Of a stretch of 37,660 nucleotides of DNA, positions 1 through 37,660 are shown one piece after another. The first letter of the stretch is position 1, and every line of letters begins with the position of its first letter. The notes beneath the pieces were generated by a model that had not been told where the DNA came from, made no database searches, and saw only the letters and a program-made list of their open reading frames with translations. Position numbers and translations under genes: made by a program. This DNA comes from Eubacteriales bacterium (GTDB lineage Bacteria > Bacillota > Clostridia > Lachnospirales > Lachnospiraceae), in contig JAUNFZ010000023.1 of assembly GCA_030524785.1 (NCBI GenBank), positions 1 through 37,660 of the forward strand, written 5' to 3'.

Positions 1-47
1 AATTTTCAATGTTCTTTCAATTTAGCCTTGACTTTTTATTTGCAGGC

Positions 48-303
48 TTAATAAGATGTCGGGGCCAAAAGCCTCAGCAATGATGCCAACGGATTGTTCC
101 GCATTTCATGCTCCCACATCTCCGTTTCACTACGGTCGGTGCTGGACGCGTGTCACTGGCACGCAGCACCCTACCCGATATTCGCATATCGTGGGATTAT
201 CATCCCGCTTTTATGCTCATATCGGGGCGGGTCTCAAGGTCTTTCACCCACTTATGAGCAGGCTCATGTGGGTTTAGACCTTTTGACCCTGGCATCATAA
301 TAA
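48..303. repeat. Multi-hairpin element with terminal inverted repeats (MITE-like or structured RNA)
   Basis: The ends (48-71 and 280-303) are 24-nt inverted repeats matching at 19 positions; read as plus-strand RNA, two of the five mismatches become G-U pairs. Three long arms lie inside: 138-170 (GGTGCT/AGCACC plus GCGTG/CACGC), 174-226 (CCCGATAT/ATATCGGG plus GGGAT/ATCCC) and 238-280 (GGTCT/AGACC, ACCCAC/GTGGGT, TGAGC/GCTCA). Smaller hairpins fill 90-135. A 9-nt segment at 81-89 is also exactly complementary to 290-298, so an alternative closing stem is possible. No credible coding frame is present. The right end abuts the T-run of the riboswitch terminator. I infer a non-autonomous mobile element or a folded ncRNA; a target-site duplication was not obvious. 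Confidence 0.6.
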
Positions 304-357
304 AAAACAGAGATACACACAGAAGAAAAAATGTTTCTTTCTTCTGTGCATATCTCT
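302..357 (-). terminator. Riboswitch-controlled intrinsic terminator
   Basis: On the minus strand a long stem (arms roughly 341-357 and 308-328, CAGAGATA paired with TATCTCTG at its base) is followed directly by six T residues (307-302). The upstream arm overlaps the 3' end of the second glycine aptamer (GGACAGAG), so ligand binding and terminator formation compete for the same bases. This is the usual on-switch arrangement of glycine riboswitches. Confidence 0.8.
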
Positions 358-510
358 GTCCTTTTACCTGAAAGATTCATCCCGCCGGGACTTACTTCGT
401 TGGTGATGTTTCGCTCTCCAGAGTTTCGTCAGAACCTGGTCCGTTTGCCTGAGAGTATTGCCCCTTCGGCGCCACACCTTTGTAATCTCTCCCAGATTCC
501 TCAACCGATA
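354..510 (-). promoter_or_regulatory. Tandem glycine riboswitch (gcvT-type)
   Basis: The minus strand shows the family hallmarks. Aptamer 1 contains GGGAGAG, then GGCGCCGAAGGGGCAA, then CTCTCAGGCAAA and GGACC. Aptamer 2 contains CTCTGGAGAG, a CCAACGAAG segment, and ATCTTTCAGGTAAAAGGAC. The two domains are joined by a short linker around 430-440, as in known cooperative tandem switches. It should activate transcription through the terminator at 302-357 when glycine is abundant. The controlled gene (typically a glycine cleavage enzyme or a glycine/alanine symporter) is not in the window; it must lie left of position 1, beyond the hairpin element. Confidence 0.9.
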
Positions 511-523
511 TGAAATTTTTGAC

Positions 524-552
524 AGAATAAGATAATTGCGGCGCAAAGTCAA
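524..552 (-). promoter_or_regulatory. Sigma-A promoter of the glycine riboswitch transcript
   Basis: Reading the minus strand, TTGACT (552-547) and TATTCT (529-524) are separated by exactly 17 nt. Transcription would start near 517, a few bases upstream of aptamer 1. Confidence 0.75.
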
Positions 553-622
553 GAAAAAAAGTGCTGAATTGAAAAACAATTAAAAAAATTAAGCAAGATA
601 ATTATATTGACAAGAAAAAATG

Positions 623-662
623 ACAGATAAAGTTAAAAAAATAAAGTTATGAATTTATCTGT
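623..662. promoter_or_regulatory. Inverted repeat overlapping the -35 box, possible operator
   Basis: ACAGATAAA (623-631) and TTTATCTGT (654-662) are perfect 9-nt inverted repeats about 31 nt centre to centre, in A/T-rich DNA. The right copy ends on the first base of the -35 box. Three-turn spacing suits a dimeric regulator; the Lrp/AsnC protein at the end of the operon is the obvious candidate, by inference only. Confidence 0.4.
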
Positions 663-690
663 TGACAGATGGAAAGCAGAAAGGTATAAT
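662..690 (+). promoter_or_regulatory. Consensus sigma-A promoter of the large operon
   Basis: TTGACA (662-667) and TATAAT (685-690) are both perfect consensus boxes with a 17-nt spacer, giving a start near 697. Such a strong promoter implies that control lies elsewhere, namely in the leader terminators and possibly the operator overlapping the -35 box. Confidence 0.9.
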
Positions 691-711
691 CCAGGATATC
701 AAGAGACGACG

Positions 712-745
712 AGGTTTCGGCAGAGTTCCTGCTGAGACCTTTTTT
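712..745 (+). terminator. Leader terminator 1
   Basis: A 12-bp stem pairs 712-723 with 729-740 (two G-U pairs, 5-nt loop) and runs into T740-T745. It is only about 15 nt from the predicted transcription start. Confidence 0.8.
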
Positions 746-857
746 CGTATCTGATATGTTTTCCGTATACCGCGCCGCAGTACGCAGGCGCATGGGAAGT
801 ATGGAAAACAGGTTTCCGGGAAATCAAAACTTCATATCCTAAGAAACAGAAACGACG

Positions 858-892
858 AGGTTTCGGCGGCAGTGATGCCCCGAAACCTTTTT
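858..892 (+). terminator. Leader terminator 2
   Basis: AGGTTTCGG (858-866) pairs with CCGAAACCT (880-888), extended by GGC/GCC across one bulge, and is followed by T888-T892. It shares its 5' arm with terminator 1. With both hairpins formed, little of the operon would be transcribed. Confidence 0.8.
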
Positions 893-1015
893 CTGGTTTT
901 TGGCTCTGTTTTCGTTACGAGTGACAGAGCGGGCAGTCACCAGATGCGTTTCCTATCTGGGATAAGGCGTGTATTCGGGAGAGGTTCCGAGCACAGGTAA
1001 GAGGAGGAAAAAATT

Positions 1016-2173
1016 ATGAAAAAGAAAGCAGCAAGTGTGATTCTGGCAATGTCTCTGGCGGCATCCATGTTCGCAGGGACAACGGCAATGGCGGAAGAAG
1101 ATAATGTGATCAAGATCGGTGTGATCTGCTCTATGACGGGCGGTTCCGCAGTGTACGGCGAAGGCGCGCAGAACGCAATCGACCTGGCAGTAGAAGAAAT
1201 CAATGGCAGCGATTCCGAATATAAAGTGGAGATTGTAAACGGCGGAAAGGTAGCGGATGATGCGACAGATGCAAAACAGGCGATCAACGCATACAACAGC
1301 GTGATGGCGGACGGACCGGAAGCGGTTGTAGGATGCTTCTTCTCATCCGTGACACTGCCAATCGCAGAGCAGGCGGCAAACGACGGCATGATCCTGCTGG
1401 CAACGGGCGCAACGAATAAAGACGTTACGTTAAAGGGAGATACGATCTTCCGTAACTGCTTCATCGATCCGTACCAGGGCAAAATGGCAGCGCAGTTTGC
1501 CAATGAGCAGGGCTGGACGAAAGCAGCGATCATTTATGCAAAAGACGATGATTATTCCAATGGTCTGAAGGATGCGTTTATTGAAAATGCAGAGGCAAAC
1601 GGAATTGAAGTAGTCTACACCGGCGAGTGTACGACAAAAGATACGGATTATTCCTCTCAGGCTTCCCAGGCAGTAGCAAGCGGGGCGGATTTCCTGTTCT
1701 ACCCGTGCTTCCTTGATACCGTACCGCTTCTGGTAAGCGCGGCAAGAGACGCAGGCTTCACTGGAGCAATTATGGGCGGCGATGGCTGGGACGGCGCAGA
1801 TACCTCAGGCATGGAAGATTATTTTGAAAACTGCTACTTCACAAACCACTATTCATCCGAGGATACGGCTCCGGCAGTTGCGAACTTTGTATCCAAATAC
1901 ACGGAAAAATATGGTTCAGAGAGCTTAAATGCCTGCGCAGCGCTCTACTATGATGCAATCTACATGATGGTTGAGGCAGCGAAGATCGGCGGCGGCTCCG
2001 ATACCGAGTCCCTGGTAAAAGGCATGACCGGCATGGAGTTCACAGGTGTAAATGGTAATATCAAGCTGGATGAGAACGGCGATGCAATCAAATCCGTGGC
2101 AATCAATCACTATGTAGACGGCGAAGTAAAATGGCTGGAAACCTTAAGCCCGGAAGGTGAAAAAACGGAGTAA
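1016..2173 (+). CDS. livK: ABC transporter substrate-binding protein, branched-chain amino acid type
   Basis: A 385-residue periplasmic-binding-protein type I fold of the LivK family. Residues 1-26 form a signal peptide ending AGTTAMA before EED; the mature protein opens with the typical IKIGVICSMTGG segment, followed by GEGAQNAIDLAVEEIN. The start is fixed by an AGGAGG site (1001-1006). Unusually for a Gram-positive binding protein there is no lipobox cysteine, so membrane anchoring is not explained. It is first gene of the operon and heads a complete LivHMGF set. The family binds Leu/Ile/Val but also amides, urea and other amino acids. The enzymes downstream suggest a D-amino acid, glutamate-derived or pyroglutamate-like ligand, which is inference; the symbol denotes family only. 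Confidence 0.85.
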   Translation: MKKKAASVILAMSLAASMFAGTTAMAEEDNVIKIGVICSMTGGSAVYGEGAQNAIDLAVEEINGSDSEYKVEIVNGGKVADDATDAKQAINAYNSVMADGPEAVVGCFFSSVTLPIAEQAANDGMILLATGATNKDVTLKGDTIFRNCFIDPYQGKMAAQFANEQGWTKAAIIYAKDDDYSNGLKDAFIENAEANGIEVVYTGECTTKDTDYSSQASQAVASGADFLFYPCFLDTVPLLVSAARDAGFTGAIMGGDGWDGADTSGMEDYFENCYFTNHYSSEDTAPAVANFVSKYTEKYGSESLNACAALYYDAIYMMVEAAKIGGGSDTESLVKGMTGMEFTGVNGNIKLDENGDAIKSVAINHYVDGEVKWLETLSPEGEKTE

Positions 2174-2197
2174 CAACAAAGAAGGACCTGATATGAC

Positions 2198-2234
2198 CGG
2201 ATGTGCACCTGGAAACACGCCAGGTGCACATCCG
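2198..2234 (+). other. Intercistronic 15-bp perfect hairpin
   Basis: CGGATGTGCACCTGG (2198-2212) and its exact complement (2220-2234) enclose a 7-nt loop between livK and livH. There is no proper T-run after it, so it is more likely an mRNA 3'-end stabiliser that favours binding-protein expression than a terminator. Confidence 0.7.
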
Positions 2235-2265
2235 TATTTCATAAAAACGCATAGGAGAAGCGGCT

Positions 2266-3156
2266 ATGACACTTTCTTTATTTATACAGAGCCTGATCAA
2301 TGGACTGAACCAGGGAGCAATCTATGCACTGATCGCCCTTGGCTACACCATGGTTTACGGCATTATTCGCATGATCAATTTCGCCCATGGCGATTTCATT
2401 ATGATTGGATCTTACACTTTATTTTACACAATCCCGGTGATGGTAAACATCGGGATGCCTGCATGGATGGCAGTAGCGATTGCAGTCGTGGTCTGCACCG
2501 TTGTCGGCATCCTGGTGGAGACGATTGCCTACAAGCCGGTCCGCAAGGCGGGGGCAATGTCCGCGCTGATCACGGCTCTGGCAATGAGTATTTTTCTGGA
2601 AAACCTGGCGATGGCATTGTTTGGCGCCAAGCCGCATAATGTACAGAAGATCTTTACGCTGCCGACCATTACGGTAGCAGGAGTGGCGCTGCCGTTAAAT
2701 GTGCTGCTGACAATCGGCATAGGCGTGGCGATGATGCTGCTGATGCAGATCTTTATCAAGAAGACAAAGATCGGAAAAGCAATGCGCGCTGTTCCGCAGG
2801 ATCGGGATGCGGCGATCCTCTCTGGGATCAACGTGGATAAGATTATTACGCTGACCTTTGCTATCGGCTCCGGGCTGGCGGCGATTGCAGCGCTGATGTA
2901 CTGTGCAAAGTATCCGCGTGTGACGAACGATATGGGTTCCATGATGGGCATTAAGGCATTTATCGCGGCAGTATTCGGCGGTATCGGCATTATCCCGGGC
3001 GCCATGCTTGGCGGTATCCTCGTCGGGCTGATCGAGATTTTTGTAAAACTGTATGCACCGGGATGGTACGAAGCGATCACCTACAGTATCCTGATTGTCA
3101 TCCTGCTGGTAAAACCGTCCGGTATTCTCGGTAAGAATGTCGGCGAGAAAGTCTGA
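2266..3156 (+). CDS. livH: Branched-chain amino acid type ABC permease (LivH family)
   Basis: A 296-residue integral membrane protein with about eight hydrophobic segments. The N-terminal ALIALGYTMVYGIIRMINFAHGD is characteristic of LivH, as is the GMLGGILVGLIEIF-like region near the C-terminus. A GGAGAAG ribosome site precedes the ATG. It pairs with LivM to form the translocation pore for the substrate delivered by the upstream binding protein. Its stop overlaps the first in-frame ATG of livM, but the better livM start lies 15 nt further on. Confidence 0.92.
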   Translation: MTLSLFIQSLINGLNQGAIYALIALGYTMVYGIIRMINFAHGDFIMIGSYTLFYTIPVMVNIGMPAWMAVAIAVVVCTVVGILVETIAYKPVRKAGAMSALITALAMSIFLENLAMALFGAKPHNVQKIFTLPTITVAGVALPLNVLLTIGIGVAMMLLMQIFIKKTKIGKAMRAVPQDRDAAILSGINVDKIITLTFAIGSGLAAIAALMYCAKYPRVTNDMGSMMGIKAFIAAVFGGIGIIPGAMLGGILVGLIEIFVKLYAPGWYEAITYSILIVILLVKPSGILGKNVGEKV

Positions 3157-3170
3157 TGGAGGAAAGCGAT

Positions 3171-4175
3171 ATGAAAATGCCGAAAAAATATAAACGTTCC
3201 TATCTGCTGAATTTTCTCGGACTGCTCCTTCTGTACGGGATTTTCGTGGCGATGTTTGAGTCGCAGATCTTCGGTACGTCCACGACGTATGTAAAGGGGA
3301 TCTTTACGACGGCCTGCTATACGATCGTGATGGTGACGTCCTTAAACCTGGTTGTGGGATGTATGGGTGAGTTTTCCTTAGGGCACGCGGGATTTGTGTC
3401 GGTAGGCGCCTACTTTTCCGCCATTACCTCCAATGCGCTGGTAGGAAAAGGGATTCCGGATCTGCTGATTCTGATCATTGCGCTGCTGGTGGGCGGGCTG
3501 GCGGCAGGCCTTACCGGCGTTCTGGTCGGTATCCCGGCGCTTCGCCTGCGCGGCGACTATCTGGCGATCGTGACGGTGGCGTTTGCGGAGATTATCCGCG
3601 TCTGCTTCTGTAATTTTGAATTTACCGGCGGCGGCAAGACGATGAGCGGCATTGCCAAGCTGGCGGATTTTTACTGGGCGTTCTGGATCATGGTGGTCTG
3701 TGTGACAATCATGTTCATGTATGTGAGAAGCCGTTACGGGCGCACGGTCAAGAGCATCCGAGAGGACTACATTGCAGCGGCGGCGTCCGGCATAAACGTT
3801 ACCTATTATAAGGTGCTGACGTTTGCGGTGGCAGCCTTTTTCGCCGGCGTGGGCGGCGGGCTCTACGCGCATTACATGACGGCGATGATCCCCACAAACT
3901 TTAACTTCAACTATTCGGCGGAGCTTCTTTCCGAAGTAATCATCGGCGGCACGGGTTCGCTGACTGGTTCCGTGATCGGCGCGGCGTTTTTGTCTTCCCT
4001 GCCGGAGCTGATGCGCCAGTTTTCTACATACCGTATGCTGGCATATTCCATTGTACTGGTGCTGGTTATGATCTTCCGTCCGGGCGGAATTTTCGGAACC
4101 TGGGAATTTTCGCTGACCAGGCTGCTTGAGAAATTTGACCGGCGCAGACCGCATGTACAGAAGGAGGGAGAATAG
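3171..4175 (+). CDS. livM: Branched-chain amino acid type ABC permease (LivM family)
   Basis: The second permease subunit, 334 residues from the chosen start, rich in membrane segments. LNLVVGCMGEFSLGHAGF and GIPALRLRGDYLAIVTVAFAEI are LivM signatures. An ATG at 3156 would add five residues, but GGAGG (3158-3162) sits inside that extension and 8 nt before ATG 3171, so the latter is preferred. The gene is followed after 2 nt by livG. It heterodimerises with LivH in the membrane. Confidence 0.92.
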   Translation: MKMPKKYKRSYLLNFLGLLLLYGIFVAMFESQIFGTSTTYVKGIFTTACYTIVMVTSLNLVVGCMGEFSLGHAGFVSVGAYFSAITSNALVGKGIPDLLILIIALLVGGLAAGLTGVLVGIPALRLRGDYLAIVTVAFAEIIRVCFCNFEFTGGGKTMSGIAKLADFYWAFWIMVVCVTIMFMYVRSRYGRTVKSIREDYIAAAASGINVTYYKVLTFAVAAFFAGVGGGLYAHYMTAMIPTNFNFNYSAELLSEVIIGGTGSLTGSVIGAAFLSSLPELMRQFSTYRMLAYSIVLVLVMIFRPGGIFGTWEFSLTRLLEKFDRRRPHVQKEGE

Positions 4176-4177
4176 CG

Positions 4178-4963
4178 ATGGCAGAGAAAAACAACACTCC
4201 CGTATTGAAAGCACAGAATCTTGGCATCCAGTTTGGCGGGTTAAAGGCAGTGGATGATTTTAATATGGAAATCGGGCAGTCTGAACTGGTCGGACTGATC
4301 GGGCCAAACGGCGCCGGGAAGACGACGGTGTTCAACCTGATTACCGGCGTGTATAAGCCGACGGAAGGTTCCTTTTATTTAAACGGAAAAAAGATGAACG
4401 GCAAAAAAACGCATCAGATCGTAGAGGCGGGGATCGCCAGGACGTTTCAGAATATCCGTCTGTTTAAGAAAATGACGGTGATCGACAACGTCAAGGCGGC
4501 GATGCAGGAGAAGACAACCTACAATATGGCGGATGCCGTATTCCGCACAAAGAAATACTGGGCGGAGGAAGCCGCACTTACAAAGCGGGCAAAGGAGCTG
4601 CTGGAGATCGTGCATTTGGCCGGGAAGGAAGAACTTCTGGCGGCAAACCTCCCTTACGGGCAGCAAAGAAGGCTTGAGATCGCCAGAGCGCTCGCCACAG
4701 ATATGAAGCTTTTGCTTCTTGACGAGCCGGCGGCGGGCATGAACCCGACGGAGACGGAGGAGCTTCTGGAGATCATCAATTTTATCCGGGATGAGTTTAA
4801 GATTTCCGTCCTTCTGATCGAACACGATATGAGCCTGGTTATGAAGATCTGCCAGAGGATCCAGGTGCTTGATTTTGGCACTACGATCGCTGCGGGCACA
4901 CCGCAGGAGATCGCGAGCAACCCGAAGGTAATCGAAGCGTACCTTGGCAAGGACGATGAGTAG
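4178..4963 (+). CDS. livG: ABC transporter ATP-binding protein (LivG family)
   Basis: A 261-residue ATPase of the transporter. It has Walker A GPNGAGKTT, a signature segment PYGQQRRLEIARALA (replacing LSGGQ, as usual in LivG), Walker B LLLLDEPAAGM and the H-loop IEHDMSLV. The LivG-specific insertion after the Q-loop (RTFQNIRLFKKMTVIDNV) is present. The ATG follows a GGAGGGAGAA site overlapping the livM stop region. It works as a heterodimer with LivF on the cytoplasmic face. Confidence 0.93.
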   Translation: MAEKNNTPVLKAQNLGIQFGGLKAVDDFNMEIGQSELVGLIGPNGAGKTTVFNLITGVYKPTEGSFYLNGKKMNGKKTHQIVEAGIARTFQNIRLFKKMTVIDNVKAAMQEKTTYNMADAVFRTKKYWAEEAALTKRAKELLEIVHLAGKEELLAANLPYGQQRRLEIARALATDMKLLLLDEPAAGMNPTETEELLEIINFIRDEFKISVLLIEHDMSLVMKICQRIQVLDFGTTIAAGTPQEIASNPKVIEAYLGKDDE

Positions 4964-4977
4964 GGGAGGGAAGGAAG

Positions 4978-5676
4978 ATGCTGGAGATAAAAGATCTGGA
5001 GGTATCTTATGGAGCAGTCCATGCGATCCATGGGGTATCGATAAAAGTAAACGACGGCGAGATCGTTTCCCTGATCGGGGCGAACGGCGCCGGGAAGACG
5101 ACGATTCTGCGCACGATATCGGGGCTTAAAAAGGCGGATTCCGGGGAGATCACCTTTGACGGGGCGGATCTTCGAAAAACCGAGCCGAGCAAGATCATCA
5201 GCCTGAAGCTTGCGCATGTGCCGGAAGGCAGGCATATTTTCCCGGATATGACAGTGGAAGAAAACCTGGAAATGGGCGCGTATGCGGACCCGAAGGATAT
5301 GGAAGAAACAATGCGGGATGTCTATGAAAGGTTTCCGCGCTTAAAGGAGCGGCACAGGCAGCTGGCGGGAACGCTCTCCGGAGGCGAGCAGCAGATGCTG
5401 GCGGTCGGCAGGGCACTGATGGCAAAGCCAAAGATGATCCTGATGGATGAGCCCTCCATGGGGCTGTCGCCGCTTTTGGTAAAAGAAATCTTTTCTATTA
5501 TAAAGGAAGTCAATAAAAAGGGCATTACGGTTCTTTTGGTGGAGCAGAACGCGAAAATGGCGCTGGCCATCTCCGACCGGGCATACGTGCTGGAGACCGG
5601 CAGAATCACGATCGAAGGGCGGGCGCAGGAACTCTTAAGCGATGAGCGTGTGAAAAAGGCTTACCTGGGGCAGTAG
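4978..5676 (+). CDS. livF: ABC transporter ATP-binding protein (LivF family)
   Basis: A 232-residue ATPase, the usual length for LivF. Walker A is GANGAGKTT, the ABC signature is LSGGEQQMLAVGRALM, Walker B is MILMDEPSMGLSP and the H-loop segment is LLVEQNAKMAL, all in LivF form. A GGAGGGAAGG site precedes the ATG. It completes the five-gene transporter; 31 nt separate it from the kinase-like gene, with no terminator, so the catabolic genes are transcribed from the same message. Confidence 0.93.
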   Translation: MLEIKDLEVSYGAVHAIHGVSIKVNDGEIVSLIGANGAGKTTILRTISGLKKADSGEITFDGADLRKTEPSKIISLKLAHVPEGRHIFPDMTVEENLEMGAYADPKDMEETMRDVYERFPRLKERHRQLAGTLSGGEQQMLAVGRALMAKPKMILMDEPSMGLSPLLVKEIFSIIKEVNKKGITVLLVEQNAKMALAISDRAYVLETGRITIEGRAQELLSDERVKKAYLGQ

Positions 5677-5707
5677 AAAATACCTGCGTAAAGAAAGGGG
5701 AACATTT

Positions 5708-6349
5708 ATGAGTGATTTTTTTGCGATTGCCATCACCCGGACGTGCGGCAGCGGCGGGGGAAGCTATATCGGGAAGAAGCTGGCGGCGGATTACAAGATT
5801 GATGTTTATGATCGTAAGCTTTTGCGGCTTGCTTCCGACAACAGCGGCATCAATGAGACGATTTTTGCAAATGCCGATGAAAATACGAAAAAGACGCTGC
5901 TTTACCGGGTTTCCAGAAAAATATATAACGGGCAGGCGATTCCGCCGGAGAGCGGCAATTTCCTCTCGGATCAGAATCTCTATAAATACCAGGCGGATGT
6001 GCTGCGCGCCCTGCTTGACCGGGAGTCCTACGTCTGCATCGGCAGGGCGGCGGATTATGTACTCAAAGACAAGAAAAATGTCTTAAGCGTCTACCTGGAT
6101 GCGCCGTATGACTGGCGGGTGGAGCGTGAGACAGAGCGCCAGGGTATCAGCGCCTTTGACGCGATCCGCTATATCAACCGGCTGGACAAATACCGCGAGG
6201 CGTACTATACCTACCATACCGGAAGGAAATGGAAGGATCCGACCAATTATGATCTGTGCCTGGATACGGCAAGTCTGGGGCTGGACGCCTGCGTTACGTT
6301 GATCGAGCATTATATGAATTTAAAATTCGGCATTGCAATGCCGGAATAA
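5708..6349 (+). CDS. Cytidylate kinase-like family protein, substrate unknown
   Basis: A 213-residue P-loop protein resembling the Cytidylate_kin_2 family common in Clostridia. The N-terminus AIAITRTCGSGGGSYIGKKLA carries the GxGGGxxGK nucleotide loop, followed by YDRKLLRLAS and, later, the CIGRAADYVLKD strand and a lid-like segment rich in arginine (RVERETERQGIS). These proteins are rarely characterised and the housekeeping CMP kinase is normally elsewhere. Its position between a transporter and amino-acid catabolic genes suggests a small-molecule kinase or regulatory role in the pathway, but nothing in the sequence identifies the substrate. GGGGAA precedes the ATG; the next gene starts 13 nt after its stop. 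Confidence 0.75.
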   Translation: MSDFFAIAITRTCGSGGGSYIGKKLAADYKIDVYDRKLLRLASDNSGINETIFANADENTKKTLLYRVSRKIYNGQAIPPESGNFLSDQNLYKYQADVLRALLDRESYVCIGRAADYVLKDKKNVLSVYLDAPYDWRVERETERQGISAFDAIRYINRLDKYREAYYTYHTGRKWKDPTNYDLCLDTASLGLDACVTLIEHYMNLKFGIAMPE

Positions 6350-6362
6350 GGGAGAAAAAGGC

Positions 6363-7226
6363 ATGTTAAAAGAACTGGCTTATTACGACGGCGTGTGGGG
6401 AGCGCCGGAAGAAGTGATGATCCCCTTTAATGACCGGGTACATTTTTTCGGAGACGGCGTGTACGATGCTACAGCGGGCGGAAACCATGTGGTGTATCTG
6501 CTTGATGAGCATCTGGATCGCTTTTACACCAGCGCGAAGGCGCTTGATATTAAAGTCCCGATGGAAAAGGAAGCGCTTGGAAAGCTGCTGACGGAAATGC
6601 TTGCAAAGGTAGAAGGCGAGACACATTTTGTATACTGGCAGGTGACCAGAGGGGCGGCAAGCCGCAACCATGTGTTTGACGAAGAAATGACCGGCAAGCT
6701 GTGGATCATGATCCGCCCGGCGGTATTAAATGACCCGGACAAACCGATCAAGCTGATGACGGCGGAGGATACGCGGTTTTACCACTGCAACATCAAGACG
6801 CTAAACCTGATCCCGTCCGTAATGGCGGCGCAGGCGGCAAAGCGCGCAGGCGTCAGTGAGACGGTTTTCCACCGCGACGGCATTGTGACGGAATGTGCGC
6901 ACAGCAACGTATGCATTTTAAAGGACGGCGTCTTTTACAGTCATCCGAACGACTGCCTGATCCTGCGGGGGATCGCCAAGACGCATCTGATCAAAGCGTG
7001 CTACAAGCTTGGCATCACCGTGATGGAACGTCCGTTTACGCTGGAGGAGCTGTTTGATGCGGATGAGATCATCGTCTCGTCTTCCTCCAACTTCTGCCTG
7101 CACGCAGAGAGTATCAACGGCATCAAGGCGGGCGGAAAAGATCCGGAGACATTAAAGAAAATTCAGGATGAGGTTATTTCGGAATACCTTGCATATACCG
7201 GGAAAGAGAGCCTGTTTGATGAATAA
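6363..7226 (+). CDS. dat: D-amino-acid transaminase (fold-type IV PLP enzyme)
   Basis: A 287-residue aminotransferase that would move the amino group of a D-amino acid to 2-oxoglutarate, giving D-glutamate. The catalytic lysine falls at residue 145 (NIKTLNLI), the same number as in the Bacillus enzyme. The R-x-H pair that binds the D-substrate carboxylate is present at R101-H103 (TRGAASRNH) and separates this family from branched-chain L-aminotransferases. GDGVYD, ILKDGVFYSHP and ILRGI also match. An upstream in-frame ATG at 6333 lies inside the previous gene; GGGAGAAAAAGG before 6363 fixes the start. Its stop overlaps the next gene by 8 nt. It links the imported compound to the D-glutamate cyclase-like proteins. 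Confidence 0.9.
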   Translation: MLKELAYYDGVWGAPEEVMIPFNDRVHFFGDGVYDATAGGNHVVYLLDEHLDRFYTSAKALDIKVPMEKEALGKLLTEMLAKVEGETHFVYWQVTRGAASRNHVFDEEMTGKLWIMIRPAVLNDPDKPIKLMTAEDTRFYHCNIKTLNLIPSVMAAQAAKRAGVSETVFHRDGIVTECAHSNVCILKDGVFYSHPNDCLILRGIAKTHLIKACYKLGITVMERPFTLEELFDADEIIVSSSSNFCLHAESINGIKAGGKDPETLKKIQDEVISEYLAYTGKESLFDE

Positions 7227-8289
7227 AGCGCAGCTGGAAAAAAGAAATATCGGGGAAAATCTGGACACGCTGATGACACTGGATCCGCGCGGCTACGGCG
7301 TATGCCGTATCCTCTACGGGGGCTGCCGCAAGATGGCGAAGGAGCCGCTGACGATCCATGCGGCGCAGGCACTGTGCGAAAACCTTACGGAGGGCGGCGT
7401 CGTATTTCTGATGACGGGATTTGTGCTGCTGCCCTATAAGGTGCCGGAGATGGACGGTATGGTGGGGACGATCCTTACCGCAAGGGCGCTGATCGAGGCG
7501 TTTCATGTCAAGCCGGTGGTGATCTGCCCGCCGGAATGTGTGCAGGCAGTCATAAACTGCGGGCATACTGCGGGCTACCAGGTTTATGAGGACATGGAAA
7601 TGGTAAAGGAAATGCCGCTTTGCATGGGCGTGATCCCCTTTACCAAGGACGAAAAAGAAGCGCCGCTGCAGGCGCAGAACATCTGTGAAACGATCATGCC
7701 TCAGGCGATGCTTGCCATCGAGGCGCCGGGGGCAAATTCGGTGGGCAAATATCACAATGCCGTCGGAAAGGACGTTACAGATTTAGAAGCAAAGACGGAT
7801 GTCCTGTGGAATCTTCTGCGGGACAAAAAGGTGCCAAGCATCGCCATCGGTGATCTGGGCAACGAGATCGGGATGCATTCCCTGGGAGAGCATATAGAGA
7901 AGTTTATCCCCTATACCTCAAAAAATGAATGTGCCTGCGGCTGCGGCGGCGGGATTTTGGCGGCGACGGATACGGATTATCTGATCACGGCGACCTGTTC
8001 GGACTGGGGCTGCTACGGGCTGATTGCGGCGGTGGCATTTTTGAAAAACAACATTGATATCTTCCATGACGAGGCGATGGAAGCGGCGGTGATGAGAGAG
8101 GCTTCCCGAAACGGCATGATCGACATGACGGGATCGCTGCTGCCGGGGATTGACGGCTTTGACCTGAAGATGAATACCGGGATCGTCAGCATGATGCGCC
8201 AGTGCACGGAATATGCGCTGCGCCATGAGGGAGAATTTAACCACTGGTACGGTCCGGTGCTGAAAAAAGGTTATTTTGACGGGGTGTAG
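7219..8289 (+). CDS. DUF4392 protein, D-glutamate cyclase C-terminal-half homologue
   Basis: A 356-residue cytoplasmic protein resembling the DUF4392 (GLUCM-like C-terminal) family. Visible features are GGVVFLMTGFVLLPYKVPEMDG, EAPGANSVGKYHNAVGKD, IAIGDLGNEIGMHSLGE and a Cys/Gly-rich loop CACGCGGGILAATDTDYL. In vertebrate D-glutamate cyclase this domain is fused behind a DUF1445 domain, which is encoded separately here by the gene at 10005. I infer that the two proteins work together on D-glutamate/5-oxo-D-proline. The start was moved from an upstream ATG (7168) to 7219, which has GGAAAGAGAG 8 nt ahead and overlaps the transaminase stop by 8 nt, implying coupled translation. Confidence 0.8.
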   Translation: MNKAQLEKRNIGENLDTLMTLDPRGYGVCRILYGGCRKMAKEPLTIHAAQALCENLTEGGVVFLMTGFVLLPYKVPEMDGMVGTILTARALIEAFHVKPVVICPPECVQAVINCGHTAGYQVYEDMEMVKEMPLCMGVIPFTKDEKEAPLQAQNICETIMPQAMLAIEAPGANSVGKYHNAVGKDVTDLEAKTDVLWNLLRDKKVPSIAIGDLGNEIGMHSLGEHIEKFIPYTSKNECACGCGGGILAATDTDYLITATCSDWGCYGLIAAVAFLKNNIDIFHDEAMEAAVMREASRNGMIDMTGSLLPGIDGFDLKMNTGIVSMMRQCTEYALRHEGEFNHWYGPVLKKGYFDGV

Positions 8290-8292
8290 AAC

Positions 8293-9018
8293 ATGGAATT
8301 ATCCGTAAAGCCTGTGGGAGATCAGGCGGTAATGGCGGTATTCGAACAGCGGATCGCAGAGGAGGTAAGCCGGGAAGTGATGGCGCTTGCGGATGCGCTG
8401 AAAACACTGGAGAATGAGGGCATCCGGGAGACGGTGCCGGCATTTGCCTCACTTTTGGTATATTATGATCCGCTGAAGCTGGATTACGGGACGCTGGAAC
8501 AAAAAATAAGGACGCTGGCGGGAAGGAACGGCAAAAAGGCCGGGACTGCCGGAAAAACGGTAAAGATCCCTGTCTGCTATGGCGGCAGATACGGGGAAGA
8601 TCTGAGGGATGTGGCGGAACATGCCAATCTGTCGGAAGAAGAAGTGGTACGTATCCACAGCGGGCGGGATTACCGCATCTATATGCTGGGATTTCTGCCG
8701 GGCTTCCCCTATCTTGGCGGGCTGGATGAGCGGCTGTTTACCCCGCGGCTTGAAAGTCCGCGCACCAGGATCCCGGCAGGAAGCGTCGGCATCGGCGGGA
8801 AACAGACGGGGATCTATCCGATGGCATCCCCGGGCGGCTGGCGGATCATCGGGCGCACACCGCTTACGCTCTTTGACCCGGGCGGAGCGGGAAAGCTGCC
8901 GTACCATGCCGGTGATGCGATCCGTTTTGTGCCCATCAGTGAGGCGGAATTTGAGCGGATGCGCAAAACGGCTGCAGAGGCGGACAGGGCGGACGAACAT
9001 TTGGAAGCATACGTTTGA
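8293..9018 (+). CDS. pxpB: 5-oxoprolinase subunit PxpB (KipI-like)
   Basis: A 241-residue member of the allophanate-hydrolase subunit 1 family. It shows the family opening VKPVGDQAVMAVFEQRI, the CYGGRYGEDL segment, and the core IYMLGFLPGFPYLGGL followed by PRTRIPAGSVGIGGKQTGIYP and GGWRIIGRTPLTLFDP. With PxpC and PxpA it forms the ATP-dependent prokaryotic 5-oxoprolinase that opens 5-oxoproline to glutamate. In Bacillus the orthologue (KipI) also inhibits the sporulation kinase KinA. It begins 3 nt after the DUF4392 stop, so the D-glutamate cyclase half and oxoprolinase are co-translated. Confidence 0.92.
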   Translation: MELSVKPVGDQAVMAVFEQRIAEEVSREVMALADALKTLENEGIRETVPAFASLLVYYDPLKLDYGTLEQKIRTLAGRNGKKAGTAGKTVKIPVCYGGRYGEDLRDVAEHANLSEEEVVRIHSGRDYRIYMLGFLPGFPYLGGLDERLFTPRLESPRTRIPAGSVGIGGKQTGIYPMASPGGWRIIGRTPLTLFDPGGAGKLPYHAGDAIRFVPISEAEFERMRKTAAEADRADEHLEAYV

Positions 9019-9036
9019 CAAACGGGAGGATGAAGG

Positions 9037-10035
9037 ATGGCACTGGAAATTCTGGCGGCGGGGCCGCTTGCGACGGTGCAGGATATGGGGCGCGAAGGGA
9101 TGGGGAGCCTTGGCTACCGCAGATGCGGCGCCGCCGATAAATATGCCATGCGCCTTGCCAATATCCTGGCGGGAAACATGAAGGCGGGAACGGATGTGCC
9201 GGAGAGGGCGGCGGCCATAGAGTTTACTTTAAGCGGCGGCAGGATTCGTTTTACGAAGGCGGGCAGGATCGCGCTTGCCGGGGCGGACATGTCGCCGAAG
9301 CTGGATGGAGAAGACATCCCCATGTATGCTTCCGTGCAGGTGCGCGCCGGGCAGATACTGGAACTGGGGTTTGCCGCCCGCGGGCTTCGCATGTATCTGG
9401 CAGTTGGCGGCGGCATCAATACAAAGCCTGTGCTTGGAAGCCGCTCCACGGATTGCGCCTGTGCGCTTGGCGGCGCAGACGGCAGGGCGCTGCGTGCGGG
9501 AGATATTTTAGAGACGGGCAAGTTCACAGAGCAAGTAGGAGCGTTTGCCCTGGGAGAAGATTACTTTTGGCTTAAGAGACCGTCCCATCCTTACCGCAGC
9601 GTAGGAGAACAACTGCTCCCGGTGCTGCGTGTGGTTGCCGGCCCGCAGGAGGAAGCGTTTACGGAAGAAGCAAAAGAGAACCTGCGGCGGGGCGTATATC
9701 AGGTGACGTCGGATTCTAACCGCATGGCGTGCAGGTTAAAAGGCCCTGCCCTTGCGGCAAAGGGTGGTTCTGACATCCTCTCAGACGGCATCGTGGAGGG
9801 CTCCATCCAGGTGGCGGCAAACGGTCTGCCGATGGTCATGCTCGCCGATCACCAGACGACTGGCGGCTATGCCAAGATCGGCACCGTTATCAGCACGGAC
9901 ATTCCGGCGATCGCACAGCGAAAGCCGGGAGAGTGCATCGGGTTTACTTATATCACCCCCAAAGAAGCAGGGGAAGCATACAGAAAAGAAGTGAGAAAAT
10001 TAGAATGGCTGAAACAAGAAATGATTACGCATTAG
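9037..10035 (+). CDS. pxpC: 5-oxoprolinase subunit PxpC (KipA-like)
   Basis: A 332-residue allophanate-hydrolase subunit 2 family protein (biotin-dependent carboxyltransferase family). The N-terminus has the diagnostic GPLATVQDMGREGMGSLGY and CGAADKYAMRLAN; LAVGGGINTKPVLGSRSTD lies mid-protein, and the C-terminal region contains SDGIVEGSIQVAANGLP and LADHQTTGGYAKIGTV. It pairs with PxpB as the phosphorylating part of 5-oxoprolinase. GGGAGGATGAAGG precedes the ATG. Its last 31 nt overlap the start of the YcsI-type gene in another frame. Confidence 0.92.
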   Translation: MALEILAAGPLATVQDMGREGMGSLGYRRCGAADKYAMRLANILAGNMKAGTDVPERAAAIEFTLSGGRIRFTKAGRIALAGADMSPKLDGEDIPMYASVQVRAGQILELGFAARGLRMYLAVGGGINTKPVLGSRSTDCACALGGADGRALRAGDILETGKFTEQVGAFALGEDYFWLKRPSHPYRSVGEQLLPVLRVVAGPQEEAFTEEAKENLRRGVYQVTSDSNRMACRLKGPALAAKGGSDILSDGIVEGSIQVAANGLPMVMLADHQTTGGYAKIGTVISTDIPAIAQRKPGECIGFTYITPKEAGEAYRKEVRKLEWLKQEMITH

Positions 10036-10814
10036 AAAGCCCGGGGCGTGTGCGCGCGCTGATACGGGAGGGAAAGATTGATTATCCGACCACCGGGATG
10101 TGCAGCGGATATGCGCAGGCAAACCTGGTGATGCTGCCAAAAGACCTGGCATGGGACTTCCTTTTGTTCTGTCAGAGAAACCCCAGATCCTGCCCGCTTC
10201 TGGAGGTGTCGGATGCGGGAAGCTATACCTTTCCTGTGTTTGGAGCGGGCTGCGATATCCGTACAGATGTCCCGCGCTACCGCGTCTATGAAAACGGCGT
10301 GCTGACAGGGGAATATACGGATGTAACGGCTATTGCACAGGACTGCGGTTATGAACTGGTCAGCTTTCTGATCGGCTGCAGTTTTTCCTTTGAATCTGAA
10401 CTGATCGAAGCCGGGATCCCCGTGCGCCAGATTGAGGAAGGCGTAAATGTGCCGATGTATAACACAAACATTCCCTGCGCGGGCGCGGGAGTATTTTCCG
10501 GGAACATGGTCGTCAGTATGCGCCCGATTCCGCACCGCCTGGTGCCGTCTGCTGTGACTGTGACGGCGGCGATGCCGCGCGTACACGGCGCGCCGATACA
10601 GATCGGCTATCCGGAAGCTATAGGTATTACGGATCTGTCCCATCCGGATTACGGCGATATGGTGACAATAAAAGAGGGTGAAGTGCCGGTATTCTGGCCC
10701 TGCGGGGTGACGCCCCAGGCGGTAGTGATGAATTCAAAACCGGTGTTTGCCATCACCCATGCACCGGGGCACATGTTTATTACGGATGTAAAGAACGTGC
10801 AGCTAAAATTATAA
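10005..10814 (+). CDS. YcsI/DUF1445 protein, D-glutamate cyclase N-terminal-half homologue
   Basis: A 269-residue protein of the D-Glu_cyclase (DUF1445, putative hydro-lyase) family. Recognisable segments are TTGMCSGYAQANLVMLP, FLLFCQRNPRSCPLLEV, FLIGCSFSFESELIEAGIP and the C-terminal VFWPCGVTPQAVV and THAPGHMFITD. In vertebrates the domain is fused to DUF4392 as D-glutamate cyclase, which interconverts D-glutamate and 5-oxo-D-proline; here the partner is the gene at 7219. B. subtilis ycsI likewise lies in the pxpA/kip cluster. The chosen ATG 10005 starts at the usual family distance before the conserved region and overlaps pxpC by 31 nt; its ribosome site is weak, so translation probably depends on pxpC. 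Confidence 0.85.
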   Translation: MAETRNDYALESPGRVRALIREGKIDYPTTGMCSGYAQANLVMLPKDLAWDFLLFCQRNPRSCPLLEVSDAGSYTFPVFGAGCDIRTDVPRYRVYENGVLTGEYTDVTAIAQDCGYELVSFLIGCSFSFESELIEAGIPVRQIEEGVNVPMYNTNIPCAGAGVFSGNMVVSMRPIPHRLVPSAVTVTAAMPRVHGAPIQIGYPEAIGITDLSHPDYGDMVTIKEGEVPVFWPCGVTPQAVVMNSKPVFAITHAPGHMFITDVKNVQLKL

Positions 10815-10850
10815 AAGGCGTAAAGATTCTGAAATAAAAGAGGGAAAATT

Positions 10851-11609
10851 ATGATTTCGATCGATTTGAACTGTGACCTTGGCGAGAGCTTCGGGGCATA
10901 TAAAATAGGAATGGATGAGCAGGTGGTGCCAAACATTACCTCAGCCAATATCGCCTGCGGTTTCCATGCCGGGGATCCACTGGTAATGAAAAAGACGGTT
11001 GCCCTGTGTAAGAAATATGGGGTAGGCATCGGCGCGCATCCGGGATACCCGGATCTTCGCGGCTTTGGCAGACGGAATATGAGCCTTCCGTATGCGGAGG
11101 TGGAGGCGGATATCATTTACCAGGTGGGTGCGCTGAAAGCTTTCTGCGACGGGGAGGGGGTGCCGCTTATCCATGTAAAACCGCACGGGGCTCTTTACAA
11201 TATGGCGGGAAAGGATTATGATCTTGCCATGGCGATCTGCCGCGGGATTCTGGCGGTGGATAAAAGTTTAAAAATTCTGGCATTAAGCGGCAGCGCTATG
11301 ATCCGGGCGGCACAGGAGATCGGAGTGCCTTCTGTCAGCGAGGTTTTTGCAGACCGCGCGTATCAGGCGGACGGATCCCTGGTTCCGAGATCACAGCCCG
11401 GCGCCATGATCACTGATGAAGATGAAGCTGTCAAAAGAGTGATCGATATGGCAAAGACGGGAACGGTGACGGCCATAGACGGAAGCGTGGTGGCGATCCG
11501 GGCGGATTCCGTCTGTGTCCACGGGGATGGTGAAAAAGCGCTGAAGTTTGTGGAAAAGATACACAAAGCGCTGCAGGATGCCGGAATAGAAGTGAGGAGT
11601 TTTTCATGA
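10851..11609 (+). CDS. pxpA: 5-oxoprolinase subunit PxpA (LamB/YcsF family)
   Basis: A 252-residue protein of standard family length. IDLNCDLGESFGAYKIG, NIACGFHAGDPLVM, GIGAHPGYPDLRGFGRR and IHVKPHGALYNMAG hold the conserved Asp/His residues of this amidohydrolase-like barrel, and FADRAYQADGSLVPRSQPGA follows. It carries the ring-opening activity of 5-oxoprolinase, producing glutamate in concert with PxpBC. AGAGGG lies ahead of the ATG. The stop overlaps the next gene by 4 nt (ATGA). Its location last among the enzymes fits a pathway ending in glutamate. Confidence 0.93.
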   Translation: MISIDLNCDLGESFGAYKIGMDEQVVPNITSANIACGFHAGDPLVMKKTVALCKKYGVGIGAHPGYPDLRGFGRRNMSLPYAEVEADIIYQVGALKAFCDGEGVPLIHVKPHGALYNMAGKDYDLAMAICRGILAVDKSLKILALSGSAMIRAAQEIGVPSVSEVFADRAYQADGSLVPRSQPGAMITDEDEAVKRVIDMAKTGTVTAIDGSVVAIRADSVCVHGDGEKALKFVEKIHKALQDAGIEVRSFS

Positions 11610-12505
11610 AAAAAGCGCTTGCCTATGGGATTTTAGGTTCCCTGTTTTTTGCATTTACCTTCGTATTTAACCGCAGCATGAACTTATCCGGCGGGTACTG
11701 GCTGTGGAGCGCCTGCCTGCGGTATTTCTTTACGCTGCCGCTGATGTGGCTTCTGGTAAAACGCCAGCGGGGAATGGCCCAGGTGATGGGAGAGATAAAG
11801 CAAAATCCCTTTTGCTGGATCTTATGGAGCACGGTCGGCTTCGGACTGTTTTATATGCCTCTTACCATGGCGTCTGTTTACGGCGAGTCGTGGTTTGTGG
11901 CGGCTACCTGGCAGATCACGATCGTTGCGGGGATTTTGTTGACGCCGCTCTTTGGAAAAAAGATTCCGGGTAAAAACCTTATCTGGTCCGGCGTAATCCT
12001 GGCAGGCATTTTTCTTCTGCAGGCGGCGCATCTGCGATTAATGCAGACGCAGGGAATGTTGCAGGCGTTCCTGCTGATTCTGGTCGCAGCATTTTCCTAC
12101 CCGCTTGGGAACCGTAAAATGATGTCACACTGTCCGCCGTCGATGACGACGGTGCAGCGCGTGTTTGGCATGACGCTGTGCAGCATGCCGTTTTGGATTC
12201 TGATGGCAGTGATCGCCGGGGCAAAAAGTGGAGCGCCGTCCGGCGGGCAGATGCTCCAGTCCTTTATCGTGGCGCTGTTTTCCGGCGTGATCGCGACGCT
12301 GCTGTTTTTTGAGGCGACGAACCTGACAAAGCATAATGCGAAGCAGCTGGCGGTGATCGAGGCCACCCAGTCCGGGGAGGTGATCTTCACACTGCTTGGC
12401 GGCATATTGTTTTTGGGAGATGCACTGCCGTCCGCAGTGGGATTTTTTGGAATCCTCCTGATCGTAGCGGGGATGGTCGGCAACAGCTTTGCCTCGGCAG
12501 GCTAA
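11606..12505 (+). CDS. EmrE/DMT-family transporter
   Basis: A 299-residue membrane protein of about ten hydrophobic helices arranged as two similar halves, as in the drug/metabolite transporter superfamily (multidrug-efflux EmrE-type family). Segments such as FVFNRSMNLSGGYWLWSACLRYFF and the C-terminal EATQSGEVIFTLLGGILFLGD match the family. It overlaps pxpA by 4 nt, so it belongs to the operon. Substrate is unknown; export of a by-product, or exchange of an amino or keto acid released by the transaminase, would fit. Drug efflux is not supported by context. Confidence 0.8.
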   Translation: MKKALAYGILGSLFFAFTFVFNRSMNLSGGYWLWSACLRYFFTLPLMWLLVKRQRGMAQVMGEIKQNPFCWILWSTVGFGLFYMPLTMASVYGESWFVAATWQITIVAGILLTPLFGKKIPGKNLIWSGVILAGIFLLQAAHLRLMQTQGMLQAFLLILVAAFSYPLGNRKMMSHCPPSMTTVQRVFGMTLCSMPFWILMAVIAGAKSGAPSGGQMLQSFIVALFSGVIATLLFFEATNLTKHNAKQLAVIEATQSGEVIFTLLGGILFLGDALPSAVGFFGILLIVAGMVGNSFASAG

Positions 12506-12521
12506 AGAGGGGAGAGAGTTT

Positions 12522-12992
12522 ATGCAGAAGAATACATTGGATGCGGTTGATAAAAAAATATTGAATATCCTGATGGTGGAAGCAAAGAGGCCTCTGAAAG
12601 AAATCGCAGAGGCTGTTTTTTTCTCTGTTCCAGCAGTCTCTGCGCGCATTGAAAAGCTGGAAAAGGAGGGATATATCAGGGGATATCAGGCGCAGGTCGA
12701 TCCGGTACTGACCGGATTTCCCGCGCGGGCATTTATCCAGGTCGCGGTCGCCCAGGAAGATAAGGAAGAATTTTACGCCTATGTGCAAGGCTGCCGGGAG
12801 GTCGCAGAATGTTGCTGCGTGACGGGAGAGTATTCCATGATGTTAAAGGTCTGCCTTCCGACCATGGAGGAACTTGAAAGCTTTGCGGGCAGGCTGGGGC
12901 GGTTTGGAAAAACGCAGACGCATGTTGTGTTCTCTGTCTCCGTACCGCACCGCGGTGTGGCGATCACTGAAGAATGTTCAAAAGGAATTTAA
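12522..12992 (+). CDS. Lrp/AsnC family transcriptional regulator
   Basis: A 156-residue regulator with an N-terminal winged helix (VDKKILNILMVEAKRPLKEI then FSVPAVSARIEKLEKEGYIRGY) and a C-terminal RAM ligand-binding domain (FIQVAV, CREVAECCCVTGEYSMML). The in-frame ATG at 12489 overlaps the exporter; GGGGAGAGAG before 12522 supports the later start. As last gene of the operon it is the likely ligand-sensing regulator of the promoter at 662-690, where the 9-nt inverted repeat overlaps the -35 box. The effector would be an amino acid, plausibly the transported substrate or glutamate; this is inference. Confidence 0.9.
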   Translation: MQKNTLDAVDKKILNILMVEAKRPLKEIAEAVFFSVPAVSARIEKLEKEGYIRGYQAQVDPVLTGFPARAFIQVAVAQEDKEEFYAYVQGCREVAECCCVTGEYSMMLKVCLPTMEELESFAGRLGRFGKTQTHVVFSVSVPHRGVAITEECSKGI

Positions 12993-12997
12993 AAATC

Positions 12998-13058
12998 GGG
13001 GTTACCGCTTCACGATTTTCTAATCAAATCGTTAAAGCGGCAGCCCCATATTTATTTT
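12998..13058 (+). terminator. Terminator of the transport/oxoprolinase operon
   Basis: GGGG...CGCTT...ACGATTT on the left pairs with AAATCGT...AAAGCG...CCCC on the right (12998-13047) around a short loop, then a T-rich tail TATTTATTTT. It begins 6 nt after the lrp stop and ends just where the next promoter starts. Confidence 0.8.
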
Positions 13059-13084
13059 ACAAATGCACCCGTATACGTTATACT
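13056..13084 (+). promoter_or_regulatory. Promoter of the AGCS symporter gene
   Basis: TTTACA (13056-13061) and TATACT (13079-13084) with a 17-nt spacer; start near 13091, giving a short leader before the ATG at 13116. Confidence 0.65.
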
Positions 13085-13115
13085 GAACATATCACGCAGG
13101 ATAAGGGGTGCTGAT

Positions 13116-14516
13116 ATGGAGATCATCAATTGGCTGTATAATTTCATGTGGGGAGATTTGATTTTTGTTCCGCTGCCGGGAGGCGGGACAGCCGGGCTGT
13201 CTCTGCTGGTTCTGATCCTCGTGCCGGTTGGAATTTATTTTACGGTTCGGACAAAGTTTGTACTGATACGCCATTTCCCCGGCATGATTCGGATTGCGAT
13301 GGAAAAACAAAAAGGCAGCCGGGAAAACGGTATTTCCGGTCTGCAGGCGCTGATTGTATCTACGGCCACCAGAGTGGGGATGGGAAATCTTGTGGGAGTT
13401 GTGGCGGCGGTTTCCGCCGGCGGCGCCGGAGCTGTTTTCTGGATGTGGCTGATGGCGCTTCTGGGATCCTCCACCGCATTTGCGGAGGCTGCCCTGGCGC
13501 AGATATATAAACAGAAAGATCCGCTGTACGGGGGCTATCGCGGGGGCCCGGCTTACTATATCCACGCGTTTATGCAGGGACGGGCAAAGAAAAGCGGGAA
13601 AAAACGCAGATACAGCCTGTTTGCGGTGCTGTTTGCCGTTTCCGGCCTGATCTGCTGGTGCGGTATCAGCCAGGTAATCAGCAACTCGGTGACTTCCGCG
13701 ATGGAAAATGCGTTTCATATTCCTCCGCTGTATACTACCATCGTGCTGGTTGCCGCCGCTGCGGTGATTGTGCTGCGCAAAAACGCTACAGTAAAGGTGC
13801 TCGATGTGATGGTGCCGGTGATGGCCGGATGTTATCTTCTGATGACATTTTTTGTGATTATCAGAAACGCCGGGGCGCTGCCGGGGGTACTGCAGAGAAT
13901 TTTCACAGAAGCCTTTGGGCTTCGGCAGGCTGCAGCGGGAGGCTTCGGTGCGGTGCTGATGAACGGTGTGAAGCGGGGGCTTTTCTCCAACGAGGCGGGC
14001 TCCGGTTCCGCTCCCTGCGCCGCTGCCGCTGCGGACGTGGATCACCCGGCAAAAGCGGGGCTTCTTCAGGCTTTTGGCGTATTTATCGACACGATTGTAA
14101 TCTGCAGCTGTTCGGCCATGATTCTTTTGCTGGCTCCCGAGGAAAAGCTTCAGGGACTTGTGGGGATGGATCTTCTGCAGGCGGCGATGCAGTTCCATTT
14201 CGGAGGTTTCGGGGTGACATTTATTGCATTGATTCTTTTGCTGTTCAGTTTTTCTACTTTTATCGGTATTCTTTTTTATGCCAGATCAAACGTGGCGTAC
14301 CTCTTTGGAGACAACTGGATGTCCCAGACGCTGTACAAGGTATTGGCTCTGGTGATGCTGTTTATCGGCGGACTGGCCGCCTATACCTTTGTGTGGGATC
14401 TGGGGGATGTGGGTATCGGTTTGATGACCATCTTTAATATGACGGCACTTCTGCCTCTGTCGGGGCAGGCACTGGCGTCGTTAAAGGATTATGAGAAGCG
14501 TCAGAGTTTGCGGTAG
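13116..14516 (+). CDS. Amino acid carrier protein, alanine/glycine:cation symporter (AGCS)
   Basis: A 466-residue sodium (or proton)-coupled symporter of usual AGCS length with about ten membrane helices. The N-terminal WGDLIFVPLPGG, the IVSTATRVGMGNLVGVVAAV pore motif, the GGYRGGPAYYI segment and NEAGSGSAPCAAAAAD are diagnostic. AAGGGG lies before the ATG. It has its own promoter and follows the operon terminator, so it is independent of the oxoprolinase genes, yet its amino-acid substrates (alanine, glycine, possibly D-forms) are close to that pathway. A weak A/T hairpin follows the gene. Confidence 0.92.
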   Translation: MEIINWLYNFMWGDLIFVPLPGGGTAGLSLLVLILVPVGIYFTVRTKFVLIRHFPGMIRIAMEKQKGSRENGISGLQALIVSTATRVGMGNLVGVVAAVSAGGAGAVFWMWLMALLGSSTAFAEAALAQIYKQKDPLYGGYRGGPAYYIHAFMQGRAKKSGKKRRYSLFAVLFAVSGLICWCGISQVISNSVTSAMENAFHIPPLYTTIVLVAAAAVIVLRKNATVKVLDVMVPVMAGCYLLMTFFVIIRNAGALPGVLQRIFTEAFGLRQAAAGGFGAVLMNGVKRGLFSNEAGSGSAPCAAAAADVDHPAKAGLLQAFGVFIDTIVICSCSAMILLLAPEEKLQGLVGMDLLQAAMQFHFGGFGVTFIALILLLFSFSTFIGILFYARSNVAYLFGDNWMSQTLYKVLALVMLFIGGLAAYTFVWDLGDVGIGLMTIFNMTALLPLSGQALASLKDYEKRQSLR

Positions 14517-14550
14517 CTCAGACGGAGGGTGTAAAATCCAAACGAGGTGT

Positions 14551-14580
14551 TGAATTTGAAAAATGCACAAATTCAGTTTT
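14551..14580 (+). terminator. Weak terminator after the symporter
   Basis: TGAATTTG (14551-14558) and CAAATTCA (14568-14575) form an 8-bp A/T-rich stem followed by GTTTT. Low stability suggests partial termination. Confidence 0.45.
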
Positions 14581-14606
14581 AAAACAGTACACTTTGTCCG
14601 GGAATG

Positions 14607-14615
14607 TGGTATACT
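14607..14615 (+). promoter_or_regulatory. Extended -10 promoter for the MutS-like gene
   Basis: TG-G-TATACT is an extended -10 element; no good -35 lies 17 nt upstream, which such promoters tolerate. The start would be near 14622, about 50 nt before the ATG. Confidence 0.5.
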
Positions 14616-14672
14616 TGGCCTGGGCATAGGGCAACGGCAGAAAAGAGCTATGAGGATGGAGGCAGAAGAATC

Positions 14673-16376
14673 ATGCATGCAGATATGGATAGCCTTGGAG
14701 TCTATGGGATGATCGTTATGTTGGCGGTTCTGGTGATAGTTGCGGTGCTGTATTCCAGATATGACAAAGCGCGGCGAAGAAAAAAGGAATGGCGAAGGAT
14801 TAAGGAAGCCTACGGAAAGAAACTAAAGCGGGAGGAGCCGGACCCGGAACAACGGGAAAAAACGGCGCTGTGGTATGAGCTGGAGAAGAACAACATCTCT
14901 GATGATGAACTGGTGGACGATATTACCTGGAATGATCTGGAGATGGACCGGGTATTTGACCGGATAAACGCTACCCAGTCTTATGCGGGAGAACAGGTGC
15001 TGTACTGTGAGCTGCACAGGCTGCCCAGGGAAAAGGACATTTTAAAGAAACGGGAACAGACAATCCGCTTCTTTGACGAACATGAAATGTGTCGGGAAAA
15101 AACGCAGTTTTTGCTCAGAAAGCTTGCGAAAAAGACAGTGAATTACTATATACCTTCCTATATCGACCTCCTGGAGGTACAGGAATTTCCGCTGGTAAGG
15201 GTCTGCAAGGCGCTTTTGTGCACCCTGGTGCTTCTGATTGTGGGAGCTCTGGCGACCAAAAGCCCGTATCTGGTTTTCGCAGCTGTGCTGAATTTTGTTG
15301 TGAATATAGCGTTCTACGCCCTCAATAAGTCGGCCAACGAAGTCTATATGCAGACGCTCTGCGGGATAGTTTATACGGTAAAAACGGCAAAGACGCTGGT
15401 TTCCTCGGAGACGGGCGACTGGCTTGGCGTAAAAGAAAATATCCGAAATCTCGATAAAATATCAAAAATGGTGTCTGCGATGGTTGATAAGCAGCAGGCA
15501 GGAGCATCGGGAGAGGCGTTCAGCGTTTTGTTCGATTACGTGCTGGGCGCGTTTATGTGGGACTTCATTCTGTATGACAGGCTGCTTCGGCAGCTGAGAG
15601 GGCAGAAGGAAGATTTCCTGAAAATCTACCGGTATGTGGGAGAGACGGACATGTGCATCTCCATAGCTTCCTGGCGCAGGAGTATGGAGGATTACTGCAT
15701 TCCCAAGATCGGCGGACGTGCGCTTCTGGCAGAGGGCCTTTATCATCCGCTTCTTTCGGAGGCTGTAAGAAATGATTTTTCAATGGAAAAGAACGTCATT
15801 CTGACCGGTTCCAATGCGTCCGGAAAGTCCACGTTTATCAAAGCGGCGGCAGTGAATATCATACTGGGACAGTCAGCCCACACCTGCGCGGCGGTAGCCA
15901 TGACCATTCCAGATGCATTGGTTTTGACCTCTATGGCGGTGAGGGACGATATTCTGGCGGGAGAAAGCTATTATATCCGGGAGATCCGCTACCTTAAGCG
16001 AATGATAGAAAAGAGCTGCAAAGAGAGAATGACCTTTTGCGCTGTTGACGAGATCCTGAGGGGAACCAACACAATGGAACGCATTGCGGCTTCTATTGCG
16101 ATTCTGAATTATCTTGGCACGGCAAATTGCCTGTTGATGGTGGCTTCCCATGATCTGGAACTGGCAAAGACGATGGAAAAGAAGTATGATAATTATTATT
16201 TCTGTGAATCCGTCAGAGACGGCGATGTGGTATTTGACTACAGGCTCCGCCGGGGAATCTGTGATTCACGCAATGCGATAAGGCTTCTGGAGGCGGTGGG
16301 ATTTCCGCAGGAGATTGTAAAAGAAGCGAAGGAGAGGACAGAAGATGACGACACTAAAAGACTTGAAGATCGGTAA
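14673..16376 (+). CDS. Membrane-anchored MutS-family ATPase
   Basis: A 567-residue protein ending in a MutS-type ATPase (domain V): Walker A GSNASGKST near residues 379-387 and a Walker B/MutS motif VDEILRGTN near 458. It lacks the N-terminal mismatch-recognition domain of MutS and the Smr domain of MutS2. Instead it has a membrane helix at about residues 11-30 followed by a basic stretch, and a second hydrophobic hairpin near 175-220. The role of these membrane MutS homologues is not known; lever/clamp-like residues between remain. GGAGG lies 10 nt before ATG 14673, which is preferred over an upstream in-frame ATG at 14604. The 3' end overlaps feoB by 32 nt. Confidence 0.85.
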   Translation: MHADMDSLGVYGMIVMLAVLVIVAVLYSRYDKARRRKKEWRRIKEAYGKKLKREEPDPEQREKTALWYELEKNNISDDELVDDITWNDLEMDRVFDRINATQSYAGEQVLYCELHRLPREKDILKKREQTIRFFDEHEMCREKTQFLLRKLAKKTVNYYIPSYIDLLEVQEFPLVRVCKALLCTLVLLIVGALATKSPYLVFAAVLNFVVNIAFYALNKSANEVYMQTLCGIVYTVKTAKTLVSSETGDWLGVKENIRNLDKISKMVSAMVDKQQAGASGEAFSVLFDYVLGAFMWDFILYDRLLRQLRGQKEDFLKIYRYVGETDMCISIASWRRSMEDYCIPKIGGRALLAEGLYHPLLSEAVRNDFSMEKNVILTGSNASGKSTFIKAAAVNIILGQSAHTCAAVAMTIPDALVLTSMAVRDDILAGESYYIREIRYLKRMIEKSCKERMTFCAVDEILRGTNTMERIAASIAILNYLGTANCLLMVASHDLELAKTMEKKYDNYYFCESVRDGDVVFDYRLRRGICDSRNAIRLLEAVGFPQEIVKEAKERTEDDDTKRLEDR

Positions 16377-18711
16377 GACAGCAATTGTGAAAACTGTGGG
16401 CGGCGAAGGAGCGCTGCGGCAGCATTTTCTGGATATGGGAGTGATACCGGGAGCGGAAGTGACGCTGGTGAAATATGCTCCCATGGGAGATCCCATGGAG
16501 CTTCGGATTCACGGCTATGAATTGACGCTTCGTCTGGCCGACGCCGAAAAAATAGAAGCAATACCCATCGAACAGGGAGAAGAACAGGCAAAAGACGCGT
16601 CCAGGGAGAAAAGAAAGAAAAAAATGGAACATCCCGGCCTTGGAGAAGGCGGGAAATATCATGTAAAGGCAGAGGAAAACCCCCTGCCCAAGGGAACTGT
16701 GCTGACGTTTGCCCTGGCGGGAAACCAGAACTGCGGAAAGACGACGCTCTTTAATCAGTTGACGGGTGCAAATCAGCATGTGGGCAATTTCCCTGGGGTG
16801 ACGGTGGACAGAAAGAGCGGTTCGATCCGGGGGTATCCGGAAACGGAGATCACAGACCTTCCGGGTATTTATTCCATGTCGCCCTACAGTAGTGAGGAGA
16901 TTGTAACGCGTCAGTTTATCATAGATGAAAAGCCCACAGGTATTATTAATATCGTGGACGCTACGAATATTGAGAGAAATCTGTATCTCACCATGCAGTT
17001 GATGGAGCTGGACGTTCCCATGGTGCTGGCGCTGAATATGATGGACGAGATGCGGGGCAACGGCGGTTCGGTACATATCAACGAAATGGAGCAGGCTCTG
17101 GGGATTCCGGTGGTGCCCATTTCGGCTGCAAAAAATGAGGGCGTGGACGAGCTGGTGCGTCATGCAATACATGTGGCGCAGTATCAGGAGCGCCCCGGAA
17201 GAACGGATTTCTGCGATAAAGAGGATCATGACGGAGCGGTACACCGCTGTCTGCACGGCATTATGCATCTGATTGAGGATCATGCGAAAGCGGCCGGGAT
17301 TCCGGTGCGCTTTGCCGCCACAAAGCTGGTGGAGGGCGATGAGGTTATCAGCGGGGCGCTGAAACTGACGGCAAATGAGCAGGAGATGGTGGAGCATATT
17401 ATCTGCCAGATGGAGGAAGAACGCGGCCTTGACCGGGCGGCGGCTATCGCGGATATGCGTTTTTCCTTTATACAGAAGCTGGTGGATGAGACAGTGGTAA
17501 AGCCCAAAGAGAGCAAAGAACATGCGCGGAGCCGCCGGATTGACCGGTTCCTGACGGGAAAATATACGGCCATCCCGGCGTTTGTGGGAATCATGGGACT
17601 GGTGTTCTGGCTTACCTTCAATGTTATCGGAGCATGGATGCAGGGGATTCTGGAAACAGGAATCGGATGGCTGACAGAGACAGTGGACGCGGCAATGACT
17701 TCCTGGAATGTGAACGATGCCCTTCATTCTCTGATCATCGACGGCGTGTTCAGCGGAGTGGGAAGCGTGTTAAGCTTCCTGCCGATTATCGTCACACTGT
17801 TTTTCTTCCTGTCACTTCTGGAGGATACAGGCTATATGGCCCGCGTGGCTTTTGTGATGGATAAGCTATTGAGGAAGATTGGCCTGTCGGGACGCAGCAT
17901 TGTTCCGATGCTGATTGGATTTGGCTGTACGGTTCCCGGCGTTATGGCGAGCCGCACGCTTCCGTCGGAGAGGGACCGCAAAATGACGATTATGCTGACG
18001 CCCTTTATGAGCTGCTCTGCAAAACTGCCGATTTACGGCTTTTTCACGGCGGCATTTTTCCCGAAATACAGCGGGCTGATTATGGTGGCGCTGTACTTTG
18101 GAGGCATAGCGGTAGGAATATTGGTGGCTGTTTTGTCAAAGAACAGCATATTTAAAGGGGAGGCGGTGCCCTTTGTCATGGAACTGCCGAATTACCGGCT
18201 GCCGGGAATCAAAAATGTTGCAAGACTTCTGTGGGAAAAGGCAAGAGACTTTTTGCAGCGGGCGTTTACGGTGATCTTTATGGCGACGATTATCATCTGG
18301 TTTTTACAGACTTTTGATCTGCATCTGCGCATGGTAAGTGATTCCCAGGACAGTATTCTGGCGATGGTTGCCGGTGTGATAGCGCCGGTATTTGCGCCGC
18401 TGGGATTCGGAGACTGGCGGATCTCCACGTCGCTGATTACAGGATTTATGGCGAAGGAAAGCGTTGTTTCCACGCTCACCATATTATTTGGAAGTACGGC
18501 CAGCCTCCTGGAAATACTTTCTCCGCTGGCGGCTGCGTCGCTGTTGGTATTTTGCCTTTTATATACTCCCTGTGTCGCGGCAATAGCTTCGATTAAGCGG
18601 GAGCTGGGCGGCAGATGGGCTGCGGGCGTTGTGATAGGTCAGTGCGTGATTGCGTGGATCTGCGCAGGGTGCGTGAGAATTGTCGGTATGATTCTGGGAA
18701 TCGGAATTTGA
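16345..18711 (+). CDS. feoB: Ferrous iron transporter, FeoA-FeoB fusion
   Basis: A 788-residue fusion. Residues 1-75 are a FeoA/SH3-like domain (HFLDMGVIPGAEVTLVKYAP). After a charged linker, a GTPase domain begins near residue 120: G1 GNQNCGKT, GVTVDRKSG, DLPGIYSM, NMMD and SAA are the five G motifs. The C-terminal half holds the membrane region with FeoB gate motifs (FGCTVPGVMASRTL, LTPFMSCSAKLPIY and LYTPCVAAI). It imports Fe(II) in a GTP-dependent way, important for anaerobes. GGAGAGG precedes the ATG inside the MutS-like gene, indicating coupled expression. A separate feoA is not present here. Confidence 0.95.
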   Translation: MTTLKDLKIGKTAIVKTVGGEGALRQHFLDMGVIPGAEVTLVKYAPMGDPMELRIHGYELTLRLADAEKIEAIPIEQGEEQAKDASREKRKKKMEHPGLGEGGKYHVKAEENPLPKGTVLTFALAGNQNCGKTTLFNQLTGANQHVGNFPGVTVDRKSGSIRGYPETEITDLPGIYSMSPYSSEEIVTRQFIIDEKPTGIINIVDATNIERNLYLTMQLMELDVPMVLALNMMDEMRGNGGSVHINEMEQALGIPVVPISAAKNEGVDELVRHAIHVAQYQERPGRTDFCDKEDHDGAVHRCLHGIMHLIEDHAKAAGIPVRFAATKLVEGDEVISGALKLTANEQEMVEHIICQMEEERGLDRAAAIADMRFSFIQKLVDETVVKPKESKEHARSRRIDRFLTGKYTAIPAFVGIMGLVFWLTFNVIGAWMQGILETGIGWLTETVDAAMTSWNVNDALHSLIIDGVFSGVGSVLSFLPIIVTLFFFLSLLEDTGYMARVAFVMDKLLRKIGLSGRSIVPMLIGFGCTVPGVMASRTLPSERDRKMTIMLTPFMSCSAKLPIYGFFTAAFFPKYSGLIMVALYFGGIAVGILVAVLSKNSIFKGEAVPFVMELPNYRLPGIKNVARLLWEKARDFLQRAFTVIFMATIIIWFLQTFDLHLRMVSDSQDSILAMVAGVIAPVFAPLGFGDWRISTSLITGFMAKESVVSTLTILFGSTASLLEILSPLAAASLLVFCLLYTPCVAAIASIKRELGGRWAAGVVIGQCVIAWICAGCVRIVGMILGIGI

Positions 18712-18760
18712 CGGCGCTGCGGGCCGGCAGAAAGAAATTTCCGGATATGTAAATTTTTAT

Positions 18761-18808
18761 GAGGGTGTCCCAAAGTCATTTCATGGCTTTTTGGACACCC
18801 TCATATCT
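18761..18808. terminator. Bidirectional terminator between feoB and the HicB-like gene
   Basis: GAGGGTGTCC (18761-18770) and GGACACCCTC (18793-18802) form a perfect 10-bp stem, extended by AAA/TTT. T-rich DNA follows on the plus strand (TATCTTTTG) and, on the minus strand, after the other arm (ATAAAAATTT). It can serve both convergent genes. Confidence 0.8.
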
Positions 18809-18819
18809 TTTGTTTATAT

Positions 18820-19095
18820 TTATTCGTCCCAGCCGTCCATCAGGCGGATGGTAACGGCAATGTTGCGCACAATATCTTCCTCTCCCAGAGAGAGATCGCT
18901 TTCGTCGGAGATAGAGGGCAGAATACCGTTTTCCTCAAGCTCCAGCGTAATCCAATCACGGGCGGCTTCATTTGCGTTGTCAACGGCTTCGTCCAGGGTT
19001 TCTCCCTCGGAGCGGCAGTCCTCCAGATCGGGGAAAAATCCGGCGTACGTACCTTTTTCAGTTTTATGAAAAACAGCGGGGTAAACAAATCTCAT
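18820..19095 (-). CDS. HicB-family antitoxin-like protein, apparently orphan
   Basis: A 91-residue protein with the HicB N-terminal RNase H-like fold: MRFVYPAVFHKTEKGTYAGF, then FPDLEDCRSEGETLDEAVDN and a helix rich in Ala/Glu. The start at 19095 has AAGGAG 8 nt ahead; longer in-frame extensions upstream are not needed. HicB normally neutralises the small RNA-cleaving toxin HicA, encoded adjacent. No HicA-like reading frame (about 60 residues, basic, with a GSH motif) is seen on either strand nearby, and the C-terminus lacks a clear DNA-binding domain. It may be a solitary antitoxin or a repurposed regulator. Confidence 0.8.
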   Translation of the reverse strand: MRFVYPAVFHKTEKGTYAGFFPDLEDCRSEGETLDEAVDNANEAARDWITLELEENGILPSISDESDLSLGEEDIVRNIAVTIRLMDGWDE

Positions 19096-19124
19096 AGCAG
19101 TCTCCTTAAATAAAATCGAATTTG

Positions 19125-19154
19125 AGTATGAAAATATGATTGAATGTGTTACAA
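19125..19154 (-). promoter_or_regulatory. Possible promoter of the HicB-like gene
   Basis: On the minus strand TTGTAA (19154-19149) and CATACT (19130-19125) are separated by 18 nt and lie about 30 nt upstream of the start codon. Confidence 0.35.
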
Positions 19155-19211
19155 TAACCAGGACACCATAACGCAGGAAGATTCTTTTGACAGGTATGAA
19201 ATACATGACGT

Positions 19212-19240
19212 TTGCTCCTGGCATTATCATCATATATAGT
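19212..19240 (+). promoter_or_regulatory. Possible promoter of the DUF975 gene
   Basis: TTGCTC (19212-19217) and TATAGT (19235-19240) with a 17-nt spacer, 38 nt upstream of the ATG. Confidence 0.4.
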
Positions 19241-19277
19241 TCCAGAGGGTTTGTCAAACAATTTTGGAGGTAATCTT

Positions 19278-20030
19278 ATGTGGAATCGTATCACTCTTAA
19301 GGAGAGAGCAAAAGGGGCAGTGCGCGGAAATTACTGGCGTTGCGTGATTGTATCATTGGTTTTGACGCTGTTTCTGGGCGGCGGCATCGGAGGCAGCAGA
19401 AGCAGCTACAGCAGTTACACCGGCAGACAGGAAAATACGGAAGATTTTTATGAAAGCGGGCAGAATGCCGGGGAAGAACTGCTGGAGGAATCCGAGATGG
19501 AGCCGGAGCTTGCAGAAGCGATAGGCAGGCGGATTGCCATGGCGTTAGGACTGGCATTTCTTCTGGTAATCATTCTGTTTGTGTTTATTTTTAACATGTT
19601 TGAAATTGGCGGATGCCGGTTCTATATGAAGAATACAGAGGAACCGTCTTTTGTGCGGGAGCTGTTCTTTGCGTTCCAAAATGGAAATTATCTCAAAATG
19701 GTGTGGGTGCAGTTACTGAGAGATCTCTTTGTTTTCCTGGGAATGTTGCTTCTTGTAGTTCCGGGCATTATTCTGGCCTATTCGTACCGGTTGGTACCGT
19801 ATATTCTGGCTGAACATCCGGAATTGCCGGTGCGGGAGGTATTTCGCATGAGCCGTGAGAGGATGGATGGAAATAAATGGGCGGCTTTTGTGTTTGACCT
19901 GTCCTTCCTTGGATGGAAACTGCTTGGAACACTCACATTTGGAATTTTGTTGGTTTTCTGGGTGAATCCCTACAAGGATGCCGCTGATGCAGAACTGTAT
20001 CTGGCGCTGCGCGAAAGGGACGCTCAGTGA
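19278..20030 (+). CDS. DUF975 family membrane protein
   Basis: A 250-residue integral membrane protein with the DUF975 opening (RITLKERAKGAVRGNYWRCV), four to six hydrophobic segments, a Ser/Tyr- and Glu-rich extramembrane loop at roughly residues 40-85 and the conserved YRLVPYILAEHPELPVREVF region followed by SRERMDGNKWAAFVFDLSF. GGAGG lies 10 nt ahead of ATG 19278. Members are common in Clostridia and Bacilli; function is not established. It stands alone between the HicB-like gene and a strong terminator. Confidence 0.85.
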   Translation: MWNRITLKERAKGAVRGNYWRCVIVSLVLTLFLGGGIGGSRSSYSSYTGRQENTEDFYESGQNAGEELLEESEMEPELAEAIGRRIAMALGLAFLLVIILFVFIFNMFEIGGCRFYMKNTEEPSFVRELFFAFQNGNYLKMVWVQLLRDLFVFLGMLLLVVPGIILAYSYRLVPYILAEHPELPVREVFRMSRERMDGNKWAAFVFDLSFLGWKLLGTLTFGILLVFWVNPYKDAADAELYLALRERDAQ

Positions 20031-20067
20031 CCGCGTTGTGGTATGGCGGTGCCGTCATTTGATTTTA

Positions 20068-20099
20068 CGCAGTCACCTCAATGGTGATTGCGTTTTTTT
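20068..20099 (+). terminator. Terminator after the DUF975 gene
   Basis: CGCAGTCACC (20068-20077) pairs fully with GGTGATTGCG (20083-20092; one G-U pair) around a 5-nt loop and is followed by seven T residues. Confidence 0.92.
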
Positions 20100-20129
20100 G
20101 CACAGAAAACTTCATAAGCGTCAAATTTA

Positions 20130-20155
20130 TGCAACTGCTGACGAAAAAATACGTC
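20130..20155 (+). promoter_or_regulatory. Possible ECF-type autoregulatory promoter
   Basis: TGCAAC (20130-20135) and CGTC (20152-20155), 16 nt apart, resemble the -35 (GAAC/CAAC) and -10 (CGTC) boxes of Bacillus ECF sigma factors, and lie 34 nt upstream of a sigma gene. No good sigma-A boxes are seen there. Confidence 0.4.
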
Positions 20156-20188
20156 TTTACTATTAAAGAGGGAAGAAAGGAGCTGCTA

Positions 20189-20785
20189 ATGGAAGACGTT
20201 GATATTATTGAATTATTCTGGAGGCGGGACGAGTCGGCAATTCGCGTGCTGAGCAAAAAATATCATGGATATTGTTTCAGAATCGCATGGAATGTGATTA
20301 GAAATTGGGAGGACAGCGAGGAGTGTGTGAACGACACATGGTTTGCAGCCTGGACGTGTATACCTCCGCAGAGGCCATCTGTACTTTCCGCATTTCTTGG
20401 AAAAATTACGAGACGGTTTGCCATTGACGTATTGAGAAAGAAGAATGCGGCAAAACGTATGGATGCGCATATCATAGAGCTTTCGGATGAGATAGAAATG
20501 CTGAGTGAGAAAAGTGGCGGACCGGAGGAATATGTAAATGAAAAGGAGTTTATTGCGTTGCTGAATTGTTTCCTGCGCAAGCTGCCGGAACGGGACCGCG
20601 ATATGTTTATCCGTCGGTACTGGTACATGGACAGTATTGGTGAGATTGCTCAAAGACACGGATGTTCCGTGGGAAAAGTGAAATCCAACCTGTACAGAAA
20701 CCGAAAGCGTCTGAAACAGTTTCTGGAGAGAGAATATCCTGAATGTATGGAAAGATGCGGCAGAGGAAAGGAGGCAAGCACATGA
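20189..20785 (+). CDS. ECF-type RNA polymerase sigma factor
   Basis: A 198-residue sigma-70 family factor with only regions 2 and 4. Region 2 includes YHGYCFRIAWNVI, the polymerase-binding ECVNDTWFAAW and the DNA-melting FLGKITRRFAIDVLRKK. Region 4 includes LLNCFLRKLPERDRDMFIRRYW and the helix-turn-helix GEIAQRHGCSVGKVKSNLYRNRKRL. GAAAGGAGC 8 nt before ATG 20189 fixes the start over a longer in-frame ATG at 20081. It overlaps the DUF4179 gene by 4 nt, the usual sigma/anti-sigma arrangement. Confidence 0.92.
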   Translation: MEDVDIIELFWRRDESAIRVLSKKYHGYCFRIAWNVIRNWEDSEECVNDTWFAAWTCIPPQRPSVLSAFLGKITRRFAIDVLRKKNAAKRMDAHIIELSDEIEMLSEKSGGPEEYVNEKEFIALLNCFLRKLPERDRDMFIRRYWYMDSIGEIAQRHGCSVGKVKSNLYRNRKRLKQFLEREYPECMERCGRGKEAST

Positions 20786-21924
20786 ACGAGAGAGAACTGC
20801 ATTTTTTGGAATTGTTTGGAGAAATAGAAGAAGATATGATATTTCAGGCGGGACTTTCCCGGGAAAAGGAAAGCAGCCTGTCACGGCACGCCGCTGCGGA
20901 TGGCAGGAACGGCCTGTCGGCAAAGTCAGTCAGGGCGGCAGCCTGCATCTTTTTTGTGGCGGCGCTGATATCAGTGGGAGTATTTCAGCCGCAGGTGCGC
21001 GCGTCTATTCGGGATTTTGCCACATGGTTTGGGCGATTATGGGGCTGGGAAAAGGATTTTTCGCCCTACGCGGAAATTGTAGATACTGCGCAGACGAAAG
21101 AAGGAATTACCGTTACGCTTAAGGAAGTGATTCTGGCGGAGGATCAGCTCTATATAATTGTGCAGGCCAGCGACAGGGAACATCGCAAGATAAAGGTTTT
21201 TCCGACGTTCTATATGCGTGTGAACGGTGAAGCGTGCACAGCGGACGGGACATCGACGCGGGAAGCAGGGGAAGGAATCTTTGGGATTGCATATAGCTTT
21301 GAACAGAATACTATTTTGGATGAAAAAGTAAATATTGAGATGCGGATCCTGGCGTTCGCGGCAACAGAGGAGACATTGGATGAAAATCTTGAGAACGCCG
21401 TAGAATTTGAATTTGACTTTTCCGCCTCCAGAGAAGAACTGGAAAAAAGTACTTTGCGCCGGGAACTGAACCAGAGGATAGATTTGGGCGAGGGTGCGTC
21501 GATGACACTGAAATCCATTGAAATCAATGAAGTATTCAGTAAAATTTATGTGGATACGGAAAATCTGCCCGAATTTTATAAAGAAGTATTTTTGAAAGGT
21601 GAGGACAGCCTTGGAAATGAGGTTTATTACAGAGGAGATAACAGCAGCCAGGAAGAAGGAAAAAGTATGGAAGTGCTGTGTACACTGCAAAATGGCGCCA
21701 GCGTGCCGTCTACGGACAGCAAATGGCTCAGACTCCAGGCGGGAGTATTTGAGCTTACTGAGGAACGCAAAGAGCGCCTGCGCATGGGCAACAGGTATGA
21801 TACAGAGGGAAATGCTGTCCCGCTGGAGGAGATTGGGTATGAGTATGCGGTAGATGAAAAAGACCATATTCTTGAGGAAGACATAACGTTATTGGGAGAA
21901 GAAGTTATTATTGAACTGAACTGA
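20782..21924 (+). CDS. DUF4179 protein, probable membrane anti-sigma factor
   Basis: A 380-residue single-pass membrane protein. The first ~50 residues are cytoplasmic and helical (HFLELFGEIEEDMIFQAG), followed by one membrane segment near residues 54-72 (AACIFFVAALISVGVF) and a large extracellular part with the DUF4179 beta-rich region (VTLKEVILAEDQLYIIVQA). ATG overlaps the sigma stop (ATGA) and GGAGG lies 7 nt ahead. No zinc-binding H-x3-C-x2-C motif is present, so it is not a ZAS-type anti-sigma. Context strongly suggests it sequesters the upstream sigma factor and senses an envelope signal. Confidence 0.85.
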   Translation: MNERELHFLELFGEIEEDMIFQAGLSREKESSLSRHAAADGRNGLSAKSVRAAACIFFVAALISVGVFQPQVRASIRDFATWFGRLWGWEKDFSPYAEIVDTAQTKEGITVTLKEVILAEDQLYIIVQASDREHRKIKVFPTFYMRVNGEACTADGTSTREAGEGIFGIAYSFEQNTILDEKVNIEMRILAFAATEETLDENLENAVEFEFDFSASREELEKSTLRRELNQRIDLGEGASMTLKSIEINEVFSKIYVDTENLPEFYKEVFLKGEDSLGNEVYYRGDNSSQEEGKSMEVLCTLQNGASVPSTDSKWLRLQAGVFELTEERKERLRMGNRYDTEGNAVPLEEIGYEYAVDEKDHILEEDITLLGEEVIIELN

Positions 21925-21983
21925 CTTTGCGGGTGAATAAGATAAATTTATTTTCCTGGCAGAAAGGAAGAAAGGTAAGTCAG

Positions 21984-22994
21984 ATGCACCAGAAAATGGA
22001 ACAGATTTCAGGCTGCAGGCTCTGCCCCAGAGAATGTGGCGCGGACAGAGCGGCGGGAGAACGGGGCTTTTGCGGAGTGTTTGGCGAATATATTTACGTG
22101 GCTCGGGCGGGACTTCATATGTGGGAGGAGCCCTGCATTTCCGGGAACAAAGGCTCGGGCACAGTGTTTTTCTGCGGCTGCCCTCTGGGCTGCGTTTACT
22201 GCCAGAATTATCAGATTTCCGGACCGGCGGTAAAGCGGACCGGCGTGCTGAAAACCTGTAGCGGGCCGGATACACCGGGAAGCGCCGAACCGGATACATC
22301 GGAAAGCGCCGGACTGGCTGCTTTGAAGCCGGGAAAGGCAATTTCTACGGAGCGCCTGGCAGAAGTTTTTCTAAACCTTCAGGAAAAGGGAGCCGCCAAT
22401 ATTAATCTGGTAACGCCTACACACTATACGCCGCAGATTATAGAAGCAACAGGCAAGGCCCGCAGCGCCGGCCTTCGCATACCTCTGGTTTACAACTGCG
22501 GCGGGTATGAAAAACCAGAGACGTTGAAAACGCTGGAAGGGATTGTGGACATTTACCTTACGGATTTTAAGTACATGGAAGCAGATATTGCACAGAAATA
22601 TTCCAGGGCGAAGGATTACCCCGAAAAGGCCAGGGCAGCGTTGAAGGAAATGGTACGCCAGCAGCCAAAACCGGTGTTTGACGGGGAAGAAATGATGAAA
22701 AAGGGTGTGATCGTCCGCCATCTTCTTTTGCCGAACCATGTGAAAAATGCAAAGGCCGTAGTGCGGTACCTGTATGAGACTTATGGGAATCAGATATATG
22801 TGAGCCTGATGAACCAATATACGCCCTTGCCTCAGGCGGAAAAATACCCGGAACTTAACCGCAAAGTGACAAAGCGTGAATATGAACGGCTGCTGGACTA
22901 TGCGATTTCACTGGGCATGGAGAATGTTTTTATTCAGGAGGGAGAAACGGCAAAGGAAAGCTTTATTCCGGCGTTTGACGGAAGCGGAGTGTGA
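21984..22994 (+). CDS. Radical SAM protein, PflX-like (COG1313 type)
   Basis: A 336-residue radical SAM enzyme. An N-terminal cysteine cluster (CRLCPRECGADRAAGERGFC) precedes GSGTVFFCGCPLGCVYCQNY, which contains the SAM-cluster motif C-x3-C-x2-C. Later LVTPTHYTPQI and YNCGGYEKPETL match the PflX group, homologous to pyruvate formate-lyase activases but of unproven substrate. TTG at 21927 opens the longest frame, but AAAGG 8 nt before ATG 21984 is better. About 30 residues after the SAM motif are a Pro/Asp/Thr/Ser/Glu insertion made from a 24-nt tandem repeat. It follows the anti-sigma gene by 59 nt, probably in the same transcript. Confidence 0.87.
   Translation: MHQKMEQISGCRLCPRECGADRAAGERGFCGVFGEYIYVARAGLHMWEEPCISGNKGSGTVFFCGCPLGCVYCQNYQISGPAVKRTGVLKTCSGPDTPGSAEPDTSESAGLAALKPGKAISTERLAEVFLNLQEKGAANINLVTPTHYTPQIIEATGKARSAGLRIPLVYNCGGYEKPETLKTLEGIVDIYLTDFKYMEADIAQKYSRAKDYPEKARAALKEMVRQQPKPVFDGEEMMKKGVIVRHLLLPNHVKNAKAVVRYLYETYGNQIYVSLMNQYTPLPQAEKYPELNRKVTKREYERLLDYAISLGMENVFIQEGETAKESFIPAFDGSGV
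22266..22313 (+). repeat. 24-nt tandem repeat in the radical SAM gene
   Basis: Two in-frame copies of a 24-nt unit starting CCGGATACA (22266 and 22290) encode PDTPGSAE and PDTSESAG. The copies differ at a few positions, so duplication is not brand new. It enlarges a loop after the SAM-cluster motif. Confidence 0.75.
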
Positions 22995-23031
22995 TATTTT
23001 TGCGCTCCCGCGGAAAAACGCCGGCGGAAAA

Positions 23032-23760
23032 CTAACTGTTTTCTATGATATCCCGAATCTTCTGCATCTTAAGATCCAGCTGGGCACTCATCTGCGCACA
23101 TTCCGTAAGCTCTGCGGACGTAAGCGCAGTCAGCTCGTCGGAAAGATTTTTCTTGTAACGAAGCCGATGCTCCAGGTTTGCCCAAAATTCCATGGCGATG
23201 GTTCGAAGCTGCACCTCCACTTTCATCAGCCGTTTTTCATTTTCCAGAAAAATGGGAACCTCAACGATGAGGTGAAGACTGCGGTAACCGTTCTCCTTTG
23301 GAGACGCAATATAGTCTTTTTGCTGAATCAGCCGGATGTCGTCCTGCTTGAGAAGGCAGTCCGCAAGCATATAGATATCATCCACAAATGAACAGATGAC
23401 CCGGACCCCGGCGATGTCGTGTATCGCATCCAGAGATTCGAAAGTGAAGGGAAGGTTCCGGCGGATCAGTTTTTCCTGGATACTTTCCGGCGATTTGATT
23501 CTCGTCTTGATTGTTTCGATGGGGTTGCGCTCGTGGTCCAGAGAAAAGCGCTCGTTTAACACTTTAAACTTTGTTTCAACTTCTAATATCGCACACTGAT
23601 AGCATGACATCAGAGATTTCAATTCTTCGAAAGATTCTCTGGCCTTTAAGATGGAGCCCTCGTCAAACAGACCGGAGAGCTGCTGTGCCAGGGAGGATGC
23701 GTTGCTGCCCGGCAGCAGAATATTTCCTGCCAGTGAATTTGTTAACTGTTTCATATCCAT
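23032..23760 (-). CDS. Small alarmone synthetase, (p)ppGpp synthetase of the RelQ type
   Basis: A 242-residue single-domain RelA/SpoT synthetase without the HD hydrolase, TGS or ACT domains. The synthetase motifs are HDIAGVRVICSFVDDIY (Mg/ATP site), DYIASPKENGYRSLHL (GTP/G-loop) and VEVQLRTIAMEFWANLEH. It would make pppGpp/ppGpp from ATP and GTP/GDP under stress. The first ~70 residues are helical and longer than the minimal RelQ N-terminus. GAGGAAA precedes the ATG at 23760, and a good promoter lies at 23884-23912. It converges on the radical SAM gene with only 37 nt between the stops and no clear terminator. Confidence 0.9.
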   Translation of the reverse strand: MDMKQLTNSLAGNILLPGSNASSLAQQLSGLFDEGSILKARESFEELKSLMSCYQCAILEVETKFKVLNERFSLDHERNPIETIKTRIKSPESIQEKLIRRNLPFTFESLDAIHDIAGVRVICSFVDDIYMLADCLLKQDDIRLIQQKDYIASPKENGYRSLHLIVEVPIFLENEKRLMKVEVQLRTIAMEFWANLEHRLRYKKNLSDELTALTSAELTECAQMSAQLDLKMQKIRDIIENS

Positions 23761-23883
23761 ATTGATTTCCTCTTTTGCTTATTCCTGCGGGCTGCCGCCA
23801 GCGGCTGCACAGGTCAGATTTGATCGGTTCTGTTTTTCGTTTGACGTCGTTTTTTCTGCCAGTAGAAGCCCTCTGATTATTTG

Positions 23884-23912
23884 AGTATAGCGTATTATAA
23901 GATAAAATGCAA
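23884..23912 (-). promoter_or_regulatory. Promoter of the alarmone synthetase gene
   Basis: On the minus strand TTGCAT (23912-23907) and TATACT (23889-23884) have a 17-nt spacer. The start near 23877 gives a leader of about 115 nt before the ATG. Confidence 0.75.
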
Positions 23913-23932
23913 ACATGACTGGCCGCCAGGTT

Positions 23933-25690
23933 TCATGCAGACTGGTAATACAGTTTCAGATATTTTTCCAGCACGGGGAAGGGAGCCGGGCCGACGGAGA
24001 GAACCTGCTTATGAAAATCTTTCAGATCAAATTTTTCAGACCAGTTTTCCATGCAGTAGCTGCGAAGATCGTAAAAGCTTAAACACCCTAGATAATACTT
24101 TAAATAGTTGGCGGGCGATTCTATGATGGCGTCGTAAAGAGCGTCGGCGGCAGAAGGGTTGGCAAATCCCAGCGTTTTTAAGAAGTCTGCCGTTTGTTCT
24201 CTGGTATAGCCCCGGTAATGGATACAGATATCCAGCAGGGAGGAAAGCCCCAACATAACAGAGCGGTTCAGGCGGCGAAAAGCCGCCGCGTTTTGTTCGG
24301 ACTGAGTGTCGGCGGTATAGCAGAAACTTTCCATTTCCACATAGGTGGCCCATCCCTCCGTATATCCTCCGAAACTGAACAGACTGCGCACAGGGTTGAG
24401 GCTGCTGCCGGAGGAGAGATTTTGATACAGATGGCCAGGATATCCCTCGTGGGCCAGCGTTGTGTAAAGCTCCAGAGGAGAGGAAACAGAGGCGTTGTTT
24501 ATGTAAATTACATTGTCGGCAATATTGTCGATGGGCGGTGTCAGATAAAAGGCCGGGCTTAAAAAATTTTCCAGAGACTGGTGTACATATTCGATGCGTA
24601 CATTGGCCTGAGGGCATGCAGGGTAGTTCTCGGATATTTTTTCCTGAAGATCCGCAAGAATTTCGACAGGGTCTGTGGGTATATCAGCGATGGCGTCTGC
24701 GTCGGCGGCAGAAGGGTCGTTGCCAAGAAGCCGGCGGCACTCAGAAATATCATCAGAGAGCTGTTTTCGAATACGTCTTTCGATGGCGTCTACGGGAAGG
24801 TAAGAGCCGACGGCGCTGCGCAGCAGATACTCATAGTAAGATTTTCCCTCGGGAAGCCAGCAGAGACCGTTTGGGTTTTTGCCGCTTCCCTTCAAACTTT
24901 CCAGACCGCTTGCGAGAAGTTCATAAGCGGTGAGAACGTGGATGTCCACCGCCTGCAGATTTCTTTCTCTGTAGGAAGCGCGTTCGCTTTCCGAAAGAAA
25001 ATCAAGTTCCTGGAGCTTTTCATTAAAAATAGTGACAAGAAGATTTTCTTCAGGAACTTTATTTCCAAGGAAACCAATGCACTGGGCAATGATAGCCTCC
25101 GCATTTTTATCGCTCATAAATAGACCGGCCCTGGCCTTTGATTTTTCAAACTGCAGCAGGGAGGCAAAGTAAGTATCCGTCTGTGCAATGAGCGTCAGAT
25201 ATTCTTCGACGTCTTCTTTGTCAAAAAAGGCGTATTCACAAAGCAGGATGGGCAATTGAGCCTGCACGCCGGTGGCCGGGCCCAAAGGCTCCTGGTACAG
25301 GGCATAGGTTCCGGCTTCTGCGGCATTTTCCAGCGCAAGGGAAAGCACATCATAAGTAATGCGGTCGCTCAGAGAGAGACTGTCACAGGAAATATCATAG
25401 AGAATGCTGCGGTAATCGTCCACCGATGGCGAAGCGTCCGGGGCTACCAGGGAAAGATCGGCTGTCTCGCCGAAAGTGACCGGATAATCGGTAATGCCGT
25501 AGTTTTCCGGTTCCTTGAGCGTGTAGTGAAGATTCAGCGTGTTTGAGGTGATTTCATTTTGAAACATGGTTTCGGTAAAAGACTTAAATTCAGCCGCGGC
25601 CGTACGGGCACTGGAATCGCCGCAGTATTTGTATGCGGCGCCAAGCAGAAGGCAGGCGGCGGGGATGAGGGCAAATTTTAATTTGTGCAT
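23933..25690 (-). CDS. DUF885 family protein, probable secreted metallopeptidase-like
   Basis: A 585-residue protein with a hydrophobic N-terminus (residues 4-22) that anchors or exports it; a cysteine follows at about 24 but without a convincing lipobox. The body matches DUF885: the zinc-site-like motif AHEGYPGHLYQ is at residues 413-423, with GYTEGWATYVEME further on carrying a second glutamate. The family resembles gluzincin peptidases such as carboxypeptidase Taq; substrates are mostly unknown. Full-length for the family. The start has GGGAGCTCCC close before the ATG. It is transcribed away from the surface operon, whose promoter lies about 100 nt upstream on the other strand. Confidence 0.85.
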   Translation of the reverse strand: MHKLKFALIPAACLLLGAAYKYCGDSSARTAAAEFKSFTETMFQNEITSNTLNLHYTLKEPENYGITDYPVTFGETADLSLVAPDASPSVDDYRSILYDISCDSLSLSDRITYDVLSLALENAAEAGTYALYQEPLGPATGVQAQLPILLCEYAFFDKEDVEEYLTLIAQTDTYFASLLQFEKSKARAGLFMSDKNAEAIIAQCIGFLGNKVPEENLLVTIFNEKLQELDFLSESERASYRERNLQAVDIHVLTAYELLASGLESLKGSGKNPNGLCWLPEGKSYYEYLLRSAVGSYLPVDAIERRIRKQLSDDISECRRLLGNDPSAADADAIADIPTDPVEILADLQEKISENYPACPQANVRIEYVHQSLENFLSPAFYLTPPIDNIADNVIYINNASVSSPLELYTTLAHEGYPGHLYQNLSSGSSLNPVRSLFSFGGYTEGWATYVEMESFCYTADTQSEQNAAAFRRLNRSVMLGLSSLLDICIHYRGYTREQTADFLKTLGFANPSAADALYDAIIESPANYLKYYLGCLSFYDLRSYCMENWSEKFDLKDFHKQVLSVGPAPFPVLEKYLKLYYQSA

Positions 25691-25793
25691 GGGAGCTCCC
25701 TGTCATCTTTGTTTAATGTATGTCTGATAAAAACAAAGTATGCAGGACATATATACAATAAACGATTTATTTCTATAAAATATGAAAAATGTA

Positions 25794-25822
25794 TTGCAAT
25801 ATGTTTCTGATTGTGGTATAGT
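25794..25822 (+). promoter_or_regulatory. Promoter of the TasA/SipW operon
   Basis: TTGCAA (25794-25799) and TATAGT (25817-25822) with a 17-nt spacer. The start near 25829 gives a leader of about 90 nt before the first ATG, containing a small GGCGGTTCCGCC hairpin. Confidence 0.75.
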
Positions 25823-25920
25823 AAAGAAACTTCATGGAGCAGTTCTGTTCCAACAAAAACTCCGGCGGTTCCGCCAAAGATTCAAATGAAATTCAAGAGA
25901 AAAAAGGAAGGAGCAAACGA

Positions 25921-26427
25921 ATGAAAAACATGATTATTGCCATTTTGGCAGCGGCGCTTCTGCTGGGCGTCGGCGCCGGGATGTCGTATGCGTATCTGTC
26001 AGCGCAGGACAAGGCGCAGAACGATTTTCAGGCTTCCAGCGTAGACATTGGAATTGAGGAGGAATTTGATCCTCCAACAGAGATAATTCCGGGGATGGAG
26101 ATAAAAAAATCTCCCAGAATTATAAGCAGCTCAAAAACAGAGTGCTATGTCCGGGCTATCGTGCGTTTTTCAGACAGCAGCGCGGCAGAAAAATGCGATC
26201 CGCTGCTCATCAACGATGGCTGGGAAAAGAGGGAGGACGGATATTATTACTGGAAAGGCGCTTTAAAGCCCGGTGAGGCAACTGCAGCTCTCTTTGACAG
26301 TATTTTTGTCCGGCAGAATGTCAAAGAAGAAATACCGCCGTTTCAGGTACTTGTCTATGCAGAAGCCGTAAGGTGCAGCGACGCCGGAGAAGAAGATTCC
26401 TGGAAAAAGATGGAGGACTGCGTATGA
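25921..26427 (+). CDS. TasA/camelysin-like surface protein 1 (SipW-type signal)
   Basis: A 168-residue secreted protein. A hydrophobic segment (residues 4-22) is followed by SYAYLSAQDKAQNDFQA, the pattern of SipW-dependent TasA/CalY precursors (small residues, then Ala-Tyr-Phe/Leu, then N-x-F and VDIGIEE). The mature domain is a beta-rich jelly-roll type (SSSKTECYVRAIVRF). GAAGGAGC precedes ATG 25921; an upstream in-frame ATG at 25834 lies in the leader. Such proteins form biofilm fibres in Bacillus. First of four such proteins in this operon; stop overlaps the next start (ATGA). Confidence 0.82.
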   Translation: MKNMIIAILAAALLLGVGAGMSYAYLSAQDKAQNDFQASSVDIGIEEEFDPPTEIIPGMEIKKSPRIISSSKTECYVRAIVRFSDSSAAEKCDPLLINDGWEKREDGYYYWKGALKPGEATAALFDSIFVRQNVKEEIPPFQVLVYAEAVRCSDAGEEDSWKKMEDCV

Positions 26428-27164
26428 AAAAAACGGCGCGCATGGCGGCAATAGCCGTTGCTTTAAGCGTTCTGGGACTGACTTTTGCAGGCAGAACTTT
26501 AAGTTATCTGAGCGGACGGCAGGAAATTACAAATACATTTACTGTGGGAGATCTGGAGCTGGGGCTAAAGGAATCTGAATGGGAACCTGAGAAGGGCGAC
26601 GGTGTCAGTGCAGTGCCCGGCAGCAGTGTGTATAAAAATCCTACGATCAAAAATGTGACTTCATCCAAAAATGGGGAACAGCCATGTTACGCCAGGATGA
26701 TTGTAAAAATTCTGGATGAGAGCGGAAATATCATCACGGATCAGGTCAGGCTCTCGCTGATAAAGACAATGCTCCGGTATGACGCAGGATATACGGGGAC
26801 GTATGACGCAAAGGGAACGGGCACTGCGATTCAGGAGGGACGGATTCCGGGCTACAGTCTGGAGAAAATAGAGGAGCTTCCAATGCTGAATCCTGTGTTT
26901 GAGCTGGACGAGGAGCGTTCTTCCGACGGAGTACTTGTCTGCAATTATAATGGCAGGGACGGCACCGGACTTTTAAGAAACGGCGACTGGGCGGCGCTGT
27001 TCACTGTGCTTGCAGTACCCACAGAGTGGACAAAATCAGAGGTGGATACCGTGGGGGATTTTCAAATCAGAGTTTCTGCAGAGGCTATACAGTCTGCGGG
27101 CTTTGCAGACCGCAGGTCGGCATATCAGGCGCTGGATGCGGAGGTAGAAGCGTATGGACAGTAA
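26424..27164 (+). CDS. TasA/camelysin-like surface protein 2
   Basis: A 246-residue secreted protein with a SipW-type N-terminus: hydrophobic residues 8-24, then TLSYLSGRQEITNTFTVGD. The mature region has the family patterns VYKNPTIKNV, PCYARMIVKI and FQIRVSAEAIQS near the C-terminus. It overlaps the previous gene by 4 nt and the next by 11 nt. No sorting motif or C-terminal anchor is visible, so it is probably released or polymerised outside. Confidence 0.82.
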   Translation: MKKTARMAAIAVALSVLGLTFAGRTLSYLSGRQEITNTFTVGDLELGLKESEWEPEKGDGVSAVPGSSVYKNPTIKNVTSSKNGEQPCYARMIVKILDESGNIITDQVRLSLIKTMLRYDAGYTGTYDAKGTGTAIQEGRIPGYSLEKIEELPMLNPVFELDEERSSDGVLVCNYNGRDGTGLLRNGDWAALFTVLAVPTEWTKSEVDTVGDFQIRVSAEAIQSAGFADRRSAYQALDAEVEAYGQ

Positions 27165-28353
27165 AAAAGGAAGGGCAGTGCTGGCGGTTGTGTTTGCTAC
27201 GGCAATTTTGCTTGGAACGCTGGTATATGGATACTGGAAAACAGAAAAGAGAACGCTCAATATACTGACGATGGCTTCTTACAAAGCGGTTCTTACGGAA
27301 AATTACCAGACGCCCGGCCATGTCGATCCCACACAGCAAATTAAAAAGGAAGTAAGAGTGAAAAATGAGGGCACGGTGGATATTCTGGTGAGGGTATCGG
27401 TGGAAAAAGAATTTGGAGAGCGAAGCGAGAACGGCGAGTTCCGAAAGGACGACAGCCTGAACACAGACGTGATAGAGATCGACTATAACCATACCTGGTG
27501 GGAACAGCGAAAAGACGGCTGGTTTTACTACAAGGACGTTCTGCGGGCCGGTGAAACAGTAAAAGAGCCGTTGATGGAGTCTTACACACTGTCTTCGAAG
27601 GCCGGGAACAGCTATCGCGGAAAGGATGCGCAGATTGTCGTCTGTATGGAATCCATACAGGCGGGAGAGGCTGCTTCAGATCTGTGGAACGTCAGCGTAA
27701 AGGACTTTGATACTGTCTGGAGGGAGGCCTATGAATCGAAGGATGCCCGGATAAAATTTCTGGGGAAGACGGAGGGGTTTCAGGTGGAAGCGGATGGGAC
27801 AGATTTATTTTATGCTTTTAAAAATCTTACGCCCGGGTGCGCAAGGCTTCAGCGCGTGATTGTTGAAAATGCATCTGACCAGCGGGCGGAGCTCTTTCTG
27901 AGGGCGGAGGAAGCCGGCGGGCAGACAGAAAATCAGAAACAGCGAAAGCTTTTGGAACGTTTTATGAATACCTGTGCGCAGATCGAGGTGAGAGAGGGAG
28001 AACGGCTTCTGTATAAAGGACCTGTGAGCGGAACCTCTGAAACAGGTTCTATGAAAGGCGGGATCAGCCTGGGAGAGTTTAACGCGGGAGAGAAAAAAGC
28101 GTTGTCTGTATCCCTGGCCCTTTCCCCTGAGATGGACAATGAGTTTCAAAAACTCACAGGAAAAATAGCGTGGGTCTTTTCCGCCAGAGGTGAAGACGGA
28201 ACGGTCACGGCTTTGGATGTGCCGGTGACAGGAGACATAACGCCTGTTGCCATGTGGGCGGCGCTCTTTGCTGTCAGCGCGGTGTTTCTTGCATTTGCTG
28301 TGTGGATAGAGAAAAAAAGCAGAAAGGATGGGAGCAAAGATGAGATTTTTTAG
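27154..28353 (+). CDS. TasA-like protein 3 with C-terminal sorting-signal-like anchor
   Basis: A 399-residue protein. An N-terminal hydrophobic segment (residues 7-25) and a TasA-like region (KKEVRVKNEGTVDILVRVSV, GWFYYKDVLRAGETV, VVCMESIQAG) are followed by a second beta-rich domain with a NASDQRAELFLRA segment. The C-terminus has PVTGD, then about 20 hydrophobic residues and a basic tail (EKKSRKDGSK), the layout of an LPxTG-type cell-wall sorting signal with VPVTGD at the motif position. It may anchor the fibre to the wall. No sortase gene lies in the window. Confidence 0.75.
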   Translation: MDSKKGRAVLAVVFATAILLGTLVYGYWKTEKRTLNILTMASYKAVLTENYQTPGHVDPTQQIKKEVRVKNEGTVDILVRVSVEKEFGERSENGEFRKDDSLNTDVIEIDYNHTWWEQRKDGWFYYKDVLRAGETVKEPLMESYTLSSKAGNSYRGKDAQIVVCMESIQAGEAASDLWNVSVKDFDTVWREAYESKDARIKFLGKTEGFQVEADGTDLFYAFKNLTPGCARLQRVIVENASDQRAELFLRAEEAGGQTENQKQRKLLERFMNTCAQIEVREGERLLYKGPVSGTSETGSMKGGISLGEFNAGEKKALSVSLALSPEMDNEFQKLTGKIAWVFSARGEDGTVTALDVPVTGDITPVAMWAALFAVSAVFLAFAVWIEKKSRKDGSKDEIF

Positions 28354-28843
28354 CAGGGTGATTACCCTTTTGATTACCGGCTGCCTGATTGCGGCGGCGT
28401 CCGTAGCGATTCCCTTTTTTCTGGGATTTCGTGTTTACGCCGTTATCAGTTCCAGCATGGCGCCTGCAATTTTGCCCGGGGCTGCAGTATATGTGCATCC
28501 GGAAGAATTTGCGGATATCTGTGAAGGCGACATTATCACGTATTCTGTCAATGGCGTAAGTGTAACGCACCGGGTTGTGGAGAAACAGAGTGCAAAGAGA
28601 GCTTTTACGGTAAAGGGTGATGCAAACGATACGCTGGACAGCAGACCGGTACCGTATGAGGATATTATTGGGAAGGTAAAATTCTGCGTGCCATACGCAG
28701 GCTATGCGGCTGAATTGTTTGCCGATCCGGGGAAAAAACTGCTTTTTTGCGGGACAGTCATCTGGATGTACGCAGTGAGGACGATCCTTGGGGATATGAT
28801 GAAAACGAAACAGGAGGAAGCGTGGGAGCGTGAAAATATCTGA
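28340..28843 (+). CDS. sipW: Signal peptidase I, SipW (ER-type)
   Basis: A 167-residue membrane peptidase. An N-terminal helix is followed by the serine motif VISSSMAPAILPG, then GDIITYSVNG, THRVVEK and FTVKGDANDTLD; histidine in THRVV replaces the general-base lysine of ordinary bacterial enzymes, which marks the ER/archaeal/SipW type. A C-terminal hydrophobic segment is present. It should cleave the TasA-like precursors encoded around it. GGGAG lies 5 nt before ATG 28340, inside the end of the previous gene; an ATG at 28328 lacks proper spacing. It overlaps the next gene by 14 nt. Confidence 0.9.
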   Translation: MRFFSRVITLLITGCLIAAASVAIPFFLGFRVYAVISSSMAPAILPGAAVYVHPEEFADICEGDIITYSVNGVSVTHRVVEKQSAKRAFTVKGDANDTLDSRPVPYEDIIGKVKFCVPYAGYAAELFADPGKKLLFCGTVIWMYAVRTILGDMMKTKQEEAWERENI

Positions 28844-29507
28844 AAAAATTATGGGAATTATACTGGCATTGACACTTTTTGCGTCAGCGTCCGGCGCAAC
28901 ATCCGCCTTTTTGACGTCCCGTCCGCAAAGTCTGGAAAATACGGTCACGATGGGCTCCGTGAAAATCCGTCTTGAGGAACCGGCCTGGAAGCAGGAGGCA
29001 GCCCTGGGGCTGGAGGCGGGCGCTTCCGTTCACAAGGATCCTTACGTAGTAAACACCGGAAAAAACAGCGCCTGGATTTTTTTGAAAGTGCTTGTTCCGG
29101 TGAGGACGATTCGCCTGGTGGAGGCGTCCAGCGGGCGGAAAACGGAAGCGAAAAAAACAGAATTATTTTCCTTTAACTCCGGCGAAGAATGGCAGATGCT
29201 GGAGAAAACGGAGACGTCGGAGACGGTACAGTACGTATATGGATACCGGCAGCTCGTGAAACCCGGGCAAAAGACATCGCCATTGTTTGAATATGTGAAG
29301 CTGGCCAATTATCTGGAAGGTGAGTTGTCCGGAGAGATTCTGGCGCTGCCGGTGGAAGCGGCTGCAGTTCAGGATGGGATATGCGGGGAAAACGCCGGCG
29401 TTAAGGAGATTTACGCGGCCCTGGAACAGCAGAACAATACAGGGGAAGACGACCTGCCGTCGCGACAAGGGAGCGGGGGCGATAGCGAAGGAGGAAGGGT
29501 ACAGTGA
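28830..29507 (+). CDS. TasA/camelysin-like surface protein 4
   Basis: A 225-residue secreted protein starting with GTG behind GGAGGAAG. Hydrophobic residues 5-22 are followed by ATSAFLTSRPQSLENTVTMGS, a SipW-type junction. The mature part shows VHKDPYVVNTGKNSAWIFLKV, then YVYGYRQLVKPGQKTSPLFEYV, and ends in a hydrophilic Gly/Asp/Ser-rich tail. No anchor is seen. Its stop overlaps the adhesin gene by 4 nt, tying the two together in expression. Confidence 0.8.
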   Translation: MKISEKIMGIILALTLFASASGATSAFLTSRPQSLENTVTMGSVKIRLEEPAWKQEAALGLEAGASVHKDPYVVNTGKNSAWIFLKVLVPVRTIRLVEASSGRKTEAKKTELFSFNSGEEWQMLEKTETSETVQYVYGYRQLVKPGQKTSPLFEYVKLANYLEGELSGEILALPVEAAAVQDGICGENAGVKEIYAALEQQNNTGEDDLPSRQGSGGDSEGGRVQ

Positions 29508-32500
29508 AAAAGAAAGGTGTTTTTAGGAAAGCAGCTATAATATGCCTGCTGTCCGGAGCGCTGGCGGGAAATACGGCAACGGCAGCATTTACAGAGCCTG
29601 CGTCGGAGCAGTCTGCAGAGCGGGTAACGGAACCGCTTGCGGCTTCGCAGCCGGAAAGCGGCGCGGAAACCGGAGAAGCCCCCGTATCGGAAAACGGTAC
29701 GGAGCCTGTTTCAAACAGCGAAGCGGAGAGTACGGCAGATACGGAAATCTATCCGGCGGATGAGGGTGATACGGAGTCTACGGAGAAAATGCCGGATACA
29801 GAGGAAAACATAAATATAGAAGAAAACACACATACAGAAGAAAGCATAAATACAGAGGAAAGTACAGAGGAGACAGAAACAGGTGCGGAGGGAAACCCGG
29901 AAGAAGCGGAATCTGAAACGGAAGACGGATGGGAGGGAACGGATGAGACCGAACTTTGGGAGACGGATTTCGGGGATGAATTTTTGGAGGAGGAATTGTG
30001 GGATGAAGTGCAAAGCGGCCTGGAAAATGAAACAGAAAGTGAGGCAGGGTCCGAATGTATCTGCGTAGGACAGGAGGAAGCAGCGCTGCTTCATCACTGG
30101 AAATGTCCGGTTTTTACGGAGGAACTGCTTAAGCGCTGCGACTGCGGCCAGATGCTGCCGGATATTCTGGATCATGCCTGGGACTGCGCGGGGGTACTGG
30201 ATGCTTTTGAAGCTGTCTGCAGTGAAGAATGTGATGCCCTCCGGCGGCCGGCTGCCTTTCACTATCACTGCGAGGTATTAAACCGTATTCGTGAGCAGCT
30301 TTGCACCTGCCAGACGCTGGAGACAGACTTTGAGCTTCACGGGGAGGACTGCGGATATCGCATCTATATGGAAGACTGCAGCAGCAGTTTTCAAAGCGTA
30401 GCACAGATGGCGATGGACATCCCGACCAATAGGCTGCCTTACAGCGGAAGCGGTTTTACGGCGGTTACTGCAGATACAAAAACACATTCGGAGTATATGG
30501 CGGTCCGGTTTTATCCCGGAATATCTTCCATGTCGCTTTGGGGGACGCCGGGACAGAATCTTGTAAAGGGCGGGATTACCATTAATGGCACGGCGCAGGG
30601 GGAATACTGGTTTCCCACGGCAAAGGGCCTTAACAATACGTTTGGCGCACGGTATTCAAAGGTGGCCTGGGAGAATGGACAGTGGTATGATTTGCTGATT
30701 ACCGTAGCTGGATATACAGACTCAGTGACAACGAACGATGGAAAAGGCCATACGGCCTATCCGGAGATCGGCTTTTCAAATTCCAGAATACTTTTTTACT
30801 TTTACCGCTGCGGCTTTTTTGTGCTGCGCTGCCAGATCGTGAAGACCGGGACAAGCACGGCGGTAAAAAAGAAAATACGATTAAATATTACGGATATTGA
30901 CGACCTTCAGATGGTGTACTTTAAAGTGAGCGGGGGAGGCACAGCAGATTACAAATATGTAGTGCAAAATTGCGTTGTCAGCCATGATACGGGTAAGGCG
31001 GTGGCTGGTATCAGCGGAATGGAACGCCTGTTGGGCGACGACATTGGACTTGACGATTCCGACCACCGGGGAGATGCAATCTATGAGTTAAATACAAGCG
31101 AGTGCTATCTTGGCGTGGGGTATTCTGACAATGAGCTGGCTTCCTGGAATCTGGTACAAAGCCGGATGCAGGAGGCGGCTTCCGGAACAATCAGGGGCTT
31201 TGCTGTCATAGGGATAAAAACAGATTCAACCATTACGCCGACGGCTCCGGCGACGCCGGTTAAGCATGTATCCAGCGACGGGCAGAACTGGGGATTTTCC
31301 AATGCGCTGGCCTCTGCAAATTCTGAGTATCAATACCGGATTACCCAGTGCGTTCCAATGGAGTTTGACACATATTTTTACGATACATTTGTTTTGTCAG
31401 ACACGCTTCCGGAAGGCGTGGACTACATCGGAGGAGCAGCCGTTGTCCGCGCAGAGGATGGAAGCAACGTCAGCTCCTGGTTTGACTTTAACGCAGAGAA
31501 AGGCGTCATAACAGCCACGGCAAAGGCGAGCGCATTGTCTTCACAGTCGTTCTATGGTTATACGTATTATTTTACGTTCAGAGTAAAACTGAATCCGTCC
31601 AGGCTTACGGCCAGCCAGCAGGGAAACCGTCTGACTTATACAGTGACAAATAAGGCGAAGGCCCGTGTGCGCCACAGGACGGAACAGACAGATACGGCGG
31701 TGGATTCTAACAGTGTGACCACAACGGCGTCTTTTGTCCGGGAAGTGTGCCTGCACGTTACCAAGACAGATAAAGACACGAAGGAAAATATAGACAACGC
31801 AGGTTTTGAAGTGTTTGAGTGGGATGGAAGCGCATATTCCGTAAACAAAGGCAGGCTGACCTATGACAAAGCGGGCGGCTGCTATGTGATGGAGCATATT
31901 GGGCGCACGGCGGCCAACAAGGGGAAATATAAAATAAAGGAGACGCAGATTCCCCGGGGCTACTGCGGGGCCTGGGAACAGGAGTTTCTTGTGCCGGAGA
32001 CGGAGGGCGTGGTGGATTTGTATTATCATGTGACGAATGAGATGGCGAAAGGGACAATCACTGTTCATAAAACGGACGCCAGGGGAAAAGCGCTGCAGGG
32101 AGCCGTATTTGAGATCACAGCCAGAAAGGATGTAACCTCTGTACAGGGAAAGCTTCTGGCAGCGGCGGGCACATCGCTGGGAAAAATCACCAGCGATCAA
32201 AATGGGACTGCAGTAAGCGGACCTCTTTATCCCGGGGAATACCTGGTAACTGAAGTAACTGCGCCAGCGGGGTACGACAGGGAGGAACAGGCCAGGGAAG
32301 TGACGGTCGCCTGGAAAAATGAACTTACGCCAATGGTGAATGTGGAAATCAGCGTTGTCAACCAGCGGGCGTATGCCAAAATATGCCTGATAAAAGAGAT
32401 TGACGCCGGGGATATTGTGTGGGCTCACGGAAATCCAACGTTTACCTTCTGCCTGGAGGGAGAGGATGTGTTAGGGGAGACCCATACGTATTATGAAACC

Positions 32501-32782
32501 GTGGAGTTTACGCAGGAAAACAGCGCGGACAGTGCAGACAGCGGCAGGATTCGGCTGACGGCGGAATTTAGAGTGCCGGTGGGAACCTACAGAGCTTCGG
32601 AAGAAAAGACAGCGCGTTACACGCTGCAGGAAATTTATGATGTGACTGCCGGGAAAGGGGAACAGAACAGCGTGGTATTTGACGTGACAGAAGCGCGGCT
32701 TGGGGAAGCAGTCTTTTATAACAAGAAGGTTACCGACCAGGGAGAGAGCCATAGCGCTTTTGTGAGAAATACGATTGGATAA
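29504..32782 (+). CDS. Large surface adhesin with Cys/His repeats and Cna-B domains
   Basis: A 1092-residue protein with a GTG start behind GAGGAAGGG. Residues 1-29 form a signal peptide (ending TATAAF). Residues 30-180 are Glu/Thr-rich with 6-residue repeats. Residues 185-283 hold four C-x-C-x9-H-x3-C-type modules. About 300-560 is a beta-rich region I cannot assign; about 590-745 resembles a fimbrial isopeptide domain (FDTYFYDTFVLSDTLPEGVDYI). Two Cna-B/SpaA domains follow (CLHVTKTDKDTKENIDNAGF near 748; ITVHKTDARGKALQGAVFEI near 850), then a DUF7601/FctA-like domain near 955-1085. It ends without an LPxTG signal or membrane segment, and no frameshifted anchor is found downstream. Last gene of the TasA/SipW operon. 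Confidence 0.82.
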   Translation: MKKKGVFRKAAIICLLSGALAGNTATAAFTEPASEQSAERVTEPLAASQPESGAETGEAPVSENGTEPVSNSEAESTADTEIYPADEGDTESTEKMPDTEENINIEENTHTEESINTEESTEETETGAEGNPEEAESETEDGWEGTDETELWETDFGDEFLEEELWDEVQSGLENETESEAGSECICVGQEEAALLHHWKCPVFTEELLKRCDCGQMLPDILDHAWDCAGVLDAFEAVCSEECDALRRPAAFHYHCEVLNRIREQLCTCQTLETDFELHGEDCGYRIYMEDCSSSFQSVAQMAMDIPTNRLPYSGSGFTAVTADTKTHSEYMAVRFYPGISSMSLWGTPGQNLVKGGITINGTAQGEYWFPTAKGLNNTFGARYSKVAWENGQWYDLLITVAGYTDSVTTNDGKGHTAYPEIGFSNSRILFYFYRCGFFVLRCQIVKTGTSTAVKKKIRLNITDIDDLQMVYFKVSGGGTADYKYVVQNCVVSHDTGKAVAGISGMERLLGDDIGLDDSDHRGDAIYELNTSECYLGVGYSDNELASWNLVQSRMQEAASGTIRGFAVIGIKTDSTITPTAPATPVKHVSSDGQNWGFSNALASANSEYQYRITQCVPMEFDTYFYDTFVLSDTLPEGVDYIGGAAVVRAEDGSNVSSWFDFNAEKGVITATAKASALSSQSFYGYTYYFTFRVKLNPSRLTASQQGNRLTYTVTNKAKARVRHRTEQTDTAVDSNSVTTTASFVREVCLHVTKTDKDTKENIDNAGFEVFEWDGSAYSVNKGRLTYDKAGGCYVMEHIGRTAANKGKYKIKETQIPRGYCGAWEQEFLVPETEGVVDLYYHVTNEMAKGTITVHKTDARGKALQGAVFEITARKDVTSVQGKLLAAAGTSLGKITSDQNGTAVSGPLYPGEYLVTEVTAPAGYDREEQAREVTVAWKNELTPMVNVEISVVNQRAYAKICLIKEIDAGDIVWAHGNPTFTFCLEGEDVLGETHTYYETVEFTQENSADSADSGRIRLTAEFRVPVGTYRASEEKTARYTLQEIYDVTAGKGEQNSVVFDVTEARLGEAVFYNKKVTDQGESHSAFVRNTIG
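29807..29866 (+). repeat. 18-nt tandem repeat in the adhesin linker
   Basis: In-frame 18-nt units at 29807, 29825 and 29843 encode NINIEE, NTHTEE and SINTEE, with a degenerate continuation. They lie in the acidic stalk and could vary in number between strains. Confidence 0.8.
30056..30352 (+). repeat. Four tandem 27-28-residue Cys/His modules in the adhesin
   Basis: Modules begin at residues 185, 212, about 240 and 267. Modules 1, 2 and 4 have exactly C-x-C-x9-H-x3-C; module 3 has a shifted C-x3-C and H-Y-H-C. The modules share little else, so they are old duplications held by the Cys/His pattern. Metal binding or disulfide cross-linking is possible. Confidence 0.75.
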
Positions 32783-32888
32783 AGGGAGTGAGAACAGGAT
32801 ATATGAATATTGTTTTGTGAAATTGCATAAAATTGGAAAACGAAAATTGGATAGATTCAACAAAATGTCGCAGAAAGAAAAAAACTGC

Positions 32889-32917
32889 TTGTCAAATTGC
32901 CGAAGGCGTGATACTAT
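32889..32917 (+). promoter_or_regulatory. Promoter of the maltodextrin-type operon
   Basis: TTGTCA (32889-32894) and TACTAT (32912-32917) with a 17-nt spacer. Start near 32924, just before the palindromic operator. Confidence 0.7.
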
Positions 32918-32930
32918 AAAATCAGAAATT

Positions 32931-32954
32931 GGAAACGTTACCGATAACGTTTCC
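32931..32954. promoter_or_regulatory. LacI-family type operator palindrome
   Basis: GGAAACGTTA and TAACGTTTCC form perfect 10-nt arms around CCGA. AACGTT half-sites are typical of LacI/GalR regulators, for example MalR-like repressors. It sits at about +7 to +31 of the predicted transcript, where binding would block elongation. The regulator gene is not in the window. Confidence 0.75.
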
Positions 32955-33003
32955 GAAAATTGGCAACTATCCACCATTTTTCATGAAAGAAAAGGAGAAC
33001 AAC

Positions 33004-34320
33004 ATGAAATCGATGAAAAAAGCAGTATCATTGGCATTGTCTGCAGCAATGATCGCAGGCGCATTTTCCATCCCGGCAAGCGCTGAGGGCGGAAAGGTTT
33101 ACTACCTGAACTTCAAGCCGGAGCAGGCTGAGCAGTGGGAAGACCTTGCAGCAGCTTACACGGATGAAACCGGCGTGGAGGTAACGGTTGTTACCGCAGC
33201 AAGCGGCGAGTATGAGAGCACACTGAAATCTGAGATGGCAAAATCGGAAGCTCCGACCCTGTTTCAGGTAAACGGCCCGGTAGGTCTGGCTACATGGAAA
33301 GATTACTGCTACGACCTGAAGGACAGCGAGGTTTATAAAAACTTAAAGAGCGATGATTTCGCCCTGGTAAATGAGGACGGTTCCGTGTCCGGTATCGCAT
33401 ACGTAATTGAGACTTACGGCATTATCTACAACAAAGCGCTGCTGAACGCATATTTTGAGACAGAGGGAGCAGTGGTAACTTCTGTAGAAGAAATCAACAA
33501 CTTCGATACCCTGAAGGCAGTTGTGGAAGACATTCAGGCAAAGAAGGACGACCTTGGCATCCTGGGTGCATTTACATCCGCAGGTATGGACGCTTCCTCT
33601 GACTGGAGATTCAAAACACATCTGGCAAATATGCCGATTTACTATGAGTATAAGGCAGACGGCATCAGCGATACAGATGCAATCAAAGGCACATATCTTG
33701 ACAACTACAAGGCAATCTGGGATCTGTACATCAACAATGCAACCTGCGAACCGACACTGCTTTCCGGCAAAACCGGCGAGGATGCGGCTTCTGAATTTGC
33801 ACTTGGCGAGGCAGTATTCTACCAGAACGGTACATGGGCATACGGCGATATCAAGGACAACGACGTTGCAGATGAAGACCTTGGCATGATGCCGATCTAC
33901 ATTGGCGTTGAGGGTGAAGAAAATCAGGGTCTCTGCACAGGTTCTGAGAACTACTGGTGCGTAAACAGCAAAGCTTCCGAGGAAGATATTCAGGCAACGC
34001 TTGATTTCCTTGCATGGGTAGTTACCAGTGAAACCGGTATCAACGCTCTGACACAGGAAATGGGATTTGTAACTCCGTTCTCCTCTATCGGCGACGACAA
34101 ACTGCCGGCAAACCCGCTGGTTGTAGCAGCAAACGAGGATATCGCAGCAGGTCATACGACGGTATCATGGAACTTCACAACAATGCCTTCTGAGAACTGG
34201 AAGAACGGCGTAGGAAGCGCACTTCTTGAGTATGCTCAGGGTACAGGCGAATGGGATGGCGTTGTAAGCGCGTTCGTAGACGGATGGGCTACAGAGTATG
34301 CTATCGCACACGAGGGATAA
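33004..34320 (+). CDS. Sugar ABC transporter substrate-binding protein
   Basis: A 438-residue family 1 extracellular solute-binding protein. Residues 1-27 are a signal peptide (KKAVSLALSAAMIAGAFSIPASA). The mature protein has EQAEQWEDLAAAYTDETGVEVTVVTAASGEYESTLKSEMA, the usual opening of this fold, and a conserved FALGEAVFYQNGTWAY segment. There is no lipobox cysteine, as in the other binding protein of the window. AAAGGAG precedes ATG 33004; longer in-frame starts lie in the leader over the operator. MalQ downstream suggests maltodextrin or a related alpha-glucan as ligand. A hairpin after the gene probably keeps its expression above that of the permeases. Confidence 0.85.
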   Translation: MKSMKKAVSLALSAAMIAGAFSIPASAEGGKVYYLNFKPEQAEQWEDLAAAYTDETGVEVTVVTAASGEYESTLKSEMAKSEAPTLFQVNGPVGLATWKDYCYDLKDSEVYKNLKSDDFALVNEDGSVSGIAYVIETYGIIYNKALLNAYFETEGAVVTSVEEINNFDTLKAVVEDIQAKKDDLGILGAFTSAGMDASSDWRFKTHLANMPIYYEYKADGISDTDAIKGTYLDNYKAIWDLYINNATCEPTLLSGKTGEDAASEFALGEAVFYQNGTWAYGDIKDNDVADEDLGMMPIYIGVEGEENQGLCTGSENYWCVNSKASEEDIQATLDFLAWVVTSETGINALTQEMGFVTPFSSIGDDKLPANPLVVAANEDIAAGHTTVSWNFTTMPSENWKNGVGSALLEYAQGTGEWDGVVSAFVDGWATEYAIAHEG

Positions 34321-34357
34321 TTTAGAATTTATCTGAGAAATTAATAGTATGAAAAGA

Positions 34358-34386
34358 GGGTGAGCGATGCTTCGCTCGCCCTTTTT
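34358..34386 (+). terminator. Intercistronic partial terminator
   Basis: GGGTGAGCGA (34358-34367) pairs with TCGCTCGCCC (34372-34381; one G-U pair) around a 4-nt loop and runs into TTTTT. It lies between the binding-protein and permease genes and would reduce, not abolish, downstream transcription. Confidence 0.75.
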
Positions 34387-34405
34387 CAAAGAAAGGGAGA
34401 AAATT

Positions 34406-35254
34406 ATGGAAAAGGCGATAAAAAGATATTTTCCGGTTTTTGTTCTGCCGACGATGCTGGCCTTTACGATCGGATTTATTGCACCCTTTATCATGGGTAT
34501 CTATTTATCTTTCTGTAAATTTACGACTGTGACCGACGCGAAATTTATCGGGCTTGTAAATTACACAAAAATCTTTAACGATCCTTCCGATCCGTTTTTA
34601 CATTCGCTGTGGTATACGGCGGCTTTTACGGTGGTATCTGTACTGCTGATTAATGTTCTGGCGTTTATTGTGGCGATGCTTCTCACAAAAAAAATCAAGG
34701 GTACAAATATTTTCCGTACGGTATTTTTTATGCCGAACCTTATCGGCGGTATTATTCTTGGTTATGTGTGGCAGCTTTTGCTGAACGGCATACTGCTGTC
34801 TTTCCAGCGCACGCTGACGTATTCCTCCACCTATGGTTTCTGGGGACTGGTAATTCTGATGTGCTGGCAGCAGATCGGCTACATGATGATTATTTATATT
34901 TCCGGTATCCAGAACATACCCGGAGAGCTCATTGAGGCGGCGAAAATCGACGGGGCAAATTCACGTCAGGTATTGTTTAATGTAACGATTCCAATGGTGA
35001 TGCCCTCCATTACGATCTGTACTTTCCTGACTCTGACGAACGGATTCAAGCTGTTTGACCAGAACCTGGCTCTGACAAACGGCGAGCCGTCAAAAATGTC
35101 TGAAATGCTGGCGCTGAATATTTTCAATACGTTCTATGGACGTCCCGGCTATGAAGGAGTGGGTCAGGCGAAAGCCGTTCTGTTCTTTATTCTGGTCGCA
35201 GTGATTGCAATTGCACAGAATACCCTTACGAGAACGAAGGAGGTGCAGCAGTAA
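34406..35254 (+). CDS. Sugar ABC transporter permease (MalF/UgpA type)
   Basis: A 282-residue permease with six hydrophobic helices. The cytoplasmic EAA loop is IPGELIEAAKIDGANSRQVLF followed by IPMVMPS. AAAGGGAG lies ahead of ATG 34406; an in-frame ATG at 34367 falls in the terminator hairpin. Its stop codon shares one base with the start of the second permease (TAATG). An ATP-binding subunit is not encoded here; a shared MsmX/MalK-type ATPase elsewhere is expected. Confidence 0.92.
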   Translation: MEKAIKRYFPVFVLPTMLAFTIGFIAPFIMGIYLSFCKFTTVTDAKFIGLVNYTKIFNDPSDPFLHSLWYTAAFTVVSVLLINVLAFIVAMLLTKKIKGTNIFRTVFFMPNLIGGIILGYVWQLLLNGILLSFQRTLTYSSTYGFWGLVILMCWQQIGYMMIIYISGIQNIPGELIEAAKIDGANSRQVLFNVTIPMVMPSITICTFLTLTNGFKLFDQNLALTNGEPSKMSEMLALNIFNTFYGRPGYEGVGQAKAVLFFILVAVIAIAQNTLTRTKEVQQ

Positions 35255-36093
35255 TGAATGTAAGAAAAGCAAAACACGGAACGCTGCTGACGGTAATCTT
35301 TAGTATTATCAGCATTTTATACGTGTATCCGATCGCACTTGTTGTCATCAACTCCTTTAAAAAGAAGGCGTATATCAGCCGCAAGCCCTTTGCGATTCCC
35401 ACCGGAAAAATGTTTGTGCAGTTTGAAAACTATGTCAACGGAATCAAAAAAACAGGCTTTATTGAGGCATTTGGGTGGTCGCTGTTTATTACCGTGTTCT
35501 CTGTTGCGGCAATTATTTTGTGCACCTCCATGTGCGCCTGGTATATCAGCCGCGTGAAAAATAAAGTAACGTCTACGATATATTATCTTTGCCTGTTTTC
35601 CATGATTGTACCTTTCCAGATGGTAATGTTTACATTGTCGAAGATTGCAAATATCCTTCATCTGAGCAATCCGGTAGGAATTATCGTGGTGTATCTGGGG
35701 TTTGGAGCAGGGCTTTCCGTATTTATGTTTACGGGCTTTGTGAAATCGATACCGCTGGAGATCGAGGAGGCGGCAATGATCGACGGGTGTACGCCGATTC
35801 AGACCTTCTTCCAGGTGGTAATGCCGATTCTGAAACCCACCTGTATTACTGTGGCGATTCTGCAGGCAATGTGGATCTGGAATGATTATCTGCTTCCTTA
35901 TCTGGTACTCGACATGCGTAAATATAAGACGATACCGATTGCGGTGCAGTATCTGCGCGGCGGCTACGGTTCTATCGATATGGGTGCTATGATGGGAGTC
36001 TTGGTACTTAGTATTATCCCGATTATTATCTTCTACCTGTCATGCCAGAAATACATTATTGAGGGCGTTGTGGCAGGAGCGGTAAAGGGCTGA
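35254..36093 (+). CDS. Sugar ABC transporter permease (MalG/UgpE type)
   Basis: A 279-residue permease with six helices. ISILYVYPIALVVINSFKKK near the start and the EAA loop IPLEIEEAAMIDGCTPIQTFF with VVMPILKP are typical of MalG-type subunits. GGAGG lies 8 nt ahead of the ATG within the preceding gene. It pairs with the permease at 34406 to pass oligosaccharides delivered by the binding protein. Confidence 0.92.
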   Translation: MNVRKAKHGTLLTVIFSIISILYVYPIALVVINSFKKKAYISRKPFAIPTGKMFVQFENYVNGIKKTGFIEAFGWSLFITVFSVAAIILCTSMCAWYISRVKNKVTSTIYYLCLFSMIVPFQMVMFTLSKIANILHLSNPVGIIVVYLGFGAGLSVFMFTGFVKSIPLEIEEAAMIDGCTPIQTFFQVVMPILKPTCITVAILQAMWIWNDYLLPYLVLDMRKYKTIPIAVQYLRGGYGSIDMGAMMGVLVLSIIPIIIFYLSCQKYIIEGVVAGAVKG

Positions 36094-36119
36094 TATTTTA
36101 AGACAAGGAGGCGGCGGAT

Positions 36120-37601
36120 ATGAGAGCAGGAGGAATACTTTTACCGATCGCCAGTCTGCCTTGTGCATACGGAATCGGTACATTTTCAAAATGTGCGTAT
36201 GAATTTGTAGATTTTCTGCAGAGGGCCGGCCAGAAATACTGGCAGATCCTTCCCCTGGGACCGACGGGGTATGGCGACTCGCCGTACCAGTCGTTCTCCA
36301 CATTTGCCGGCAATCCGTACTTTATAGACCTGGAGGGGCTGGTGGAGGCCGGGCTTTTGACAAGGGAGGAATGTGACGCCTATGACGCCGAAGAAAACCC
36401 GCAGTATATAGATTATGAGAAACTATATGCGACGCGGTTTCAGATTTTGAGAAAAGCTTTCAAAAGAAGCAGCTTGGATGACGACGAGGCATATAAAGAG
36501 TTTCTCTCAGAGAACGAGGAATGGCTGGATAATTACTGTCTCTATATGGCTGTCAAAAATTATTTCGGGGGAATTTCATGGAAGCAGTGGGAACCCGGGA
36601 TTCAAAAAAGAACGTCGGAGGCAGTGGAAAACTACCGGAAGCTTCTGGCGGAGGAAATAGATTTTTACCGGTTTCAGCAGTTCTGGTTTCAGAAGCAATG
36701 GTATGAGCTGAAGCAGTACGCCAATGATCACGGGGTAGATATCATCGGGGACATTCCAATCTATGTGGCTTTTGACAGCGCAGACACCTGGGCGAACCCG
36801 GAATTATTCCAGTTTGATGAAAACGGCACGCCCACAGGCGTGGCCGGGTGTCCTCCCGACGGCTTTTCGGCGACAGGCCAGGTCTGGGGGAATCCTCTTT
36901 ATGACTGGGAGTATCACAAGCGCACGAATTATACATGGTGGAAAAAACGTATGGAGCGTTGTTTTCGCCTGTATGATGTGGTGCGGGTAGATCACTTCCG
37001 GGGATTTGACGAATATTTTTCCATCCCCTACGGAGCGGATACGGCAGCCGGCGGCCACTGGGAAAAGGGGCCGGGGATAAGTCTGTTTAATGAATTGAAA
37101 AAGGAGCGGGGCGATGTGCGCATTATCGCCGAGGATCTGGGCTTTCTGACAGATTCGGTGGTGAAGCTTGTACAGGATACCGGCTACCCGGGCATGAAGG
37201 TTTTGGAGTTTGCCTTTGATTCCCGGGAAGAAAGCAATTATTTTCCGTATACCTATACCCAAAACTGCGTGGCGTATACGGGGACCCATGACAACCAGAC
37301 CGTGCAGGGATGGTTTCAGACGCTTCCGAAGGAGGACTATGAGACGGCTGTATGTTATCTGGATGTTAAATCCGGTGAGGAGAGAGAGATTCACTGGAAG
37401 ATGATCCGCGCGGTGCTGTCCAGTGTGGCGGATACGGCGATTATTCCCATGCAGGACTACCTTGGACTGGACGATGAGGCCCGTATCAATACTCCGTCTT
37501 CTCTGGGCGGAAACTGGGTATGGCGTATGGACCAGGGGGCGCTGACAAGGGAACTGGAACAAAAAATTCTGAAGCTGGCCAGAATATACGGGCGGGCATA
37601 G
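36120..37601 (+). CDS. malQ: 4-alpha-glucanotransferase (GH77, amylomaltase)
   Basis: A 493-residue cytoplasmic enzyme of usual GH77 length that transfers alpha-1,4-glucan segments between maltodextrins, releasing glucose. The opening GGILLPIASLPCAYGIGTF and WQILPLGPTGYGDSPYQ are diagnostic. Catalytic residues are visible: nucleophile D291 in VRVDHFRGF, acid/base E338 in IIAEDLGFLT and D391 in GTHDNQT. GGAGGCGG precedes the ATG. As last gene of the operon it processes the imported sugar, which is why maltodextrin is the favoured transport substrate. Confidence 0.95.
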   Translation: MRAGGILLPIASLPCAYGIGTFSKCAYEFVDFLQRAGQKYWQILPLGPTGYGDSPYQSFSTFAGNPYFIDLEGLVEAGLLTREECDAYDAEENPQYIDYEKLYATRFQILRKAFKRSSLDDDEAYKEFLSENEEWLDNYCLYMAVKNYFGGISWKQWEPGIQKRTSEAVENYRKLLAEEIDFYRFQQFWFQKQWYELKQYANDHGVDIIGDIPIYVAFDSADTWANPELFQFDENGTPTGVAGCPPDGFSATGQVWGNPLYDWEYHKRTNYTWWKKRMERCFRLYDVVRVDHFRGFDEYFSIPYGADTAAGGHWEKGPGISLFNELKKERGDVRIIAEDLGFLTDSVVKLVQDTGYPGMKVLEFAFDSREESNYFPYTYTQNCVAYTGTHDNQTVQGWFQTLPKEDYETAVCYLDVKSGEEREIHWKMIRAVLSSVADTAIIPMQDYLGLDDEARINTPSSLGGNWVWRMDQGALTRELEQKILKLARIYGRA

Positions 37602-37660
37602 AAAAATGCGGACGGCATATGTAAAGCGGCATAGGGAATACAAAAAAACGGCATAGCAAA

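Follow-up and report, generated by a model that had tools for sequence, protein, structure and literature searches.

A tightly ordered gene unit with a D-amino-acid-transaminase-like gene, two D-glutamate cyclase-domain genes and pxpABC: a possible D- to L-glutamate route through 5-oxoproline

Results

Gene content and borders of the unit

The window, by which we mean the whole stretch of 37,660 nucleotides analysed here, carries on its + strand a gene unit with the features listed below. The host is a gut-type bacterium.

662..690, + strand, promoter-like site upstream of the unit (TTGACA-17-TATAAT; consensus match only)
691..1015, + strand, structured leader carrying a pair of 20-nt direct repeats (fold z -8.28)
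1016..2173, + strand, substrate-binding protein of a LIV-type ABC importer (PF13458, 167.9 bits)
2266..3156, + strand, LivH-type permease (PF02653, 140 bits; LivH is the best NCBIfam model, under cut-off)
3156..4175, + strand, LivM-type permease (PF02653, 128.6 bits; LivM is the best NCBIfam model, under cut-off)
4178..4963, + strand, LivG-type ATPase (PF00005, PF12399; LivG model 303.3 bits, cut-off 362)
4978..5676, + strand, LivF-type ATPase (PF00005; LivF model 278.2 bits, cut-off 441)
5708..6349, + strand, cytidylate-kinase-like protein, named from its family only (PF13189, 161.9 bits)
6363..7226, + strand, D-amino-acid-transaminase (DAT)-like class IV aminotransferase (Y34, R101, H103, K145, E177; PF01063, 141.1 bits)
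7219..8289, + strand, DUF4392 / GLUCM-like_C protein, candidate Mn-dependent D-glutamate cyclase (PF14336, 272.9 bits)
8293..9018, + strand, PxpB (PF02682, 261.2 bits; TIGR00370, 218.4 bits, cut-off 145.55)
9037..10035, + strand, PxpC (PF02626, 279.6 bits; TIGR00724, 280.1 bits, cut-off 230.2)
10005..10814, + strand, DUF1445 / D-Glu_cyclase / UPF0317 protein, candidate 5-oxoproline enzyme (PF07286, 231.7 bits; PRK05463, 400.5 bits, cut-off 324)
10851..11609, + strand, PxpA (PF03746, 351.8 bits; NF003814, 372.4 bits, cut-off 226)
11606..12505, + strand, EmrE/EamA-type transporter (PF13536, 322.9 bits)
12522..12992, + strand, AsnC/Lrp-type regulator (PF13412 and PF01037)
12998..13047, + strand, hairpin with a T-rich stretch after it, candidate terminator (folding energy -25.7 kcal/mol, z -5.90)

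Six genes, identified by Pfam as those of the DAT-like aminotransferase, DUF4392, PxpB, PxpC, DUF1445 and PxpA, form a tight series on the + strand. The DAT and DUF4392 genes overlap by 8 nt, PxpC and DUF1445 by 31 nt, and PxpA and the EamA-like gene by 4 nt, and the remaining junctions are gaps of 3 nt (DUF4392-PxpB), 18 nt (PxpB-PxpC) and 36 nt (DUF1445-PxpA). An earlier note on this DNA had named the same six proteins, in tight order and with overlapping ends, and the Pfam matches and the junction check recovered all of them. The borders that it gave (5708..12992) had to be redrawn: position 5708 opens the cytidylate-kinase-like gene (PF13189) and not the transaminase gene, and the extent was too short, as the unit is opened by the genes of the substrate-binding protein and the LivHMGF-type subunits further upstream (1016-5676). 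Position 12992 is the end of the AsnC/Lrp regulator gene, and the EmrE/EamA-type transporter gene sits between PxpA and this regulator.

The promoter-like site agrees with the consensus at 12 of 12 positions and ranked top of 22 sites between 300 and 13200 (shuffled mean, 10.7), and the candidate terminator hairpin was absent from the sites of the consensus scan. The direct repeats of the leader (702-721 and 848-867) are 95% identical and each heads a terminator-like hairpin. Comparable leader units are found 5' of the binding-protein gene in related loci; an Rfam search of the leader found no known riboswitch. The LIV-type importer set is complete, with one binding protein and a pair each of permeases and ATPases. 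The solved chains closest to the binding protein carry annotations for branched-chain or general amino-acid binding, and the imported D-amino acid of the earlier note is a guess.

Residues and family assignments of the candidate enzymes

The K145, R101 and H103 residues claimed for the aminotransferase were confirmed, and they align with the same residues in solved D-amino-acid aminotransferases (e.g. 3LQS and 3DAA). The protein combines the class IV family match with the catalytic lysine, the R-x-H motif and a tyrosine near position 31, which we take to be the motif roles in D-amino-acid transaminases, R-x-H being the carboxylate trap. Because it scores under the curated NCBI cut-offs for D-amino-acid transaminases (TIGR01121, 206.7 against 277.45; NF005209, 198.2 against 320; NF009066, 138.8 against 538), DAT-like is the safe name, shortened to DAT below.

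Both D-glutamate cyclase domains, PF07286 (231.7 bits) and PF14336 (272.9 bits), score over their curated cut-offs and are encoded not as one polypeptide but by separate genes (10005-10814 and 7219-8289, respectively). In the DUF4392 protein, residues E77, D79, E168, D212, E216 and D312 match the metal ligands E59, D61, E115, D157, E161 and D246 of TON_0340, a DUF4392 protein with solved structures (4FC5, 5GKX and 5GL2-4; PMC5132392). These six acidic residues are invariant in 99 of 99 aligned homologues, which were retained by length and coverage from 107 collected. In DUF1445, for which the NCBI model bears the name 'putative hydro-lyase', C125 and C233 are invariant across 92 aligned homologues. 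DUF4392 and DUF1445 showed no resemblance to each other. A likeness of DUF4392 to Asp/Glu racemase has been proposed (PMC5339696); the idea that DUF4392 or DUF1445 is a hidden Asp/Glu racemase was rejected, with hhalign probabilities of 0.2% and 0.1%, respectively, against the MurI of the same genome (one template sequence).

Homologues of PxpA, PxpB and PxpC are encoded together, and PF03746, TIGR00370 and TIGR00724 all score over their cut-offs, predicting 5-oxoprolinase activity; the PxpC equivalog model NF045499 reached 242 bits, under its cut-off of 500. The earlier note had D-glutamate cyclised and then reopened to glutamate. Its statement that DUF1445 and DUF4392 are fused in the vertebrate cyclase is in print for a mammalian protein: this enzyme (9030617O03Rik / DGLUCY) carries both domains and cyclises D-glutamate to 5-oxo-D-proline (PMC5339696). 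The substrate of PxpABC, as described in PMC13274462, is 5-oxo-L-proline, and an inversion step is therefore missing. The genetic linkage of DAT, the cyclase domains and PxpABC stands, but the route as first drawn does not supply the inversion of 5-oxo-D- to 5-oxo-L-proline. A text search of the open-licence literature found no pyroglutamate (5-oxoproline) racemase or epimerase.

The gene set recurs in related loci and in two DUF4392 branches

Related loci were collected by keeping the best 80 of 529 relatives, to which L013 and L014 were added, giving 82 loci. A 41.5% identity line was passed by 65 of them, and 40 of these 65 also passed a flank rule (1.5 kb upstream and 6.5 kb downstream). 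A gene was counted as near DUF4392 when it lay on the same strand within 9 kb. The counts rest on tblastn because gene calls are rough in GC-rich loci, and they favour close kin, near-copies included, because only the best 80 of 529 relatives were kept. Of the 40 well-flanked loci of this window-like set (best 80 of 529 relatives), 34 have DUF4392 together with its complete set of five partners (DAT, PxpA, PxpB, PxpC and DUF1445). The genes near DUF4392 in the 40 loci included DAT in 36 (directly upstream in the window), alanine racemase in 18 (17 full-length genes and one 22% fragment in L086), LivH in 14, the cytidylate-kinase-like gene in 12 and the EmrE/EamA-type transporter in 1. Exceptions included L058 and L069, in which DUF4392 is paired with alanine racemase in the absence of any nearby DAT or pxp gene, and L051, without DUF1445 and PxpA.

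A divergent DUF4392 branch also keeps DAT, PxpA, PxpB, PxpC and DUF1445, in other gene orders (L152, L153 and L154). Adjacency confined to the lineage of the window, which the earlier note had set as a refuting outcome, is therefore not observed, and the gene-set link is not local chance. The functional link that the earlier note drew between DAT, both cyclase domains and PxpABC is thus supported by the locus survey as well as by the genome survey described below. The DUF4392 tree, from which the program left out row L149 and from which short-flank rows were also excluded, rejects a single clade made up of the DAT-plus-Pxp rows (AU p 2.8e-60; the group was named post hoc and has long branches). 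We rejected the view that this tree forces two cassette origins, since it counts changes, which can be gains or losses; there may have been a single early origin of the cassette with losses afterwards.

DUF1445 follows PxpA, and DUF4392 follows DAT

In the genome survey, in which two sub-cut-off DUF4392 matches were dropped, PxpA was present in 63 of the 64 genomes with DUF1445. In 33 of the 64, DUF1445 and PxpA occurred without DUF4392, and in 28 of those 33 the two genes lay within 5 kb of each other. DUF4392 was accompanied by DUF1445 in 31 of 42 genomes, by PxpA without DUF1445 in 4, and by neither in 7. Since each was found without the other, we rejected the view that DUF1445 and DUF4392 are simply two halves of a single enzyme, and the split-cyclase label of the earlier note does not suffice for DUF1445. 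The dependence of DUF1445 on PxpA makes it a fitting 5-oxoproline enzyme, and these counts, set against those of DUF4392 and DAT, indicate that DUF1445 follows 5-oxoproline opening and that DUF4392 is the link to D-glutamate. In nine genomes, DUF1445 and DUF4392 form a pair whose Pfam matches are 57-83 bp apart; of seven such stretches that were read, six had no pxp gene nearby, and the seventh, L145, had pxpABC approximately 11-13 kb upstream.

A recognisable MurI is missing from most LIV-free cassette genomes

The earlier note envisaged a route without a glutamate racemase, but the window genome carries an ordinary MurI (274.7 bits). Among the other 41 DUF4392-positive genomes, MurI was present in 29 and an over-cut-off match was missing in 12; it was also missing in 5 of 33 DUF1445-only genomes and in 34 of 279 genomes of the phylum sample. 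MurI absence in all 42 DUF4392-positive genomes, window included, differed from that in the DUF4392-free part of the sample (Fisher p 0.007). As a general rule, an association of DUF4392 with MurI loss was rejected, with a Fisher p of 0.35 inside the phylum sample alone (5/27 versus 29/252), where four no-match genomes are unlisted and the counts could shift by one or two.

The only strong MurI-loss signal came from the cassette genomes without LIV genes nearby, a group drawn post hoc from related genomes that are mostly metagenome drafts without completeness figures. Of these 15 genomes (from the best 80 of 529 relatives), 13 have alanine racemase beside the cassette and 12 miss an over-cut-off MurI. 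This suggests that DAT is the maker of wall D-glutamate there, a role that fits this group better than D-amino-acid catabolism. Alanine racemase and MurI loss do not always go together, as 18 of the genomes searched (best 80 of 529 relatives) have alanine racemase close to DUF4392 and 7 of these keep MurI.

Discussion

Proposed route and alternatives

Our tentative reading, to which we give somewhat less than an even chance, is that the operon encodes a one-way route from D- to L-glutamate via 5-oxoproline. DAT would transfer amino groups back and forth between other D-amino acids and D-glutamate, and DUF4392, through its two-metal acidic site, would cyclise D-glutamate, the direction that thermodynamics favours, to give 5-oxo-D-proline. 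DUF1445 would work on 5-oxoproline and feed PxpABC, in the simplest form by converting 5-oxo-D-proline to 5-oxo-L-proline; two invariant cysteines and the co-occurrence data suggest that it perhaps performs this inversion. PxpABC would then open 5-oxo-L-proline to L-glutamate with ATP, an ATP-driven opening that would make the whole route one-way. In window-type genomes the ABC importer would bring substrate from outside, MurI still supplying wall D-glutamate. In the LIV-free group, in which alanine racemase usually closes the cassette and most genomes miss MurI, wall D-glutamate is probably a product of DAT, and the remaining cassette genes would return the surplus. Several points speak against this reading. 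MurI could itself perform the D-to-L conversion without ATP, and it is present in the window genome and in 29 of the 41 other DUF4392-positive genomes. Some genomes have DUF4392 without DUF1445 (four with PxpA, seven with neither), L058, L069 and L051 depart from the gene set, and alanine racemase and MurI loss do not always coincide. Humans excrete 5-oxo-D-proline (PMC5339696), which makes a racemase function of the mammalian DUF1445 domain less likely.

The catabolism proposed earlier, in which imported D-amino acids aminate 2-oxoglutarate and the D-glutamate formed is drained via 5-oxoproline to L-glutamate, agrees with two observations: of 40 well-flanked cassettes (best 80 of 529 relatives), 36 have DAT close to DUF4392, and an amino-acid-type ABC importer heads the unit in window-type loci. 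The transamination would also be drawn forward by the cyclisation and by the ATP-dependent ring opening. We nevertheless consider this catabolism unlikely, for it requires the same inversion step, LIV genes are absent near most cassettes (LivH in 14 of 40; best 80 of 529 relatives), and alanine racemase near 18 of 40 cassettes together with the MurI loss in 12 of 15 LIV-free genomes points to DAT making wall D-glutamate. Use of racemic 5-oxoproline is equally improbable in our view: both enantiomers would be imported, PxpABC opening the L form and DUF4392/DUF1445 opening the D form to D-glutamate, which DAT would deaminate. An ATP-free opening would run uphill (L-glutamate/5-oxoproline equilibrium approximately 0.035, given for the L pair in PMC13274462), and the binding protein resembles general amino-acid binders. 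Such a use agrees with the presence of PxpA in 63 of the 64 genomes with DUF1445, and DAT and alanine racemase would then serve as the drain that turns D-glutamate into 2-oxoglutarate and L-alanine. In the DUF4392-free clusters L016 and L018, a gene for an Nramp-type protein precedes PxpA, and LIV could take its role in window-type loci; relatives of this protein have been read as a 5-oxoproline importer (PMC13274462) and as a manganese importer (PMC10448178).

A housekeeping role, in which D- and L-glutamate self-cyclise and the cassette sends both lactams back to useful pools, seems to us distinctly improbable, as it leaves a cyclase-type protein, DAT and an importer in one unit unexplained. 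5-Oxoproline does arise spontaneously and accumulates in Bacillus subtilis pxp mutants (cited in PMC13274462), and DUF1445 with PxpA and without DUF4392 is common (33 of 64 genomes), both of which are consistent with such repair.

A bolder form of the D- to L-glutamate route, which we regard as rather unlikely, would make DUF1445 a cofactor-independent, cysteine-pair 5-oxoproline racemase that forms the one-way route with DUF4392 and PxpABC and that, together with DAT and alanine racemase, allowed the loss of the normally essential MurI in one group of Clostridia.

The gene contexts described here split the labour between the bacterial DUF1445 and DUF4392 proteins and predict the enantiomer handled by each. 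A D-to-L route, if it exists, would offer cells another means of balancing D- and L-glutamate, could account for genomes in which no MurI is recognised, and would have a bearing on the task of each domain of the vertebrate enzyme.

Comparison with known systems

In our control genome of Bacillus subtilis, DUF1445 is present and DUF4392 is absent. YcsI of this species is presumably a DUF1445 protein, and we know of no DAT in the operon ycsF-ycsG-ycsI-kipI-kipA. Like the window, that operon combines pxpABC genes with ycsI, but it has an Nramp-type transporter and not a LIV importer (PMC10448178). The window unit also shares PxpA, PxpB and PxpC with the prokaryotic 5-oxoprolinase system described in work on Corynebacterium glutamicum (PMC13274462), from which it differs in that DUF4392, DUF1445 and DAT are mixed in and an ABC importer replaces PxpT/YcsG. 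All six acidic metal ligands are common to the window DUF4392 protein and TON_0340, which has been reported to act as a weak Mn-dependent phosphatase (PMC5132392) and is without the CxCxC segment of the window protein. Gut microbial homologues of human GLUCM comprise 6 split and 0 full-length cases in a table row of PMC11580864; as in the window, neighbouring genes cover the human two-domain protein, but this table entry, in the available text, makes no mention of an adjoining DAT or 5-oxoprolinase. The mammalian D-glutamate cyclase resembles the window in having both DUF1445 and DUF4392. It is a single mitochondrial polypeptide, whereas the window has two genes parted by pxpB and pxpC and adds DAT and PxpABC in the same unit.

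Organization of the transcription unit

The window belongs to a draft genome of 2.75 Mb that is 92% complete. Its cassette, comprising the genes for a DAT-like aminotransferase (DAT), DUF4392, the 5-oxoprolinase PxpABC and DUF1445, is part of a run of fourteen plus-strand genes that includes a branched-chain-type ABC amino-acid importer (LIV):

662-690: perfect promoter-like site
691-1015 (+): operon leader, with two 20-nt direct repeats (702-721 and 848-867)
1016-12992 (+), first part: amino-acid-type substrate-binding protein, two LIV-type permeases, two LIV-type ATPases, cytidylate-kinase-like protein (5708-6349)
1016-12992 (+), second part: DAT-like class IV aminotransferase, DUF4392 (PF14336), PxpB, PxpC, DUF1445 (PF07286), PxpA, EmrE/EamA transporter, AsnC/Lrp regulator

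From LivF onward, neighboring genes overlap by up to 31 nt or are separated by at most 36 nt. The AsnC/Lrp regulator gene is followed by a strong hairpin (fold z -5.90) whose tail is T-rich. The stretch delimited in the earlier note covers the downstream part of this unit, which itself starts further upstream, with the binding protein at 1016. The leader folds far more stably than its shuffles (z -8.28), each repeat heads one terminator-like hairpin, and no Rfam family matched at its gathering score. Because two repeat-hairpin units recur in about 10 of 14 aligned leaders (judged by eye), the leader looks like a conserved attenuator. Upstream of the unit, on the minus strand, are a Clostridiales-1 RNA (81-297, 106.7 bits) and a glycine riboswitch (427-504, 57.3 bits). 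A sodium:alanine symporter family gene (PF01235, 13116-14516) lies 3' of the candidate terminator; relatives occur near the cassettes of loci L041, L079 and L153.

The gene set is kept while its order changes

We analyzed 82 DUF4392 loci (the best 80 of 529 in a scan of named genome contigs, plus L013 and L014). Sixty-five shared 41.5% identity or more with the window protein, and 40 of these had enough flank (1.5 kb upstream, 6.5 kb downstream) for counting same-strand neighbors within 9 kb. In these 40 loci, DUF4392 was accompanied by DAT in 36, PxpB in 38, PxpC in 38, DUF1445 in 37 and PxpA in 36. All five partners were present in 34 of the 40, bearing out the co-occurrence for which the earlier note had suggested surveying genomes. 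Among the 17 more distant loci of the same set, DAT or Pxp genes were nearby in none and DUF1445 in one. In 12 of the 40 loci, the LIV importer beside the cassette is accompanied by the cytidylate-kinase-like gene, which in L042 and L045 sits inside a divergent importer operon.

A separate short DUF4392 branch again lies beside DAT, PxpABC and DUF1445, in orders differing from that of the window. The following arrangements were found:

L152: DAT-PxpA-PxpB-PxpC-DUF1445-DUF4392
L153: DUF4392-DAT-PxpB-PxpC-DUF1445-PxpA
L154: DAT-PxpB-PxpC-DUF1445-PxpA-DUF4392
L145-L151 (same branch as L152-L154): DUF4392 directly behind DUF1445 instead

In L159 and L160, DUF4392 occurs with DUF1445 and PxpABC, and no DAT match was found nearby. 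A tree of 74 rows, built by a quick method and containing long branches, rejected a single clade of DAT-plus-Pxp rows, a group that was defined after the tree had been seen. The gene set either came together repeatedly or dates from an early ancestor, with later loss in other lineages; in both cases, the strongest argument here for a common function is that the content persists through changes of order.

Two genomes of one genus have an amidohydrolase gene (PF07969; L146 5657-7228, L147 1659-3230), which we read as D-aminoacylase-like, upstream of the DUF1445-DUF4392 pair. In L081 (9959-15949) and L095 (9291-15214), a distant DUF4392 gene precedes an octopine-dehydrogenase-family gene and one encoding a MutL/GlmL-domain protein of 1225-1227 aa (families checked for L081; assigned by gene order and blastp cluster for L095), an arrangement suggesting that DUF4392 may have a further glutamate-related use.

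In Lachnospirales, the window's order, DUF4392 was present in 4 and DUF1445 in 7 of 196 genomes; three carried both, each time about 2.2 kb apart. The run from the binding protein through PxpA is conserved in genomes G093 and G193, and no match to the kinase-like gene was found in G193. In a phylum sample of 398 genomes, DUF4392 (counted over cut-off) was present in 42, DUF1445 in 64 and PxpA in 121. DUF4392 and DUF1445 co-occurred in 31 (Fisher p 2e-19, relatedness ignored), less than 5 kb apart in 17, and PxpA accompanied DUF1445 in 63 of 64 genomes.

Proposed division of labor and the missing inversion

DUF1445 occurs with PxpA and without DUF4392 in 33 genomes, in 28 of which it lies within 5 kb of PxpA; it is therefore independent of DUF4392, and the simplest reading is that it acts on 5-oxoproline. 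DUF4392 is tied to DAT and therefore to D-glutamate. The earlier note had proposed that D-glutamate, formed from an imported D-amino acid, is cyclized to 5-oxoproline and reopened to glutamate. This chain lacks an inversion step, because the mammalian two-domain protein converts D-glutamate to 5-oxo-D-proline (available part of PMC5339696), and PxpABC opening is described for 5-oxo-L-proline (available part of PMC13274462). DUF1445 would be the enzyme inverting 5-oxo-D-proline to 5-oxo-L-proline. Its C125 and C233 are invariant in 92 aligned homologues, a pair that we take to recall cofactor-independent racemases. Its solved matches, 3DB9 and 2PIF, are both named only as UPF0317, and no naming of a 5-oxoproline racemase or epimerase was found in the open-licence literature. 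The available part of PMC5339696 reports that glutamate racemase activity was not found for the mammalian protein and that people excrete 5-oxo-D-proline; this excretion counts against DUF1445 as the inverter.

All six acidic ligands of TON_0340, a DUF4392 protein of solved structure for which low Mn-dependent phosphatase activity has been reported (available part of PMC5132392), are kept in the window protein and invariant in 99 aligned homologues. A CxCxC segment (C238, C240, C242; 7930-7944), present in 62 of the 99 and absent from TON_0340, might from its sequence be an extra metal site. In two DUF4392-free clusters (L016 and L018), a Nramp-type protein is encoded just before PxpA. The available parts of two papers disagree on its relatives, assigning them to 5-oxoproline uptake (PMC13274462) or manganese import (PMC10448178). 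Either role fits: such a protein could import the lactam, in which case the LIV system could take its place, or it could provide the metal of a Mn enzyme.

Glutamate racemase and the direction of DAT

The window transaminase aligns with solved D-amino-acid aminotransferases at K145, R101, H103, Y34 and E177, and scores below the curated cut-offs for D-amino-acid transaminase. Its genome encodes glutamate racemase (MurI, 274.7 bits) and one alanine racemase, located on another contig. Alanine racemase genes lie near the cassette in 18 of the 40 well-flanked loci from the best 80 of 529 plus L013 and L014 (one a fragment; family checked on three examples), and 16 of them lack a nearby same-strand LIV permease gene. 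When 25 genomes bearing the cassette or DUF4392 were searched, alanine racemase was over cut-off in all 25 and MurI in only 13. All 12 MurI-less genomes fall among the 15 that lack LIV genes around the cassette (recorded as Oscillospiraceae, Ruminococcaceae, Eubacterium, Clostridiales or simply Clostridia), 13 of which have alanine racemase nearby. The remaining ten all have MurI, and in five of these (L041, L042, L045, L086 and L097) an alanine racemase match also lies nearby. In all, 18 searched genomes have such a match, 11 without MurI and 7 with it. Since a Staphylococcus strain auxotrophic for D-glutamate has both murI and dat deleted (available part of PMC9963018), DAT can supply D-glutamate beside MurI, so that its probable direction in the MurI-less genomes is towards D-glutamate. 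More widely, DUF4392 is only weakly associated with loss of MurI. In L058, L069 and L097, alanine racemase (family confirmed for L058 and L097) directly follows DUF4392, and no DAT or pxp gene was found nearby.

Relation to known systems

Split homologues of human D-glutamate cyclase in gut microbes are already known: the available part of PMC11580864 tabulates six split and no full-length homologues. No description of the DAT-DUF4392-PxpBC-DUF1445-PxpA set was found among the matches listed in the open-licence literature, and we place this set within known 5-oxoproline and D-glutamate metabolism, as a novel arrangement.
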